DNA of 64,000 nt from Anaeromyxobacter soli. Lineage in GTDB: Bacteria; Myxococcota; Myxococcia; Myxococcales; Anaeromyxobacteraceae. The position numbers and the translations under genes were made by a program. This document shows, one piece after another, positions 1-64,000 of this stretch (positions are counted from its first letter, which is position 1; every line of letters begins with the position of its first letter). The notes beneath the pieces were generated by a model. That model was not told where the DNA came from. It was given only the letters and a program-made list of their open reading frames with translations, and ran no database searches. The stretch lies in contig NZ_JAKZLF010000012.1 in assembly GCF_022808855.1 (NCBI RefSeq), positions 1-64,000 of the forward strand. Reading direction: 5' to 3'.

Positions 1-89
1 TCCCGATTATGCCGACTCCGAACCGCACGAATCGCACGCCGACGCGGGGTTCCGGTGGGCGCTCCGCATAATGCGAAGGTCCGCATAAC
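1..89. mobile_element. Edge of a foreign insert interrupting radC
   Basis: The radC reading frame (minus strand) matches the family up to HNHPSG, ending at 90. The sequence from 89 to the window edge no longer encodes the expected RadC C-terminus, although the frame stays open. It carries repeated TCCGCATAA motifs, as expected for recombinase sites at an element end. Tn554-type elements with several tyrosine recombinases are known to use radC as a target, so this is probably the end of such an element lying left of the window. No recombinase gene is visible here, so the element's identity is inference. Confidence 0.5.
63..88. repeat. Two direct copies of TCCGCATAA at the radC junction
   Basis: TCCGCATAA occurs at 63-71 and again at 80-88, with start points 17 bp apart. 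An 11-bp palindrome (CGCATAATGCG, 65-75) overlaps the first copy. The pair abuts the point where radC homology stops, so it may form recombinase binding sites of the inserted element. A weaker related string (ATTATGCC) lies at 7-14. Confidence 0.6.
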
Positions 90-629
90 GCCGCTCGGGT
101 GATTGTGCACGAACACGATCCCGTGAGCGCCCTCCCGCACCGCCGGCCGGAGCGCGTCGCGCGGGGACACCGGGCACTGCGCGAGCGAGCCCTCCGCGAC
201 CTGGACCGCGCGCAGGAGCCGGCCGCGCACGTCGAGCAGGACCACGTGGAACCCCTCCCGCTCGGCGTGCGCCGCGTGGCGAAGGAGCTCCGCGACGCGG
301 CGGGGATCGAGGCAGCGCTCCCCGCGCCGGGGCGGCGCCCACGCGGCGCGTCGGCCGAGCTCGAACGCGGCGGCGAGGGCGGCGGCGCGGGCGAGGCCGA
401 CGCCCGGCGCGCTGGCGATCGCGTCCGGGGGCGCCCAGGCGAGCTCGGCGAGCGGCACCGCCTCTACGAGCGCGAGCGCCGCGGCGCGGGCGGAGTGCCG
501 CGAGGTGCCGCCGCCGAGGAGGAGCGCGACGAGGTCGGCGTCGGAGAGCGCGCGCGGACCGTCGGCGAGTAGCCGGTCGCGAGGGCGATCTTGGCTCGGA
601 ACGAGCGCGTCGGAGGCGAGGGACGGCAT
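90..629 (-). pseudogene. radC: RadC (UPF0758, JAB/MPN-type) DNA repair protein, 3' end replaced
   Basis: From the ATG at 629 the frame gives about 180 residues of RadC. The N-terminal helix-hairpin-helix part includes RDRLLADGPRALSDADLVAL and a following LLLGGG. The JAB/MPN metalloprotease-like domain runs to GIVFVHNHPSG, the two His of the HxH metal motif. RadC proteins are usually about 225 residues and continue with a conserved stretch that supplies the JAMM Asp. Here the frame instead runs into unrelated sequence (VMRTFALCG...) with no stop before the window edge. The JAMM Asp is therefore missing and the protein is probably inactive. The break lies exactly at the conserved HNHPSG codons, which suggests site-specific insertion rather than decay. 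Confidence 0.8.
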
Positions 630-854
630 GCGCGCGCCCGGAGCAACCGACGTGCCGGCAGGTATCGCGCTCTGGAGTGACCGGACGTTCAGGGGGAGGG
701 GCGCGGCGCGGACGGAGCGTGCGGGAGGCGGCCTACCCTCCCGGACACGAGCGCTCGGGCTCGTGGACGCGAGGACCGGGGCGCCGTCACGTGCGGTCCG
801 GAGGGGTGCCTCGCCCGTCGAGCCGCGTCCGGCGGCCGGCGGCGGGCAGCGCGA

Positions 855-1490
855 TCAGTCCACCTTCGCCGGCGCAGGCTGCCGGGTCGCCTCCGCCGCC
901 TTCGCGCCCTCCGCCGGCTGCTTCACCAGCTCCGCGTCGATCTCGATCCGGATCTCGTCGCCGACGACGGGCGTCGCCTCGACCATCTTGTTCCACTCGA
1001 GGCCGAAGGCCTTGCGGCTCAGCTTCGTCGTCGCGCGGACGCCCCGGCGGTCCATCCCCATGGGATCCTTCATCGCGGGCGTGAGGTCGCTCACCTCGAG
1101 CACCACCGGCCTCGTCACGCCGTGCATCGTGAGGTCGCCCGTGACCTCGTAGACCTTGCCGGCCTTCCGGACCTTCGTGGACCTGAAGGTGATGCTCGGG
1201 TACTTCGCGACGTCGAGGAAGTCCGGCGAGCGCAGGTGGGCGTCCCGCTTGTCCTCCCGGGTGTTGATGGTGTTCGCGTCGATGGTGGCCTCGACGGAGG
1301 ACCTCGCCGGATCCTTCTCGTCGAGCTTCACGACGCCCGTCGTGCTCTGGAACTCGCCGCGCACGTTCGAGATCGCCAGGTGGCGCACGGTGAAGTTCGT
1401 CTGGGTGTGGGCGGGATCGACGTTCCAGGTCGTCGGCGCCGCGAAGGCGAGGGCCGGGACGAGCCCGAGGGCGAGGAGGACGTGCTTCAT
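855..1490 (-). CDS. YceI-family periplasmic lipid-binding-like protein
   Basis: This 211-residue protein starts at the ATG at 1490, preceded by GGAGCAG at good spacing. The N-terminus MKHVLLALGLVPALAFA is a signal peptide, so the product is exported. The mature part has the YceI lipocalin-like pattern: WNVDPAHTQTNFTVRHL, a central ATIDANTINTREDKRDAHLR, then FLDVAKYPSITFRS and LTMHGVTRPVVLEV. YceI proteins form a beta-barrel that binds isoprenoid-type lipids and are often linked to stress or polyisoprenoid transport. It has a short Ala/Pro-rich C-terminal tail. It stands alone, downstream of the outer-membrane-like gene on the same strand. Confidence 0.9.
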   Translation of the reverse strand: MKHVLLALGLVPALAFAAPTTWNVDPAHTQTNFTVRHLAISNVRGEFQSTTGVVKLDEKDPARSSVEATIDANTINTREDKRDAHLRSPDFLDVAKYPSITFRSTKVRKAGKVYEVTGDLTMHGVTRPVVLEVSDLTPAMKDPMGMDRRGVRATTKLSRKAFGLEWNKMVEATPVVGDEIRIEIDAELVKQPAEGAKAAEATRQPAPAKVD

Positions 1491-1594
1491 CGGCGCTGCT
1501 CCTTTGCGTTCATCGGCGAGATCGACCTCGCGTCGATGTAACGCCCCTCCCCTCCGGTTCAACCGCCATCGGCGGCCCGGTCGGGGACGACCGA

Positions 1595-2218
1595 CTAGAG
1601 CTTCACGCCGAGGCCGCCGGAGAGGCGCAGGAGCTGGTCCTGCTCGAATGACAGCTCGCCCGCGAGGAACATGGGCCCGAGGTCGAGGCGCAGCCCGAGC
1701 GCCACCTGAAACCAGACGCGCCAGTCGGACGGCCGTCCCGCTCCGGCACCGAACGTGAACGCCGCCTCGAGCCCGCGCCGCGTCTGGAAGCGATTCGTGA
1801 ACCGCAGGAGCGCGACGGGTGCCCAGTCCTGGCCGCCGTTCCGGATCTTGTAGGCGGAGCCCCACAGCCCGAGGTCGCCGAAGCCGAACGCGTAGGAGAC
1901 CTCGCCGCCGAACGCCGAGCCGGAGTGCTTGTCGCCGCTGCCGAGATCGAACGCCTCGCCGCCCCAGGCGGTGAGGAACAGGCGCGGCCCGCCCTCGTCG
2001 TCCTCGGCCCCGCCTTCCCACCCGTACTCGTCCTGGGCGCTCGTCCGCGCGAGGCCGAGGCGGCCGGGGGAGAGCGCCGAGGCGGCGCGGGAGGAGAGCG
2101 AGGACACGGCCGGGGCGAACGCGATCCCGGTGGAGGCCGGAGCCGGCGCCGGAACGGCCCCTTCACTGGCGGCGTCGGCAGCGGCGAGCGCGAGCGCGAG
2201 GGTCAGGGGAGCGAGCAC
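1595..2218 (-). CDS. Exported protein, probable outer-membrane beta-barrel
   Basis: The 207-residue product begins at a GTG at 2218 and has a short hydrophobic leader (LTLALALAAADA), so it is likely exported. After a low-complexity Ala/Pro/Ser linker, the last 130 residues alternate polar and aromatic residues with many Gly (FLTAWGGEAFDLGS, GGEVSYAFGFGDLGLWGS). It ends GGLGVKL, with the alternating pattern of outer-membrane strands. I do not recognise a specific family. No strong ribosome binding site precedes the GTG, so the start is uncertain. It lies upstream of the YceI-like gene on the same strand, about 100 bp away. Confidence 0.6.
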   Translation of the reverse strand: MLAPLTLALALAAADAASEGAVPAPAPASTGIAFAPAVSSLSSRAASALSPGRLGLARTSAQDEYGWEGGAEDDEGGPRLFLTAWGGEAFDLGSGDKHSGSAFGGEVSYAFGFGDLGLWGSAYKIRNGGQDWAPVALLRFTNRFQTRRGLEAAFTFGAGAGRPSDWRVWFQVALGLRLDLGPMFLAGELSFEQDQLLRLSGGLGVKL

Positions 2219-2272
2219 GCGAGGGCGATCATAGCCCCGCGCGGCGCCGGGGTTGCGTCCCGGGTGAGCCGT

Positions 2273-3372
2273 TCACCCTGCGGTGAGGAACCGCTCGTAG
2301 AGCTCGTACCCGCGCGCGAGGGCCTCGAGCTCCACCCACTCCCCGCGCTGGTGCGCCTGGCTCGTGGCCCCCGGCCCGAGGTTCGCCGCGGGGATGCCGT
2401 GGACCGCGAGGCGCGCCACGTCGGTCCAGGCCTGCTTGGGCTCCACGCCGATCCCGGTCCGCTCGAGGAGGCGACGCACGATCGGGTGCTCCGCGTAGGC
2501 GGGGCAGGCCGGCGACAGATCGGTCAGCTCGACCTCGGCGCCGTGGCGCCCGGCGAGCGCAGTGAGCTCTGCGGCGGCGGCGTCGAGCGTCTTGTCGGGG
2601 GCGAAGCGGAAGTTGAGGTTCAGCGTGCAGCGTTCGGGGACCACGTTGCGCGCGTGGCCGCCCTCGATGCGCGTCGCGGAGAGCACCTCCCGGAACACGA
2701 GGCCGCCGCTCGTGGCCTCGCGCGGCGCGCGCCCGTGGAGCTCGGCGAGGAGCGCCCCCGCGCGGTGGACGGCGTTCTCGCCGTGCCAGGGGCGGGCCGA
2801 GTGCGCGGCGCGGCCGCGGAACGTGACGGTCGCGTGGATGGAGCCGACGCAGCCGAGCTGGAGCACGTTGTCGGTCGGCTCGAGGCAGAGCGCGAGGTCC
2901 ACCCCGCCGAGGAGGCCGGGCGCGCGCAGCACGTCCTCGAGCTCGTTCTCGAGGTACGGCCCCTCCTCGCGCGCGTAGAGCACGAGGACGAGGTCGCAGA
3001 AGCGCGCCAGGCGCGGGAGCCGCTCGGCGAGCTCCATCGTCACCGCGACGCCGCCCTTCATGTCGGAGGCGCCCGGCGCGACGAGGCGGCCGCCCTCCCG
3101 GCGCGGCGGGTGCCGGTCCTCGTCGTGCACCGGGACGGTGTCGAGGTGGCCGCAGAGCGCGACCGTGGGCCGCCCGGGGACGGCGTCGCCGTCCACCCGC
3201 ACGACGAGCGAGTCCTTCACCCGCTCGACGCGCGGGAAGCGCACCCGCGCCCAGGCCTCGATCGCGTCGCAGAGGGCGCGCTCGTGGCCGATGGGCGAGA
3301 ACATCCCGCACAGCGCGGCGGTGCGCTGGGCGAGCGACTCGACGGGAGCACCGCCGGGTGCGCCTTGGAGCG

Positions 3373-3376
<4 letters not shown>
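2273..3376 (-). CDS. dapE: Succinyl-diaminopimelate desuccinylase
   Basis: DapE hydrolyses N-succinyl-LL-diaminopimelate to LL-diaminopimelate and succinate, a late step of lysine and peptidoglycan precursor synthesis. The 367-residue M20 metallopeptidase-fold protein has the zinc motifs GHLDTVPVHDED and ASDMKGG, the catalytic pair in YAREEGPYLEN, EPTDNVLQLGCVGS, and a C-terminal His in SQAHQRGEW. The wording of these motifs resembles the actinobacterial-type DapE subgroup. The start is a GTG that overlaps the dapD stop in a GTGA junction, so it is translationally coupled as the last gene of a dapC-dapD-dapE operon. Confidence 0.93.
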
Positions 3377-4193
<817 letters not shown>

Positions 4194-4197
<4 letters not shown>

Positions 4198-5360
4198 GCC
4201 CTCACCTTCCGCCAGGCCAAGATGGCCTCCTCGCACTCCTCGAGCGTCGGCACCAGCGCCACCCGCACGTACCCTTCCCCCGCGCCGAACGCCGGCCCGG
4301 GCGCCACCACGATCCCCTCGTCCAGGAGCCGCAGCGCGTACGACGCGGCGGTCTCCGCGCCGGGCACGCGCACCCACAGGTAGAGCGTGGCCTCCGACGC
4401 GTCGGCCAGGAGGCCGTGCTCCGCGAAGAACGCCAGGAACCGGTCCCGCTTCCTGCGGAAGATCTCGCGCCGCTCCGCCGGGTGCGCGTCGTCGGACCAC
4501 GCCGCCGTCGCCGCCGCGGCGACGAACTCGGGCGAGGCGACGCCAGGGTGGCTCCGGAGCGCGCGCAGCACCGCGATGAGGTCCGCGTCGCCCGCGAGGA
4601 AGCCGGAGCGGTAGCCGGTCATCCCGCTCCGCTTCGAGCAGGAGTGGATCGCGACCACGTTCTCCACCTGCTCCTCGAGCATCGAGGGCGGCGGCGCGCC
4701 GAAGTAGACGTCGGCGTAGCACTCGTCCGAGGCCACCACGAAGCCGAAACGGCGAGCGGCCTCCCCCACCCGGCGCAGGTAGTCGCGCGGGGCGACCGCG
4801 CCGGTGGGGTTGTGCGGGTAGGAGATCCAGAAGACGAGCGTCTCGCGCAGCACCGCCTCGCCGACGTCCTCGGGCTCGAGGAGGAAGCGGCGCGCCGCGG
4901 TGAGCGGGACCTTCACCGGATCGAGCCCGGCGAAGCGCGCCCCGACCTCGTAGGTGGGGTAGCCCGGGTCGGGCATCACCACCTTGCGGCGCGCCGGATC
5001 GCCGGCGAACGCGAGGGGCAGGTGGAAGATCGCCTCCTTCGCCCCGGCGCAGGCGAGCACCTGCGCCTCGGGGTCCACCGTGACGCCGAAGCGGCGGGCG
5101 AGGTACCCGGCCGCGGCGCGGCGGAGGGCGGGCGTGCCGAACGCGCTCGGGTACTGCGACACCAGGGGGACCGCGGCGCGGAGCGCCTCGCGCAGGAAGG
5201 GCGGGGTCGGCTCCTTCGGATCGCCGAGCCCGAAGTCGAACAGGCGCTTCCCGGCCCGGGTGAGGGCGCGTCGCCGCTCGTCCAGCTCGACCATCAGGTT
5301 CTTGCGGACGGCGCCGAGGGCGGGGTTCTTCGGGGCGTTCTGCACGGGAGCCGCTAACAA
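4194..5360 (-). CDS. dapC: Succinyldiaminopimelate aminotransferase (class I/II PLP enzyme)
   Basis: This 388-residue class I aminotransferase has FGLGDPKEPTPPF at the N-terminus, a PDPGYPTYEVG segment, SYPHNPTGA and the PLP-lysine motif SCSKRSGMTGYR. Position before dapD and dapE indicates N-succinyl-2-amino-6-ketopimelate as substrate, an inference from the operon rather than from the fold alone. The TTG at 5360 is preferred because GGGAG sits 7 nt upstream. A GTG at 5345 is possible but lacks a ribosome site. The gene is divergent from sthA, with only about 40 bp between them. Confidence 0.85.
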
Positions 5361-5385
5361 TATCGAACTCCCGGGGAGGCTGCAT

Positions 5386-5391
5386 TATAAG
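5386..5391 (+). promoter_or_regulatory. -10-like hexamer TATAAG, possibly for leaderless sthA
   Basis: TATAAG ends 8 nt before the sthA ATG, and no ribosome binding site lies between them. A weak -35-like TCGAAC lies 17 bp further upstream (5363-5368). If used, transcription would start at or next to the A of the start codon. Confidence 0.4.
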
Positions 5392-5399
5392 CGGGCCGC

Positions 5400-6848
5400 A
5401 TGCTGCGCTACGACGTGGTGGTCATCGGCTCGGGTCCCGCAGGCGAGAACGGCGCCATCCAGGCCTCGTTCAGCGGCAAGAAGGTCGCCCTCATCGAGAA
5501 GGAGGCCGTCCCCGGCGGCGCCTCCGCCAACACCGGCACCATCCCCTCCAAGGCGCTGCGCGAGACGGCGCTCGCCATCCAGCAGGCGCGCAGCCGCGAC
5601 GCCCACGGCATCGAGCTCCGCGTCTCGGGCACGGTCACCATCCCCGAGCTCATGGGCCGGCGCGGCCTCGTCACCGGCCGCGAGCACTCCCGCATCCGCA
5701 ACGCCCTGAACCACGCGGGCGTGGAGCAGTTCCGCGGCGTGGCGAGCTTCGTCGACCCGCACACGATCCGGGTCTCGGTCCCGGACGGCGGCACGCAGGA
5801 GCTCCGGGCGGACGTCATCCTGCTCGCCCCCGGCACGCGCCCGTTCCACCCGCCGCAGTACCCGATCGACAACGCGCACGTCTACGACTCCGACTCGATC
5901 CTGCTCCTCGATCGCGTGCCGCGCTCCCTCGCGGTGCTGGGCGGCGGCGTCGCCGGCTGCGAGTACGCGTCGCTGTTCGCCGCGCTCGGCGTGAACGTGA
6001 AGCTCGTGGACTCGAAGGACCGGCTGCTCTCCTGGCTCGACGCGGAGATGTCGCACGCGCTCGAGGAGGTGTTCCGGTCGAGCGGCATCGACCTCCACCA
6101 GCAGACGCGGGCCGCGAAGATCGAGCCGGGCCAGAAGGACGTGCTCGTCACCCTCGAGGACGGGGGCCGCATCGTCGCGCAGAAGGTGCTCGTCGCCTCG
6201 GGCCGCGTCGGCAACGTCGAGGCGCTGAACCTCCCGGCGGCGGGGCTCCAGGCGACCGAGCGCGGGCTCCTCAAGGTGAACGCCCAGTTCCAGACCTCCG
6301 TGCCGCACATCTACGCGGCGGGCGACGTGATCGGGTTCCCCGGCCTCGCCTCGGTCTCGATGGAACAGGGGCGCGTCGCCATGAGCCACGCCTGCGGCGG
6401 CATCCTCAAGCAGCGCGTGTCCAACATCCTGCCGATGGGCATCTACACCATCCCCGAGCTCTCGTCGGTGGGCGAGACCGAGGAGACGCTGAAGGAGCAG
6501 GGGCGCGCCTACGTCGTCGGCCGCGCCAGCCTCGCCGAGAACGCGCGCGCGAACCTCGTGGGCGAGGCGGTCGGGTTCGTGAAGCTCATCGCCGACGCCG
6601 AGAACGGCCGCATCCTGGGCGTCCACTGCATCGGGCCGCACGCCTCCGAGCTCGTCCACACCGGCGCGGCGGTGATGTCCCACAAGGGCGACCTGCAGTA
6701 CTTCATCGAGGCGGTGTTCAACTACCCGACGCTCGGCGAGGCCTACAAGTACGCCGCCTACGACGCGCTCGACCGGATGCGCGAGCGGCGCGAGGGGAAC
6801 GTCTGGCCGTTCGAGCGGCCGACGTCGTCGCGGTCGCAGGTGCCGTAG
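5400..6848 (+). CDS. sthA: Soluble pyridine nucleotide transhydrogenase (flavoprotein disulfide reductase family)
   Basis: SthA reversibly transfers hydride between NADH and NADPH pools in the cytoplasm. The 482-residue protein has an N-terminal FAD dinucleotide fold (VVVIGSGPAGENGAI), then ANTGTIPSKALRE. The latter is the transhydrogenase version of the segment that carries the redox Cys pair in lipoamide dehydrogenases, and that pair is absent here. The second nucleotide-binding fold is VLGGGVAGCEYASLFAALG, followed by the FAD motif IYAAGDVIGFPGLAS and a dimerisation domain with the GPHASELVH segment. It ends with a variable tail. Mercuric or dihydrolipoamide functions are excluded by the missing Cys pair. 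Confidence 0.92.
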   Translation: MLRYDVVVIGSGPAGENGAIQASFSGKKVALIEKEAVPGGASANTGTIPSKALRETALAIQQARSRDAHGIELRVSGTVTIPELMGRRGLVTGREHSRIRNALNHAGVEQFRGVASFVDPHTIRVSVPDGGTQELRADVILLAPGTRPFHPPQYPIDNAHVYDSDSILLLDRVPRSLAVLGGGVAGCEYASLFAALGVNVKLVDSKDRLLSWLDAEMSHALEEVFRSSGIDLHQQTRAAKIEPGQKDVLVTLEDGGRIVAQKVLVASGRVGNVEALNLPAAGLQATERGLLKVNAQFQTSVPHIYAAGDVIGFPGLASVSMEQGRVAMSHACGGILKQRVSNILPMGIYTIPELSSVGETEETLKEQGRAYVVGRASLAENARANLVGEAVGFVKLIADAENGRILGVHCIGPHASELVHTGAAVMSHKGDLQYFIEAVFNYPTLGEAYKYAAYDALDRMRERREGNVWPFERPTSSRSQVP

Positions 6849-6881
6849 CGGCTCGAGCCGGCGCGGCCCCTTCGCCGGGAG

Positions 6882-7088
6882 TCAGTCCTCGATCTGGTCG
6901 ATCGGGATGTCGAGCAGCCTTCCGTTGGGGAGCATGTTCGGCGGCACGGGCTCACCGGCCGTCGAGCGGCGGAGCCGCTCGCAGCGCTTGAAGTCGCCGT
7001 CGCAGTAGTACGACTGCCAGACGCGGAGCGACGACTTCATCGCGAAGGCCTTGTAGAGCGGACATCCCGACACGCGAGCGCAGGCCAT
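6882..7088 (-). CDS. Small conserved cysteine protein
   Basis: The 68-residue product starts at an ATG with GGAAGGAAG just upstream. It has four Cys (C3, C9, C29, C36) within MACARVSGCPLYKAF and YYCDGDFKRCERLRR, then VPPNMLPNGRLLD. The pattern CPL(F/Y)...VWQxYYCxGxFxxCxR...LPNG is one I recognise from short uncharacterised delta-proteobacterial proteins. The Cys could bind a metal or an Fe-S cluster, but nothing shows this directly. It is convergent with sthA and appears monocistronic. Confidence 0.7.
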   Translation of the reverse strand: MACARVSGCPLYKAFAMKSSLRVWQSYYCDGDFKRCERLRRSTAGEPVPPNMLPNGRLLDIPIDQIED

Positions 7089-7332
7089 CTCTTCCTTCCC
7101 CCGGCCGCGGGCGGGCGCCGACGCTGCGCGCCCGTCCTCGATGCCGGGCGGATTCTAGCGCTCGATCGCGCCGGCGCCGCGACCCGCGAGGCGCGGCATG
7201 GCGTCGCGATCCGCGACGAAGTGGACGCACATATCGTGAAGCGAGCGCAGAGACTCCGCGCGGGATGCGGGTGGATCTCGGCGCGCGGGACACACGGGCG
7301 CCTGGGGGCCCACCTCACCGGAGGCGAAGGAG

Positions 7333-8382
7333 CTACCCGAGCCGCGCCCGCGCCTGCGCGAGCGCCGCGTGCACCTGCTCGAGCGCGCGCTTCGCTGCGG
7401 AGAGCTCGTCCCGCTCGCGGCGCAGCCGATCGAGCTCGCCGGCGAGCTGATCCCGCTCGCGCGCGAGCTCACCGACTGCGCTGCGGAGGCGCGCGCTCTC
7501 GGTGGAGCCGGCGCGGAGCTCCTCGGAGAGCCGCTCGACCTCCTCCTCGCGCTCGGCGCGGAGCCGGGCCTCCTCGTCCGCCTTGCGCGTGACCTCCTCG
7601 AGCAGACGCGCGCGCTCCTCGTCGAGGGCGGCCATCGCCTGCGCCCGGCGGAGGGCCTCGTCGCGCTCCTCCTCGAGCGCGGTCATCTCGCCGAGGAGGT
7701 CGGTGAGCACGCCGCGCTTCTCGGCGAGCTCCGCCTCCGCGGAGACGAGGCGCTCGGTGGAGACGCGGGCCTCGCCCGCCGCGCGGCCGAGCTCGGTGCG
7801 CGCCTCTCCGAGGTCCGCCCGCAGCGCGTCCTCGCGCTCCCGGGCCCGCACGAGCTCGACCTCGAGGTCGCGGACGAGCGCGAGCACGCTCTCGGCGGCG
7901 CGGGCCGGATCGGCCGGGACGGGATCGACGCGGGGCGTGGGCCGGGCGGCCTCGGCGACGCGGCGCTTGATCTTCTCGAGGCGGTCGCGGCGGGAGAGGA
8001 CGTCGTTCGCGGGATCGGGCGACGCGGGGCTCGCGACGGCTCCCTCCCGTGCTTCGACGGCGGAAGCGCCACGCTCCGGAGGAGCGACCGCGGGCGCCGG
8101 CACCGGCGCCGGAGTGGGGGCCGGCGCGGACCGGGTCGCGGCTCGCGCCGGGATCGCGGCGGGCAGCTCCGCCTGGACCGACTCCTCCATCGTCATCGCG
8201 GGGCTCGCGGTCTCCTCGGCGGTCTCCTCCGCCACGGTCGCCGCCATCGACGCGCTCACCTGCGCGGCCTCCTCGGCCGCCGCGGCGATGCCGGCGTTCG
8301 CGTCGGGCGCGACGGCGGAGACGGCGCCGTTCTTGAGGCGGGGCCGCAGCTTCGGGACGTTGGCGTCGAAGGCCTTGCGCAT
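7333..8382 (-). CDS. Coiled-coil protein of the ParA cluster
   Basis: The 349-residue protein starts at the ATG at 8382, 2 bp after the parA-like stop. Residues 1-20 are basic (MRKAF...VPKLRPRLKNG). Residues 20-130 are an Ala/Pro/Glu-rich unstructured linker. Residues 160-349 are an almost unbroken coiled coil of Glu/Arg/Ala/Leu heptads. No enzymatic motif is present. Proteins that position cargo with ParA ATPases often have a basic N-terminal peptide that stimulates the ATPase, followed by a linker and coiled coil. This gene fits that layout and is probably the ParA partner or cargo adaptor; that role is inference. Confidence 0.75.
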   Translation of the reverse strand: MRKAFDANVPKLRPRLKNGAVSAVAPDANAGIAAAAEEAAQVSASMAATVAEETAEETASPAMTMEESVQAELPAAIPARAATRSAPAPTPAPVPAPAVAPPERGASAVEAREGAVASPASPDPANDVLSRRDRLEKIKRRVAEAARPTPRVDPVPADPARAAESVLALVRDLEVELVRAREREDALRADLGEARTELGRAAGEARVSTERLVSAEAELAEKRGVLTDLLGEMTALEEERDEALRRAQAMAALDEERARLLEEVTRKADEEARLRAEREEEVERLSEELRAGSTESARLRSAVGELARERDQLAGELDRLRRERDELSAAKRALEQVHAALAQARARLG

Positions 8383-8384
8383 GG

Positions 8385-9335
8385 CTACGCTCCTGCCGCG
8401 CCCGCCTCGGCGAGGCCCGCGCGGATGCGCCCGAGGATCTCGTTCTGGACCGCCTCGATGTCGGTCGCGCCCTTCGAGTCCGGGTCGTACCCGAAGATCG
8501 GGCAGCCCTCGGAGGACGCCTGGGCGAACTTGGTGCACTGGCGGACGACGGAGTCGAGCAGGTAGTCCGAGTAGTGCTGGCGGAGGGCGCCGAGCGCCTC
8601 GCGCGCGATCTTGAACGTCTGGTTGTAGGCGTTCACGACGATGAAGATGTTCTCGAGCTGGTGCGAGAGGTCCTGCTCGAGCCCCTGGATGGTCTCGAAC
8701 AGGAGCCGGAGCCCGTCGTAGGAGAGGAAGTCGGCGAGGACCGGGATGACGAGGTCCGAGGCCGCCATGAGCGCGTTCAGGTTGAGGAGCCCGAAGGACG
8801 GCGGCGCGTCGAGCACCACGAAGTCGTACTTGCCCGCGACGCCCTGCAGCGCGTTCCGCAGCCGGAACTCGCGGCCGGCGAGCGGCATGAGCGCGAGGTC
8901 GATGGTGCTCATGGTGAGGTTCGCCGGGACGAGCGAGAGGTTCGGCATCCCCGTCGAGACGGTGACCTCGTCGAGCGGCCGCCTGCGGATGATCACGTCC
9001 TGCAGCGTGTGGGCGAAGCTCCCGCCCTCCTTGCCGAGGCACTTCGTCGCGTGCCCCTGACTGTCGAGGTCGATCATGAGCACGCGGTAGCCGCGCTCCG
9101 CGAGCCGGTAGGCGTAAGACGACGAGAGGCTGGTCTTGCCCGTCCCGCCCTTGAAGTTGAGGAAGAGCTGGATGCGCGGCGGGAACGGCTCGGCCGGGCG
9201 GCGCAGCTTCTCGCGCAGCACGGGGAGGTCATCGGGGGCGAACCCGTCCCTCTTCCCGAGCGCGCCTTCGACCTGCTTCGCGGTCACGCCGACGATCTCG
9301 GCGAGGCGCTTCGCGGTGTAGCGGACGTTCTCCAT
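8385..9335 (-). CDS. ParA/MinD-family ATPase with N-terminal HTH-like segment
   Basis: The 316-residue protein carries the deviant Walker A motif FKGGTGKTSLS (about residues 60-70), the A' motif MIDLDSQGHATK, and Walker B-like FVVLDAPPSFG. This identifies a ParA-type positioning ATPase. The first 45 residues (RYTAKRLAEIVGVTAKQVEG) look like a MerR-type helix-turn-helix. ParA proteins dimerise on ATP and bind DNA nonspecifically to place chromosomes, plasmids or protein complexes. No parB gene or parS-like repeats are visible nearby. The neighbours are coiled-coil proteins, so cargo positioning is more likely than DNA segregation. It sits between its two partners with gaps of 9 and 2 bp. Confidence 0.88.
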   Translation of the reverse strand: MENVRYTAKRLAEIVGVTAKQVEGALGKRDGFAPDDLPVLREKLRRPAEPFPPRIQLFLNFKGGTGKTSLSSSYAYRLAERGYRVLMIDLDSQGHATKCLGKEGGSFAHTLQDVIIRRRPLDEVTVSTGMPNLSLVPANLTMSTIDLALMPLAGREFRLRNALQGVAGKYDFVVLDAPPSFGLLNLNALMAASDLVIPVLADFLSYDGLRLLFETIQGLEQDLSHQLENIFIVVNAYNQTFKIAREALGALRQHYSDYLLDSVVRQCTKFAQASSEGCPIFGYDPDSKGATDIEAVQNEILGRIRAGLAEAGAAGA

Positions 9336-9344
9336 TCCGTTCCC

Positions 9345-11162
9345 CTAGCACATGAACCAGCGCGCACCGCGCTGGACGAGGGTTCCGCGAGCCGCGAGGG
9401 CGGCGAGGGCGGTGTCGATGCGGGCCGGCTCGGCCTCGAGCACGCGCGCCAGATCGGCGGCGGTGCAGCCGCGGAGCGAGGCGCGGACCTCCGAGACGAT
9501 CGCGGCGCCGAGGTCGCCGCTCGCCGCGGGCGCGGCCTCGCCGTCCTCGAGGGTGGCGACGGCGACTGCGGCGCGCGCGAGGAGCGCCGCCGGCGAGGCC
9601 ACCTGCACCGCGGCCGCAGGGCGAGCGGGGCCCATGATGGAGGGCCGGGCGGTCGGGGTGCCCGGCCGGGTCGCGGTCTGGGCCGTGGGCCGAGCTGCGG
9701 TCGCGGTCGCGGTTGGGGCCGCGGGCCGGGTCGCGGTCGGGCTCACTGCTCGTGCCGGGGTCGTGAGCCGGGACTCGGTCACGACGCTCGGCGCCGTGGA
9801 GGGCAGCGACGCGAGGACGGCCGCGCGGAGCTCCTCCCCTCCCATCGCCGCGAGCTTCTCCGCGATCCTGCGCGAGGTGGCGCGCCGCGCCGAGGCGGGC
9901 GCATCGGCATCCACCTTCTCCCCGGCGAGCCGGCCGAGCGCGGTCGCGGCGGCGCGGCGCACGGACGCGTCGGGGTGCTCGAGCCCCCGCGCGAGCGCGC
10001 CCTGCGCGCGGGCGGTGGGGCGGCCGGAGAGCGCTGCCGCAGCGGCGCGCGCGACGCCGCGATCCGGGTCGGAGAGCGCGGCGGCGAGGGCCTCCTCGGC
10101 GCGGCCGCCCGGGGCGAACCCGAGGAGGATCGCCGCGCGGCGGCGCACGATGGGGCTCGGATCGCCGAGCGCCGCGGAGAGCCGCTCCTCGGCGCCGTCC
10201 GCCGCGACGGCCGCGAGGGCCTCGAGCGCCGCGACGCGCACCGCCGGACGCGCGTCCTCGAGCGCGCGCGCCGCGAGGTCGGCCGCGAAGGGCTCCTTGA
10301 AGCGTGCGAGCGCGGCGAGCAGCGCGGCCTTCACCTCGGCCTCCGGCTCGCGCCCGAGCGCGGCGGCGAGCAGCGGCGCGGCCGCCTTCGAGCCGAGCGC
10401 CTCCAGCGCGCGGACGGCGCGCAGGCGGCGGCCCGCCTCGGGGGCGGAGAGATCGTCCAGGGAGCGCTCGTAGAGCGCGCGATCGGCGCGCGTGCCGAGG
10501 AGCGCCTTCATCTGGTCGCTGTCGCGCGCGGTGAGGCCCATGCGGCCGCCGGAGGCGAAGCGGTCGGCGACCATGGAGACGGACTCCGGCCCCGTCCGGC
10601 CGTCGAGGGCCTGCCGCGGCGAGGCCCTGCGCTCGGGCACGGCCTCGTGCGCCGCCGGGGCGGAGAGGTCGACTCCGGCCGTGCGGCCGAGACCGGCCAC
10701 CTCGGCGGCCGCCTTCCAGGCGCGGAGCGTCTCGATCTCGGCGCGCAGCTCGGCGATGAAGCCGGCGAGGTCCGCGCCGCCCTCCTCGGGGCCGGGCGCG
10801 CCGTCGGCGCCGGTGGCCCCGGTCAGGCGCGCGCGCTCGACGAGCCCGCCGAGGAGCCGTTCGCGCTCCTCCTGGAGCAGCCGCACGCGCTCCTCGAGCT
10901 CGTCCACCCGGGCCTGCGCGTCGCCGCGCTGGCCGCGCTCGGCCGCGAGGGCCTGCTCGAGATCGACCTCGCGCCGCCGCGCCTGGGCGGCGTCGCCGCG
11001 CGCGCGCTCCGCGGTGGTGCGCGCCGCGGCGAGCTCGCTCTCGAGCTGGGAGACGCGGCACTCGAAGAACACGATCTTCTCGAGCGCGCTGCGGAGGAAC
11101 TCCTCCGGCTCGACGATGGTCTTCGCCCCTTCCACCCCGTCCATTCGCCCGCCCTGCCCCAT
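9345..11162 (-). CDS. Coiled-coil and HEAT-repeat protein of the ParA cluster
   Basis: This 605-residue protein opens with a coiled coil (about residues 25-110). From about 215 to 430 it has a run of HEAT-type helical repeats (for example AVRVAALEALAAVAADGAEE and PIVRRRAAILLGFAPGG). An Ala/Thr/Arg/Pro linker (about 465-515) follows, and the last 60 residues resemble a small winged-helix fold (ADLARVLEAEPARIDTALAA). HEAT repeats are protein-protein scaffolds, so this may be the structural member of the ParA module. It is the first gene of the cluster. Two start ATGs are possible (11162, 11144), neither with a decisive ribosome site. Confidence 0.8.
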   Translation of the reverse strand: MGQGGRMDGVEGAKTIVEPEEFLRSALEKIVFFECRVSQLESELAAARTTAERARGDAAQARRREVDLEQALAAERGQRGDAQARVDELEERVRLLQEERERLLGGLVERARLTGATGADGAPGPEEGGADLAGFIAELRAEIETLRAWKAAAEVAGLGRTAGVDLSAPAAHEAVPERRASPRQALDGRTGPESVSMVADRFASGGRMGLTARDSDQMKALLGTRADRALYERSLDDLSAPEAGRRLRAVRALEALGSKAAAPLLAAALGREPEAEVKAALLAALARFKEPFAADLAARALEDARPAVRVAALEALAAVAADGAEERLSAALGDPSPIVRRRAAILLGFAPGGRAEEALAAALSDPDRGVARAAAAALSGRPTARAQGALARGLEHPDASVRRAAATALGRLAGEKVDADAPASARRATSRRIAEKLAAMGGEELRAAVLASLPSTAPSVVTESRLTTPARAVSPTATRPAAPTATATAARPTAQTATRPGTPTARPSIMGPARPAAAVQVASPAALLARAAVAVATLEDGEAAPAASGDLGAAIVSEVRASLRGCTAADLARVLEAEPARIDTALAALAARGTLVQRGARWFMC

Positions 11163-11210
11163 CGCCGTCGAAGATCCCGTCCTGATCCCAGGATCTTGCG
11201 GAGATATCGC

Positions 11211-11239
11211 AGCTTACGAGATCGGGATCCGGGTGGCAA
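11211..11239 (-). promoter_or_regulatory. Sigma-70-like promoter for the HEAT-parA-coiled-coil cluster
   Basis: On the minus strand TTGCCA (11239-11234) and TAAGCT (11216-11211) are separated by exactly 17 bp, about 50 bp upstream of the HEAT gene. The -35 matches five of six consensus bases and the -10 three of six. Confidence 0.4.
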
Positions 11240-11278
11240 ATTGTTGACGGCCGCGCGTTCCCGGTGATCTGGGTCGGT

Positions 11279-12586
11279 TCACGCTGCGTGGCCGCCGGCC
11301 GCCGTCTCGAGGCCGTGCGCGCTCGGTCCCCGCTCCTCGCGCCAGAGGAGGAACGAGAAGACGAAGCCGGCGGTGGCGAGCGCGGCGAGCATCCACATCG
11401 CCGGGAGCCAGCCCGCGGGGTGCTGCGGGGACGCGCCCGCGGCGTCGTTCGCGGCGCCGATGCCCCAGCTCATCCCTGCCCAGCCGATCTGCTGGCAGAA
11501 CGTCATGAGCGCGTACGCCGAGCCGAGCCGCGCGTCGGGCACGAGGTAGGTGACCGCCGGCCACAGCACCGCCGGCACGAGCGCGAAGGAGAGGCCGAGC
11601 ATCCCCATCGAGAGCTCGAGCGGCGCCCGCGTGTACGCCATGAGCAGGAACGGCGGAACGAGCAGCGCCGAGCCGATGGTCATGAGCAGCGCGCGCTTGC
11701 CGATGCGATCCGCGAGGAGCCCGAAGAGCGGCATGCCGACCATCGACACCGCGGGCAGCCAGCTCTTGAGCGTGCCGGCCTGGTCGGGCGCGACGCCGTG
11801 CGCCTGGATGAAGAACAGGTTCGCGAAGGTGCGGAACGGGAAGATGGTCGCGTAGAACGCGACGCAGAGCCCGACCACCCACCAGTAGCCGCGGCTGAAG
11901 CGGACGAGGTCCTTCCAGACGAGCTTGTCGGTGTGGCCCGCGGTCGCGACGCCGTAGCGGCGCGCCGCGCTCGTCTCGAGCGTGGCGTACACGATCGCGA
12001 AGACGAACCAGAGGAGGCCGAGCGCGGCGGCGAGGAGGAGCGGCGGCTGCCAGTCGTGGAAGAGCCCCTTCGCGAAGCTCGGTGACTTGTCGGCGGTCCA
12101 CGAGCCGAGCCGGGCGATGAGGAGCTGCACCGCGAGCGCGAAGGAGATCTCCTTCCCCTTGAACCAGCGCCCGACCACGGTCGTCGCCGCGACGATGAAG
12201 AGCTCCGAGCCGACGCCGAGCACGAAGCGGCCCGCCGCCATGGCGATGGCCGGCGAGCCGGGCACGAGCGCGGGCAGGAAGGCGATGAGCGCGCTCCCCG
12301 CCGCGCCGACGGCGCCGAAGAGCACCGCGGAGCGCGCGGTGCCGAGCCGGTCGATGAGCATCCCGCCGCCGATGAGCGTGAGCAGCGCCGCGACGTTGTA
12401 GGCGGTGTCGAGGAGCCCGATCTGCTGGTCGGTGAAGTGGAGCTGCTCCTGCAGGAAGGGGGTGACCGGGTACAGCGCGTCGAAGACGTAGTAGTTCCCG
12501 AACATCGCGACGCTGCACGCGAGGAGCACGAGCCAGCGGAACGCCCCGGACGGCTTCACCGGGGCGAGGGTCTTGGCGTCGGTCAT
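11279..12586 (-). CDS. Major facilitator superfamily transporter
   Basis: The protein of about 435 residues has around twelve hydrophobic segments in two halves. The inter-helix loop motif GGGMLIDRLGTARS follows the second segment, and its repeat GLLADRIGKRALL lies in the second half. The N-terminal segment GNYYVFDALYPVTPFLQ resembles MFSD1-like carriers. The family moves small solutes by proton coupling, but the substrate cannot be read from the sequence. I take the ATG at 12586; an in-frame GTG 24 bp upstream is possible. It lies alone on the minus strand. Confidence 0.85.
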   Translation of the reverse strand: MTDAKTLAPVKPSGAFRWLVLLACSVAMFGNYYVFDALYPVTPFLQEQLHFTDQQIGLLDTAYNVAALLTLIGGGMLIDRLGTARSAVLFGAVGAAGSALIAFLPALVPGSPAIAMAAGRFVLGVGSELFIVAATTVVGRWFKGKEISFALAVQLLIARLGSWTADKSPSFAKGLFHDWQPPLLLAAALGLLWFVFAIVYATLETSAARRYGVATAGHTDKLVWKDLVRFSRGYWWVVGLCVAFYATIFPFRTFANLFFIQAHGVAPDQAGTLKSWLPAVSMVGMPLFGLLADRIGKRALLMTIGSALLVPPFLLMAYTRAPLELSMGMLGLSFALVPAVLWPAVTYLVPDARLGSAYALMTFCQQIGWAGMSWGIGAANDAAGASPQHPAGWLPAMWMLAALATAGFVFSFLLWREERGPSAHGLETAAGGHAA

Positions 12587-12661
12587 GGGCGCGCAAGATA
12601 GCGCGGACACCGGCTGCGGACCACGCCGGCGGCGAGGCCCGAGATCGGTCAGACCGTCACG

Positions 12662-13165
12662 TCACGGTTGGACCGGCGGAGCGGCGTCGCTCCCCTGGCC
12701 CCGGCGCTCGGCGTAGCGCCGCTCCTCGCCCGCGCCGAGCTCGCCGTCCTCCGCGCGCCAGAGGGTCGACTCGACGGGAGCCGCGGTGGATGGGGCGGGC
12801 TCGAGCGGCTGCGCGCGCGCGGCCGTCCCCGCCGCCCGCGCCGCCGCGAGCCCGGCGAAGACCGCGTGCGCCTCCGGCGGCGTCGCCACCCCCGGGAAGC
12901 CGGGCGGCGCCGGGATGCGCCAGGACGCTGGCATCTCGCCCTCCGCCAGCTCGATGAGGTCGCGATCCGTGCGCGCGATCACGAGCGCGCCGTCCCGCAT
13001 GCCGCGCACCTCGTCGTAGCGGAACACGTAGTCGCTGCGGAAGAGGATCGGGAACCCCTTCGACGCGTCGAAGCCCCAGTCGTACACGTGCTTCACCCGC
13101 CCGAGGGATTTCCCCTCGAGGTCCCGCACGCGCTGCCCGACGCGGACGCCGTTCCGTTCCTTCAT
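12662..13165 (-). CDS. PRC-barrel-like hypothetical protein
   Basis: This 167-residue protein begins MKERNGVRVGQRVRDLEGKS and continues with LGRVKHVYDWGFD and YVFRYDEVRGMRDGALVIAR. That is the beta-rich pattern of PRC-barrel domains, which bind RNA or proteins. After residue 90 it becomes Ala/Pro-rich and ends with a charged tail. No catalytic residues are recognisable. It is a single gene between the MFS carrier and the CBS-domain protein, all on the minus strand. The start has no clear ribosome site. Confidence 0.6.
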   Translation of the reverse strand: MKERNGVRVGQRVRDLEGKSLGRVKHVYDWGFDASKGFPILFRSDYVFRYDEVRGMRDGALVIARTDRDLIELAEGEMPASWRIPAPPGFPGVATPPEAHAVFAGLAAARAAGTAARAQPLEPAPSTAAPVESTLWRAEDGELGAGEERRYAERRGQGSDAAPPVQP

Positions 13166-13274
13166 GAGTCACGAGGTAGGGACGGCGCACACGCCCGGCC
13201 ACTCGCACGCGGGTCGCGTCGCGACGGGCGTCTCGCCGCCGCAGCGTGGATCGAGCGCCGGGCAGCCCGCCCGC

Positions 13275-14552
13275 TCACGCGCGCTTGATGCGCGCCGCGC
13301 GGATCTTCGTCACCTTGCGGGGGTCGCCCTCCGCGACGGTGAAGACCCAGCCTCGCCAGAAGAACCGGTCGCCCTTCGCGGGGATGGCGCCCGCGAGCGA
13401 GTTGAGGAAGCCGGCGACGGTCTCGAAGCCCTGGTCCTCCGGGACGGCGGCGGCGGCGGCGGCGTTGAACTCGGAGATGGGCGTCGCACCGAGCACCGTG
13501 AACGTGCCGTCGCCGTGCACCTCGACGCTCCGCCCCTCCTCCTGCTCGAACTCGTCGCCGATCTCGCCGACGATCTGCTCGAGCACGTCCTCGAGCGTGC
13601 AGACGCCCATGATGCCGCCGTACTCGTCCACCACGAGCGCCATGTGGAGCCGGCGGCGCTGCATCTCGCGGAGGAGCTGATCCACCGGCTTCGACCAGGG
13701 GACGAAGTGGGCCGGGCGGAGGATGTCGCGGAGCACGATGAGCTCCGGGTGGGCGAGCATCGGGACGAGGTCGCGGGCGTGGAGGACGCCGAGCACGTGA
13801 TCGAGGGTCCCGCGGTAGATCGGCATCCGCGAGTGCCCCTCCTCCGCCATCATGCGGAGGATCTCGGAGACCGGCGTGTCCACGTCGAGCGCGACCAGGT
13901 CGGTGCGCGGCACCATCACGTCGCGCGCGATCTTGTCGCGGAACTCGAACACCGCGTGGATGAGCTCCGTCGTCGTCGCCGCTCCGCCGCCCGCGCCGTG
14001 GGCGCGTGCGTACTCGGAGAGCGCGCGCTCCATCTCGTCGAGCGGCGGCGGCGGGTTCGAGAAGCGGGCGTTCTTGCCGGCGGCGAGGCCTACGAGCACC
14101 GCCGCCGGTCGGGCCAGGGCGCGCAGGAGGACGAACGGCGGCGCGAACGCGAGCGCGAGGATCTCGCCGTGCGCCGCGCCGAGGCCGCGCGCGCCGGCGG
14201 CGAGCGGGAGGGAGAGGAGCACCACCCCGCCGGCCACCGCCGCGGCGGCGAGCCAGGGCGCGCCCGGCGCGAGGGCGGCGCCCGCCGCCGCGGCGAGCAC
14301 GCCCGCGAAGACGGTCGCGAGGGTCACCAGCGCACGCAAGGTGAACGCGGTCGTCTCCGGCTCGGCGAGCAGCGCGGCGAGCGCTCGCGCGCGCCGGCCG
14401 GCCGAGGGGGCGTCGGCGAGCTCCCGGGCGCGCGGCGTGCCGACCGCGACGAGCGCCGCCTCGAGCGCCGCCACCACGGCGCGAACCGCGAGGAGCGCGG
14501 CGGCCGCGGCGGCGAGGAGGAGGAACTGGCGGAGGTCGGGGGCGGGGGGCAT
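13275..14552 (-). CDS. CorC/HlyC-type CBS-domain membrane protein
   Basis: The protein of about 425 residues has three to four hydrophobic N-terminal segments (a divergent DUF21/CNNM-like membrane part, to about residue 160). A CBS pair follows, containing DKIARDVMVPRTDLVALDVD and VVDEYGGIMGVCTLEDVLEQ. A C-terminal CorC_HlyC domain carries FETVAGFLNSLAGAIP and DRFFWRGWVFTV. Family members are linked to Mg or Co export and cation homeostasis. The ATG at 14552 is chosen because the alternative is a TTG 21 bp upstream. The N-terminal membrane part is Ala-rich and weakly conserved, so transport activity is uncertain. Confidence 0.85.
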   Translation of the reverse strand: MPPAPDLRQFLLLAAAAAALLAVRAVVAALEAALVAVGTPRARELADAPSAGRRARALAALLAEPETTAFTLRALVTLATVFAGVLAAAAGAALAPGAPWLAAAAVAGGVVLLSLPLAAGARGLGAAHGEILALAFAPPFVLLRALARPAAVLVGLAAGKNARFSNPPPPLDEMERALSEYARAHGAGGGAATTTELIHAVFEFRDKIARDVMVPRTDLVALDVDTPVSEILRMMAEEGHSRMPIYRGTLDHVLGVLHARDLVPMLAHPELIVLRDILRPAHFVPWSKPVDQLLREMQRRRLHMALVVDEYGGIMGVCTLEDVLEQIVGEIGDEFEQEEGRSVEVHGDGTFTVLGATPISEFNAAAAAAVPEDQGFETVAGFLNSLAGAIPAKGDRFFWRGWVFTVAEGDPRKVTKIRAARIKRA

Positions 14553-14604
14553 TTGGCCCCGGAACCCTAGCAAAAGGGCGGGAACGCGGCGGGGGTGGAT
14601 CTGT

Positions 14605-14610
14605 TATAAA
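14605..14610 (+). promoter_or_regulatory. -10-like hexamer TATAAA, possibly for leaderless purS
   Basis: TATAAA ends 7 nt before the purS ATG with no ribosome binding site between. The spacing would put the transcription start at the initiation codon. No convincing -35 element is visible. Confidence 0.4.
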
Positions 14611-14617
14611 GCCGCGC

Positions 14618-14863
14618 ATGGCGAAGAAGGCGCGGGTGTACGTCACGCTCAAGCGGGGAGTGCTCGACCCCCAGGGCTCGGCGGTGAACCGGGCGCTCCA
14701 CGCGATGGGCTACGGCGAGGTCTCCGACGTCCGCCTCGGGAAGTACATCGAGGTGACGATCGACGAGAAGGCGCCGGAGGCGGAGGAGCGCAGGCGGCTC
14801 GAGGAGATGTGCAAGAAGCTCCTCGCGAACACGGTCATCGAGGACTTCCGGATCGAGCTGTGA
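14618..14863 (+). CDS. purS: Phosphoribosylformylglycinamidine synthase subunit PurS
   Basis: PurS is the small subunit that bridges PurQ and PurL in formylglycinamidine ribonucleotide synthesis, step four of purine synthesis. The 81 residues match the family: [30 protein letters not shown] and [18 protein letters not shown]. It is followed 67 bp later by purQ. No purL lies in the window, so the synthetase subunit must be encoded elsewhere. Its presence shows that the organism uses the three-subunit form of the enzyme rather than the single large PurL. Confidence 0.95.
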
Positions 14864-14930
14864 GGCCGACGCTCGTGCCTCGTCAGTCCCAGCACGAGCG
14901 GCCCACGGCGCTCGACCCGAGCGAGAGACC

Positions 14931-15587
14931 ATGAAGATCGGGATCGTCACCTTCCCCGGCTCGAACTGCGACCACGACGTCTACCACGTGGTGAAGCACG
15001 CCTGCGGCGCGCCGGCCGAGTACGTCTGGCACAAGGACCGGCTCCCCGCCGGGCTCGACGCCGTGATCCTCCCCGGCGGCTTCAGCTACGGCGACTACCT
15101 CCGCTGCGGGGCGCTCGCGCGCTTCTCGCCGGTGATGGAGGACGTGGTCGAGTTCGCGAAGCAGGGCCGGCCGGTCCTCGGCATCTGCAACGGCTTCCAG
15201 ATCCTCTGCGAGTCGGGGCTCCTGCCCGGCGTGCTCATGCGGAACGCCTCGCTCAAGTTCATCTGCCGCGACGTCACGCTCCGCGTCGAGGGCGGCGAGA
15301 CGCCGCTCACCCGCGGCCTCGCCGGCCAGACGCTCACGATGCCGGTCGCGCACGCGGAGGGGAACTACTTCGCCGACGCGGAGACGCTCGACCGCCTCGA
15401 GGGCGAGGGCAGCGTCTTGTTCCGCTACGTGGGCGGCGCGCCGAACGGCGCGGCGCGCGACATCGCCGGCATCTGCGGGGGGCCGCGCCGAAACGTCGTC
15501 GGCCTCATGCCGCACCCGGAGCGCGCGGCCGAGGCGATCCTCGGACGCGACGACGGGCGGCGGCTGTTCGAGTCGCTGCTCTCCTGA
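14931..15587 (+). CDS. purQ: Phosphoribosylformylglycinamidine synthase subunit PurQ (glutaminase)
   Basis: PurQ releases ammonia from glutamine for the PurL synthetase. The 218-residue class I amidotransferase begins [15 protein letters not shown], has the oxyanion strand [16 protein letters not shown], the nucleophile Cys in [13 protein letters not shown] and the His/Glu pair in [11 protein letters not shown]. The length is typical. It starts at the ATG at 14931 after a purine-rich GAGCGAGAG and is probably co-transcribed with purS. Confidence 0.96.
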
Positions 15588-15645
15588 TCGACGGCGGGCC
15601 GGCGCTCGGGCCGGCCTCGCGCCGCGCTCCTCGGAGGCGCCTCCA

Positions 15646-16311
15646 GTGCAGGTGGACATCCCAGGACCCGCCGGCCGGCTGGAGGCGCTCGTCGAGGAGC
15701 CCCTCGGCCTCCCCGCGGGCGGCGCGCCGCGCTTCGCGGCGATGGTGTGCCACCCTCACCCGCGCTTCGGCGGCACGCTGCACACGCACGCCGCCCACCG
15801 GCTCGCGAAGGCGGTCCGCGCCGCGGGCGGCGTCGCGCTCCGCTTCAACTTCCGCGGCGTGGGCCGCAGCGCCGGCGCCTACGACCGCGGTCGGGGCGAG
15901 GCCGACGACGCGCGCGCGGCCCTCGCCTGGCTCGCGCGCGAGCGGCCGGAGCTCCCCCGCCTCGCGGGCGGCTTCTCGTTCGGCGCGTGGATGGCGGTGC
16001 TCGCGGGCGGCGCCGACGCGAGCGTGCGCGGCCTGCTCCTCGCCGGGCTCGCCCTGCGCTCCGCCGATGTCGACCTCGTCCGCGACACGGCGCTCGTGAC
16101 CTCGGTGGAGAAGCCGGTCGCGATCGTGCAGGCGTCGAACGACGAGTTCGGCACGCCGGACGAGGTGCGGCTCGCGCTCGCGGGATCGCGCGGGCCGCGC
16201 CGGATCGCGGCGGTCCCGAACGCCACTCACCTCTTCACGGAGGATCTGGCCGCGCTGCAGCGCGAGGCCGAGGCGGCGATCGCCTGGTTGATGGAGGACG
16301 CGCGGCGCTGA
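15646..16311 (+). CDS. Alpha/beta hydrolase, dienelactone hydrolase-like
   Basis: The 221-residue protein starts at a GTG with GGAGG 8 nt upstream. It has the signature CHPHPRFGGTLHTH (oxyanion strand) and ALRFNFRGVGRSAG. The nucleophile elbow is GFSFGAW, and an acid/His pair lies near SNDEFGTPDE and NATHLF. Members of this CHPHP(x)GG subgroup are small cytoplasmic hydrolases of unknown substrate. It follows purQ on the same strand by about 60 bp, but a GC-rich inverted repeat (about 15597-15617) lies between them. It is convergent with the receiver-domain gene, 8 bp away. Confidence 0.82.
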   Translation: MQVDIPGPAGRLEALVEEPLGLPAGGAPRFAAMVCHPHPRFGGTLHTHAAHRLAKAVRAAGGVALRFNFRGVGRSAGAYDRGRGEADDARAALAWLARERPELPRLAGGFSFGAWMAVLAGGADASVRGLLLAGLALRSADVDLVRDTALVTSVEKPVAIVQASNDEFGTPDEVRLALAGSRGPRRIAAVPNATHLFTEDLAALQREAEAAIAWLMEDARR

Positions 16312-16319
16312 GGGCGCGG

Positions 16320-16715
16320 CTACATCGGCGCGTGGGGCGAGTCGATCCGCCCGCCGCTGCCGCCCGCGTGACCGTCGGCGTACTCGCGGACCGCGTCGAG
16401 CAGCTCGTCGAGATCGAACGGCTTCTGGATGAAGCCCGCCGCGTCCATGCCGGCCACGCGGCCGAGCGCGGAGAGCACGACCACCGGGATGTCCGACAGC
16501 TCCGGATCGCCCTTCTGCGCGGCGCGGAACTCCCAGCCGTTCATGCCGGGCATCATGAGATCGAGCAGGACGATGTTCGGATGGACGGCGCGCGCCTTGC
16601 GAAGCGCCTCGGCGCCGTCCCCGGCGCCGTGGACCACGTAGCCCTCGTCCGCCAGGACCTCCGCCACGGCTTCGCGGATGTCGCTCTCATCGTCCACCAC
16701 AAGTACGGAGACCAT
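16320..16715 (-). CDS. Single-domain response regulator (CheY-like)
   Basis: The 131-residue product is a receiver domain alone. The acidic pocket is VLVVDDESD (D8, D9), the phosphorylation site is D52 in LLDLMMPGMNG, the switch residue is S82 in VVVLSALG and the conserved Lys is K98 in GFIQKPF. A Gly/Ser-rich tail of about 15 residues follows. With no output domain it would act by protein contact or phosphotransfer. No histidine kinase is encoded next to it, so the partner is unknown. Confidence 0.92.
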   Translation of the reverse strand: MVSVLVVDDESDIREAVAEVLADEGYVVHGAGDGAEALRKARAVHPNIVLLDLMMPGMNGWEFRAAQKGDPELSDIPVVVLSALGRVAGMDAAGFIQKPFDLDELLDAVREYADGHAGGSGGRIDSPHAPM

Positions 16716-16963
16716 TCTGGATAAGAATTACGGATGGTTGGACCGGGAGGCAAATCGGCGCCGCGCGGAGGCGCGGGTATGCCCCAAACGGCTCATGGAA
16801 GTCCGGCGCCTGTCCTCGACAGGGACCGATCGAGCGCGCGCCTTGCGCGGGCTCCCCTGCGGCACGTCCGGCCGAACGCGAGGCGAGGACGTGCACGCGC
16901 CGCCGGCGGGCCAGTCCCTTGACTCCGGGTCCGGGCGAGCGACCTCGGACTCCCCGTCCGTGT

Positions 16964-18286
16964 TCACGTACCGGCGAACTGAACCGCTTCGAAGACGAGC
17001 GTCGGCGTCCGCATCGCCGAGTAGGGGTACGGGTCGTCACCCACCGCGGCGAGCCGCTTCCACAGCTCGAGGTGGTTGCCCGAGACGTTCATCTCACCCA
17101 CGGGCTCCGCGAGCCGGCCACCGCGCACGCGGAAACCGCGCACGCCCAGCGAGAAGTCCCCGGTCGTTCCGTTCGAGTTGCCGCCCAGGAAGCCGGTGAC
17201 GAGCACGCCCTCGCCGAGGTCGGTGAGAAGCTGTGCCTGCGACCTTCCGCCCAGCGCCCACGCGAGGTTCGAGCTGCGCGAGGTGGTGGGCGGGAGGCCG
17301 AGCTTCCGCCCGTAATACGTGTCGACGTAGTAGCTGCGCAGCACGCCTTCCTCGAACACCGGGAACGGCCGCGCTGCGATCCCTTCCCCGTCGTAGAGGC
17401 GCGAGCCGAGGCCGCGCGGCACGAGCGGATCGTCCTTCACGGTGAGCAGCGGGCTGCCGAGCTGCACGCCGATCTTGCCCTCGAGGAACGAGCGCTTCTG
17501 CTGGATGGCCGCTGCGGCGAGCGGGCCGAACAGCATGCCGACCATCCTGCCGGACGCGCGGTTGTCGAGCGCCATGGTGAGCACCGCCGACTCGCCCTTG
17601 CGGGTTCCGATGCGGGCGATGGCCCGCTCGGCGGCCCGGCGGCCGATCGCCTCGGGCGCCTCCATCGCGCTCCGGAACCGTCCACCCGAGGCCGCGTACT
17701 CCTCCGGCCGGCGACCGTCGGGATCCAGAACCGTCACCTCGGCGCCGATCCAGAAGTCGGTCCCCCGCCGCTCGCCCTCGAAGCCGTTCGTCTGCACGAG
17801 GGCGCTCTCGGAGCGCGTGTCGGAGACGCTCGTGGTGACGGAGAGGATCGCGCTCGCGCCGGGCACGCCGCGGGCGGCGGCCTCGATCGCCTCCGCCTCG
17901 GCGCGCCGCCGCGTGGCGTCGACCTTCCCGTAGTCGGGATCCTCGAGCTGGAGGTCGACGTTCGCCTGGCCGCGGTAGAGCTCCGGCTCGGGCAGCCGCC
18001 GGTGCGGATCCGGCGCGAGCGTGCGGGCGAGCGCGACGGCGTCCTCCACGAACCGGTCGAGCGCGTCGGGGCGCAGGTCGCTCGTCGAGACGGCGGCGTA
18101 GCGGCCGTCGACGTAGAGGTCGAGGCCCAGGCCGCGGGTCGTGGCCTCGGAGACCTTCTCCACCTTCCCGTCGCGCCAGGCGACCTCGACGTGGCGGGCG
18201 CGGTAGGAGCCTGCGGACGCGTCGGTCGCGCCCTTCTCGCGCGCGAGCGCGGCGGCGCGGCGGGTGATGTCGAGGAGGTCGGACAT
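16964..18286 (-). CDS. pmbA: PmbA/TldE, partner of the TldD metalloprotease
   Basis: PmbA (TldE) forms a complex with TldD that degrades or processes unfolded peptides; in E. coli it matures microcin B17. The 440-residue protein has the family N-terminal RKGKVEKV-type segment (AWRDGKVEKVSEATTRGLGL) and TMALDNRASGRMVGML. It also has SPLLTVKDDPLVPRGLGSRL and ends in the GDFSLGVRGFRVRGG, NVSGNHLELW segment. It lacks the HExxxH zinc motif, as expected for the PmbA subunit. It lies 116 bp downstream of tldD, with a strong inverted repeat in the gap. Confidence 0.93.
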   Translation of the reverse strand: MSDLLDITRRAAALAREKGATDASAGSYRARHVEVAWRDGKVEKVSEATTRGLGLDLYVDGRYAAVSTSDLRPDALDRFVEDAVALARTLAPDPHRRLPEPELYRGQANVDLQLEDPDYGKVDATRRRAEAEAIEAAARGVPGASAILSVTTSVSDTRSESALVQTNGFEGERRGTDFWIGAEVTVLDPDGRRPEEYAASGGRFRSAMEAPEAIGRRAAERAIARIGTRKGESAVLTMALDNRASGRMVGMLFGPLAAAAIQQKRSFLEGKIGVQLGSPLLTVKDDPLVPRGLGSRLYDGEGIAARPFPVFEEGVLRSYYVDTYYGRKLGLPPTTSRSSNLAWALGGRSQAQLLTDLGEGVLVTGFLGGNSNGTTGDFSLGVRGFRVRGGRLAEPVGEMNVSGNHLELWKRLAAVGDDPYPYSAMRTPTLVFEAVQFAGT

Positions 18287-18308
18287 GGAGGACCGTTCTT
18301 CCGTTCTT

Positions 18309-18341
18309 CCGCTCGCCCTTGGGAAGGTTCAGGGCGAGCGG
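18309..18341. repeat. Perfect 11-bp inverted repeat between tldD and pmbA
   Basis: CCGCTCGCCCT (18309-18319) and AGGGCGAGCGG (18331-18341) flank an 11-nt loop. Read on the minus strand, the sequence CCCTGAACC...AAGGG resembles the interspersed CCCTGAGCCTGTCGAAGGG-type palindromes common in GC-rich genomes. It may stabilise or attenuate the tldD-pmbA message. Confidence 0.65.
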
Positions 18342-18402
18342 AGCAGAGGAGTCGCGTGGGTCCGCTCGTGGCGAGCAGGTCGAGCCACGGGCGTGAAGAG
18401 GA

Positions 18403-19875
18403 TCACGTGCCGCGGCCGCCGACCGTCATCGACGAGACGCGCACGGTGGGGAGGCCCTGCGAGACGGGCACGCTCTGCCCGTCCTTGCCGCAGGTCCAGC
18501 CTCCCTCGTCGATGGCCAGGTCGTCCGAGACCATGTCCACGCGCTCGAGCGCCTGCGGGCCATTGCCGATGATGTTCACGTCCTTCACCGGCCGCGTGAG
18601 CTTGCCGTCCTCGATGAGGTAGCCGTTCTTCACGTAGAACGTGAAGTCGCCCGCGCCGATGTTCACCTGGCCGTTCGAGAAGTTCATGCAGTAGATGCCC
18701 TTCTTCACCGAGCGGATGATCTCCTCGGTGCGGTGCGGCCCGGGCAGCATGTAGGTGGAGCGCATGCGCGGCAGCGGCGCGTGGCGGTAGCTCTCGCGCC
18801 GGCCGTTGCCGGTGGGCCGCACGCCGAAGTGGCGCGCCGAGATGGCGTCGTGCAGGTAGGTCGTGAGCACGCCGTCCTGCACGAGGTGCGTCGTGCCGGC
18901 GTCGTTGCCCTCGTCGTCAACGTTGATCGCGCCGCGCGCGCCCGCGTTGGCGGCGTCGTCCACGATCTGCACGAAGGGCTGGGCGATCCGCTTGCCGATC
19001 TTGTCGGCGTAGATCGAGACGCCCTTGCGGTTGAAGTCCGCCTCCATGCCGTGGCCGATCGCCTCGTGGAGCAGGATGCCGGAGGAGCCGGCGGCGAGGA
19101 CCACCGGCATCTCGCCGGCGGGCGGCGTCACCGCGTCGAACAGGATGGTGGTGCGGGCGACCGCCTCGCGCACCACGCGGTCGAGCCTCTCCGGCGAGTA
19201 GAAGTCGAAGCCTGCGCGGCCGGCGACGTTGTAGCCGTTCTGCTCGCGGCGGCCGTTCGCCTCGGCGAGCACCGACAGGTAGAGGAGCGTCATCGGCTGA
19301 CGGTCCTCGACGATGCGGCCGGAGGAGTCGGCGATGAGGATCGCGCCCGACTCGTCGCGCAGGAAGAGGTTCACCTTCTTGATGCGCTCGTCCGCGGCGA
19401 ACGCGCGCTCGTTGAGGCCCGCGAGGAGCGGCAGCTTCTCCTGCGGCCGGATCTCCTCCCACGGGCGGATGAGGGGGTACCGATCGGGCAAGCCGGCCCG
19501 GACGTGGAGCCGCTCCGGGATGGGCCGCGAGGCGCCATCCGCGATCGCCGCCGCGGTGCGGGCGCACTCGAGGAGCGCCGGCAGGGAGAGGTCCTCCGTG
19601 TAGCCGTAGCCCGTCTGGTCGCCCTTCACGACCCGCACGCCGACGCCCAGCTCCACCGTCGCGTAGGCGCGGTTCACCGCGCCGTCCTCGAGGCCGAGGT
19701 CGGACCCGACGCGGTGCTGGAAGAAGACGTCCGCGTGCTCGCCGCCCCGCGCGAGCGCGGTCGCGAGCGTCTGCGCGATCATCCGCTCGGTAACGCCGAA
19801 GCGCGCGAAGTAGCCGATGCCCTCGCTCGTCCCCGCCTGGGTGGCCGGACGAGCAGCCGTATCCTGGTTCACCAT
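18403..19875 (-). CDS. tldD: TldD metalloprotease
   Basis: TldD is the catalytic subunit of the TldD/PmbA protease. The 490-residue product contains the zinc motif HEAIGHGMEADFNRKGVSIY (HExxxH), EDGAVNRAYATVELGVGVRV, and a C-terminal INVDDEGNDAGTTHLVQDGV. It ends with CGKDGQSVPVSQGLPTVRVS, as in E. coli TldD (481 residues). The ATG at 19875 is chosen for AAGGA just upstream; another ATG at 19920 has no ribosome site. It precedes pmbA on the same strand, so both subunits are made together. Confidence 0.95.
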   Translation of the reverse strand: MVNQDTAARPATQAGTSEGIGYFARFGVTERMIAQTLATALARGGEHADVFFQHRVGSDLGLEDGAVNRAYATVELGVGVRVVKGDQTGYGYTEDLSLPALLECARTAAAIADGASRPIPERLHVRAGLPDRYPLIRPWEEIRPQEKLPLLAGLNERAFAADERIKKVNLFLRDESGAILIADSSGRIVEDRQPMTLLYLSVLAEANGRREQNGYNVAGRAGFDFYSPERLDRVVREAVARTTILFDAVTPPAGEMPVVLAAGSSGILLHEAIGHGMEADFNRKGVSIYADKIGKRIAQPFVQIVDDAANAGARGAINVDDEGNDAGTTHLVQDGVLTTYLHDAISARHFGVRPTGNGRRESYRHAPLPRMRSTYMLPGPHRTEEIIRSVKKGIYCMNFSNGQVNIGAGDFTFYVKNGYLIEDGKLTRPVKDVNIIGNGPQALERVDMVSDDLAIDEGGWTCGKDGQSVPVSQGLPTVRVSSMTVGGRGT

Positions 19876-19983
19876 CCCGTTCCTTGCTCCGTCGCCGGTC
19901 GCGACGGCGGCCTCATTCATAACCGCCCCGGACGAACTTGGCCGCTCGGTATCGCCGGCGAGGGCTGGCGCCCCCTGCCCGCC

Positions 19984-20006
19984 CGGGCCGAGCCTGCCGA
20001 AGCCCG
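19984..20006. repeat. REP-like palindrome upstream of tldD
   Basis: CGGGC (19984-19988) and GCCCG (20002-20006) enclose a CGAGCCTGCCGAA core, a variant of the widespread GAGCCTGTCGAAG interspersed palindrome. It lies in the divergent region between tldD and the hydrolase at 20080. Confidence 0.5.
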
Positions 20007-20079
20007 AGGTAGGGGCCAAGGCGGCCCGGCCCCGCAGGGACGTCCGGCAACCGGGCCGAAAAGGGATAAACGTTGAGTC

Positions 20080-20874
20080 ATGCCCATCGCAAACGTGAAC
20101 GGCACGGAGCTCAACTACCGCGACGCGGGGACCGGCAACAAGGACGTGCTACTCCTCCTGCACGCCTTCCCGCTCAACTCCGGCATGTGGCAGCGCCAGA
20201 TCGCGGCGCTCGAGGGGCGCTGGCGGATCGTCGCGCCGGACTACCGCGGGCTCGGCCAGTCCACTCCGCGCGGCGAGGCGTCCACGATGCAGGTGCTCGC
20301 CGAGGACGTGCGGGCGCTGCTCGCGCACCTTCGCGTGGAGCGCGCGGCCGTCGCAGGGCTCTCGATGGGCGGCTACCTTTCGTTCGAGCTGTACCGGCAG
20401 ATCCCGGGGTTCTTCCGCGGGCTCGCGCTCTGCGACACGAAGGCGGCGGCTGACACGGACGAGGGGAAGGCCGGGCGCGAGAAGTTCGCGAAGACCGCGC
20501 TCGAGAAGGGGCTCGGGTGGGTGGCAGACGAGATGGTCCCGAAGCTCCTCCGGCCCGACCCCGATCCGGCGGTCGTAAAGGAGGTGCGGGATCTCATCCG
20601 CCGCGGCACGCCCGCCGGCGTGGCCGCGGCGCAGCGCGGGATGGCGCAGCGCCCCGACTCGACGCCCACGCTCGCGAAGATCACCTGCCCGACCCTCGTC
20701 ATCGTGGGCGAGGAGGATTCCCTCACGCCGCCGGCCGAGTCCGAGAAGATGGCGAAGGCGGTGAAGGGCGCGAAGCTCGTGAAGCTGAAGAAGGCGGGGC
20801 ACCTCGCGAACCTGGAGGCGACGGAGGGGTTCAACGCGGCGCTGCAGAAGTTCCTGGAGGCGGTGCCGACGTAG
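20080..20874 (+). CDS. Alpha/beta fold hydrolase
   Basis: The 264-residue protein has the canonical layout of the 3-oxoadipate enol-lactonase/haloperoxidase-like group. This comprises LLLLHAFPLNSGMW (oxyanion His), VAPDYRGLGQSTPRG, nucleophile elbow VAGLSMGGYLSFELY, acid residue in VGEEDSLTPP, and the catalytic His in KAGHLANLEATEGF. The substrate is not predictable. It is divergent from tldD and convergent with the last gene of the Tad operon. GATAAA lies 9 nt before the ATG and there is no well-spaced ribosome binding site, so initiation may be unusual. Confidence 0.88.
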   Translation: MPIANVNGTELNYRDAGTGNKDVLLLLHAFPLNSGMWQRQIAALEGRWRIVAPDYRGLGQSTPRGEASTMQVLAEDVRALLAHLRVERAAVAGLSMGGYLSFELYRQIPGFFRGLALCDTKAAADTDEGKAGREKFAKTALEKGLGWVADEMVPKLLRPDPDPAVVKEVRDLIRRGTPAGVAAAQRGMAQRPDSTPTLAKITCPTLVIVGEEDSLTPPAESEKMAKAVKGAKLVKLKKAGHLANLEATEGFNAALQKFLEAVPT

Positions 20875-20885
20875 GACGCGCGCCC

Positions 20886-22514
20886 TCACCTCGTGCGCGC
20901 CAGCTCGGTGCGCCGGTAGAGCGCTCCCGCTGCGGAGGTCGCCGTGGCGGTCCAGCGACCGTCGCGCTCGAGGTAGCCTTGGAGGCGTGAGCCGTTCTGA
21001 ACGAGCGCGAGGCTCACGCCGGAGCGGGCCACCCACTCGTCGAGCCACGCGGCGTCCGCGCGGACGTAGCCGAGCATGAACTCGTCTCCGTAGAGCTCCC
21101 AGCGGTCGTCCACGAAGACCCGGAGCCCGGGCGCCTCGTACGCGATGAACGCGCCGAACGGCATGTCGTTCAGGATGGGCGCGCCGGCCGGCGCTTCCCG
21201 CTCCGCCTCGACGAGCGCCGGGACGAGCTCGACTGGCCAGCGCCCCGGGTCGAGGCGGGCGAGGACCGGCGAGCGACCCGCCGCGGTCCCGGTGATCGCG
21301 ACCGCCGCGACCGCCGCCGCGATGGCGCCCACGCTGCCGAATGCCAACCGCGTCCCCGGCGGTGCACGCGGAGCGCTGCGCACCCGGAAGCCGCGGCGCG
21401 CGAGCGCCTCCACCCATCGGGCGTTCGGGAGGAGCTCGGCGAGCGCGATGGCCGCTGCGATCGCGAAGAAGGGCGCGTGGCGGATGCGATCGAACGCGAG
21501 CACGAGCCAGGCGAGCGGCACGAGCGTCGAGGCCCGCAGCGTGGTCCGGGACGCGCCCGCGAGCGCCGCAGCGTACAGGGCCACGAGCGCGAGCACCTGC
21601 CACGATCCCGTCCGCGCGAGCGACGCGTGCTCCACGATGAAGCGGGGCAGCCCGGGCGAGGCGAGGATCGCGAACCAGGCGCGCGCCGTGTCGAGGCCGT
21701 AGGGAGTGACGGGGATCGTGGCGACGCTCGCCACGGCGAGCGCGCAGACCCCGACCGCCTCGCGCCGGCTCCGGATCGGAGACCGCGCTCCCGCCGCCCA
21801 CGTGCCGAGCCACGCCAGCGCGAACAGCGCGAGCGTCGCGAGCCCACCCACGACCGCGCCGTGCGCGTTCACCCACGCGAGGAACACGATCGGAACGGGC
21901 CAGAGCGAGCCGAGCCCTCGGCGTCCGGCGTCCACGTCGGCGAGCCGCGCGTACAGCCACGCGAACGCGAACATCGACAGCATGTGCGGCCGGACGTGGA
22001 AGTGGTGCGCGCTCGCCACCACCGTGAGCGCCACGACGAGCAGCGCCCAGAGGGCGCTGACGCCGGACGCGACGAGCCGGGCGAAAAGCGCGGCGAGGAG
22101 CAGCGCGATCCCGCCCGCGGTGGCGACGACGAGCGCGTCGAGCCCGCCGAGCCGGTGGAGCGCGGCCATCAGACATTCCCCGAGCCACTGGTGCGCGATC
22201 CAGGGCCGACCGCCGAACGTGAAGCTGAGCCAGTCCTCCCGCGGAAAGCCGTGCGCGAAGATCCGCTCTCCCGCGAGAGTGTGCCAGAGCGTCCCCGGGT
22301 CCTGCAGGAGCCTCCCGCCGCCGGCGAGAGTGACGGCCGCGAAGGTCAGAGCGAACACGAGGACGACGCTCGCCGCCCGCCGCTCCGGCTCCCGCCGCTC
22401 GGTTCTCCCGCCTGCGACTCCCAGCAACAGCGCGCCTCTCGACTCGCAGGCGAGGGCGGCCACGCGGGATCGGATGCGGCGGAGGTTCGGTCGCAGAGTC
22501 GCCAGGCTCGTCAC
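20886..22514 (-). CDS. Polytopic membrane protein, glycosyltransferase-like (GT-C type layout)
   Basis: The protein of about 542 residues has ten or more hydrophobic segments and a soluble C-terminal region. That region contains PILNDMPFGAFIAYEAPGL and RVFVDDRWELYGDEFML, a signature I recall from uncharacterised polytopic membrane proteins often annotated as glycosyltransferase-like. The likely start GTG overlaps the stop of the second Flp pilin gene (GTGA); a GTG 9 bp further upstream is also possible. This coupling to a pilin gene suggests a role in the pilus pathway, such as glycan transfer, but no catalytic residue proves it. Confidence 0.6.
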   Translation of the reverse strand: MTSLATLRPNLRRIRSRVAALACESRGALLLGVAGGRTERREPERRAASVVLVFALTFAAVTLAGGGRLLQDPGTLWHTLAGERIFAHGFPREDWLSFTFGGRPWIAHQWLGECLMAALHRLGGLDALVVATAGGIALLLAALFARLVASGVSALWALLVVALTVVASAHHFHVRPHMLSMFAFAWLYARLADVDAGRRGLGSLWPVPIVFLAWVNAHGAVVGGLATLALFALAWLGTWAAGARSPIRSRREAVGVCALAVASVATIPVTPYGLDTARAWFAILASPGLPRFIVEHASLARTGSWQVLALVALYAAALAGASRTTLRASTLVPLAWLVLAFDRIRHAPFFAIAAAIALAELLPNARWVEALARRGFRVRSAPRAPPGTRLAFGSVGAIAAAVAAVAITGTAAGRSPVLARLDPGRWPVELVPALVEAEREAPAGAPILNDMPFGAFIAYEAPGLRVFVDDRWELYGDEFMLGYVRADAAWLDEWVARSGVSLALVQNGSRLQGYLERDGRWTATATSAAGALYRRTELARTR

Positions 22515-22693
22515 GGCGGCCACTTCGCGACGACGTTCGCGAACAGGCCGTTCACCGCCTCACCGAAAGACGCGACGGTCGCGAAGATCGCCACGGCGAT
22601 ACCCGCGAGCATGATCGCGTACTCGGCCGCCGTGGGGGCCGTCTCGTCGTTCCACAGCGCACGCAAGGAACAGCGGCAATCTGCGGGGATCAT
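22511..22693 (-). CDS. Flp-type pilin (second copy)
   Basis: The 60-residue pilin starts at the ATG at 22693, with AGGAGG 7 nt upstream. It has the Flp pattern: a short hydrophilic leader (DCRCSLRALWNDE), then APTAAEY and a single hydrophobic segment AIMLAGIAVAIFATVASFG. The usual Gly before the cleavage site is Ala here, followed by Pro. Two Cys lie in the leader and would be removed on processing. It is located after tadG at the far end of the operon, unlike the first pilin. Confidence 0.85.
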   Translation of the reverse strand: MIPADCRCSLRALWNDETAPTAAEYAIMLAGIAVAIFATVASFGEAVNGLFANVVAKWPP

Positions 22694-22707
22694 CGAGCGC
22701 CTCCTGG

Positions 22708-23826
22708 TCACTTGACCAGCTTCGGCGGCGGGAGCAGCCCGAAGAACTCGCAGCCCGCCGTCGCCTTCGTCGGCACGTCACAGTGCAGCGTGAGCACGAG
22801 CACCTTCGAGTTCTTACCCCAGCACTCGGAGCCCGGCGGCAGGGGCTTGTCCGTGGGGAAGTCCTTCACGAGGCCCGCGTAGGCGACCGTGACGCTCGCG
22901 AACCCGACGAGCGGCGCCGCCTTCACGAACTTCGAGTCCGTGCCGCCCGTCGTCGAGCACGTGCCCGTGGGGGGCGGTGCGTCGCACGGGAGATCCATGA
23001 TCGGGACCGGGTAAGGCCCCCTCCCCATGAGGAATGCGAAGTCGTCGATGGTCGGGTTCAGGTTCGAGCCGTTCGCCACCTCGACGAGGACGCTGGGGTC
23101 CGCGAACACCGGCGACCCGCACGTCGGCGGATCGGTCTTGAAGCCATCCAGCATCATCCGGATGTAGCTCGTGCTGACGTCCGGATACTGGTTCATCACC
23201 GTGAACCCGATGTTGTCGGCCGAGTCGCTGTGGAAATAGAGCGGTAGACCTTCCTCGCAGGTCTTGAGGCCGCCGGTCTGGTTCAGGATCTGGCATTTCG
23301 CGAACGCGAGCGGGAGGCCGCACTTCTCGACGCACGGGCCTCCGCGCACGGCGATCGCGTCCGCCCCCACGTCCGCCGTGTTTTTGTCGCCGAGGAACAC
23401 GGGGAAGAACACGGGAGCCGGGTTGTTCCCGGCTCGCGTCGCCGTGACGTGTACGGCGTTCGTCGCGTTGAGGAGCTCCGGCGTCGAGGTCGGATCGGAG
23501 ATCGGGAAGAACTTCTTGGAGTTCACGCTCCAGTAGCCGAACTCGACGATCGTGTCCGAGTTCTTCAACGGCTCGAAATCGGTCGCGTGCCTCGCCGCGT
23601 AGTCGAGCGCAGCGACGCGCGCCTTCGCGATGCCGTCGGCGGTGCCGTCCAGGTCCCACGCGCCCGCGAGCGCGCCGGAGTCGCTCGCGTTCTGCAGCTC
23701 GCCTCGAACCGACATCAGGTGCCCGACGTTGAGCGACAGCGCCATGAACCCGCCGAGCACGAGCAGCATGATCGCGACGATGACCGCGACCGCCCCTCGC
23801 TCACGTCTCCCGCCGTGCGCGCGCAT
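22708..23826 (-). CDS. tadG: TadG-like Flp pilus assembly protein
   Basis: The 372-residue protein has the TadE/TadG N-terminal anchor, RRERGAVAVIVAIMLLVLGG, followed by LSLNVGHLMSVRGELQNASD and SGALAGAWDLDGT, the TadG signature. The rest is a large periplasmic part with about ten Cys. TadG is an envelope-anchored minor pilin-like component that helps assemble Flp pili. It lies between the small lipoprotein and the second pilin on the same strand, separated by 9 and 14 bp. Confidence 0.85.
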   Translation of the reverse strand: MRAHGGRRERGAVAVIVAIMLLVLGGFMALSLNVGHLMSVRGELQNASDSGALAGAWDLDGTADGIAKARVAALDYAARHATDFEPLKNSDTIVEFGYWSVNSKKFFPISDPTSTPELLNATNAVHVTATRAGNNPAPVFFPVFLGDKNTADVGADAIAVRGGPCVEKCGLPLAFAKCQILNQTGGLKTCEEGLPLYFHSDSADNIGFTVMNQYPDVSTSYIRMMLDGFKTDPPTCGSPVFADPSVLVEVANGSNLNPTIDDFAFLMGRGPYPVPIMDLPCDAPPPTGTCSTTGGTDSKFVKAAPLVGFASVTVAYAGLVKDFPTDKPLPPGSECWGKNSKVLVLTLHCDVPTKATAGCEFFGLLPPPKLVK

Positions 23827-23835
23827 ACCGTCCTC

Positions 23836-24153
23836 CTACCTCGCGGGCGGCACCGACGGCGCAAGTGGCCGCTGGCGATCCCGGTTCGCCTGCGGCGAGA
23901 GGAGCAGGACCGGCGGCTCCTCGACCCGCTCGCCCTTCGGAGCGAGGCTCTTCCGGTACGTCTCGGCGATGATGGTCGCCTCCTGGGAGTCGAGCCCGTC
24001 GAGCGCGGCAGGTGCGGGCCCGCGCGGGGCGGCGGGGTTCGCGCGCTGCGCCGTCATGATCTCGCGCATGGCGCGGCCATGCGTTTCGGTCAGGTGTTCT
24101 CTCGCGCATCCGGCGGCGAGCGCGACGAGCGTCCCCACGACGACGGTCTTCAT
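23836..24153 (-). CDS. Small lipoprotein of the Tad operon
   Basis: The 105-residue product has a lipoprotein signal (VVVGTLVALAAGC, lipobox LAAGC). It is followed by a hydrophilic, Pro-rich region ending in LAPSVPPAR. I do not recognise a family. The ATG overlaps the stop of tadD (ATGA), so it is a true operon member and probably a pilus-associated lipoprotein comparable in position to small Tad lipoproteins elsewhere. Confidence 0.7.
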   Translation of the reverse strand: MKTVVVGTLVALAAGCAREHLTETHGRAMREIMTAQRANPAAPRGPAPAALDGLDSQEATIIAETYRKSLAPKGERVEEPPVLLLSPQANRDRQRPLAPSVPPAR

Positions 24154-24944
24154 TGCAGCCTCCCCGAGGGCACCTTCTCAGGCCGCGCCGGCTCCGACGG
24201 AACCGCGCGGTTGAGCTTGCGGGCGACCTCTTCCAGATTTGCGCGCGCGCGCGCGAGCCCGGGCGCGAGCCGCACCGCGTCCGAGTACGCCTCGAACGCC
24301 TGCGGCAGATTGCCGGCGAGCTCGTATGCGTAGCCGAGATTGTTCTTCGCCTCGGCGGGCGGGCTGGCGACGCCGAACTGCTGCGCCGCGCGCGTGAAGT
24401 CTCCGGCGCGCGCGTACGCGAAGCCGAGGTTGTTGTGATAGCGCGCCGGCATCGGATCGAGCCGCACCGCCTGCTGCAGGCGGGTGAGCGCGTCCTGGGT
24501 GCGGCCCTGCCGGTAGAGGGCCCAGCCCCAGTCGTTCAGGTACGACGCGTTCAGCGGGTCGAGCTCCGTCGAGCGCCGGTGGTGCTTCTCGCCGTCCGGC
24601 CAGCGCTTCGCCTCGTCGTGCACGATCGCGAGCGCGGCGTGCGCCGGGGCGTAGTTGCGGTCGAGTCGCAGCGCCTCCCGGAGGTCGTTCTCGGCGTCGT
24701 CCGTGAGGCCCTGGCCGCGGTAGGCGCGGGACCGGAGCGTCAGGGTGGCCGCGGAGCGCCCGTCGCTGTCGTGGATGGCCTGGATCGCGGCGAGCGCATC
24801 GCCGTACTGGTGGCGGTCGACGAGGTCGCGCGCGACGGCGAGCCGGACGCCGGAGACGCCGCCGGTCTTGGCGTGCCGCGCCGTCGCGCACCCCGCCAAG
24901 AGGACGGTCGCGGAGAGCATCGCCAGGGAGCTCATCCGGCTCAT
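24150..24944 (-). CDS. tadD: TadD, TPR lipoprotein (pilotin-like)
   Basis: The 264-residue protein has a lipobox (LSATVLLAGC) and then about five tetratricopeptide repeats. Examples are LTLRSRAYRGQGLTDDAEND, LNDWGWALYRQGRTQDALTR and YHNNLGFAYARAGDFTRAAQ. TadD lipoproteins act as pilotins for the Tad secretin and bind assembly factors in the outer membrane. The ATG overlaps the tadC stop (ATGA). Confidence 0.9.
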   Translation of the reverse strand: MSRMSSLAMLSATVLLAGCATARHAKTGGVSGVRLAVARDLVDRHQYGDALAAIQAIHDSDGRSAATLTLRSRAYRGQGLTDDAENDLREALRLDRNYAPAHAALAIVHDEAKRWPDGEKHHRRSTELDPLNASYLNDWGWALYRQGRTQDALTRLQQAVRLDPMPARYHNNLGFAYARAGDFTRAAQQFGVASPPAEAKNNLGYAYELAGNLPQAFEAYSDAVRLAPGLARARANLEEVARKLNRAVPSEPARPEKVPSGRLQ

Positions 24945-25888
24945 CGCGTCCCCCCGAGCATGGGCAGCAGGGTCTTCGAGATGTTCACTGCGGCGGGGCC
25001 GATGATGATGGCGAACAGCGCGGGCAGGATGCACAGCACGAGCGGGAGCGTCATCTTGACCGCGACGTAGGCCGCCCGCTCCTCCGCGCGCTGCATGCGG
25101 CGGATGCGGATGCTCTCCGCCTGCACGCGCAGCGCCGCGGCGATGCTCGTGCCGAAGAGCTCGGTCTGCGTGAGCGTCGCCGCCAGCGCTCGCAGCTCGG
25201 GGGAGCCGGTGCGCGCCGCGAGCCGGCGGAAGCCGTCCATGCGCGGGATACCCGCCTTCACCTCGAGGAACGTGAGCCGCAGCTCGCTCGAGAGGAGCCG
25301 CCACGCGAGCGCGATCTCGGCAGAGACTCGCTGCAGCGCCGCGTCGAGGCCCAGCCCCGCCTCGACGCACGTGACGAGGAGGTCGAGCGCATCGGGCAAA
25401 GCGCGATCGATCTGACGCAGGCGGTTCGCGACGCGCGAGGACAGCCAGAGGTTCGGCAGGAAGAAGCCGGCGCCGCCGAGCCAGATGGCGATCCCGAGCG
25501 CGAACGGGAAGGGCTCGGCGCGCGTCGCGTTCACGAACAGGAATCCGAGCAACAGCCCGAAGGACAGGATCGCCTTCGTCGCGACGAAGATCGTGGGCGC
25601 ACGCATCGAGCGGAACCCCGCCCAGACGAGCTGTCGCCGCAGGCGCGACTCGGCGTCGTCGCCGTTCGTCGCGGAGCTCCGGCGTGCTGCGGCGCTGGCG
25701 GCGGCGTCGAGACGCTCGCCCGAGACGACCGCCGCGACCGGCGTGGCGTGAGGATCCGGCGCCGCGGCGCGCAGGCGCCGCACGGCGGGATCCCGGTCCG
25801 AGCTGAAGGACCGCGCCGCGGCGGCGAGCGAGCCGATGGCGACGGTGACGAGGCCTCCCATCGCGAGGGTGATCGGATCGAGCAGCAT
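24941..25888 (-). CDS. tadC: TadC, inner-membrane T2SSF-type platform protein
   Basis: The 315-residue protein has an N-terminal membrane segment (ITLAMGGLVTVAIGSLAAAA), two central ones (IFVATKAILSFGLLLGFLFV and the following), and the T2SSF cytoplasmic domain. That domain contains LPDALDLLVTCVEAGLGLDA and FGTSIAAALRVQAESIRIRR. It ends with a membrane segment. TadC with TadB forms the inner-membrane platform driven by the TadA ATPase. It overlaps tadD and sits 3 bp after tadB. Confidence 0.92.
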   Translation of the reverse strand: MLLDPITLAMGGLVTVAIGSLAAAARSFSSDRDPAVRRLRAAAPDPHATPVAAVVSGERLDAAASAAARRSSATNGDDAESRLRRQLVWAGFRSMRAPTIFVATKAILSFGLLLGFLFVNATRAEPFPFALGIAIWLGGAGFFLPNLWLSSRVANRLRQIDRALPDALDLLVTCVEAGLGLDAALQRVSAEIALAWRLLSSELRLTFLEVKAGIPRMDGFRRLAARTGSPELRALAATLTQTELFGTSIAAALRVQAESIRIRRMQRAEERAAYVAVKMTLPLVLCILPALFAIIIGPAAVNISKTLLPMLGGTR

Positions 25889-25891
25889 GCG

Positions 25892-26854
25892 CTAGACCTC
25901 CAGCTGCGTGAGGCTCCGGAGCCACACGATCCCCGCGGCCCAGCTCGCGATCGCGTAGCCGACGATCCAGTGTCCGGACGGGTTCTCGGCGAGCGTGCGC
26001 AGGTATCCCGGGTTCATCACCGACACCGCGAGCGCGACGATGATCGGCAGGACGCCGAGGACCCATGCCGAGGCGCGGCCCTCCCCGGTGAGCGCGCGCA
26101 GCTTGCCGTAGAAGCGGTACCGCTGCCGGATGGTGTCCGCGATCTTCTCGAGGATCTCGGCGAGGTTTCCGCCGGTCTCCCGCTGGATCACCGCCGAGAC
26201 CGCGAAGATCTTCACGTCCGAGTTGCCAGGGCAGCGCTCCGCCATGTGGAGGACTGCCTGCTCGAGCGAGAGCCCCAGCCGCTGCTCGTCGTACGAGCGC
26301 GCGAACTCGATGCAGACCGGCTCCGGCATCTCGCCGGCGACGACCTGGAACGCAGAGGTGAGCGCGTGCCCGGCCCGCAGCGAGCGGGCCATCATCTCGA
26401 GCGCCTCGGGCAGCTGCTCGGACACCTTGCGGCTTCGCCGGCTGCGCGCGGAGAGCACGGACAGGAGCGGCGCACCGGCGCCCACGACGCCCAGCAGCAG
26501 CGCGACCGGCACCCCGAGCCGCAGGACGAGGCCGAGGAGCACGCCGGTCCCCGCCGCCCCCGCGGAGATCGCGAAGAGCTGCGCGACCGTCCAGCGCGAG
26601 TCGGCCTGCTCGAGGAACTGCTCGATCGACCGCGCGCCCGGGATCGGCGAGATGAGTCCCTCCGCCCAGGCCTGCCGCGCGATGCGGCCGCGGCGCAGCA
26701 GCTCGGCGTCGAGCGCGCCCTCCTTGCCGATGGCCCGGAGGCGGCGGCGGAGCTCGGCCCGGCGGCGGTCGCCGACGAACTGAAGCCCGTAATAGATCGC
26801 CTCGACGGCCGCGAAGATGCCGAACGCGATGGCCGCGAACAGGAGCTCGCGCAT
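25892..26854 (-). CDS. tadB: TadB, inner-membrane T2SSF-type platform protein
   Basis: The 320-residue protein has paired N-terminal and C-terminal membrane segments around a T2SSF domain: EQLPEALEMMARSLRAGHAL, DVKIFAVSAVIQRETGGNLA, EILEKIADTIRQRYRFYGKL. This is the TadB signature. It overlaps the stop of tadA by one base, indicating coupled translation, and probably pairs with TadC. Confidence 0.92.
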   Translation of the reverse strand: MRELLFAAIAFGIFAAVEAIYYGLQFVGDRRRAELRRRLRAIGKEGALDAELLRRGRIARQAWAEGLISPIPGARSIEQFLEQADSRWTVAQLFAISAGAAGTGVLLGLVLRLGVPVALLLGVVGAGAPLLSVLSARSRRSRKVSEQLPEALEMMARSLRAGHALTSAFQVVAGEMPEPVCIEFARSYDEQRLGLSLEQAVLHMAERCPGNSDVKIFAVSAVIQRETGGNLAEILEKIADTIRQRYRFYGKLRALTGEGRASAWVLGVLPIIVALAVSVMNPGYLRTLAENPSGHWIVGYAIASWAAGIVWLRSLTQLEV

Positions 26855-28206
26855 CAGCGCTCCTCCAGGACGTGCGCGGCGATGGCCGCGGGGTCGACGC
26901 CGAACTGCGCGATCCGCGTCATGGCGCGGGCCCGGATCCCGGTGGGGATGAACTCGCCGATGACCTTGCCGGTCGCATCCACGCCGCGCTGCTCGAACCG
27001 GTAGATCTCCTGCATCGTGATCGCGGCGCCCTCCGTGCCGGTGATCTCGGCGATCGACATGATGCGGCGGCGGCCGTCGGTGCCGCGGTTCAGCTGGGCG
27101 ATGATGTTGAGCGCGCGGGAGATCGTGGCGCGGGTCGCGCCCTCGCTGAGCGGCACGCCGCTCATGCCGATCATCGCCTCGATGCGGGAGAGCGCGTCGC
27201 GCGGCGTGTTCGCGTGGACGGTGGTCATCGAGCCCTCGTGGCCCGTGTTCATCGCCTGCAGCATGTCGAGCACCTCGCCGCCGCGGACCTCGCCGACGAC
27301 GATGCGGTCCGGGCGCATGCGGAGCGCGTTCTTCACGAGGTCGCGCGCGAGGATCTCGCCCTTCCCCTCGATGTTGGCCGGGCGCGTCTCGAGCCGCACC
27401 ACGTGCCGCTGCTGGAGCTGGAGCTCGGCGGAGTCCTCGATGGTGACGATGCGCTCGGAGTCGGGGATGAACGACGAGAGCGCGTTGAGGAGCGTCGTCT
27501 TTCCGGCGCCCGTGCCGCCGCTGATGAGCACGTTCAGCTTCGCCTTGACGCAGGCGCCCAGGAAGCCGACGGCCTCCGGGGTGAGCGCGCCGTTCGAGAC
27601 GAGGTCGCGGACCTTGAGGGGCGAGACGCCGAAGCGGCGGATCGAGAGGATGGGGCCGTCGATCGCGAGCGGCGGGATGATCGCGTTCACGCGCGAGCCG
27701 TCGGCGAGGCGAGCGTCCACCATCGGCGAGGTCTCGTCCACGCGCCGGCCGACCTGGGCGACGATCCGGTTGATGATCTGCTGCAGGTGGCCGTTCGAGC
27801 CGAAGCGGACCTGCGTGAGCTCGAGCTTGCCGCGCCGCTCGACATAGACGGTCGAGTAGGTGTTGACGAGGATGTCGGAAATGGTCGAGTCGGCGAGGAG
27901 CGGCTCGAGGGGCCCGAGGCCGGTGAGCTCGTCGAGGAGCTCCCCCACCATGCGCTCCCGCTCGAGCTGGTTGAGCGGCAGCTCCGACCGGCCGATCTCG
28001 CCTGAGAGCACAGCCCGCAGCTCGTCCCTGCGGCGCTCCGGCGGAAGCCGCTCGAACGCCTGGAGGTCGAGCTTGTCGATGATGCGACGATGAAGCTCGG
28101 TCTTCAGGTCGTGGAACACCTCGGGAGCGGACTCCGGCGCGAGCGCCGTCGCCGCGGCGGGGCTCGCCGAGCTCGCGCGCTGGCGCAGCCGCTCACCGAG
28201 TCCCAT
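26854..28206 (-). CDS. tadA: CpaF/TadA pilus assembly ATPase (VirB11-like)
   Basis: TadA is the hexameric ATPase that powers Flp pilus assembly. The 450-residue protein has an N-terminal domain ([20 protein letters not shown]), the [17 protein letters not shown] segment, and Walker [18 protein letters not shown] (about 228-244). The Walker B/His-box segment is [20 protein letters not shown] then GSMTTVHAN. Its start overlaps the end of tadZ by 14 bp. The length and motifs are typical, with nothing missing. Confidence 0.95.
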
Positions 28207-29341
28207 GTGCGCCTCCCGTCAGCCGCCGCCACCACGGCGCGCGAGCGGCGGACTTCGGACCGTCGGGACGGAGCAGCGCGGCGATCGCCGCGACGTCACG
28301 CGTGATCGGCGCGCGGGGGCCCACCTCGGCGAGCGTGGCGCCGCGGCCGACGGCCTTCGCGAGCAGGGCGAAGTCGTTCGCGACGGTCGCGGTGACCGGT
28401 AGCCCGACCGTGTCGGCGATCACCTCGCGCGTGACGTTCGAGCGTGCCTGGTAGCGGTTGACGACGAGGAGCAGCTTCGCGTCGTCGTACCCGAGCTTCC
28501 GGAAGATCTCGACCGTGCGCTGGGCGTTCCGGACCGCCGGGACCTCCTGCGTCACGATCACGACGACGCGGTCGGACGCGTCGAGCGCGGCGAGCGAGCG
28601 CTCGTCGAAGCCGTGCAGCCCGTCGAGGAGCACGCTCCCGTAGTGCTGGCGCAGGAACCCGACGAGCTGCGTGACCGCGGGCGCGTCGATCTTGTCCGCC
28701 TCGTCGAGCCGCTCGCCCTGCGCGAGCACGCTCATCCCTGCGCGGTGCTTCGCGACCGAGCTGTCGAGCAGGTCCCGATCGAGCCGGCGCAGGTTCGCGA
28801 GCACGTCGGAGACGGTGTAGGTGCTCTGCAGGTCGAGCAGCGACATGGCGTTCCCGAGCTGCAGCTCGAGGTCCACGAGGCACGCGCGCGCGCCGCTCGC
28901 TGCGACGGCCGCGGCCGCGTTCACGGCGACCGTCGTCGCCCCCATGCCGCCCTTCGCCGGGAAGAATGCCGTCACCGAGCTCGTCGCCCCCGTCTGCGTG
29001 GGACGCACGAGCGCGCGGACGGCCACCTCGAGCCGCTCGGCCTCGCCCGCGACGACGTATTCGCGCGCGCCGGAGCGCATGGCGCGGAGGATGAGGTCCG
29101 GGTCCTTCGACTCGCCGACGACCGCGACGCGCACGCCGCTCGCCGCGAGTCCGGAGATGGAGCGGAACGCCGTCTCGGGGTCGCCGTTCAGGCCCACCAC
29201 CGCGATCGCCGGCTTGCCGGGCTCGGCGACCGCGCGCGCGACGTCGCTGACGTTCCGCAGGGGGAGATCGTCCAGCGACGAGAGCAGCGCGCTCTGTGCG
29301 CTCGCCTCGAGACCAGTGACGTAGAACGGGATCGGATCCAT
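28193..29341 (-). CDS. tadZ: CpaE/TadZ pilus localisation ATPase
   Basis: The 382-residue protein joins an atypical receiver-like N-terminal domain (about 1-115, lacking a clear phosphorylation Asp) to a MinD/ParA-type ATPase. The ATPase has a deviant Walker [16 protein letters not shown] and [16 protein letters not shown]. TadZ/CpaE places the Tad machine at a pole or site in the cell. The ATG at 29341 lies 11 bp after the secretin gene. KGGMGATT, rather than KGGVGKT, is usual in this family. Confidence 0.9.
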
Positions 29342-29352
29342 GGTCGCTCCCT

Positions 29353-30825
29353 TCACTGGCTGAAGCCGCTCTGCCCGGAGGGCCCGCGCCCGGCGCTCGC
29401 CGGCTGCTTGCGATCGGCGAGCTCGGCCCGCGTTCCCTGGCTTCCGAGCAGGTAGAACTGCAGGTCGCCTGGGTCGTTCATCTCGTACTCGGTGGGGAGC
29501 GGCGGCAGCTCGTGAGGCGCGACGGGCTTCACGAGGTGCGCCGTCACCACGACGATGAGCTCGCTCTCGTCGCGCTGGAACGCCTGCGACCGGAACAGCG
29601 CCCCCACGATCGGGACGGACCCGAGCAACGGGAACTTTGCCACCTGCGAGCGGATCCGGTCCGCGACGAGCCCCGCGATCGCGAAGCTCTGGCCGTCCGC
29701 GAGGCGGATGCTGGTCTCGCTCTGGCGCGACGTCAGGCCGGGGACGCTCGTCCCCGCGATCGTGACGGCGAGGCTCGGATCGATGTCGCTCACCTCCGTC
29801 TTCATGGAGAGGTGGATCGCGTCGCCGATCACAGTGGGCGTGAACTGGAGCTGGATGCCGAACCGCTTCCACTCGACCGAGGTCTGTCCGAACGAGGACG
29901 AGAGGGGGATCGGGAGCTCGCCGCCCGCCAGGAACCGCGCGTCCTGGCCCGAGAGCGCGACCAGCGTCGGCTCGGCGAGCGACTTCGCGAGATTGTTCTG
30001 CTCGAGCAGGTTCAGCATGACGCTGAACGGGAAGTCGCCCATGTGCGACAGGAACACCGAGAACGCGTTCTGGAAGCTCCCCGCCGGCACGTCCGGCGGA
30101 AAGCCGTTTCCGGCGAGCCCACGCGGGCCCGTGCCCGGGATCGACGGGTTCTGGTTCGTGTTGAGGAAGTCGCCCGGCAAGGTGCGGTTGCTGAAGAACC
30201 CGGCGACGTTCTTGAAGTCGTCCGACTTGTGGAAGAAGTTGACGCCGAGCTCGCGCAGGCCCGAGCGCGCGACCTCCGCGAACCTGACCTGGAGCTGGAC
30301 CTGCTGCACGCCCGAGACCTGGATGAGGTTCGCGACCTTCTCCGCCTGCAGCCGCGCGACCTCGGCCACGCGCTCGGGCAGGCGAACGTCCGTGACCTGT
30401 CCCGACAGCACGACGAGATCCCCGCTCGCGCTGATGTTCACGTTCTCGCCGGGGAAGAGCTGCTTCACCTGACTCCGCAGCGCCTCGAGGTTGCGGCCCA
30501 CCTGGAGCGCGATCACGAGCGGCTGGTTGTCGCGGTTCCAGAGCGTGAGATCGGTCGTCCCGACACCCTTCGCGGTGAGCAGCACCTGGGTCGGCGTCAC
30601 GACCTTGAGGTCCGCGACGTCGGGGTTCGCGACCGCGATGCGGCCGATCTGCTCGGAGAGGATGAGGAGCCGGTTCTGCCCGGCCTCGAGCGTCATCTCG
30701 CGGGCGGCGCCCATCTCGCGATCGATGCGGAGCGCAGGCGTCGCATGCGCCTGATCCTGCGCTGCCGCGGGCCCGGCGGCGACGAGGAGCGTGACGAGGA
30801 GAGCGCGGGCGCGATGCAGGATCAT
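29353..30825 (-). CDS. rcpA: CpaC/RcpA Tad secretin
   Basis: This is the 490-residue outer-membrane secretin through which the Flp pilus exits. It has a signal peptide (LLVTLLVAAGPAAAQ), an N-terminal BON-like/pilus-assembly domain (MTLEAGQNRLLILSEQIGRI, VGTTDLTLWNRDNQPLVIAL), and QVQLQVRFAEVARSGLRELG. The secretin domain has SLAEPTLVALSGQDARFLAG and ELPIPLSSSFG, and ends with FPLLGSVPIVGALFRSQAFQ. It overlaps cpaB by 4 bp. All domains are present. Confidence 0.94.
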   Translation of the reverse strand: MILHRARALLVTLLVAAGPAAAQDQAHATPALRIDREMGAAREMTLEAGQNRLLILSEQIGRIAVANPDVADLKVVTPTQVLLTAKGVGTTDLTLWNRDNQPLVIALQVGRNLEALRSQVKQLFPGENVNISASGDLVVLSGQVTDVRLPERVAEVARLQAEKVANLIQVSGVQQVQLQVRFAEVARSGLRELGVNFFHKSDDFKNVAGFFSNRTLPGDFLNTNQNPSIPGTGPRGLAGNGFPPDVPAGSFQNAFSVFLSHMGDFPFSVMLNLLEQNNLAKSLAEPTLVALSGQDARFLAGGELPIPLSSSFGQTSVEWKRFGIQLQFTPTVIGDAIHLSMKTEVSDIDPSLAVTIAGTSVPGLTSRQSETSIRLADGQSFAIAGLVADRIRSQVAKFPLLGSVPIVGALFRSQAFQRDESELIVVVTAHLVKPVAPHELPPLPTEYEMNDPGDLQFYLLGSQGTRAELADRKQPASAGRGPSGQSGFSQ

Positions 30826-31805
30826 TGGCGCGATTCCTTATCGAAGTCGCGGCGCTCGAAGACGTCGCCGCGGAGGATCTCGACGGTCTGCTTCTCGGCA
30901 GGCGCGGGCTTCACCTCGACGACCGATGCGCGCGCGCGGTGGCGCGAGGACACAGGCGTAACCTTGGTGCCCGGCGCGGGCGGCGTCGCCGCTGGCGCAG
31001 CCGGACGCTCCGGCTCGCGTCCGCCCGCGAGGAGGATCGGGGGAGTGATCCCCGGGGTCGAGAGCATGTCATCGTCCGCGCCGCTCCGGAGGCTGAGCAG
31101 GATCTGGCCCTTCGTGGCTGCGAGCGCGAGCTTCTCGGACTGCTCGCCGTCGACCATGAGCGTCGCGACGGTCGCGGGCATCGCCTTGTCGAAGTTGCGG
31201 TCCGCGCGCTCGACCTCCTTGCCGACGGCGAGCACGCGCACGTTCTGGAGGACGATCTTGGACATCGGCGGCTGGGTCGAGGCGTCCGACGGCTTCATCG
31301 TCACGATCACGTCCACCGCATCCCCGGGATGCAGGAACCCGGCGACCCCGACGACGTCGTCCACCCGGACCGCGACGGCGCGCATGCCCGCGGGCAGGAT
31401 CGCCGCGAGGCCGGCGGCGGTGCCCGGCGGGGCGAGCCGACTCTCCAGGATCGGCTCGCCCTTCGTGACCGCCGACGTGACGACCCGGCCGACGAGAGCG
31501 GCGGCGTCGGACGAGGTGCCCTCGGGCGTCGATCCCGCCGGCCAGTCGATGACGGCGAGCGACTCCGCCCTGAGCGCCGTCGCCGAGGGCATGTCCACCG
31601 CCGCGACGACGACCTTCGCGGTCGGGAGCCGCGCCGCCGAGGCCTTCGCCTCCAGGTAGCGCGTGAACAAGAAGGCCGTTCCGATCGCAGCGATCGCCGC
31701 GAGCCCCAGGAAGAGCGCCGCGCGCAGGCCGGTGCGGCGCGATCCTCGCTCCGCCGCCCGCCTCAGGGTGTTGCTCGCCCGATCCCCAGCGCCCGAGCTC
31801 GTCAT
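30822..31805 (-). CDS. cpaB: CpaB/RcpC Tad pilus assembly protein
   Basis: The 327-residue protein has one N-terminal membrane segment (ALFLGLAAIAAIGTAFLFTR) followed by the SAF/RcpC periplasmic domain: VVVAAVDMPSATALRAESL, GMRAVAVRVDDVVGVAGFLH, PGDAVDVIVT. It also has the LQNVRVLAVGKEVER segment. CpaB is a periplasmic factor that works with the secretin. The C-terminal 70 residues are a Pro/Ala-rich tail. It is coupled to the secretin gene by overlap. Confidence 0.9.
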   Translation of the reverse strand: MTSSGAGDRASNTLRRAAERGSRRTGLRAALFLGLAAIAAIGTAFLFTRYLEAKASAARLPTAKVVVAAVDMPSATALRAESLAVIDWPAGSTPEGTSSDAAALVGRVVTSAVTKGEPILESRLAPPGTAAGLAAILPAGMRAVAVRVDDVVGVAGFLHPGDAVDVIVTMKPSDASTQPPMSKIVLQNVRVLAVGKEVERADRNFDKAMPATVATLMVDGEQSEKLALAATKGQILLSLRSGADDDMLSTPGITPPILLAGGREPERPAAPAATPPAPGTKVTPVSSRHRARASVVEVKPAPAEKQTVEILRGDVFERRDFDKESRQ

Positions 31806-31830
31806 CGTCGATTCCCCCTGCTGCGACCGC

Positions 31831-32217
31831 TCAGCGGCGCATCTCGGCCGTCGCGACGATCCGCGCCGGCATGAGGTCGTTGAACAAAAGCGTGAACGAG
31901 CCGCCCTGACAGTCGACCGTCACCCGAACGGACAGGACGGCTTCGGGAATGTCGACCGTACAGGTGGCGGCGTTGATGCCCGCGACCGACAGGTACTCGC
32001 GAGCCCGCGCCACCGCGACACCGGCCGCGTCGGTGTCGGCGATGCTGCCGGCGCGCGCCCCCTCGCGGGCGGCGTTGACGATGATCTCGCGCTGGAAGAA
32101 GTGGAAACCCCACTCGATGGCGCCCAGGCAGAGGAGCATCAGGACCGGCAGCACGAGCGCGAACTCGACCGCAGCGGCACCGCGCGCGCGCTCGCTGCGA
32201 GATCTCGAGGCGGTCAC
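31831..32217 (-). CDS. tadE: TadE-like minor pilin
   Basis: The 128-residue protein starts at a GTG overlapping the prepilin peptidase stop (GTGA). It has the TadE signature ERARGAAAVEFALVLPVLML and CLGAIEWGFHFFQREIIVNA then AREGARAG. TadE is a pseudopilin-type protein processed by the Tad prepilin peptidase and needed for pilus assembly. Two Cys near the C-terminus (CTVD, VDCQGG) could pair in the periplasm. Confidence 0.9.
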   Translation of the reverse strand: MTASRSRSERARGAAAVEFALVLPVLMLLCLGAIEWGFHFFQREIIVNAAREGARAGSIADTDAAGVAVARAREYLSVAGINAATCTVDIPEAVLSVRVTVDCQGGSFTLLFNDLMPARIVATAEMRR

Positions 32218-32735
32218 GGCGTCCCTCCGCTGACGAGCGCAAACAGCGCGCCCACCGCAAACGCTGCTCCTGCGGGGACGACGACGCGGCCCCGCTCCGC
32301 GGTGAGCGGCACGCCCGCGACGTTGGTGCCGAGCGCGAGCGCGACGACGTTGCCGCGCATCTCTGAGCGCGCGCGCAGCGAAGACGTCGCATAGGCGAGG
32401 CACGCGAGCATCCCCATCGCGACCCCCGCCGAGACGAGGTACGTCGGGAGGCGCCCCAGGCCGACCCACGCGGCCGCGGCGGCCGCGAGCTTCAGGTCGC
32501 CTCCGCCGATCATCCGGCGCGACCACGCCGGCCAGATCACGGCCGCAACGATGACCGACGCCGCGAGTCCCGTCCCCGCCGCGAGCATCCCGTGGACCAC
32601 CGCCTGCGCCGAGAGACCGCCCACGGCGACCGCGACGGCCACCTCGTTCGAGATCCGGTGGCGCGCGATATCCGACGCGGCGGCGATCGCGAGCAGTGCG
32701 CTCAGGAGTGCGAACAGGGAGGCAGGGTAGGTCAT
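32214..32735 (-). CDS. tadV: Prepilin peptidase CpaA/TadV (A24 family)
   Basis: The 173-residue polytopic membrane protease cleaves Flp and TadE-like prepilins. The two catalytic Asp are visible: D22 in SDIARHRISN and D80 in RRMIGGGDLKLAAA (GxGD motif). It lacks the N-terminal methyltransferase domain of PilD, as is normal for TadV. The ATG lies 2 nt after a large hairpin (32738-32779), so its ribosome binding site may be folded into the stem. Confidence 0.92.
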   Translation of the reverse strand: MTYPASLFALLSALLAIAAASDIARHRISNEVAVAVAVGGLSAQAVVHGMLAAGTGLAASVIVAAVIWPAWSRRMIGGGDLKLAAAAAAWVGLGRLPTYLVSAGVAMGMLACLAYATSSLRARSEMRGNVVALALGTNVAGVPLTAERGRVVVPAGAAFAVGALFALVSGGTP

Positions 32736-32737
32736 GG

Positions 32738-32779
32738 TTCTCGCGCCGGCCGGGGTGTCCCTCGGCCGGCGCCCGAGAA
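32738..32779 (-). promoter_or_regulatory. Large RNA hairpin between the Flp pilin and tadV
   Basis: TTCTCG (32738-32743) pairs with CGAGAA (32774-32779), and CGCCGGCCG (32744-32752) pairs with CGGCCGGCG (32763-32771). That makes 15 base pairs with a two-base bulge and a 10-nt loop. On the minus strand it begins a few nt after the pilin stop and ends 2 nt before the tadV ATG. There is no U-tract, so it is more likely an attenuator, RNase block or translation gate than a full terminator. Confidence 0.8.
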
Positions 32780-32786
32780 GATTCGG

Positions 32787-32960
32787 CTACGCCGCCGGCG
32801 TCATCTTGGTGTTCACGGTCGTGAACGTGGTGTTCAGAGTTCCACCGAGCGTCTGCACGGCCACGATGATGACGACGGCGATGAGCGCCACCATGATCCC
32901 GTACTCGACGGCGGTCGGCGCTTCCTGGTCGTTCCACAGCTTCATCAGCATCTGCTTCAT
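32787..32960 (-). CDS. flp: Flp-type pilin (first copy, head of Tad operon)
   Basis: The 57-residue prepilin has a short positive leader (MKQMLMKLWNDQE), then APTAVEYGIMVALIAVVIIV, and a polar C-terminus. This is the Flp/Fap pattern with conserved Glu-Tyr. It is the first gene of the Tad operon and is expected to be the major fibre subunit. The residue before the predicted cleavage point is Ala and the next is Pro, unlike the usual Gly-Ala. A purine-rich AAAGGGG lies before the ATG. Confidence 0.9.
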   Translation of the reverse strand: MKQMLMKLWNDQEAPTAVEYGIMVALIAVVIIVAVQTLGGTLNTTFTTVNTKMTPAA

Positions 32961-33468
32961 CGGATTGCCCCTTTCACGTCGCGCGAGCGGTCTCCGTCGC
33001 GCATGAACACCGCACCCGCTGGCTTCACCGTGCTCGCGCGCGCCCCCAGCCAGGCGCACGGAGCGATCCCGGAGCGCCCCCGGCGCCGGGAAATTCGCGT
33101 GGGCTCCACTCCCCTGCAGGCCGCGGTCACGGATCGGTGCGTGCTGCTTCGGTCCGCGTAGAAGGTCCTGCTCGGCAGCTTCCCCCTCGTGCCTTCGGTC
33201 GCTTTGCCGAGTTGCGGACGATTGCTTTCCACCGGAAGTCGGGCGTCCGCGGGACACTCGTGCGAGACGGATGTCTGAGGGGGTCGAAGCGAATGCTTAT
33301 CGCTTCGATTGCAGGCCTAAACGCACTCGTTCTCTGCCGGACACCAGACGAGCGAACCCCAGCGGTGCGACGCGTTGCCCCCTCCCGGCGCCTCGGCGCA
33401 CGGGCGCGTCGCACTCGCTCGGGGGCCTCGGACCGACAGTGCGAGCCTCCGTGCTAGCATCCGACCGC
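32961..33468. other. 508-bp intergenic region between the Tad operon and the methyltransferase
   Basis: The two flanking genes diverge, so this stretch must hold the promoter of the Tad operon (minus strand) and that of the methyltransferase (plus strand). I found no sigma-54 -24/-12 match and no strong sigma-70 pair for the Tad operon. Short open frames here lack ribosome sites and resemble no protein I know. Confidence 0.5.
33455..33460 (+). promoter_or_regulatory. -10-like TAGCAT 8 nt before the start codon
   Basis: TAGCAT ends 8 nt before the ATG of the methyltransferase at 33469, and there is no ribosome binding site. The geometry matches that seen before sthA and purS and would produce a leaderless message. 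Confidence 0.3.
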
Positions 33469-34086
33469 ATGCGCGACCGGATCACCTCGTCGGGGCTCGC
33501 GACCGCCTTCACGAACCTCTCTCTCGCCGTCCTGTACGCCGCGTTTGCGCTTTCGCACCTGCAGGAGTTCCGGAGCCAGCCCCGCGCGAGCGTCCTGCTT
33601 TTCGTGCTGCTCGAGACGCTGTTCGCGCTCTTCTTCGTCGCTCGTCGCCAGGCTTCCGCGAGCTCGACCTCGCTCACGGCATGGGCGAGCACGCTCGCCG
33701 GTACGTTCCTGCCCCTGCTCCTGCGGCCCGCCCCGGGCGCCGAAGACGTGCTCGTGGGGCAGATCGTACAGGCGGCAGGGACTGCGCTCGGCGTCAGCGG
33801 CGTTCTCTCGCTCAATCGGAGCCTCGGGCTCCTTCCGGCGAATCGTGGCGTGCGCTCGGGCGGAGCGTACCGCCTCGTACGGCATCCGCTGTATGCCTCC
33901 TACGTCGTGACGCACGCCGGGTACCTCACGAGCAACTTCACGGCCTGGAACGTCGGCATCGCGCTCACGGCGCTCGCGGCACAGGTCGTCCGGATCGCCG
34001 GCGAGGAGGCCGTCCTGTCGCGCGACCCCGAGTACGTCGCCTACAAGGCGCGCACGCGCTGGCGGCTCCTGCCGTTCGTGTACTGA
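33469..34086 (+). CDS. Integral membrane methyltransferase, isoprenylcysteine O-methyltransferase/PEMT type
   Basis: The 205-residue protein has about five membrane segments and the conserved C-terminal motif of the ICMT/PEMT superfamily: GGAYRLVRHPLYASYV, then EEAVLSRDPEYVAYKARTRW and RLLPFVY. The RHPxY and EE residues bind S-adenosylmethionine. Substrates in bacteria are lipids or small hydrophobic molecules and cannot be predicted here. The gene is followed 14 bp later by a membrane hydrolase, so the two may form an operon with the third gene at 35699. Confidence 0.85.
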   Translation: MRDRITSSGLATAFTNLSLAVLYAAFALSHLQEFRSQPRASVLLFVLLETLFALFFVARRQASASSTSLTAWASTLAGTFLPLLLRPAPGAEDVLVGQIVQAAGTALGVSGVLSLNRSLGLLPANRGVRSGGAYRLVRHPLYASYVVTHAGYLTSNFTAWNVGIALTALAAQVVRIAGEEAVLSRDPEYVAYKARTRWRLLPFVY

Positions 34087-34100
34087 GCGGGCGCTGAGCG

Positions 34101-35696
34101 ATGAAAGGGACCGCGGACACGCTCGACGGGGAAGCTCGGACACGGCGCGTTCGCCAGGGCGCGCGTCTCGTCGCCGCCTGGCTCGTGGGGCTCGCGCTGC
34201 TCTCCGCCCCCGTCGTGTGGCGCGCGATGGGGGGCGCCGTCGAGGTGCACGCGTTCGTGATCCCCTCGCCCTCGCGCGTGCCGGTGCTCGAGGTGACGCG
34301 CGGCGTCCCCGATCGCGCGCGGCCCGTCGCGCTCCTCGTGCACGGGTTCCACTGCAACAAGTCGATGATGGTGCCGCTGGCGAGGCGGCTCGCCGCGAGC
34401 GGGGTCGACGCCTACGCGATCGACCTGCCTGGCCACGGGGCCTCGCGCGAGCCCTACTCGGACGCGCGCGCGGTCGCTGCCGCGCGGGAGGCGCTCGACG
34501 CCATCGCGGCGATGCGCGGGGTGGCGCGAGCGCGCGTCGGGCTCGTGGGCCACTCGTACGGTGCGAGCGTCCTCGCCCGCGTCGCGGGCCAGGACCCGGG
34601 GCGCCCCACGCTCGTGATGATCGGGCCGGGCTACGAGGGCGGGCTCTCGCCCGCCACCGGCAACCTGCTCGTCGTCACCGCCGAGCACGATTACGGGTTC
34701 ATCGCGGGATTCGCCGAGGACATGCTGCGCGACGCCTCCGCTGGCACGCTCGAGCGGGCAGGCGAGCGCAGCGGTGAGCTCGCGCGGCGCGACGCGCGCG
34801 CCTGGCAGGTGGTCCCCGGAGCGGACCACCTCTCGCTCCTCGTCAGCCCGGCGGTGATGCGCGACACGCTCGCCTGGCTCGAGCCCGCGCTCCGCCCGAC
34901 CGCCGACCCTGCCGCGGCCGTGGTGACGCCGCGCCTCGCCGGAGCCCTCGCGCTCCTCGCGCTCGCGGGGGCGGTCCTCCTCTCGGTGCTCGTCGCACGG
35001 GCGGGCGCGTGCGCCTCGGCGGCCGAGCCGAGCAGTCCGCCCGTGGCGAGCCGCGCGTGGCTCGTCGCGATCGGCGTGCTCGCGATCGGGATCGGGCTCC
35101 TCACGGCGCACGCCGTGACGCCGCTCGCGCTCGTGCGGCTGGGGGAGGGAGAGCGCGTGGCGTCGCTGCTCGCGGTGGCCGGCGTCGCCGCGAACGCGCT
35201 CGCGCTCGCGCGGTGGAGGCGGGCGCCGGGACCGGGAGCGCAGCAACTCGTCCGGGCGTTGCCGCCGGCGCTCCTGGCGGCGGCGCTGGTGTACGTCGCG
35301 GCGCTCGCCGGCGTGGACCGCGAGCTGTACCACGTGTCGCTTCTCGACTCCGCCCCCGAGCGGCGCGCAGCGGTGGTCGTGCTCGCCGCGGCGCTCTTCC
35401 CCTTCTTCGCGTTCGTGCAGGGTGTGGTCGGTCACGCGGGGGCGGACGAGGTCGGCGTCCGGCCCCGTGCGCGCACCGCAGCCGCTGTGGCGGTACTGTA
35501 TGGCGCCGCCGCCGCCGTGCTCCCGCTCGCGGGCCCGCGGCTCGGCCGCTTCACGCTCTTCGTCGTCGCGATCGGCGCGTTCTGCGCCGTGGTCAGCGCG
35601 CTGCTCGACCGCGCCGCTCGCAACCCCGCCGTCGGCGCGATCTTCTCCGCGACGGTCACCGCGTGGGTGCTCGCGGTCGGCTTCCTCCGGTACTGA
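34101..35696 (+). CDS. Membrane-anchored alpha/beta hydrolase with C-terminal membrane domain
   Basis: The 531-residue protein has an N-terminal membrane segment (about 20-42) and then an alpha/beta hydrolase domain. The domain has the oxyanion motif LLVHGFHCNKSMM, AIDLPGHGASRE, nucleophile elbow LVGHSYGASVL and a late GADHLSLL His. After about residue 270 come six or more hydrophobic segments. A lipase/esterase-like domain fused to a polytopic domain is unusual; I do not know a named family. It sits between a membrane methyltransferase and a YdjM-like membrane protein, consistent with membrane lipid work (inference). Confidence 0.75.
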   Translation: MKGTADTLDGEARTRRVRQGARLVAAWLVGLALLSAPVVWRAMGGAVEVHAFVIPSPSRVPVLEVTRGVPDRARPVALLVHGFHCNKSMMVPLARRLAASGVDAYAIDLPGHGASREPYSDARAVAAAREALDAIAAMRGVARARVGLVGHSYGASVLARVAGQDPGRPTLVMIGPGYEGGLSPATGNLLVVTAEHDYGFIAGFAEDMLRDASAGTLERAGERSGELARRDARAWQVVPGADHLSLLVSPAVMRDTLAWLEPALRPTADPAAAVVTPRLAGALALLALAGAVLLSVLVARAGACASAAEPSSPPVASRAWLVAIGVLAIGIGLLTAHAVTPLALVRLGEGERVASLLAVAGVAANALALARWRRAPGPGAQQLVRALPPALLAAALVYVAALAGVDRELYHVSLLDSAPERRAAVVVLAAALFPFFAFVQGVVGHAGADEVGVRPRARTAAAVAVLYGAAAAVLPLAGPRLGRFTLFVVAIGAFCAVVSALLDRAARNPAVGAIFSATVTAWVLAVGFLRY

Positions 35697-35698
35697 CC

Positions 35699-36295
35699 AT
35701 GTCGACCTTCGTCGGACACTCGCTCGCCGCCGCCGTCGTCGCCGCCTCTGCCGGCGATCGCCTCCGCGCGGAGCGTCCGCGCGCGGTCGTGGCGCTCGCG
35801 ATCGCCGCTGCGCTCCTCCCCGACCTCGACGTGCTCTTCCTGCTGTGCGGGCCGGGGGCGGCGTCGCACCGCGGCCTCTCGCACAGCCTGCTGTTCGCGA
35901 CGGCGTCGGCGGGCCTGCTGGCGCTCGCGGCGCGTCCGCTCGTGCGCGCTCCGCTGGGGCGGCTCTTCGCCGTGCTGCTCGTCGCAGCCCTGTCGCACCT
36001 GCTCCTCGACTTCCTCATGGGCGCCGGACCGCCCATCCGGCCGTTCGCGCCCTTCGACGAGCGCGGGTTCCTCGCGCCGGTCCGCCTCCTCCCGATCGCG
36101 TACTACGCGCGGTCGGCAGAGGGATACCGGTCGGCCGGGTTCCTGCTCCGGAACGGGCTCGCCGCCGCGCTCGAGCTCGCGATCCTCGCTCCCCCGCTCC
36201 TCCTGCTGAAGCCGGCGTGGGGTGCGAGGACGCGCGCGCTCGCCGCGACGCTCAGCGTCGCCGCGGTCCTGGCCACGCTCGCGCTCTACAACTGA
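35699..36295 (+). CDS. YdjM/DUF457-type metal-dependent membrane hydrolase
   Basis: The 198-residue polytopic protein has the conserved His/Asp set of the YdjM (DUF457) family: FVGHSLAAA, LLPDLDVLFL, SHRGLSHSLLF and LSHLLLDFLMG. The family consists of membrane proteins with a putative metal site; in E. coli YdjM is LexA-regulated. The ATG begins 2 bp after the previous stop, so it is part of the same transcription unit. Confidence 0.85.
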   Translation: MSTFVGHSLAAAVVAASAGDRLRAERPRAVVALAIAAALLPDLDVLFLLCGPGAASHRGLSHSLLFATASAGLLALAARPLVRAPLGRLFAVLLVAALSHLLLDFLMGAGPPIRPFAPFDERGFLAPVRLLPIAYYARSAEGYRSAGFLLRNGLAAALELAILAPPLLLLKPAWGARTRALAATLSVAAVLATLALYN

Positions 36296-36349
36296 CGGCG
36301 CTGCCCCGGAGCAGCAACGTTCAGCGGCTCCGCGGCGGCGCTTATGCCG

Positions 36350-37162
36350 TCACGACAGCTCGCTCACCGCCCCCTCCAGCGCCCCGGCGACCGTGGCTAG
36401 CGTCCGCTCCACCTGGGCCCGCGCCTCGGGCGTGAACGTCTCGTCGTCCTCCGCGAGCAGATCGAGCTGCTCGGAGACGTACGAGGCGAGGGCCGGCTGG
36501 GACGACTCGAGCGCGGCGGGCTCCTGCTCCAGCGTGCGCAGCGCGCCGAAGTCCACCGCGGCGAGGCGATCGCCGAAGGCCTGGTCGAACATCACCCAGG
36601 TCTCGAACGCCAGCTCCTGCGCGGCGCCCGCGCCGGACTCGGGCAGCGGCGCGGCCTCGAGCCAGGCGACGAGGTCGGGCTGCACGTTCATGAAGCGATC
36701 GCGCCGGCGCTGCACCTCGCGCGGCGCCTGGGCGGCGAGATGGCGCCAGACGGCCTCCACGAGCTCGGGCGCGAGCTCGGTGCCGCTCTGCGAGCCGCGG
36801 TCGGGCAGCTCCGGCAGGGGCTCCTGCGCGGCGACCACGTTCGCCGGCGGCGGTGACTCCTCCTCGGGGCCGCCGCCCGCGGCGACGCGCGCCCACAGGC
36901 CGAAGAGGTTCGCGTAGAGCCGGCGCGCCTCGTCGGGCGAGGCGAAGTGCGGCTCGCCGGAGAAGACACCCGGGATCACCGCGGAGCGCGGCTCGCCCGC
37001 CGCCTGCGCGCGCCGGAACGCCTCGGCGACCTCGGCGGCGTCGTGGCGCGAGCCCGCGCGGGCGAGCAGCGCGGTCAGCACCTCGGCGCCCTCGTACGCG
37101 GGCGGAATGCCCTGCGCGGCGTCGCGGTCGCGATCGCGGTCCTTCGGGGAACGGCGGCTCAT
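36350..37162 (-). CDS. Hypothetical soluble protein coupled to an SDR
   Basis: The 270-residue protein is Ala/Glu/Arg-rich and mostly helical, with no signal peptide or membrane segment. It opens with a charged stretch (KDRDRDRDAAQG) and contains GVFSGEPHFASPDEARRLYA and NLFGLWARV. I do not recognise the family. The ATG overlaps the SDR stop (ATGA), so the two are translated together, but that does not define its role. Confidence 0.65.
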   Translation of the reverse strand: MSRRSPKDRDRDRDAAQGIPPAYEGAEVLTALLARAGSRHDAAEVAEAFRRAQAAGEPRSAVIPGVFSGEPHFASPDEARRLYANLFGLWARVAAGGGPEEESPPPANVVAAQEPLPELPDRGSQSGTELAPELVEAVWRHLAAQAPREVQRRRDRFMNVQPDLVAWLEAAPLPESGAGAAQELAFETWVMFDQAFGDRLAAVDFGALRTLEQEPAALESSQPALASYVSEQLDLLAEDDETFTPEARAQVERTLATVAGALEGAVSELS

Positions 37163-37953
37163 TTCTCCTCCCGGTGCGCGAGCGCGGCGAGACGGCGGAC
37201 GACCGCGCGCGGCATGAAGCGGACGGCGGTCGAGGTGAGGCGGTAGACGGCGGTGGGGACGTGGACGACGGCGCGCCGCTCGATCTGCGCGAGCGCCTCG
37301 CGCGCCGCCTCGTCGGCGGTGAGCAGCCCCGGCACGCGCGCGAAGCGGCTCCCGACCCCGGCGACCTCACCGAACTCGGTCGAGACGGGCCCCGGGCAGT
37401 AGGCGCCGACGTACACGCCCGTGCCGCGAAGCTCCTCGGCGAGCCCCTCCGAGAACGACAGCACGAACGCCTTCGTCGCGCCGTAGACGCTCATGTAGGG
37501 CGTCGCCTGGAAGGCCGCGGCCGACGCGACGTTGAGGAGGACGCCGTCGCCTGCGGCGCGCAGGTCGGGCAGGAGCGCGTGCGAGAGGAGGACGAGCGTC
37601 TCGCAGTTCAGCCGGATCATCTCGCGCACCCGGGCCGGGTCGAGCCGCTCGAACTGGCCGTAGGCGCCGAAGCCGGCGTTGTTCACGAGCCAGGCGGCGC
37701 CGCCGTGCTCGCGCGCGGCCTCGGCGACCTTCTCGGGCGCACCCTCCCGGGCGAGATCGACCGTGAAGGGGATGATCTCGGCCTGGCCGAGCGCGCGCGC
37801 CTCGGCGGCGAGGGTCTGGAGCCGCTCGATGCGGCGAGCGATCGCGAGCACGGGGCGGCCGCGGCGGGAGATGTCGCGGGCCAGGGCGGCGCCGATGCCG
37901 GCAGATGCGCCGGTGACGACGGCCAGCGTGGGACGAGGGTCGGTCGGGGACAT
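37159..37953 (-). CDS. Short-chain dehydrogenase/reductase
   Basis: The 264-residue SDR has the NAD(P) motif VVTGASAGIGAALARD, the NNAG motif, and the catalytic Ser in LLNVASAAAF. YMSVYGATKAFV supplies the YxxxK pair and CPGPVSTEF the conserved PG segment. Arg after the first strand (IARRIERL) suggests NADP(H). The substrate is unknown. The ATG at 37953 is preferred to an earlier frame extension because the family N-terminus begins right there. It is coupled to the downstream hypothetical gene. Confidence 0.9.
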   Translation of the reverse strand: MSPTDPRPTLAVVTGASAGIGAALARDISRRGRPVLAIARRIERLQTLAAEARALGQAEIIPFTVDLAREGAPEKVAEAAREHGGAAWLVNNAGFGAYGQFERLDPARVREMIRLNCETLVLLSHALLPDLRAAGDGVLLNVASAAAFQATPYMSVYGATKAFVLSFSEGLAEELRGTGVYVGAYCPGPVSTEFGEVAGVGSRFARVPGLLTADEAAREALAQIERRAVVHVPTAVYRLTSTAVRFMPRAVVRRLAALAHREEK

Positions 37954-38064
37954 GCGCGCCGCAAGGATAATGGCGATCGGGCGCGGTGGCGCGTGGGGCG
38001 ACCGGCCGGGGCGTCGATTCGTCGCTCTCCGCCGGATTCGACTCGTCCCGGCCGCCAAAGGCGA

Positions 38065-38089
38065 GAGCCCCGCCTTACGGACGGGGCTC
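38065..38089 (-). terminator. Hairpin terminator after the Cys-rich exported protein
   Basis: GAGCCCCG (38065-38072) and CGGGGCTC (38082-38089) form an 8-bp stem, extended by CC/GG toward the loop. It lies 24 bp after the stop of the gene at 38113 on the minus strand. No long U-tract follows, so termination efficiency is uncertain. Confidence 0.65.
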
Positions 38090-38112
38090 CCCCAAAGACG
38101 GCGCCGTGGCGC

Positions 38113-38790
38113 CTACTGGCAGGCGTTCCCGCCCTGATTCTCGACCGGCTTGCAGGCGGGGCCGCGGATGCCGCTGTTCGAGCGGGAGATGCACACCGGG
38201 GTGCCGCTCGTCGTGTCCCAGAAGTTGGCGGGCACCCACTGCTCGCTGCTGGCGCCCTCGACAGGCTGCAGCGTCACGCCCACCACGCTGCACACGAGCT
38301 GGCCCTCGTAGGAGGACGAGGTGCAGGCGGAGTTGCCCGGCTTGTTCGTGGCGGTGAGCACGAGCGTGACGTTCTTCGGCGCACACGCCGCGGAGCCGCC
38401 GCTGCAGGTGTCGAACGAGCGGCCGCAGCCGTCGCAGTGGTGCGTCCGGACGTTGCCCGTCGTGCAGTTGCAGCCGGACAGGTCCGCGTTGACGTTCCAG
38501 AGCCAGCCGCCGACGGGCTTGCCCTGCGCGTTCCTCGCGACGGGCGTCACGTCGGCCGCGTTCTGGATCGAGAACGTCTGCGTGCTGCAGCCGTCCACGA
38601 CGACCGCGAGCTGCGCGTCGGCGAGCGGGTTCGGGACGAGGACCTGATCATAGAAGCCCTTCGAGAGCTGGACGGTCACCTGGAGCGAGCCTTCGGTGAG
38701 GTCCCCGGCGCTCGGGCTCAGGATGATGGCGGGGTCGGCGGCGAGAGAGAGGGAGGGGACGGCGAGGACGACGAGTGCGGCGAGGCGCAT
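38113..38790 (-). CDS. Exported cysteine-rich protein
   Basis: The 225-residue protein starts with a signal peptide (MRLAALVVLAVPSLSLA, cleavage before ADPA). The mature part has about a dozen Cys, including CNCTTGNVRTHHCDGCGRSF, and looks beta-rich. It is probably stabilised by disulfides in the envelope. I recognise no family. An upstream in-frame ATG would put the signal sequence internally, so the ATG at 38790 is chosen. It is a single gene with its own terminator. Confidence 0.75.
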   Translation of the reverse strand: MRLAALVVLAVPSLSLAADPAIILSPSAGDLTEGSLQVTVQLSKGFYDQVLVPNPLADAQLAVVVDGCSTQTFSIQNAADVTPVARNAQGKPVGGWLWNVNADLSGCNCTTGNVRTHHCDGCGRSFDTCSGGSAACAPKNVTLVLTATNKPGNSACTSSSYEGQLVCSVVGVTLQPVEGASSEQWVPANFWDTTSGTPVCISRSNSGIRGPACKPVENQGGNACQ

Positions 38791-38951
38791 GCGAGGGAGT
38801 GCTCCGAACTGCGGGGATGCTTGGCACTCTCCAATGGAGGCGGAGGTGGGCGATATCGCGTGGGTGTGTGACACTCTGCCGCACTACACGACGCCGCCTC
38901 ACCTTCCGCTGCCGCGTCTTTCGCGTTCGTCGCCAAGCTGCCCAGACACGA

Positions 38952-38986
38952 GCGCCCTCTCCCCGCTGCTCGCGGGAAGAGGGCGC
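38952..38986 (-). terminator. Hairpin downstream of the Met-rich metal-sensor-like gene
   Basis: GCGCCCTCT (38952-38960) pairs with AGAGGGCGC (38978-38986), and CCCGC (38962-38966) with GCGGG (38972-38976), around a 5-nt loop. It lies about 20 bp past the stop at 39006 on the minus strand. It lacks a U-tract. Confidence 0.6.
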
Positions 38987-39005
38987 GGAGACTCCGGACC
39001 GCAAG

Positions 39006-39743
39006 CTAGTTGTCGTCGTCTCCGTCCGGCCCGCTCATCGGACAGTTCGGGTTCGGGCAGTCACCGCCCATCATCCCCATCCCCATCCCGCCGCCCATCC
39101 CTCCGGCGCCCATGCCCATGCCGGGCATCCCCATGCCGCCACCGCGCATCATCATGCCGCGGCCGCCCATGCCCATCCCCATGCCAGGGCCGGGGCCGTG
39201 CCCGAATCGCCGCTGGAAGCGCTCGAGGAAGAGCACCGCGCGGGCGCGCTTGTCGGGGGTGAGGTCCTTCACGAGCGCCTGCGTCGCGTCGCGATCGATC
39301 GACTCGAGCTGGCCCCGGGTGGCGTAGAGCCGCTGGATGGCCTGATCGACCTCGGCGGCGGTGACCTTCTCGCCCGACGCCGCGCGGCGCAGGGTCTGGT
39401 TTGCCTCCATGAGCTGCTTGTGCGCGGCGAGGCGCTTCTCGTCGGACCTGGCGAGCTGGTCGGAGAGCTTCACCGCCTCGGCCGGCTCGAGGTCGAGCGC
39501 CTCGGCGAGCCCGAGGGTGCGCGCGACGCGCATGCGCCGCTCCATCCGCTCCGGATCGGGCTGGCCCATGCCCATGCCCCGCCCCTGCCCGCGCATCGGG
39601 CCGGCACCAGGGCCCGGGCCCGGCGGCTGCGCCTGCTGCGCGCCGCCCGGCTTCGGCGGCGGTTGCTGCTGCTTCTGCGGCTGCCCCGCCTGCGCGAAGG
39701 CGGCGAGCGGGAACACGAGTGCCGCGATGAGGAGCTTCCTCAT
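39006..39743 (-). CDS. Spy/CpxP-like periplasmic protein with Met/Gly-rich metal-binding tail
   Basis: The 245-residue protein has a signal peptide (MRKLLIAALVFPLAAFAQA) and a Pro/Gln linker. A helical central region (about 65-180) resembles LTxxQ/Spy-type chaperones or heavy-metal sensors (LTPDKRARAVLFLERFQRRF). The tail is made of repeated MGM/GGM units and ends DCPNPNCPMSG and GDDDN. Met, Cys and Asp clusters suggest copper or another soft metal. It is preceded on the same strand by an anti-sigma factor and an ECF sigma factor, which suggests that the three act in envelope or metal stress (inference). Confidence 0.75.
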   Translation of the reverse strand: MRKLLIAALVFPLAAFAQAGQPQKQQQPPPKPGGAQQAQPPGPGPGAGPMRGQGRGMGMGQPDPERMERRMRVARTLGLAEALDLEPAEAVKLSDQLARSDEKRLAAHKQLMEANQTLRRAASGEKVTAAEVDQAIQRLYATRGQLESIDRDATQALVKDLTPDKRARAVLFLERFQRRFGHGPGPGMGMGMGGRGMMMRGGGMGMPGMGMGAGGMGGGMGMGMMGGDCPNPNCPMSGPDGDDDN

Positions 39744-39792
39744 ACGTCTCTCCCTTCCTTGTCGAACGGGCCGCGGCCGGGGTGGCCGTGCC

Positions 39793-40418
39793 TCACTGCA
39801 CCGCGGCTTCCGCCGCGAACGTCGTCTCCTCGCCCTCGGCGAGGGACTGGAGGACCGAGCTGTCCTCCCAGAGCTCATCGGGATCCGGCTCCTGCCACGA
39901 CGCCGCCTGGACCTGGGCCGTCGCCTGCCCCGCCCCCGCGACGGACGCGGAGGCGAGCTCGGGGTGGTCGCGGTCGCCGGCGGCCCCGCCCAGCGCGAGC
40001 GCCGGGCCGCGCAGCTCGACCGCCGTGCCGGAGTGGCCGGCGACGTCGCTCACCCGCGGCAGCTCGCCGAGCTGCGGCCGCCGCTCCCCGGTCACGAACG
40101 GCAGGAGCGGCACGAGCGAGAGCGCCGCCACCGCGCCCATCGCGAACGCGATGCGCCGGAGGACGCCGCGCCGCCGCTCGCCCTGGCGCACGGCCTCGAC
40201 GGCGCGCTCCGGCAGGTCGGCGAGGACGCGCCGCTCGGCCGGGGTGGGCTCCGGCAGCCGCGCGAGCCGGAGCACCTCGGCGCTCGCCTCGACGTCGTCG
40301 CGGCAGGCCGGGCAGCTCGCGAGGTGCGCCTCGAGGCGGGCGCGCTCCTCGCCGCGCAGCGCGTTCGCCGCGTGGAGCGAGAGGAGCACGTCGTACTCGC
40401 TGCAGGCGGGCGCGGAGC

Positions 40419-40422
<4 letters not shown>
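39793..40422 (-). CDS. Zinc-finger anti-sigma factor (ZAS type)
   Basis: The 209-residue protein has the HxxxCxxC anti-sigma zinc motif in EAHLASCPACRDD (His33, Cys37, Cys40). One membrane segment follows at about 90-110 (IAFAMGAVAALSLVPLLPF), then a periplasmic-side region rich in Ala, Glu and Gly. This is the layout of membrane-bound anti-sigma factors that hold an ECF sigma factor until an envelope signal is sensed. The ATG overlaps the sigma factor stop (ATGA), so the pair is made in fixed ratio. Confidence 0.9.
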
Positions 40423-42475
<2,053 letters not shown>

Positions 42476-42503
42476 CGGGCGCCTGCCCTCCCCTGCTCCG
42501 TTC

Positions 42504-42547
42504 GTCCCGAGCGTAGCGAGGCCGCAGGCCGAGCGAGGTCGAGGGAC
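42504..42547. repeat. REP-like palindromic repeat downstream of serS
   Basis: GTCCC (42504-42508) and GGGAC (42543-42547) flank a core with CGAGCGTAGCGAG and a second CGAGCGAGG. It resembles the CCGAGCGTAGTCGAGGGAC-type interspersed palindromes of GC-rich bacteria. Similar shorter palindromes occur at 18309 and 19984. Confidence 0.5.
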
Positions 42548-42725
42548 CCCTCCTCCGAACCGCCCGCCGTTACGCGAAATCGAGGGACCCGAGCCCCTCC
42601 CCTCGCCTCCCACCCGCCGCCGTGCTTCTCCCCTTGATCCCCGCTCGCCGGTGCCGTATATGGGCCGTCCGCTCGCGCGCGCCGGAAGGCGCCCGCTGGC
42701 AAGGTTTCGGAACGAGGACGGATTC

Positions 42726-42815
42726 GGAGGAGTGGCCGAGCGGTTTAAGGCGGCGGTCTTGAAAACCGCAGAGGGTTCACGCCCTCCGAAGGTTCGAATC
42801 CTTCCTCCTCCGCCA
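42726..42815 (+). tRNA. tRNA-Ser(UGA)
   Basis: The 90-nt cloverleaf has a 7-bp acceptor stem (GGAGGAG with CTCCTCC), discriminator G, and encoded CCA. It has a long variable arm typical of tRNA-Ser and the anticodon loop CTTGAAA (anticodon TGA). It lies downstream of serS. Confidence 0.97.
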
Positions 42816-42836
42816 GGTGAAGGAGAACGAGGGTTC

Positions 42837-42928
42837 GGAAAGGTGGCCGAGAGGCCGAAGGCGCTGGTTTGCTAAACCAGTATACGGGGTGACCTGTATC
42901 GAGGGTTCGAATCCCTCCCTTTCCGCCA
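42837..42928 (+). tRNA. tRNA-Ser(GCU)
   Basis: The 92-nt cloverleaf has acceptor GGAAAGG with CCTTTCC, discriminator G and encoded CCA. It has a long variable arm and anticodon loop TTGCTAA (anticodon GCT). It is 21 bp after tRNA-Ser(UGA), probably on the same transcript. Confidence 0.97.
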
Positions 42929-42988
42929 GTCAGTCGTGCGGCAACCCGGCCCAGCGCATCGCGGCCGGCACAGTCGAATAGGCTTCAT

Positions 42989-43065
42989 GGGCCCTTAGCT
43001 CAGTTGGATAGAGCGTCGGACTACGAATCCGAAGGCCAGAGGTTCAAATCCTCTAGGGCCCGCCA
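42989..43065 (+). tRNA. tRNA-Arg(ACG)
   Basis: The 77-nt cloverleaf has acceptor GGGCCCT with AGGGCCC, D-arm GCTC/GAGC, anticodon loop CTACGAA (anticodon ACG, read as ICG after modification) and encoded CCA. Its 3' end is the last clearly host-like sequence before the island, so it is the likely attachment site of the integrase at 45901. Confidence 0.97.
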
Positions 43066-43071
43066 AAACGT

Positions 43072-43103
43072 AAGGCCTCACGGTGACTTGACCGTGAGGC
43101 CTT
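43072..43103 (+). terminator. Strong intrinsic terminator after tRNA-Arg
   Basis: AAGGCCTCACGGT (43072-43084) and ACCGTGAGGCCTT (43091-43103) form a perfect 13-bp stem with a 6-nt loop, followed by TTCGCTTT. It ends the tRNA transcript. Confidence 0.85.
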
Positions 43104-43359
43104 TCGCTTTACCCGAACGGGTCACGTCGATTTTGACGGAATCTTGCCGCAACTTGGGCCGTGTCCTGGCGAGTTCTGTGGAGTCGCCTCGGCGCGGCCG
43201 TGACGCTCAGATGTCGAGCGGATCGCTCACGGAGAGGTCCGTTCCCGATCGGCCGATCGGAGGGGAGACCGCTCACGCGTGGGGTAGAGGCATGTTTACT
43301 CGCACGCGCTGTCGGACTAGACGATCGCCGTCTCCCGACATCCTCGAGAGGGCCTGCCC

Positions 43360-45864
43360 GTGGTGGACTTCAACAAGCTCGTAAAGAAGAAGCCGTTGCC
43401 GCAGTCGATCGATCCGCTCGAGATCTTCGGTGAGCTCGATCGGAAGGCGTCGCACGTCTCGCTACGGCTTCCCCAGCAGGAAGTCCTTCGAGCACTGCAC
43501 GCGACTCGGAAGCAACACGATCACGTGCTGAAGATGCCGACGGGGACCGGGAAGTCGGCGGTCGGCCTGCTCTACTTGGTGTCGTACATGAGGGCGGTCT
43601 CCAAGCCCGTCGTGTACCTGTGCCCGACCGTCCAGCTCGTTCTTCAGGTGATCGCGGAGGCGTCGAAACTTGGGATCGAAGCGCACGCATACTCCGCGGG
43701 CGAGCGCCACCCGCACCCGCGGTGCCTCGCCGCGCAGGCCGTGATCGTCTGCACGTACGACAAGCTCTTCAACGCGTTGACGACGTTCGACCGTGAGGAG
43801 GTTGCGTTCACGCCTGCCGCGATCGCTCTCGACGACGTTCACTCCGGCGTCGAAGAGGTACGTGACGCGTTCACCGTTCGCGTGACGGATGGGAAGCCGT
43901 ACGACGCGCTTATGGCCGTCCTCGACGGCCCCGGTCGGGCTGTTTCTCCTGGTCTGTGGGACGACATCCGAGCGGGCCGACCGGAATCCGTGATGGAGAT
44001 CCCGTACTGGGGGTGGCGCAGCATCCTGGAGGACGTCCGCGGCGTCCTGCAGCAGCACTCAGAGGCGGCCGGAGTGAAGTTTCGCTGGCCCTTCCTCCGC
44101 GACGCACTTCGGTGGTGCCGCTGCGTCGTGAGCGATCGCGGCGTGGAGATCGCCCCTCTCGTGCCGCTCGTCGACGGAGTTCGTGCATTCACGGACGCAG
44201 AGCACCGGTTGTTCATGTCAGCCACGCTCGCGGATGACTCCGTTCTCGTCAGGGAGCTCGGTTGCGACGCGGCGGCAGCTCAGAAACCGGTGGTTCCCAC
44301 TTCCGACACCGGGCTCGGCGAGCGGATGGTGCTCGCGCCGTCTCTGCTCGGAACCCAGCTGGAGCGTGCCTGGATCACGAAGTGGGCTGCCAAGAGTGCC
44401 AAGAAGCACAACGTGGTGGTCCTTTGCTCGTCGGAGAAGCAGGCGCGCGACTGGGAAGCCGCCGGAGCTCGTGTCGCGCTTACGAACGACATCCTCGCTG
44501 TGGTCGACGAGCTCAAGGCGGGGACCCTGAAGTTCGCCGCGTTTGCACAACGATACGACGGCATCGACCTGCCCGACGACGCGTGCCGCGTGTTGATCCT
44601 CGATGGTGTACCGTTCGGTAGCGGGATCATCGACCAGCACGACAGTGGCAACCCGGCGCTCCCCGGCGGCGTTCGAAATCGCACCCTGAACAGGATCGAG
44701 CAGGGAATGGGGCGTGCGGTGAGATCGAATGCGGACTACGCCGTCTGCGTCCTCGCCGGGCCCGAGCTCGCGAGCTTCATCACGAGGCGAGACGTTCAGG
44801 ACCGAATGAGCCCCGACGTGAGAATCCAGCTGCAGCTCGCAAAGGAACTCGCGGAACTGGCAAGCGACGATCCGTCCAGCTCGCCAGAAGATGCGTTCCA
44901 GGACCTGGTCCGCAAAAGCCTGACTCGCGACGCTGGGTGGAAGACCTTCTACGATCAGCGCGTCCGGCAGGAGGTCGTTGCGCATGTTGGCGCAGGAACG
45001 GACGCATCGCTGATCCGGCTCGCAGAAGCGGAGCGCAAGGCGATCACCGCAGCGGTCGATGGCGATGCTCCCGGAGGTTTCACGACGCTCAACGACGCAC
45101 AGCGGTTCGCTGATCTGGACGAACGTGTACGCGCTGGGTACCTCCAGGTTCTCGCGAATTTGACCTTCGAGTCGGACCCCGGCGAGGCGGCAAAGCTCCA
45201 GAAGGCAGCGTTCGACAAGCACAAGGGGCTGCTTCGCCCTCCACCGGGTACGGTGATTCGACCCCTCGATCCCGGGCGTTGGGAGGTCGCCGCGGTCGTC
45301 ATCAAGACGTACGACACGTACGCGACTGGAAATGGTCTGCTCGCGGCGTTCCAGGCGCTCAAGCCGTCGCTCGCGTTCGGCGTGCCGGCCCATCGCTTCG
45401 AGGAGGCGTTCTGCCAGGCTCTGGGGCTCATCGGCGCGGATTCGACTCGCCCGGAGCACGACTTCGGGGAAGGACCGGACAACCTCGTCCTGTGGCCCTC
45501 GTTGAGCCTCGTAGTGGAGGCGAAGAACGAGGCAGCCTACAAGGTGATCCCGAAGAAGGACGCGGAGCAACTACTCCACAGCGCACAGTGGTTCAAGCGC
45601 GAGTACTCGATGCGCACCGGAACGCCCGTCTTCGTCGGCCCCTCCATCGAGCCCGACGAGGGGATCCATCCACCCGATGGGACGCGAGTGATCACGCCTA
45701 AGAAGCTCAGCGGCCTCACCGATGCACTCGAGGGGTTCCTGACGAAGCTGGCGGGTCGAACCGTCAAGGAATGGGACGTGAAGTCCGTGGACCGTCTCCT
45801 CATCGAGCACGGGCTCTCCTCGACCAATTTCGTCGAGCGACACACGGTTGCATGCAAGACGTAG
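43360..45864 (+). CDS. Superfamily 2 DinG/XPD-like helicase fused to a PD-(D/E)xK-like nuclease domain
   Basis: The 834-residue protein starts at a GTG after GAGAGG. Helicase motifs are Walker A LKMPTGTGKS (57-66), motif II LDDVHS (158-162, DDxH rather than DEAD), motif III SAT (287-289) and motif VI QGMGRAVRS (448-456), a set close to DinG/XPD-type helicases. No Fe-S Cys cluster is evident. After about residue 690, GPDNLVLWPSLSLVVEAKNE has the spacing D707...E720-x-K722 of PD-(D/E)xK nucleases. A single-gene helicase-nuclease with a mobile location suggests defence. It lies between tRNA-Arg and the integrase. I cannot assign it to a named system. Confidence 0.75.
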   Translation: MVDFNKLVKKKPLPQSIDPLEIFGELDRKASHVSLRLPQQEVLRALHATRKQHDHVLKMPTGTGKSAVGLLYLVSYMRAVSKPVVYLCPTVQLVLQVIAEASKLGIEAHAYSAGERHPHPRCLAAQAVIVCTYDKLFNALTTFDREEVAFTPAAIALDDVHSGVEEVRDAFTVRVTDGKPYDALMAVLDGPGRAVSPGLWDDIRAGRPESVMEIPYWGWRSILEDVRGVLQQHSEAAGVKFRWPFLRDALRWCRCVVSDRGVEIAPLVPLVDGVRAFTDAEHRLFMSATLADDSVLVRELGCDAAAAQKPVVPTSDTGLGERMVLAPSLLGTQLERAWITKWAAKSAKKHNVVVLCSSEKQARDWEAAGARVALTNDILAVVDELKAGTLKFAAFAQRYDGIDLPDDACRVLILDGVPFGSGIIDQHDSGNPALPGGVRNRTLNRIEQGMGRAVRSNADYAVCVLAGPELASFITRRDVQDRMSPDVRIQLQLAKELAELASDDPSSSPEDAFQDLVRKSLTRDAGWKTFYDQRVRQEVVAHVGAGTDASLIRLAEAERKAITAAVDGDAPGGFTTLNDAQRFADLDERVRAGYLQVLANLTFESDPGEAAKLQKAAFDKHKGLLRPPPGTVIRPLDPGRWEVAAVVIKTYDTYATGNGLLAAFQALKPSLAFGVPAHRFEEAFCQALGLIGADSTRPEHDFGEGPDNLVLWPSLSLVVEAKNEAAYKVIPKKDAEQLLHSAQWFKREYSMRTGTPVFVGPSIEPDEGIHPPDGTRVITPKKLSGLTDALEGFLTKLAGRTVKEWDVKSVDRLLIEHGLSSTNFVERHTVACKT

Positions 45865-45900
45865 CGGCGGCCTCGCTGCACGCTAACGACTCGCGGGTAT

Positions 45901-47040
45901 CTACTCGCGAGGCGGCTTCGTGTCGGCGGACGTGGCTCCGCGGGTGCGGCGGCGTCGTGCCTCGTCCGGCCCCGCGTCGGCTAGTTCCAGTGCTGCACCG
46001 GCCTCAAGCCGCCGGATGACCTCCCGGGCGTCCGCCTCGTCGACGATGTTGTACCGGTCGAACGTGCTTCTGGTCGTGTGCCCGGTGACCTTCATCACCT
46101 CCGACTCGGACGAGCCGCGCCGGCGCGCGTTCGTGCTGAAGCTCCGGCGCGTGTCGTGGAGCCAGACGCCCTCGATTCCGAGCTGCTTGCACACCCGCTT
46201 GAAGACTCGGTACGGGTCATCCCAGGGCGCGCCCGTCTCGGGGTTCACGAACACGTACTCGCCTCCGAGCGGCATCGGGAGCGAGCGGATGGCGGCGACG
46301 ACGCGATCGGTAAGCGGCACGACACGCGCCCTCCCCGTCTTGGTGTCCTCTGGGCGGAGGCGGATCGTTTTGCGCTCTAGATCGAGCGCCGCGGTGCGGA
46401 GGAGCCGGAGCTCCGTCTTCCGCATGCCCGTGTCGTAGTACGCGAGGAACATGGGCCCGAGGTGCGGCCCGGCAGCCGCCGCGATCTGTGCGATCTCCGC
46501 TTCCGTTATGGTGCGCTGCCGGACGTTGCTCTCCTCGAGCATCGGCACGTGGGCGATCGGGCTGTGCGGGATCCTCTCGCACTCGACCGCGTACGAATAC
46601 ATGCGCTTGAGGAGCGCGACCTCGCGGTTCAGCGTCGAATGGGACGGGGCCTTGCCCCGACGAGTCTCCTCGCCGAGTCGGGCCTCGCGGTACTCCTCGA
46701 CGTCGACGCGGGTGAGCGTCATGACCTCGCGATTACCGAGGTGACGGAGGACGTGCTCGGCCCTACCGCGGTCGGAGTTGTAGGAGCTGTTGTCCCGGCG
46801 GGTGATGGGCTCGTACTGCTCCCAGAGGTCGCGCACGGTGAGCGACATCGTGCGGCGTCGCTCGAGATACGTGTTGTCGAAGATCTCCTGCAGCGTCTTC
46901 GCCTCGAGCGCCTTCGCCTGCTCCCTCGTCGGGATCTTCCGCTTCCTGAACCGGACCTCCTGCCCGTTCGGCAGCTTCGCGGTGAGGTCGACCATCCATG
47001 CGGTCTTGCCTCCTGGTGTCGTGTACTTCTCAACGCCCAT
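45901..47040 (-). CDS. Tyrosine-type site-specific integrase
   Basis: The 379-residue recombinase has an N-terminal arm-binding region (KYTTPGGKTAWMVDLTAKLP). A SAM-like core-binding domain follows, then the catalytic domain with R207 (TGMRKTELR), K234 (DTKTGRARV), H295-xx-R298 (HDTRRS), H321 (GHTTRS) and nucleophile Y330 (FDRYN). All catalytic residues are present. The location close to tRNA-Arg supports integration there. It is convergent with the helicase gene and follows the excisionase-like gene on the same strand with a 42-bp gap. Confidence 0.95.
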   Translation of the reverse strand: MGVEKYTTPGGKTAWMVDLTAKLPNGQEVRFRKRKIPTREQAKALEAKTLQEIFDNTYLERRRTMSLTVRDLWEQYEPITRRDNSSYNSDRGRAEHVLRHLGNREVMTLTRVDVEEYREARLGEETRRGKAPSHSTLNREVALLKRMYSYAVECERIPHSPIAHVPMLEESNVRQRTITEAEIAQIAAAAGPHLGPMFLAYYDTGMRKTELRLLRTAALDLERKTIRLRPEDTKTGRARVVPLTDRVVAAIRSLPMPLGGEYVFVNPETGAPWDDPYRVFKRVCKQLGIEGVWLHDTRRSFSTNARRRGSSESEVMKVTGHTTRSTFDRYNIVDEADAREVIRRLEAGAALELADAGPDEARRRRTRGATSADTKPPRE

Positions 47041-47082
47041 GGCTCACGTCCTCTCGTGGAGGCGTGCGTCGTCTCCAAGCGT

Positions 47083-47484
47083 CTAGCGACCACGCGACCG
47101 CGACGCGATGAACTTCTCTAGGTCGACGCGACGGAAGAGCATGACGCGCGCGCCGCGACGCGCATGCGGAATCCCGTATCGATGGACAGCCTGGTAGAAG
47201 GCCTTCATCGACGTGAAGCGCAGGAACCAGGCCGCTTCAGCGGCGTCGAAGTTCGGCTGAGCGGGGTCGGTGGGGGCGTGCGGGGCGAGATGTTCACCCT
47301 TCGTGCGCTCCTCCTCACGCGAACCGGCGGAGCCGGCGTCCTGCTCGCGCGTTTCGGACGCAACAACCGACAGCGGGGCCGACGCCGGCACCTGGATCTG
47401 AGTCCCGACTTGGGCGCGAACCTCCTCCGCCACGATCTCCCGCATCTCCTTGACGAGTTTCCGGACAGCGCTGTCCATCCCCAT
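47083..47484 (-). CDS. Excisionase-like HTH protein
   Basis: The 133-residue protein has a variable N-terminal half. Its C-terminal helix-turn-helix/wing (FDAAEAAWFLRFTSMKAFYQ and the following ARRGARVMLFRRVDLEKFIA) is the HTH_17/excisionase pattern. Such proteins bend att-site DNA and direct the integrase to excise. It lies directly upstream of the integrase, and two palindromes sit in its own leader. Confidence 0.75.
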   Translation of the reverse strand: MGMDSAVRKLVKEMREIVAEEVRAQVGTQIQVPASAPLSVVASETREQDAGSAGSREEERTKGEHLAPHAPTDPAQPNFDAAEAAWFLRFTSMKAFYQAVHRYGIPHARRGARVMLFRRVDLEKFIASRSRGR

Positions 47485-47546
47485 AGCGATCCCCTCGAAC
47501 GTCGATACCGATCGCGAACGACGGCATCATCGCTCCCTTCTGGGGC

Positions 47547-47569
47547 GATGTAGGCGTGTCGCCTACATC
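47547..47569. repeat. Perfect 10-bp inverted repeat upstream of the excisionase-like gene
   Basis: GATGTAGGCG (47547-47556) and CGCCTACATC (47560-47569) are separated by 3 bp. The site is about 60 bp upstream of the excisionase-like gene (minus strand), where an operator or recombination-factor site would be expected. Confidence 0.75.
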
Positions 47570-47605
47570 CACGGAGACTGGCATGCGCCGGTGTAGATGT
47601 CAACA

Positions 47606-47623
47606 GGATGCTACATAGCATCC
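47606..47623. repeat. 18-bp palindrome sharing CTACAT with the neighbouring repeat
   Basis: GGATGCTA (47606-47613) and TAGCATCC (47616-47623) are perfect arms around CA. The CTACAT at its centre also occurs in the 47547 repeat, and a related GTGTAGATG lies between the two. It could be a second site for the same protein. Confidence 0.65.
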
Positions 47624-47709
47624 GCCATGCACGCTTGGCCGTCCAGACGCGACGATGCGGACGCTGCCGCACAGGCATCCGCCGGTGAAGCGCTCGGGTC
47701 CTTCCACGC

Positions 47710-48264
47710 TCATCCCGCTTTGCGACGGAAGTGGAGCGCCTGCACGCCGGACTTGAACCGCTGCGTCGATAGGAGCTGGAGATGCCGCGCACTCGACAGG
47801 CCATGAAACAACGTCGGCCCGCGTCCACTGATGATGGGATGAACGACGATGCGGTACTCGTCGATGAGCCCCAACTCCTCGAGCGCAGCCGCGAGCTTGG
47901 GCGCTCCGACGAGGACACCCCGCTCGGTCTTCGCTTTCAGCGCCGAGATCGCCTCGCGAAGGTCACCCTCCACCTTGATCGTGTTCTGCCACGGAAAGTC
48001 GCTCCGCGAGCCCGACACGACGTACTTCGCCTTCGCCTCGAGCTTCTGTGCCCACTCGCGCATCGCGCGCGGCGCCTTTTCGTCGCGTGCCACCGCGGGC
48101 CAGGCCCCCTCCATCAGCTCGTAGGTGTTGCGCCCGAAGAGCATCGCCCCGCTCTGATCCATGAGCTGCGTCCAATAGTCGTGCAGCTCGTCGTCCACGA
48201 TCCCCTGGGTGTGATCGGTGCACCCGTCCACAGTCACGTTGAGACCGAAGGTGAGGAGGCCCAT
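47710..48264 (-). CDS. Dihydrofolate reductase-like protein (RibD C-terminal domain family)
   Basis: The 184-residue protein starts MGLLTFGLNVTVDGCTDH and has the RibD_C signatures MLFGRNTYELMEG, KYVVSGSRSDFPWQN, and LIDEYRIVVHPIISGRGPTL then LFHG. These proteins bind NADPH and are annotated as dihydrofolate reductase family, but most have unknown substrates. Single copies of this type are common cargo. It is isolated, with about 225 bp and 285 bp free on its two sides. Confidence 0.88.
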   Translation of the reverse strand: MGLLTFGLNVTVDGCTDHTQGIVDDELHDYWTQLMDQSGAMLFGRNTYELMEGAWPAVARDEKAPRAMREWAQKLEAKAKYVVSGSRSDFPWQNTIKVEGDLREAISALKAKTERGVLVGAPKLAAALEELGLIDEYRIVVHPIISGRGPTLFHGLSSARHLQLLSTQRFKSGVQALHFRRKAG

Positions 48265-48548
48265 GGCGTGGGATTCTATGCGGAAGCGCGAGCAGACAGG
48301 AGACCTACGTCAACACGACCATTCCCGGCCGGTTTACAGACATCTGGCACGAAGATCCGGCGACGTTCCGCGTGAGCGCGGGAGCCGGGGGGTGCCACGC
48401 GAGTACGCGCGCAGCGTGCGCGGGACAGCAAAGCGCGCGACTCCCCGACCGGTGACCCCACAGCAGCTTGCGGGCGCGCGCGAGCAGCGGACCGGAATCG
48501 CCCAGCCCGCGCGAGCGCATGGCGCGCTACGCGGGGTCGGTGCGACGG
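48265..48548. other. 284-bp intergenic stretch without a recognisable gene
   Basis: No frame in this stretch has both a ribosome site and protein-like composition. Short frames here are Arg/Ala-rich. No clear promoter or hairpin was found. Confidence 0.5.
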
Positions 48549-49436
48549 TTACGTCTCCTCCTCGCGTTCCGCCAGGCGCCCACTGCTGTGCCACTCGAAC
48601 ACTTCGTGCTCGGCAGGTTTCCAGGCGGTGCGCCAGCGCTCCAGCTGCGCTCCCGTCGCAAACTCACGCCAGCGCCGCGAGGGCCCCTTGTCGTTCCAGT
48701 GGAAGCCTGGACGGTCCTGGGCCCGGCCGTGGTCCTTGGGTAGGTAGCGCACCAGGAGGCTGAGGACGCGCTCCTCCTCGGTGGTGTCGAGTGGGCGCAG
48801 GCCCGCGCGATTGAGGAAGTGGTCGCGCCTCTCCATGCGGCCGAGCAGGAGAAACCCCTCCTTGCGGGACGCCTGCTTGTCGGCCACCTCCAGGACCTCC
48901 TCGCCCAAATCGATAAAGAGCCGCTTCTTGGCCGCGAGGAACGACGTCCGCGGGCGCCGCCACAACCAGTACGCGAAGCCGGCAGGCGGGGGCGGCAGCC
49001 CGCCCCATGGCGGCACATCGACTCGCTCGATGCGCGCCACGTCGTCGAGGCCGAACTCATTGAGGCCGAACACCATCCTGCGGCCATCCAGGAGCCAAAT
49101 CATCCGGCCGTAGAACGCCTCGCGCTCGCGAATCTCCTCCGGGGCGATGGGCGAGTGCTGTAACTCGATGACGCCCTTGGGCGTGCGGATGTCCGCGCGG
49201 TGCTCGCCCATCACCACCTCGCGCTGATCCGGCTCCGCGCGCAGCTTCCACCAGTGGTGCCAGGGCGTCTCGCTCTCCGCCCACGTGTCGCATGAGGCGC
49301 CTCGTTCGTGCGCCCAGTACCAGTCGACAACTTCTCCACACCGGGCTCGCACCACCCGCCGGCACAAGGGGCACACCGCGCTCGCTTTCGGCCACGCCTC
49401 CACGCGCGCGCCGCTGCCGTCGTCCGCGAAGAACAT
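48549..49436 (-). CDS. CoiA-like competence-family nuclease
   Basis: The 295-residue protein starts at the ATG at 49436 with AGGAGG upstream. It has an N-terminal zinc-ribbon-like segment (SAVCPLCRRVVRARCGE), a WAHE motif, and ETPWHHWWK. The CoiA core EHRADIRTPKGVIELQHSPI then gives the D82...E91-x-Q93 PD-(D/E)xK-like site, followed by EEIREREAFYGRMIWLLDG. CoiA in streptococci acts in transformation; distant relatives in other phyla are often lone genes on islands and may cut DNA. It stands alone, about 125 bp from the next gene. Confidence 0.8.
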   Translation of the reverse strand: MFFADDGSGARVEAWPKASAVCPLCRRVVRARCGEVVDWYWAHERGASCDTWAESETPWHHWWKLRAEPDQREVVMGEHRADIRTPKGVIELQHSPIAPEEIREREAFYGRMIWLLDGRRMVFGLNEFGLDDVARIERVDVPPWGGLPPPPAGFAYWLWRRPRTSFLAAKKRLFIDLGEEVLEVADKQASRKEGFLLLGRMERRDHFLNRAGLRPLDTTEEERVLSLLVRYLPKDHGRAQDRPGFHWNDKGPSRRWREFATGAQLERWRTAWKPAEHEVFEWHSSGRLAEREEET

Positions 49437-49562
49437 CGGCCCGCCCTCCTGCGGGTGCCGCGCACGCTCCCTGTGAGCGCCCGGGCCGCTTCGTCGTGGT
49501 GATGATATCAGTCGCGACCAAGGCCCTCGAGCTACGCACGCCAGCCGAGGTTCGTCGGGCTG

Positions 49563-50189
49563 TTACTGCACGCTCGCGGTTGGCAGGTGGTACGAGCGGC
49601 GCCCGTCGTCTGGGAGCCATCCGCGCGATCGGTCCACGTCGCATGTGCCGTGGTCGGGCAGATCGTCCGCCGCGGACATGGCCTTCTCCTGCAGGTCCCA
49701 CGTGCCCTTCTCGATGCTCCGCTTCATGCTTCGGGAGTACTCCAAGACCTCGCCTTGGCACCTATCGAACGACCAAGTGTCTCTCGGGAAGAACTCTTGC
49801 TTTTTGATGCACAGCGGCGGCACATCCCGGGCATCCAGGTTGTAGTAACGGTCGATCGGGACATCGACCTCTGCGCACTGCACAACAGCAGCCTGCTCGA
49901 CTCGCCTTCCGCTCGAAGCACCCGCGTTCAAGCATTCGAGGGTGCTCCGGGAACGATCAACGAACACGTTGAAGTTCGTCCGCAGGTCCTCGATAACGCA
50001 CTCGCACCACTGATCAAGCGCGGCCGCGAAGCTCTGCATATCGATCCTGCACGCCGCGAACTGGTCGTTGTACTTGAACCCACCATCGAAACTCGCCGAC
50101 GTGAGGCATATCGGCTCCATCGGCATCATCGGAATCGGACAGGTGCTCGGGTAACTCTGCGTAGGCCATGGCCTGCTCACCATCGGCAC
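49563..50189 (-). pseudogene. Exported-type protein of the Hsp70 operon, probably frameshifted near its start
   Basis: The frame from 50189 encodes CPIPMMPMEPICLTSASFDG then GFKYNDQFAACRIDMQSFAA, LDQWCECVIEDLRTNFNVFV, with about nine Cys in all. That composition fits an envelope protein, yet this frame has no signal peptide and meets a stop upstream. A signal-like stretch (GRFLIASVCVVLGEQRVRAD) lies just upstream in another frame (about 50260-50190). It directly follows the stop of the 199-residue gene. A single indel would join the two. It is the last gene of the chaperone operon. A sequencing error is possible. Confidence 0.5.
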
Positions 50190-50251
50190 GCACGCGTTGT
50201 TCGCCCAGCACGACGCACACAGAGGCGATCAGGAAGCGTCCGTATCGCCAG

Positions 50252-50851
50252 TCACACGTCTGCAACGGCCCTCCGCGCCTCGGTGAAAACACGGGTCAGG
50301 ACGGCTCCGTAGCGGCGCTCCAGCTCCTCGGCGTCCCCCCGGCCACCGAAGGAGGGCATGAGATCATCGTACGCAGCCTGGAAGGGACGAGGTGCGTTGG
50401 CGCGAACCGCGGCCGTGAGTTCGGCGATGCACCTTTCGGCGGACGAGAACCGACTGTCGACGAGAGATCGCATCGGCTCGCGTTCGCTGGGAGTGGGCGG
50501 AATGTACGGAAGCGGCTTCTTTCCCTTCTCAACCATCATCGCGTTCATGAGCTGCGACATCCGCTGATGCCGTGCGAGCTGCTGTCTTGCCAGCAATTCC
50601 TTGAACCAATCTGCAAACGTAGCGAGGACTTTGACGCGACTGTCGTTTCGAACCGCGTACGCAGAGGCAGCCATCACGTAGCCCAGCCTGATAGCGCAAT
50701 CCGATGGGTGGATCATGACGGCAAGCATCGCCTCGTGTTCCGACACGATTCCTCGCTCAAGCGCATCCAATAGGAACGCTTTGCCGACAGTCTTAGCGCA
50801 CGCGTAGAGTTGCCGCGCTTTCACTCGCTCACGACCGCCCAAGGAACTCAT
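50252..50851 (-). CDS. Unknown helical protein of the Hsp70 operon
   Basis: The 199-residue protein has no signal peptide or membrane segment and is predicted mostly helical (KARQLYACAKTVGKAFLLDA, YVMAASAYAVRNDSRVKVLA, LARQQLARHQRMSQLMNAMM). I do not recognise a family. The ATG overlaps the stop of the membrane-protein gene (ATGA), so it belongs to the chaperone operon. Confidence 0.65.
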   Translation of the reverse strand: MSSLGGRERVKARQLYACAKTVGKAFLLDALERGIVSEHEAMLAVMIHPSDCAIRLGYVMAASAYAVRNDSRVKVLATFADWFKELLARQQLARHQRMSQLMNAMMVEKGKKPLPYIPPTPSEREPMRSLVDSRFSSAERCIAELTAAVRANAPRPFQAAYDDLMPSFGGRGDAEELERRYGAVLTRVFTEARRAVADV

Positions 50852-51603
50852 TCCGTGCGACCCTCCACCGCGCCCGCGCGCTTGCGGCCGGACCTCAGCC
50901 TGGCGCGCGCTTCTGCGGACAGCTGCGCGTCTCGTTCGGTTGCCTGCTTCCGGACGGATTCCAGCGTGCCCCGCGTGTACTGGAAGCTCCCGCAGCGGCT
51001 GTTGTAGTCCTCGACGAAGCGATTGAAGGCGGCGACCTGCGCGTTGTTGAGGACCAGGGGCTCCATCTTCGAGATGCGAGTGTCCTCGAAGACGCAGTAC
51101 CTCACCTCAGCCGTCGAGAGCCTCAGATTGCGTCCGACCTGCGGACGGTTTTCAGAGTAGTCCTCCACTGGAGGGGTGTACGGAACCGCTGAGGTGCTAC
51201 GCACAGCAGGAGATGGGGCAGCACCTGTCGACGAGGAGTAGCTGCTGGCGTAGCTCGTCGGGCTGCTCGATTTCCGTGAGCCAGACTCACACATGCTGAA
51301 CAGGCTGATGGCTCCGCCGACGAGGATCACCCACCCGTACGGCATCCGCAGAATGAAGACGAAGAACCCCACGATACCCTGGAGCACCGCAGCCGCGGGC
51401 GCTTTCCTTGGCGCGCGGCCATGCAGGAAGTTCGTCGCCCACCGCTCGTCGTCGATGTCGTCAGGCCATTCGTCCGCCATCCCCTCGCCGGCTGCAACGA
51501 CCGCAGCTCGCAGGTCGATCCCGATATCCGAGACAAGCTCTGCGAGCCCCGCGAAACCTTGCGGTGGCTCGAGCTCACTGCGGACCATCCCCTCGGCCGT
51601 CAT
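50848..51603 (-). CDS. Membrane protein with conserved Cys-containing C-terminal domain, Hsp70-operon member
   Basis: The 251-residue protein has a soluble N-terminus and one or two hydrophobic segments at about 73-104 (GIVGFFVFILRMPYGWVILV, GGAISLFSMC). A Ser-rich linker leads to a C-terminal domain with LSTAEVRYCVFEDTRISKME, NNAQVAAFNRFVEDYNSRCG and SFQYTRGTLESVRKQA. I recall this RYC...FN..V.DYNSRCG(S)F.Y...ALE signature from J-domain-associated proteins of proteobacteria; that is memory, not a search. Two Cys could pair outside the cytoplasm. It begins 13 bp after the J-like gene, with AGGGGG upstream. Confidence 0.7.
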   Translation of the reverse strand: MTAEGMVRSELEPPQGFAGLAELVSDIGIDLRAAVVAAGEGMADEWPDDIDDERWATNFLHGRAPRKAPAAAVLQGIVGFFVFILRMPYGWVILVGGAISLFSMCESGSRKSSSPTSYASSYSSSTGAAPSPAVRSTSAVPYTPPVEDYSENRPQVGRNLRLSTAEVRYCVFEDTRISKMEPLVLNNAQVAAFNRFVEDYNSRCGSFQYTRGTLESVRKQATERDAQLSAEARARLRSGRKRAGAVEGRTE

Positions 51604-51616
51604 GAATGCCCCCTAT

Positions 51617-52654
51617 TCACGCCTTTGCCGCTCGCGCGAGCCTTTCGAGCGCTTCCATGTCCTTGCTAATCAGCTCGACGATACGCGGGACTTCTGCGAA
51701 GACATCTCGCACGAGCTTCGTGAGCTCCTCGGCTGCCCACCGCATCCCGTGCTCGTTGTTGAGCTGCAGCGCCACGTTCCGGACGCTCGTCGCAACGTCG
51801 AAGCTCAGCGCGTGGTCCATGCCGCGACTCATCGCGCTCAACTGAATCGGCTGCGCGACTGAGTCCCAGTTTCTGAGTACTCGCTTCACGCCGCGCAACA
51901 GCTTGGTCACGTTCTCTCTCGAGGCACCTGCTTCCGCTGCCTTCCGTATCGCCTCGAACAGTCGCTCGAGGTTCTCCGCTTCCCGCTCTAGGAAGGCCTT
52001 GGCCTCGCCCTCGAATGTATCGACGAGGTTGTCAACCAGCAGCGGCGCGTGCGATCGCCCCTTCTGCGAAGACTGCTCCACGACTCGCGTCACAACAGCG
52101 ACGATGTCCCGGCTCGTCATGCGGTCGAGAGCGGTCCTGATCGCGGCGCGGTAATACTCCCGGCGCTCGGAAAGGGCGTGGTCCAGAAGCGCGTCATCGG
52201 TGATCGGCGGAAACCCTGCTGCTGCGCGATCCTCATTCAGAAGGGCTCGAATGTGACCGCGATCCGCGCGCTCGTCAGCCAGCGCTAGGGCTCGAATGCG
52301 TTCGACGGCCTCGTCGACGGATAGCGACGTCTTGCAGCGACCGAGCATCGAAGCGATGAAGTTCGCCGCTCCGAGCGGAGTAAGTTCCCCACGCCGGGCA
52401 CTCTCCCTGGCTGGTCCGCTCGAGCCAGCCTCGAGGGCCCGCAATAGCTCTCGGACCTTGTCGGCAGGCGTGCCGGGAAGCCACGCAATCTCCGCGGCCA
52501 CTCGATTCCGAGGGTTCGTCAGGTCCGCGCGCGCCTTGGAACACACGCCAGGATCGCCAGACAAGGCTCGTTCTTCGGCGAGTTCCAGCACTCGCCGCCG
52601 ATCGTCCCTGGTCGTGGCTCCGAGGAGATGGAACGGGTTCTCGAGCAAGTTCAT
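51617..52654 (-). CDS. Degenerate J-like protein lacking HPD
   Basis: The 345-residue protein begins NPFHLLGATTRDDRRRVLEL, as J-domains do (xPFxLLG..., helix II). It continues through a short loop GDPG to ARADLTNPRNRVAAEIAWL, which resembles helix III and IV with the L-T-N-P-R-N-R ending of J-domains. The HPD tripeptide needed to trigger Hsp70 ATPase is absent. The remaining 280 residues are helical, with no membrane segment. ATGA overlap with the AAA+ gene places it in the operon, next to the Hsp70 genes. The J relationship is inferred from sequence pattern only. Confidence 0.6.
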   Translation of the reverse strand: MNLLENPFHLLGATTRDDRRRVLELAEERALSGDPGVCSKARADLTNPRNRVAAEIAWLPGTPADKVRELLRALEAGSSGPARESARRGELTPLGAANFIASMLGRCKTSLSVDEAVERIRALALADERADRGHIRALLNEDRAAAGFPPITDDALLDHALSERREYYRAAIRTALDRMTSRDIVAVVTRVVEQSSQKGRSHAPLLVDNLVDTFEGEAKAFLEREAENLERLFEAIRKAAEAGASRENVTKLLRGVKRVLRNWDSVAQPIQLSAMSRGMDHALSFDVATSVRNVALQLNNEHGMRWAAEELTKLVRDVFAEVPRIVELISKDMEALERLARAAKA

Positions 52655-54102
52655 TCGCGTCTGAATCCGATTGGGTTCGCAGCGGCACTGATGTCTGATC
52701 GCGGAGGTAGCGACCGCAGCGCGTCCTCCAAGCTCCTCTGATCCAGGGACGTCCTGCCACTCCTTGCCGCCAGGCGAGCAGCCTCCCGGACGGCGAAGGA
52801 GACGTCGGACAAAGGGCGTCCCAGAAGCGCTGGCACGAGCGCGGTGGTGTTCACCGCCGCTCCACCCGGACGCCCTTCCAAGAGCGAGGCGAGAAGGGAT
52901 CGGACCTCCTCCTCACTGGGCATTCCAACCTGAATGACGTGATCGAAGCGGCCCCGTCTCAAAATCGCCGGGTCGATCATCTCGATCCGGTTCGTCATAC
53001 CGATGAGCAGCACGTGGTTCTTGATCGCGTCCGGGATCCGCCGCAGGAATTCGGCCACTTCTTCGACGTGGTGAAGTCCCTGGCTGCCCCCGAGCTGCCG
53101 ATCCGACAGGAACGACTCCATCTCGTCGATGACGACTACGGCGGGCGAAGCCTTGAGCGCATCCTCGAACGCCTTCGCGATCTTCTTTCCAGTTTCGTGA
53201 ATGTAGGGACTGCCGATCGTGCTCGAGTCGATGGAGAAGCTCGGCCATCCGAGGTACTCGACCACCCGCTCGACGGCAAAGGTCTTGCCGCACCCTGGTG
53301 GTCCGTGGAGCACGACAGGCGACGGGAAGTCGATCCCGAGCGCCCGATAGGTTTCCGCGTTCTCGACGATGTCGACGACGTGCTCTCGAAAGAACCGCTC
53401 GAGGTCGGCGCGCCCGGGTAGGCGAAACGGCACCTTCGTCTCGCGCTCCTGCGCATGCGGGTCTCGGACAGCAGCTGGACGGATTGACTCCGCCGCGACG
53501 GGGCCGACCGAAATTGCCACTCCCGCGTCGGTCCCGGGAACAGCGTATCCCCCAGCCTCCAGCAGCGCGCGCAGGTCCATCGGGGTGAGCCAACTCAGGA
53601 GGGACACCAACCGCCTGAATGACCTCGCAGACACTCGCACGCCGCCGGACAACCACCTGCCAAGGACGAGATCGTCCGGCGCCGCCTCGGAGAGCGACCA
53701 AGTCGGAAGCAGGCGCGACAAGCGCTCGACGTAGATGCTGTCGTGGAGAGGGGCGGACGGAAGGACGCGGCGCGTCTCGCGCAGCGAGACGGCAAAAGCG
53801 ATTGCCTCAGCTTGGCTCGACGGCGACGTAGCCGACTCGAGCGGCACCAGCGTGTGACGCGGCTCGCTCAGAAGGACCTGAAATACGTCGTTTCCAAAGC
53901 GAATAGGAGACAGCGTTCCTTCACTGAGCACGCCCTCAGAGACCCACCTCGTCGCGAGCGCGTCCTTCGCGATCAGCGCCCTGCCCCCGGATGTCGTCTC
54001 GAACACCTGCCAGTCCTGACCCTCGTACAAGGCCGCCCGGCACGCTGCCCCCCCGGGGAGGTTCAGGCCGACAGGGAACCAGGGATCAGAGACCACGCTC
54101 AC
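52651..54102 (-). CDS. AAA+ ATPase of the Hsp70 operon
   Basis: The 483-residue protein starts at a GTG in a GTGA overlap with the Hsp70 gene. Residues 1-230 are a unique N-terminal region. The AAA+ core has Walker A HGPPGCGKTFAVERV (266-280), Walker B AVVVIDEMESF (321-331), sensor-1 LLIGMTNRIEMIDP (365-378), and the Arg-finger region ILRRGRFDHVI (380-390). This is the classic FtsH/Cdc48-like AAA+ subtype, with no protease motif. In cooperation with Hsp70 it could remodel or disaggregate proteins, as ClpB does. It is only a single-ring enzyme, so the analogy is inference. Confidence 0.88.
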   Translation of the reverse strand: MSVVSDPWFPVGLNLPGGAACRAALYEGQDWQVFETTSGGRALIAKDALATRWVSEGVLSEGTLSPIRFGNDVFQVLLSEPRHTLVPLESATSPSSQAEAIAFAVSLRETRRVLPSAPLHDSIYVERLSRLLPTWSLSEAAPDDLVLGRWLSGGVRVSARSFRRLVSLLSWLTPMDLRALLEAGGYAVPGTDAGVAISVGPVAAESIRPAAVRDPHAQERETKVPFRLPGRADLERFFREHVVDIVENAETYRALGIDFPSPVVLHGPPGCGKTFAVERVVEYLGWPSFSIDSSTIGSPYIHETGKKIAKAFEDALKASPAVVVIDEMESFLSDRQLGGSQGLHHVEEVAEFLRRIPDAIKNHVLLIGMTNRIEMIDPAILRRGRFDHVIQVGMPSEEEVRSLLASLLEGRPGGAAVNTTALVPALLGRPLSDVSFAVREAARLAARSGRTSLDQRSLEDALRSLPPRSDISAAANPIGFRRE

Positions 54103-56594
54103 CCTCGAAGAACGTTTGCGACGTCGAACATCTCGTCGTCCGCGACCGCAGAGATCCGGATCTGGTTCAGCTCGCGAACGACACCGCGCAACCGATCGAT
54201 GTCGTCCTCGTTCAGAGCGGCCAGGCCTCGCTGGACGAGCTCCCGGTGCCGTCCGCGGTCCGAGAACGCGCCGGGCTCCTGTGCCATCGACTTGAACCGA
54301 TCCACCACGAACCAGTCCTGGCGCCAAAGGATCTCGAACCCCCTGCCGCGGATCTCGTCGAGAACGTTTTCGAAGTCGCGATCCGTTCGGTCGATCGCGC
54401 GCTGCGCCGTCTTGAAAAGGTTCTCGATCGCGGAGAGCTCCGTGGGCCTCGCGAACTTCTGGATGAACTTGCCGAACGAATCCTTCAGGCCGTCTAGCTC
54501 GAGTTGCCGGATCTCCTTCAGGTGGCTCTTGCGAACCTCCGAGATCAGGCGCTTTGCCTCGAGGACATCATCCATCGCCTGCTTCGCTGCCTCGGCGTCC
54601 ACACGGTCAGGTTTGACCTCAGCGGCGGACGACAGCCGGTTCTTTGCGGCATCCAGCTTGGGATCGTCGATTCGCTCCGCCAGCTCCTCGACGCGACCCT
54701 TCGTCACCTCGCTCTCGCGGACGATCTGCGCGGTGTCCGCGGTGAAGTCGAACTGGCCCTCCTGTCTCGAATAGAAGTTGCGTCCTGAGTGGAACGCGGC
54801 GCCGATGCTGGGGACCGATACCTCGAGAGTCACCGCACCCGAGTCGGAGAGCTCATACTCGCACACAAGTTCCGCCTCCGCCGCGATGACTCCCTCCTCG
54901 AAATCGGCCCCCGTCAGCTTCATGATGCCGATGAAGCGATTGTCCGAGACTGGATCTTCGATCTCCCCTTCCCAGAGCTTCAGGTTCAACGCTCCGTCGG
55001 AACCTGCCCTCAACGACTCGGCCGCCCTGAAGGTCAGTCTTCCCCGCTTGGGCAGCGGATCGCCCGCCCTCGCGAGCCACACGAGGCTGGGCCTACCTCC
55101 TCGGCGATCGGCGACTTCTACGCCCACGGAGTGGGATGCCGGGATCGCATCGACCGTGGCCGCCGTCCGCGTCATTACGATTCGGCTCGTCTCGAGCTGG
55201 ATCGGGTTGCCCGTGCCGTCGAAGGCGAAGACCTTGAAGACGTGCTCTCCGTGCTTCTGGAGCTGCACGTCGATCGAAGCACCATCCTTCAGCGGCACCC
55301 GTCCCGAAGTCCACCCCGTGTCGACGCTGTCGACCTGGAACTCCATCCCGGCTGAACCGCCAGCTCCGAGCTTCGCAACGATCCGCGCCTTCGCGTCCGG
55401 CGTCCTCGCGGTGTACGAAAACGCCACCTGGACCGGGCCGCTCGCAGCCAAGGTTCCCTTCGACGTCTTGCGCCCGCGGCTCGCATCCTCCCAATCGATC
55501 GACTCCGCGAAGAGGGCCGCTCCCTCCGCCACGGCAGTCATCGGGTTCACCTCGGTGCTGCCCTCGATTCCGAGCTTCGATGTCACCTGATCCCGAAGAG
55601 GCTTGTAGTGCGTCGGGCCCCCGACGAACACAATCCGCTCCACGTCTTCCGGAGCGTAGCCAGCCCTGGCGATCGTCTCCCGGGTGGCCTCGATCGAATC
55701 CTGAACCTTGGGTCCGACGATCCGGTCCACGTCCTCGCGCCGCAGCGGAACCTCCAGGTAGATCTCGGTCCCCTGCGTGTCCCGGGTGCGGACCTCGGTT
55801 TCCTGGAGCGCGACGATGGCTTCCTGCTTGGCCGAAAGCTCGATCTTCGCCCTCTCCGTGGCCCACGTCGCGAGCCTGGAGAGCGTCAGGTACTCTGGTT
55901 CATGCAGAAACGTCTCCGGCAAGTCGAAGTGCTCGAGCAACCACGGCGCAACGACCTGCTCGACGAGCAGCCGGTCGAAGTCGCGACCGCCACACATCGC
56001 GATGCCACCGTGGGCGAGAAGGCTCACCCTGCCCGCGATGCTCTCCGCCACTGCGACGTCGAGCGTTCCGCCCCCGAGGTCGTACACGACGAAGATCCCG
56101 TCCGCCTTGCGGCCGCGCATCACGCTCATGACGGCCGCGACGGGCTCCTGCATGAGAGCGACCTTCCCGAAGCCGGCCATCTCCGCTGCCTGGAGGGTGG
56201 CATCCTTCGCCATCTGGTTGAACGCCGCGGGCACGGTGATGACAGTCCCGGCGTCCTCGGCCGCCCTCGCCTCCTCGGGCAGATACCCGTAGAGCGCCTT
56301 CAGTATCTCTGCGGAGCACTGCTCAGGCGTCATCGTGACGTTCACGGCCTTGAGGACGACGGGCGTGCTGCTTCCCATGAGCCGCTTGAAAAGCACCGCC
56401 GCGTTGTCGGGGGTGTGCGGGGCAGAATCGTAGGCGCGCCTGCCGACGTGCTTGTTCCCACGCCGGTCCATGTAGATCGCCGACGGCGTCACGTCGTTCT
56501 GGTCCGGGCTCTTCCAGAGGCGGAGGTTCTCCCCGTCGTACGAGCAGATCGCGCTGTTCGTAGTTCCGAGATCGATCCCGACGTACTGCTTCAT
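54099..56594 (-). CDS. Long Hsp70 (DnaK-like) chaperone
   Basis: The 831-residue protein has a full Hsp70 nucleotide-binding domain: phosphate-1 motif VGIDLGTTNSA (5-15), Lys70 in LFKRLMG, VITVPAAFNQMAKDAT, EPVAAVM, phosphate-2 FVVYDLGGGTLDVAV (168-182) and adenosine motif VFVGGPTHY (322-330). The substrate-binding part (about 385-640) diverges from DnaK. It is followed by a roughly 190-residue helical extension (640-831), so the protein is about 190 residues longer than DnaK. There is no EEVD-like end. Its ATG overlaps the GrpE-like gene. It is specialised, not the housekeeping copy. Confidence 0.92.
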   Translation of the reverse strand: MKQYVGIDLGTTNSAICSYDGENLRLWKSPDQNDVTPSAIYMDRRGNKHVGRRAYDSAPHTPDNAAVLFKRLMGSSTPVVLKAVNVTMTPEQCSAEILKALYGYLPEEARAAEDAGTVITVPAAFNQMAKDATLQAAEMAGFGKVALMQEPVAAVMSVMRGRKADGIFVVYDLGGGTLDVAVAESIAGRVSLLAHGGIAMCGGRDFDRLLVEQVVAPWLLEHFDLPETFLHEPEYLTLSRLATWATERAKIELSAKQEAIVALQETEVRTRDTQGTEIYLEVPLRREDVDRIVGPKVQDSIEATRETIARAGYAPEDVERIVFVGGPTHYKPLRDQVTSKLGIEGSTEVNPMTAVAEGAALFAESIDWEDASRGRKTSKGTLAASGPVQVAFSYTARTPDAKARIVAKLGAGGSAGMEFQVDSVDTGWTSGRVPLKDGASIDVQLQKHGEHVFKVFAFDGTGNPIQLETSRIVMTRTAATVDAIPASHSVGVEVADRRGGRPSLVWLARAGDPLPKRGRLTFRAAESLRAGSDGALNLKLWEGEIEDPVSDNRFIGIMKLTGADFEEGVIAAEAELVCEYELSDSGAVTLEVSVPSIGAAFHSGRNFYSRQEGQFDFTADTAQIVRESEVTKGRVEELAERIDDPKLDAAKNRLSSAAEVKPDRVDAEAAKQAMDDVLEAKRLISEVRKSHLKEIRQLELDGLKDSFGKFIQKFARPTELSAIENLFKTAQRAIDRTDRDFENVLDEIRGRGFEILWRQDWFVVDRFKSMAQEPGAFSDRGRHRELVQRGLAALNEDDIDRLRGVVRELNQIRISAVADDEMFDVANVLRG

Positions 56595-56965
56595 GTCGTC
56601 ACCTTCCGCAGGAGAACCGTTCCGGTGCGCACGACGCCGTTCGGCCCCATTATGATCGGCTCGAGCATCTGGTCGACCACGAGGGTGTCGTCCGGCCCGA
56701 AGTCGGCCGCGTTGATCGCGGTTGCCGCGATCCCGGGATCGAAAGCCTGCTCCTCGATGTTGACGATCCGCAGGCCTGCGGCGTCCAGCGATTCGCCAAG
56801 CCGCTTCAGATACCAGCGGAGCTGGCTGTCGAACCGACCCTTCTCACCCGCGTCGAGCTTCGCCATCATCCGCAGGAAGACGCGGCTGAAGCGCCAGGAG
56901 TCGATCGCGAGATCGACGAGAGCGCTCTTACCGGGTTCGGTCATGTGCAGGGGCCTCTCGGTCAC
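56591..56965 (-). CDS. Mini GrpE-like nucleotide exchange factor
   Basis: The 124-residue protein has a helical N-terminal half (ALVDLAIDSWRFSRVFLRMM, FDSQLRWYLKRLGESLDAAG). Its C-terminal half (IVNIEEQAFDPGIAATAINA, LVVDQMLEPIIMGPNGVVRT then GTVLLRK) follows the beta-domain pattern of GrpE (FDP, V...EPI...G.VRTG.V). It is much shorter than GrpE and lacks the long N-terminal coiled coil. It is the gene just before Hsp70, with ATGA overlaps on both sides. A nucleotide-exchange role is likely from position and pattern. Confidence 0.75.
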   Translation of the reverse strand: MTERPLHMTEPGKSALVDLAIDSWRFSRVFLRMMAKLDAGEKGRFDSQLRWYLKRLGESLDAAGLRIVNIEEQAFDPGIAATAINAADFGPDDTLVVDQMLEPIIMGPNGVVRTGTVLLRKVTT

Positions 56966-57351
56966 CGCAGGTACATGACCTGAATCTCGAGGTTGCTCAC
57001 CTTACGCTCGAGACCCTGAAGCTCATCGTGGGCGCGTTCGGCCTCAGCAGACGCCGCCTTCGCGTCCTCCGCGGCAGAGCTCACGTCCCATCCGAGCGCC
57101 TCGGCCCGGTGGCTTAGGTGCCCGAGTAGGACAACGAGAACCACGAGCCCGAGACCCTTCTTCAGAATTTGATCGGCGCTCTGCGATGCCGCCGACCTGT
57201 CGCGGAGCAAGTAGATCGCGAGCACGCCCACGATCAGGACCGGTAGGAAGTACGCGAACAGCCACTCCTCGGCCTCGAGCCCGTGATACGCGGAGACTCC
57301 CGCGAGGAGCACGGCCACCACCGCGAGTGTAATCTCCTGCCGACGGTTCAT
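56962..57351 (-). CDS. Small membrane protein with C-terminal coiled coil, first gene of the Hsp70 operon
   Basis: The 129-residue protein has three hydrophobic segments (ITLAVVAVLLAGVSA, WLFAYFLPVLIVGVLAIYLL, GLGLVVLVVLLGHLSH) and a C-terminal coiled coil (SSAAEDAKAASAEAERAHDE, LERKVSNLEIQVMYL). The ATG at 57351 follows GGGGGGCG. Its stop overlaps the GrpE-like ATG. The coil could tether the cytosolic chaperones to the membrane; that is a guess from layout. Confidence 0.7.
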   Translation of the reverse strand: MNRRQEITLAVVAVLLAGVSAYHGLEAEEWLFAYFLPVLIVGVLAIYLLRDRSAASQSADQILKKGLGLVVLVVLLGHLSHRAEALGWDVSSAAEDAKAASAEAERAHDELQGLERKVSNLEIQVMYLR

Positions 57352-57569
57352 CGCCCCCCCGCTCTGCGTTCCATTCTGCGAGACACACGGACACGAGCCC
57401 AGAAGCCAGCACGCTTTACGGCTTCTCGAGTTGCGCTGCCTCAAGGTTCTCGGAGCGTCGTGGGGTATCGTAGCACCGGACATAGCCGGGACAGTGTCGT
57501 GCGTGTTCGGTACCTGCATGCAGAGCGCAGGAACGTTCGCCTGCGCTTCGCTCACCATTGTTGGGCCCC

Positions 57570-58670
57570 CTACGTCGCCGCTCGCGCGCCCCATCGATAG
57601 CGATCGCGTTGGTAGGCGTACCAAGCCGCCAATGCAGGATCACGGATCGCTTCCGCCGCAGCGAACACGTCCTCGTACGCGGCGCTCCGATAACGGCTCG
57701 GCTGGGTGAGCAGCGAACCCCAGACCTCAGCAACCGTCGCTCCCGCCGATTGAAGAGCCGGAGCCGTGATGACCTCGTGGAACGCTCGATTCGCACGCGG
57801 GCAGACGTGGACGCAGGTCACGGTCGAGAGCCCGAGCTCGCCGTCCTGCTCGGCTGCCGCGGCAAGGAGCTGTTGCCGGAGATGCTGGTCGAACGGTTCG
57901 ATCAGCAAGTCCGGTACGGTGAGCGCCCCTTCGCGACGGAAGGGGCTCCAGGGACTTGCGAACGCCGGCTCGTATATCTGGATGCGGCTAGTTCCAAACG
58001 GACTCCGGGGCTGGAATGCTGCATCCCGGTAATCCTCGGTGTACTTTGACTCGAGCAGGATTCCGTGTCGCTGGCCTGAGCGATCCCGGTACACGAAGAG
58101 GAGATCCGCGCTTGTGGCGAACTTGCCTCGTCTTCGATGCCTTCCCTTCTCACCGAGGTAGTTGGTCCCGCTTCGGCCGATCCACTCAGGCTCTGCGAGT
58201 GCGCCGCTAGGACCCGGCGGTTCCACACCCACGAGTTCCGGAACGATGGTGCGGAGCGTCGCAGCCAATGCCGCCGGACTCCTCGCCAGTCCCCACCAGA
58301 AGTTCAGCGCGCAGACCTGAGAATCCAGGAGGTTCGGCGACGGGCCTCGTGACGTGCGCGTTCCGTAGTCCTTTGTGTCTTCTTCATGCCAGGCAATGTC
58401 GTATGTCTCGAAGAACGACAGCAGTTCGTCTCTGATGGCCAGCCACAAGTTGCAGTTCGCGGATGAGGCAGGAAGGAAGTAGTCCTGCTCAATCCCCCGC
58501 CAGGTGCCTTTCTGGCGCGCGTCGAGCGGCATCTCTTCGCAAGATGCGACCTCGAGTTTCCATCGGCCTTGGGCTCGACGCTCGGCAGTCTTGTATGCCG
58601 TCGCCGGCGATTTCGCACCGGGCCTACTGCGTACGCCGCCGCTTCGCTCCGGCATTGGTGGCTTCTCCAT
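57570..58670 (-). CDS. PGN_0703-like PD-(D/E)xK nuclease
   Basis: The 366-residue protein has N-terminal segments WRGIEQDYFLPASSANCNLW and LLSFFETYDIAWH. The nuclease-like core is ATSADLLFVYRDRSG followed by QRHGILLESKYTEDYRDA, with D...E-x-K spacing. This is the pattern of the PGN_0703-like restriction-endonuclease-like family. Length is typical of stand-alone members. It is followed by 218 bp and then the chaperone operon. Its substrate and system membership are unknown. An alternative ATG at 58655 has GAGAAG just upstream. Confidence 0.72.
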   Translation of the reverse strand: MEKPPMPERSGGVRSRPGAKSPATAYKTAERRAQGRWKLEVASCEEMPLDARQKGTWRGIEQDYFLPASSANCNLWLAIRDELLSFFETYDIAWHEEDTKDYGTRTSRGPSPNLLDSQVCALNFWWGLARSPAALAATLRTIVPELVGVEPPGPSGALAEPEWIGRSGTNYLGEKGRHRRRGKFATSADLLFVYRDRSGQRHGILLESKYTEDYRDAAFQPRSPFGTSRIQIYEPAFASPWSPFRREGALTVPDLLIEPFDQHLRQQLLAAAAEQDGELGLSTVTCVHVCPRANRAFHEVITAPALQSAGATVAEVWGSLLTQPSRYRSAAYEDVFAAAEAIRDPALAAWYAYQRDRYRWGARAAT

Positions 58671-58710
58671 GGGTCTGCGCGCGAGGGCCCAGAGTGGACT
58701 TGGAAGGCCT

Positions 58711-59220
58711 CTACGTCACCAAGAACTCCACGACTCGGTCGATCATCTCGTCCCACGTCACGTACCGGTCAGCGAATGCCATTATGCGGAGGTTGTTCTG
58801 CTTCCCCCTCGCCACTGCACCGCCGGACGCTGCCGAGCGAAGTTCCGCGCAGTCAAACATCGCATATCGAGCCGACCCTCGGGGACGGGTCGTGTCGAGA
58901 AGGACCCAGCGCACCGCACCGCTGATCACAGCGAGCTCCTCAGAAGGACGCAGAAGCATCTCGACCTGCGTGCCACCGCCGGCGTCGTTGCCGATGCCGA
59001 TGCGCCCCGCGGCCGCGCTGAAGCACTTCGCCTCGAGGAAACGCACACGCGTTCCTGTCGCATGTCGCATAAATACCGCGATGTCGAGGCCGAATTTCGG
59101 AAGAACCGAAGCATCCACGCCCGTTTGCTTCAGGCGTAGCCGAATAGTGGCCACGAGCGCGGCTTCGAACGCTTTCTCGTTTTCGACGAACGGATCGCCT
59201 GATATAGGCATCTTGGACAT
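58711..59220 (-). CDS. Small PD-(D/E)xK-like protein
   Basis: The 169-residue protein starts at the ATG at 59220 after AGGGG. It has VLPKFGLDIAVFMRHATGTR then VRFLEAKCFSAAAG, which matches the D...ExK core of PD-(D/E)xK nucleases in a compact form. The rest includes SGAVRWVLLDTTRPRGSARY. No DNA-binding domain is visible. It lies 40 bp upstream of the PGN_0703-like gene on the same strand, so the two may be co-transcribed. Confidence 0.6.
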   Translation of the reverse strand: MSKMPISGDPFVENEKAFEAALVATIRLRLKQTGVDASVLPKFGLDIAVFMRHATGTRVRFLEAKCFSAAAGRIGIGNDAGGGTQVEMLLRPSEELAVISGAVRWVLLDTTRPRGSARYAMFDCAELRSAASGGAVARGKQNNLRIMAFADRYVTWDEMIDRVVEFLVT

Positions 59221-59315
59221 AGCGCCCCTGCACTCACGCGGGCTCACACGTCGAGGGTATCTGCCTAGCCGCGACGTTCCGACCAGCTCTACCGTGTCGT
59301 AGCCCTGGCCCACGT

Positions 59316-60575
59316 CTACGGCGAAGAGGATGCTCGTTTGCGGCGCGGCGGCATGTTCTCGGTCTGCCGCGCTGAAGAACGACACCCCGTCTCCTCCGGC
59401 TTCTCGAAGGACCAGTCGAATCCGGCCTTGTTCGCGGCAGCGCACGCGTTGATCAGGTCCGCAAGCTCCAGGTGTTCCTGTTTCTCTGCGTCCGTTGCCC
59501 CTCGCCACTGCTGCACGTCGTCCGTCACGTCCTTCGTCGTGACCTTCCTGATCGAGCAGGCTTCCGTCAGGTACGCGAGCGCCCACGTTTCGCGGACCTC
59601 GTAGACACTCTTGCAGTGTTCTTTGGCCATCCCGCCGCACCATTCCCTAGACTGCTCGACGATCTTCTTAACGTCCTCGTCCTCCGGGAACTGCTGCGAC
59701 AACGCGACCAAGCGAGCGTGAACGGGGTTCACGTCGCGCGGCGTAGAGCAATGCTTCTGGAAGTCTTTGAACTCTCTCGCCCAGAGGACGAAGTGAAGCC
59801 GCTGCCTCTGAACGACGTGGACGTTCGTCGGCTCGAACTTGGTCAGCTCGCTCACCAAGCGGCACGAATCGAAGGCAAGCGCCTCTTTTTCGGCCAGCGC
59901 TGAGTCAGCGTCCGAGGGGATCTTCTCGAATCCCTCGTACCGAAACTGTCTCGGTGAGTCGATCCGGGTCTTCGCGATCTCGAATTCGCTCGACAGGTCG
60001 TACCGGAACAACCCGTCGGCATCGGCGCCGATGTCATCGGAGCAGCTCAAGAGCGTGGTGCACTCCGCTGGGGCCGGCGAGATCTGGTTGCCGAGCGCCT
60101 CACCACACGTTCTTGCGCGTCTCAGCCAGGCACGGGCGATGTCTGCTCTTCCCCGGAGCTCCTTCGGGTCGGTTACGAATCCTTCGAAACGATAGCCTTT
60201 GAAGATTCCGATCGCCGCCAGTGCGGGATACTTCTTGAAGACCTTCGACTCGGCCGCTTCGTTGTCGGCTTTCTGCTCCTCCTCCGCCTGCAATGCGGAG
60301 AGGTGCTTCGACACCTCGCGCATCCGCGGGTAGATTTCGTCGATGGCGCTGCTGAGCTTCTGGATGTGCGACAGCGCGGACCGTCTGACTTCGTGAAACC
60401 GCTGCGGGTCTTGAGGTGAAGGTAGCTTGAGGGCCCCCTTGGCCGGGAACGCGGCTCGGGGATCTTGGGCACTCGCTGGCGAGAACGCCACGATGGCCAG
60501 GAGCGATGCGAGCGTCTTCCCCCTCCGGCACATAGACTTCTGAGAGCGCGCATCTCCGCCTCGGGTGTTCTTCAT
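59316..60575 (-). CDS. Exported protein of unknown function
   Basis: The 419-residue protein starts at the ATG at 60575 after GGGGGAC. A signal peptide with a long n-region ends LASLLAIVAFSPASAQ, with cleavage probably before DPRAA. The mature part has about eight Cys and helical stretches (ALSHIQKLSSAIDEIYPRMR, YPALAAIGIFKGYRFEGFVT). I recognise no family. It lies between the exported small protein and the nuclease genes on the same strand, and may be part of the same transcript. Confidence 0.6.
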   Translation of the reverse strand: MKNTRGGDARSQKSMCRRGKTLASLLAIVAFSPASAQDPRAAFPAKGALKLPSPQDPQRFHEVRRSALSHIQKLSSAIDEIYPRMREVSKHLSALQAEEEQKADNEAAESKVFKKYPALAAIGIFKGYRFEGFVTDPKELRGRADIARAWLRRARTCGEALGNQISPAPAECTTLLSCSDDIGADADGLFRYDLSSEFEIAKTRIDSPRQFRYEGFEKIPSDADSALAEKEALAFDSCRLVSELTKFEPTNVHVVQRQRLHFVLWAREFKDFQKHCSTPRDVNPVHARLVALSQQFPEDEDVKKIVEQSREWCGGMAKEHCKSVYEVRETWALAYLTEACSIRKVTTKDVTDDVQQWRGATDAEKQEHLELADLINACAAANKAGFDWSFEKPEETGCRSSARQTENMPPRRKRASSSP

Positions 60576-60648
60576 CGGTCCCCCGCGCTGGGCGGTATCA
60601 ATCGCCACGCGCACGAGCTTCAGCTGGTCGTTGCTTGTGCCGTCTCCG

Positions 60649-60945
60649 TCACCGCAGCTCTAGCCGCACGAACGAGTTCCACTCGTCGATCGCTTCACTC
60701 CCGGCCTCCTGGTGAGTTCGGGCCGCCTCCTTCTGCTCGCTGACGAACTCCTTGATGCACTCTCCGTATCGCTCCACTTCGTCCTTGAAGGACTCGAGCT
60801 CACTTTCAGAGCTGAAGCGGTACGGCTTGTAGGGCTTTCTGCAGTGATGTGACGGCGCGAAGTCGTCGGCCAACGTGCTGACCGCGGCTCCAGCACCAAG
60901 CACGAACATTGCGGCCATCAGCGCCGGTCTAAGGCAGTGGCTCAC
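60649..60945 (-). CDS. Small exported Cys protein, KPYKPY family
   Basis: The 98-residue protein has a signal peptide (LMAAMFVLGAGAAVSTLA), then HHCRKPYKPYRFSSESELES, FKDEVERYGECIKEFVSEQK and GSEAIDEWNSFVRLELR. I recognise this two-Cys pattern (KPYKPY..., EVxxYxxCIxxFVxEQ, AIxEWNxFV) from small uncharacterised exported proteins of many proteobacteria. The function is unknown. Lying upstream of the Hsp70 operon, it is a candidate envelope partner, but co-transcription cannot be shown. Confidence 0.72.
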   Translation of the reverse strand: MSHCLRPALMAAMFVLGAGAAVSTLADDFAPSHHCRKPYKPYRFSSESELESFKDEVERYGECIKEFVSEQKEAARTHQEAGSEAIDEWNSFVRLELR

Positions 60946-60971
60946 GGGTCCTCCCTATGCCTGCGCTCCAG

Positions 60972-63218
60972 TCACTTGAATCGTTGCTGGATGAACTGCT
61001 GCATCTGGTGCCCCGACAGTTCCGCCGTGGACGCTCCCGCTCGCACGAAGAAGCGCTGATTGTCGCCCTCCTTCAGGAACGCCGGAGACCCCGCTGGCTT
61101 CGCATCAATCACGAGGACGCGCTTGTCCTCGTAGCTGGTGAAGTGCGGATGGATGTACAGCGTGAACTGGCCACCGATGCGGTCCTTAAGAAGATTGTCG
61201 AAGTGAAGGAGCATCTTGTCCTCTGACTCGAACCCGTCTTCCTCCACGCCGACAGGGGCCCCGTCGTCGGCGACGCCGATGACGAGCGTCCCTCCCGACG
61301 CTGCGTTCAGGAACCCGGCGATCGTGCGCAGAACGGTGAACTCCATCTTGGGATCAGGCTTCCGCGTGTGGAGGTTGGTGCGGAGCGTCGACTTGAACTC
61401 CGTCGTGACGCCCTCGCCACCCTTCACGAGAGCCGGAACATCGAGAACCTTCGGCTTCGCGTGCTCGTGCGCACCGACGAGTCGCGCGTAGCCATCCCGG
61501 ATGACCCGCGCCATGATCTCCCGGCGCTTCTCGAGAAACTCTGAGTACTGCATCGCCGCCCACCCGTCCGGCAGGGCATGCCAGCGGTGCATGTCCAGCA
61601 GTTCCTGGGCGGCGAGCCCCTTCGAAAGGGCGGGGAGGTACTTCGCCGGCGCGTCCTTCGAAATCTTCGCGTTGTCACCCCACTCCACCAGGGCGTAGTT
61701 CGCGATCTGGTTCGTATCCCGCGCCGATGCGATTCCGACTGAGGCGAGGTGCCCCTTGGGGAAGAGGTGGTGCTTCTCGATGGCGTTCCTCGGGCCGCTC
61801 ACCGACGGGTCGAGCAAGTCGGAGACCGTCTGTTTCGAGAAGAGGACGCGCGCATCGAGCAACACCAGCGCCGCGTAATAGGCGAACAGCGCCGGGCTGC
61901 GCGCAGCGGACGTTGCTAGCTTGCCGGGAAGCGTGATCGACCAGAAATCGCCGGTCAGCTCCTCGTCGCAGGCGGCCTGAAGCGTCTTCACGAACCCATC
62001 TGCGTCTTTCACCCCGCGCAGTCTCGCGAGGTCGAACTCCATCGTGGACTCGGGAGAGCTGCTGTAGCGCGCCGTGAGGCTGCTCATGAAGAACCACTGC
62101 GCGATCAGCTTCCGGAGGCTACCCTCGTCGACCTTGAACTTCGAACGGCCGAGCAGGTACAGCACGTAGCTGTAGACCAGGGCCGTCTCCGAACTCACCA
62201 TCGAGTCGTTTCGATAGCCGGCCTGCCGGATCGCGTTGAAGAAGCCGTGCCAGTGTGCCAGGTCGAGCGTCTCCGCCTGCGCACCCTTGAACGTCTCGAA
62301 CTGCTCCGCGCGCCGCTCAGCGGTCACCGCACCGGTGTCGAGGTCCTTCCCTCTCAGAAGGGAGTACACGTGCTTCAGCCGGGCGCGCTGGAACCCGAGC
62401 CCAACTGCGATTCGCAGAAGCTGATCCGGCGACGGCTTGATGAAGTGGTTGTGAGGTGACTTCGCCTTGGGAGCCTTCGCGTCGCGACAGAACTGCTCGA
62501 GCTGAGTGCGCCCTTCGTCCCAGTAGACGCTCATTAGCGTGAGGATGAAGTCCGACTGGACGAGCGACTTGCCCTGACTGTTGATGCGCACGAACACTTC
62601 GGCGACCTGGTCGTCCTCCACCGTGGAGGCGAGCTCGAGCGCGGTGAACGGGTATGCTCGCAGCGAATACAGGCGCTGTATCGCCTGCTCTACTCGCTGC
62701 CGTTCGCCGTCATCGAGCTGACGCACAGTCGCGATGCTCTGGAAGTACGTCTTGACCAAGTCAAAGAGGCTTAGGTGGTTGCTCCAGAGAACGGAGATGT
62801 CCGGTAGGACCGTCTTGTCTTTTCGGGTCGCCGCGTCTCCGACCTGGAACTCCTGGGTCAGCGGATTGAACGCGATCTCGATCTTCTCAGGCGTGTAGTC
62901 CTCTCGCACGACTGGCACGCCACGCAGCACCGCGTACAGCGATGTGAGCCGCTGTTGCCCGTCGACGATGAGAAGGCGCGCGGGCTTCTGTTTGCCCTCC
63001 GTGCCGATCGCCTTCGCGTCGGTGGCAAGCGCGTTTTGCCAGAACAGCAGGTAGCCCACCGGGTACCCGCGGTACATCGAATCGAACAGGTCGCGGACCT
63101 TCGCATTTGACCAGACGAAAGGTCGCTGGAGATCGGGCAGCGCGAGTTCCCCGAGCTCGATGAACTTCACGAGCGCCTCGAGGTCGTATCGGACTTCCGT
63201 GAAGAGAGTCTTGCTCAT
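60972..63218 (-). CDS. DUF262-HNH-like protein fused to an AlbA_2/Schlafen-type domain
   Basis: The 748-residue protein has an N-terminal DUF262 (GmrS-like) domain: PDLQRPFVW (28-36) and IVDGQQRLTSLY (84-95). A central helical region follows, then an HNH-like segment NAIEKHHLFPKGHL (478-491) with a later Asn, as in DUF1524/GmrD. From about 600 to 735 there is an AlbA_2-type domain (GEGVTTEFKSTLRTNLHT, GFLNAASGGTLVIGVADDGA). DUF262/DUF1524 proteins such as GmrSD are modification-dependent nucleases acting on phage DNA. Fusion to AlbA_2 adds a probable nucleic-acid-binding module. Confidence 0.85.
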   Translation of the reverse strand: MSKTLFTEVRYDLEALVKFIELGELALPDLQRPFVWSNAKVRDLFDSMYRGYPVGYLLFWQNALATDAKAIGTEGKQKPARLLIVDGQQRLTSLYAVLRGVPVVREDYTPEKIEIAFNPLTQEFQVGDAATRKDKTVLPDISVLWSNHLSLFDLVKTYFQSIATVRQLDDGERQRVEQAIQRLYSLRAYPFTALELASTVEDDQVAEVFVRINSQGKSLVQSDFILTLMSVYWDEGRTQLEQFCRDAKAPKAKSPHNHFIKPSPDQLLRIAVGLGFQRARLKHVYSLLRGKDLDTGAVTAERRAEQFETFKGAQAETLDLAHWHGFFNAIRQAGYRNDSMVSSETALVYSYVLYLLGRSKFKVDEGSLRKLIAQWFFMSSLTARYSSSPESTMEFDLARLRGVKDADGFVKTLQAACDEELTGDFWSITLPGKLATSAARSPALFAYYAALVLLDARVLFSKQTVSDLLDPSVSGPRNAIEKHHLFPKGHLASVGIASARDTNQIANYALVEWGDNAKISKDAPAKYLPALSKGLAAQELLDMHRWHALPDGWAAMQYSEFLEKRREIMARVIRDGYARLVGAHEHAKPKVLDVPALVKGGEGVTTEFKSTLRTNLHTRKPDPKMEFTVLRTIAGFLNAASGGTLVIGVADDGAPVGVEEDGFESEDKMLLHFDNLLKDRIGGQFTLYIHPHFTSYEDKRVLVIDAKPAGSPAFLKEGDNQRFFVRAGASTAELSGHQMQQFIQQRFK

Positions 63219-63287
63219 GTTGTCACCGTGTACAGCGCATCTGGTTCGTCAGTGGTTCGGGCACAAGTGGGGTGCCGCAGGAGGGGC

Positions 63288-63932
63288 TCACGCTCGTCTG
63301 CGACTTACGAATCGTCCAAGAAGCACGACACCGGGGTAGCGGTACGAGGTGATCGGCGAGCGTGGCCACGGTGGCGGCGAGAACCACCACGCGGCGAAGT
63401 CGTGAGGTGTCTTCCGGATCTGATGAACAACTTCTGGAGCGGCGAAAGCGTCGAAGTGCTTCGGAGCAACGTCCGGCACGGCGAACACAACCCCAGCGCG
63501 CTGTGGTGCAGCGCTGTAGGGCAGACATCGAGCATCACGTACGGCCTCGGCCATTGCTCCTCTGACGCAATCCTGCCGCTGCGCGCCGACGATGGTAGGC
63601 CACGCCTGCTTCGCCTCGAGTCCCAGTTCGAGCGAGCCCACGCGGATCCACAGGTCCGCTCGCCCGTTCCCGACGTCGCCTCTCGGCCCCGCCCGCTTCG
63701 GTGACGAGTACTCCTCGAGCGCGATCCCACCGCTGGCCCAGGCGGCAGCCGCTACCATGCTCAGGGTCGCACGCTCGTTGTACCAGTACGGAAGATCATT
63801 TGGCTGCGTCTGACAGTACTTGCCGATGAGCGTGTTCCATGAGTCGAGGACCGGGCCGAGGCTTCGGGCCCGAGGGGACGTCCACACGCCCGAGTAACTC
63901 CGAACCGGCGAAATCTTGGTGACCGCCGTCAT
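63288..63932 (-). CDS. Hypothetical protein with PD-(D/E)xK-like core
   Basis: The 214-residue protein starts at the ATG at 63932 with GAGGAG upstream. It has LPYWYNERATLSMVAAAAWA, then GNGRADLWIRVGSLELGLEA and KQAW, which gives D...E-x-K spacing (RADLW...LEAK). The N-terminal part is short and the C-terminal third is unstructured. I recognise no named family. It lies 70 bp upstream of the DUF262 fusion gene on the same strand, so they may be one unit. Confidence 0.5.
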   Translation of the reverse strand: MTAVTKISPVRSYSGVWTSPRARSLGPVLDSWNTLIGKYCQTQPNDLPYWYNERATLSMVAAAAWASGGIALEEYSSPKRAGPRGDVGNGRADLWIRVGSLELGLEAKQAWPTIVGAQRQDCVRGAMAEAVRDARCLPYSAAPQRAGVVFAVPDVAPKHFDAFAAPEVVHQIRKTPHDFAAWWFSPPPWPRSPITSYRYPGVVLLGRFVSRRRA

Positions 63933-64000
63933 CTGGCTATCTCCTCGTCAGTGTTCAGCGGTGCGGCAAACATCCTGGGTTCCGGTGGAGCCTTTCGCGA

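Follow-up and report, generated by a model that had tools for sequence, protein, structure and literature searches.

A radC gene of Anaeromyxobacter soli interrupted by one of two RIT copies whose junctions fit a circle joint with two crossover sites

The radC gene at the left end of the DNA analysed here was very probably interrupted by an 8.3-kb RIT element, of which the genome has two copies, by way of a circle whose joint would offer two crossover sites. The window, i.e., the whole stretch of 64,000 nucleotides, is the first 64 kb of contig C4 (115,288 bp) in the A. soli genome (G000; 5.3 Mb, 80 contigs). An earlier note, made from the sequence alone, had described this radC as cut at its HNHPSG codons by foreign DNA; that observation is real, and concerns a RIT insertion part of whose history can be read. 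The features of the left end were as follows:

1..88, minus strand: RIT element end A, a terminal inverted repeat, equal to the start of C65 (by identity to C65)
63..71, plus strand: second TCCGCATAA repeat, 17 bp inward (two-repeat ends are common to other RITs)
81..88, minus strand: putative terminal recombinase half-site, TTATGCGG in radC sense (repeat common to both element ends)
89..94, minus strand: left-junction core of 6 bp, the crossover spacer, reading GCGGCG in radC sense (junction comparison)
95..629, minus strand: 5' part of the host gene radC1, ending in the HNHPSG codons (PF20582 and PF04002; uncut relatives)

The radC frame spans window positions 629 to 3 on the minus strand and matches PF20582 and PF04002, with the RadC-domain match ending at residue 182 (profile position 78 of 121), after which the frame continues as VMRTFALCG. 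This continuation was absent from all intact RadC loci inspected, and the uninterrupted radC1-type genes of the genus read HNHPSGDPSPS or HNHPSGDPTPS, so that the gene gives way after HNHPSG just as had been claimed. Bases 1-95 of the window are identical to the reverse complement of C65:1-95, and the repeats noticed earlier in the foreign part are the copies of TCCGCATAA at 63-71 and 80-88. Ten matches to this 9-mer were found in the 5.3-Mb genome, nine of them at element ends on C4, C25, C46, and C65, and no element end was seen at the tenth (C4:58782); the reversed 9-mer, used as a control, gave four matches. The terminal half-site at 81-88 is a candidate for recombinase binding. The core at 89-94 has the same bases as uncut radC1-type genes, and is overlapped by the last of the radC HNHPSG codons. 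A further tyrosine-recombinase domain lies elsewhere in the window (46039-46509, minus strand; PF00589, 71.4 bits).

Position 1 of the window coincides with the end of contig C4, and the missing radC half is therefore not found leftward in the window; the assembly is interrupted by the repeated element, which is why this half does not lie to the left on C4. The leftward extension proposed in the earlier note thus succeeded in part, the recombinase trio being found on C65 and radC 3' halves on C46 and C4, with none to the left on the same contig. A PF04002 search of the genome gave six matches: two 5' halves at the left ends of C4 and C25, two 3' halves at the right ends of C46 (24438-24575) and C4 (115038-115175), and two intact genes. 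The flanks of one cut gene, radC2, match a single locus of a relative, genome G008, at 99.8% over 2,198 bp (C4 right) and 99.4% over 2,304 bp (C25 left), and since the two matches abut in G008 with nothing between them, in a radC2 that is uncut, the empty site can be seen. The flanks of radC1 (C4 left and C46 right) match the two sides of an interrupted radC1 in the one-contig genome G005. The element occupies two radC paralogues in opposite orientations, copy 1 in radC1 (the window) and copy 2 in radC2. Pairing the left end of C4 with its own right end, as in a circular contig, was rejected, as the G005 and G008 matches assign these halves to different paralogues. The radC1 locus of G008, recognised by its neighbours, holds a deletion-shortened gene that still reads CACCCGA-GCGGCG-ATCC over the core, and an intact radC1-type gene lies about 7 kb away. 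The deletion (L052, 5746-6076) is internal, with its right end close to the 6-bp core, and may be the trace of a past insertion.

A survey at the level of the order gave RadC matches in 104 of 117 genomes. Where the 5' half was seen, radC was split at the same point by five insertions in four genomes of the family (G000 twice, G004, G005, and G047), a count that leaves out the partial matches in G008:C104, G038, G040:C28, and G112, and a second fragment in G005. Five insertions at one radC position bear out the suggestion of site-specific insertion. Uncut targets read CACCCGA-GCGGCG-A (radC1 type) and CACCCAA-GTTCCG-ACCC (radC2 of G008). All four junctions in G000 fall at contig ends, where an assembly error or chimera might be suspected, but the same insertion point, element ends, and module (described below) occur within contigs of G004, G005, and G047, which makes an artefact of this kind scarcely credible. 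The second 3' radC fragment of G005 (L050, 4571-4720) lies about 1.5 kb past the first 3' half, and suggests an older event at the same locus.

The element itself was found as contig C65 (8,281 bp), within which the PF04002 search places the two intact radC genes:

120-788, plus strand: radC-A
883-2175, plus strand: tyrosine recombinase 1 (PF00589)
2153-3103, plus strand: tyrosine recombinase 2 (PF00589)
3100-4125, plus strand: tyrosine recombinase 3 (PF00589, 107.8 bits)
minus strand: PPDK_N/PEP-utiliser protein
minus strand: TetR regulator
8174-7509, minus strand: radC-B

The first 95 bases of C65 are common to the left and right ends of C4, and its last 127 bases to the left end of C25 and the right end of C46, which is the pattern to be expected from short-read assembly of one element present twice. 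C65 is thus a collapsed repeat, and synteny is the basis for pairing the flanks across it. Including their radC genes, the two ends of C65 are imperfect inverted repeats of each other (78% over 782 bp), ends A and B aligning inward from the terminal GTTATGCGG. The ends have the two-repeat design of other RITs, with a doubled TTATGCG, and contain terminal inverted repeats in the range of about 28-34 bp that characterises RITs. The three recombinase genes are adjacent with short overlaps, and the catalytic residues R, HxxR, H, and Y appear to be present in all three translations when read by eye. By profile matches only, about 130 residues precede the PF02899 match of RitA and about 40 follow the PF00589 match of RitC. 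The PEP-utiliser protein scored far below the cut-offs for PEP synthase (241.6 against 883 bits) and rifamycin phosphotransferase (190.2 against 999 bits).

The recombinase trio and the doubled TTATGCG ends identify the C65 element as a RIT. The earlier note had thought of multi-recombinase elements of the Tn554 type; its multi-recombinase element and radC target were both found, but the type fits a RIT better. Relatives of Tn554 are linked to radC in the portions of the literature that were available, and a 6-bp footprint is common to that family, yet the third gene of C65 encodes a full tyrosine recombinase, the genes overlap as a trio, and the doubled TTATGCG-like end repeats are those of other RITs. 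On these grounds of gene organisation and end repeats, a Tn554-family transposon is very improbable.

The radC 3' junction of all five insertions carries a 20-bp module with inverted arms resembling TTATG/CATAA, flanked by an inner and an outer 6-bp spacer, while the 6 bp of the target are kept at the module-free junction. For copy 1, attL reads GCGGCG, the inner spacer CTCCAG, and the outer spacer CCGGCG; for copy 2, attL reads GTTCCG, as in the uncut gene of G008, the inner spacer CGCCGC, and the outer spacer CTGGAG. The inner spacer of copy 2 is the reverse complement of the attL of copy 1, and its outer spacer that of the inner spacer of copy 1, so that 12 of 12 bp fit; the modules of the two copies are also exact reverse complements of each other. 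The modules of G004 and G047 have the inverted arms and lack a full palindrome. An alternative division into a 4-bp core and a 22-bp module was rejected, as Sinorhizobium copies show 6 bp and 20 bp.

Because their spacers and modules match as reverse complements, both copies fit the joint of a single circle with two crossover sites. In the mechanism proposed, the recombinases would produce a circular form joined as [end B]-spacer-module-spacer-[end A], in which either spacer, with the TTATGCG/CGCATAA half-sites that flank it, constitutes a crossover site. The spacer chosen for crossover would set the orientation of the element, and in both cases the module would end up at the target's 3' side; the 6 bp native to the target would remain at the module-free junction, and the 6 bp of the circle would pass to the module junction. 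The junction sequences are consistent with copy 1 having entered via one site and copy 2 via the other, in the opposite orientation. To judge by these sequence comparisons the element may be mobile in its own right and, since the donor copy is still present, movement would be by copy-out or would follow replication.

Thin evidence favours the radC1 copy as the donor (parent) of the radC2 copy: descent of copy 2 from copy 1 accounts for all 12 spacer bases, whereas the reverse descent or a circle common to both leaves one base unexplained (CCGGCG against GCGGCG), a mismatch that a mutation could have produced. The copies might instead be the children of one circle, two insertions from outside, or products of homologous recombination, with copy 1 not the parent. 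A shared circle fits the spacers with that one mismatch, and in the rhizobial copy L131 the target arms at the two ends are of one kind, which a rearrangement would explain; however, an exchange inside the element would leave the local junctions unaltered. Parentage by copy 1 is preferred, and these other origins are less likely.

Rhizobial plasmids provided an independent test, in which identical RITs on Sinorhizobium plasmids proved to be arranged in the same way. RitB matches were found in 566 of 72,556 plasmid records, and 13 rhizobial copies were read, comprising 10 of the 40 records listed among 101 matches, two copies on pC of LMB1, and one from Bradyrhizobium. In 10 of the 13, the module lies exactly 6 bp outside one end and is absent at the other (on the ritA side in four and the ritC side in six), and the module-free end of each of these 10 faces a similar target arm; in the other three copies read the module was absent. 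The three LMB1 copies (two on pC, one on pB) are 100% identical over 3,398 bp and correspond to one joint entered in both orientations, with rules in which either the attL or the attR spacer is kept fitting alike. The two copies read in M270, on accessory plasmids A and B, are 99.2% identical and again correspond to one joint and both orientations, but here the fit is limited to the reading in which attR is kept (or both derive from the same circle). Wrong-rule controls, i.e., spacer rules without the reverse complement, gave no matching pairs. The ends of nine further RITs were inspected: a one-end module was present in five (L081, L082, L083, L085, and L086) and less clear in L099 and L100; it was not seen in L103, and L084 is cut by a contig end. 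A RIT on a Paraburkholderia plasmid (L098) is flanked by two genes present in inverted copies, one for a group II intron reverse transcriptase (a 1,397-bp exact inverted match) and one for an integrase.

Both radC genes carried by C65 are full-length and conserved. Ratios of dN/dS (Nei-Gojobori) were 0.056 between radC-A of C65 and its G005 counterpart, and 0.114 for radC-B, values that point to purifying selection, and no intact radC other than the element-borne genes was found in G000 or G005. Being selected and the sole intact radC found in the genome, they probably supply the function that the insertion destroys. All six element-borne copies have an extra residue in the HNHPS loop (HxH-x8-S-x2-D), as against 2 of 25 non-element loci of the family and none of the 30 best-scoring loci of the order, which were those taken for the order-level census. 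Family locus L147 fits two spacings and was counted as normal, and the census did not include the truncated G040:C28 gene, in which the extra residue is present. The HNHPS codons presumably encode the metal-binding loop of RadC, and the extra codon sits inside the 6-bp core, lengthening it to 9 bp. In a tree of 30 RadC sequences (of 35 loci chosen, five having had their frame missed by the filter), the element copies grouped, with support of 99/95, together with three genes from outside elements, and the extra residue is missing in two of these three. As the element copies share one supported clade, the six copies with the extra codon are not six independent events. In G040 (L194, 2046-2900, minus strand), the C-terminal half of a RadC with the extra HNHPS-loop residue follows, in frame, a protein that resembles SSB as judged by eye.

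The carriage of radC and the extra codon suggest a disrupt-and-rescue element with self-immunity, and an intact copy of the broken gene that is kept by selection, one mark of such elements, is found. More specifically, the clade may hit a site in a hard-to-change loop of radC, carry copies made immune by a 9-bp core, serve as the sole source of RadC, and take its orientation from the two-site joint; this full combination is advanced tentatively and is somewhat doubtful. There is an even chance that the element radC genes are ordinary cargo, unrelated to target choice, and that the extra codon is a clade signature only. Their clade includes three non-element genes, so that the codon may have had one origin, and it also occurs in two full-length non-element radC genes of the family and in the truncated gene fused to the SSB-like protein. 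On the other side, the codon falls in the 6-bp core, and each of the four different elements inserted in radC (C65, G004, G005, and G047) carries an intact radC despite differences in gene order and other cargo.

The G005 derivative keeps both radC genes and the ends, and no recombinases were found in it. The G047 element, about 21 kb, holds parts of a type I restriction-modification system and other nuclease-like genes; PD-(D/E)XK, HD, and DUF6791-ThiF proteins are also among its cargo (L192/L080), which resembles a defence island. A scan of genome contigs found two relatives, at 59% and 55%. At 15 other RitB places in 14 genomes (31-44% identity), no radC was present in the stretches fetched, many of which end at contig ends, so radC carriage was seen in the close clade only.

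From the spacers read in this genome and in the rhizobial copies it can be predicted exactly what the circle joint and its two crossover sites should look like and how the 6-bp cores should be inherited, and the movement of RITs thereby becomes testable. If the extra codon blocks insertion, the element would be a case in nature of a gene being disrupted and then replaced by a version proof against the same disruption.

Both this kind of element and its preference for radC have been described before. In the sections available of the papers concerned, RITs are described as inactivating radC in Cupriavidus metallidurans and Bordetella petrii (PMC2864759), a RIT is placed in the radC of Tn6054, and an inverted repeat with an overlapping palindrome is mentioned for RITs (Van Houdt 2012, PMC3414803); RitA is credited with two core-binding domains and RitC with an extra C-terminal helix (PMC8138268). 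The part seen of a 2023 table lists target specificity, empty site, and movement of RITs as not tested (PMC10214605). The two-site rule, and radC-carrying RITs with an extra target codon, were not found in the literature searched, on RITs, the rule itself, and radC in Anaeromyxobacter, although Ricker 2013 (Plasmid), cited for RITs, may describe the module.

Among related systems, the Tn554 family shares with C65 a radC target and a 6-bp footprint, according to the excerpts at hand, and the C65 insertions do lie in radC with a 6-bp core, but that family has two recombinases and TnpC where C65 has three recombinases. SE/GInt elements, as described in the passages available (PMC10214605, PMC5385486), are likewise multi-recombinase and follow the same 6-bp rule, in which the attB core stays at one junction and the core of the circle goes to the other. 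They have four genes, including a recombinase-fold protein (Tfp/GinC) without the catalytic motif, whereas all three C65 proteins keep their catalytic residues as read by eye, and no one-sided module is described for them in those passages. The closest likeness is to RIT elements (ritABC), for which the same partial sources (PMC3414803, PMC2864759) give an overlapping tyrosine-recombinase trio, inverted ends, a palindrome near the end, and as targets either radC, as here (CMGI-2 of CH34, GI3 of B. petrii), or IS66 tnpA. Unlike the RITs of about 3.5 kb known from them, C65 has two radC genes within 0.78-kb imperfect terminal inverted repeats, and adds TetR and PEP-utiliser genes. What appears new here is a RIT that carries radC, along with the proposed two-site joint.
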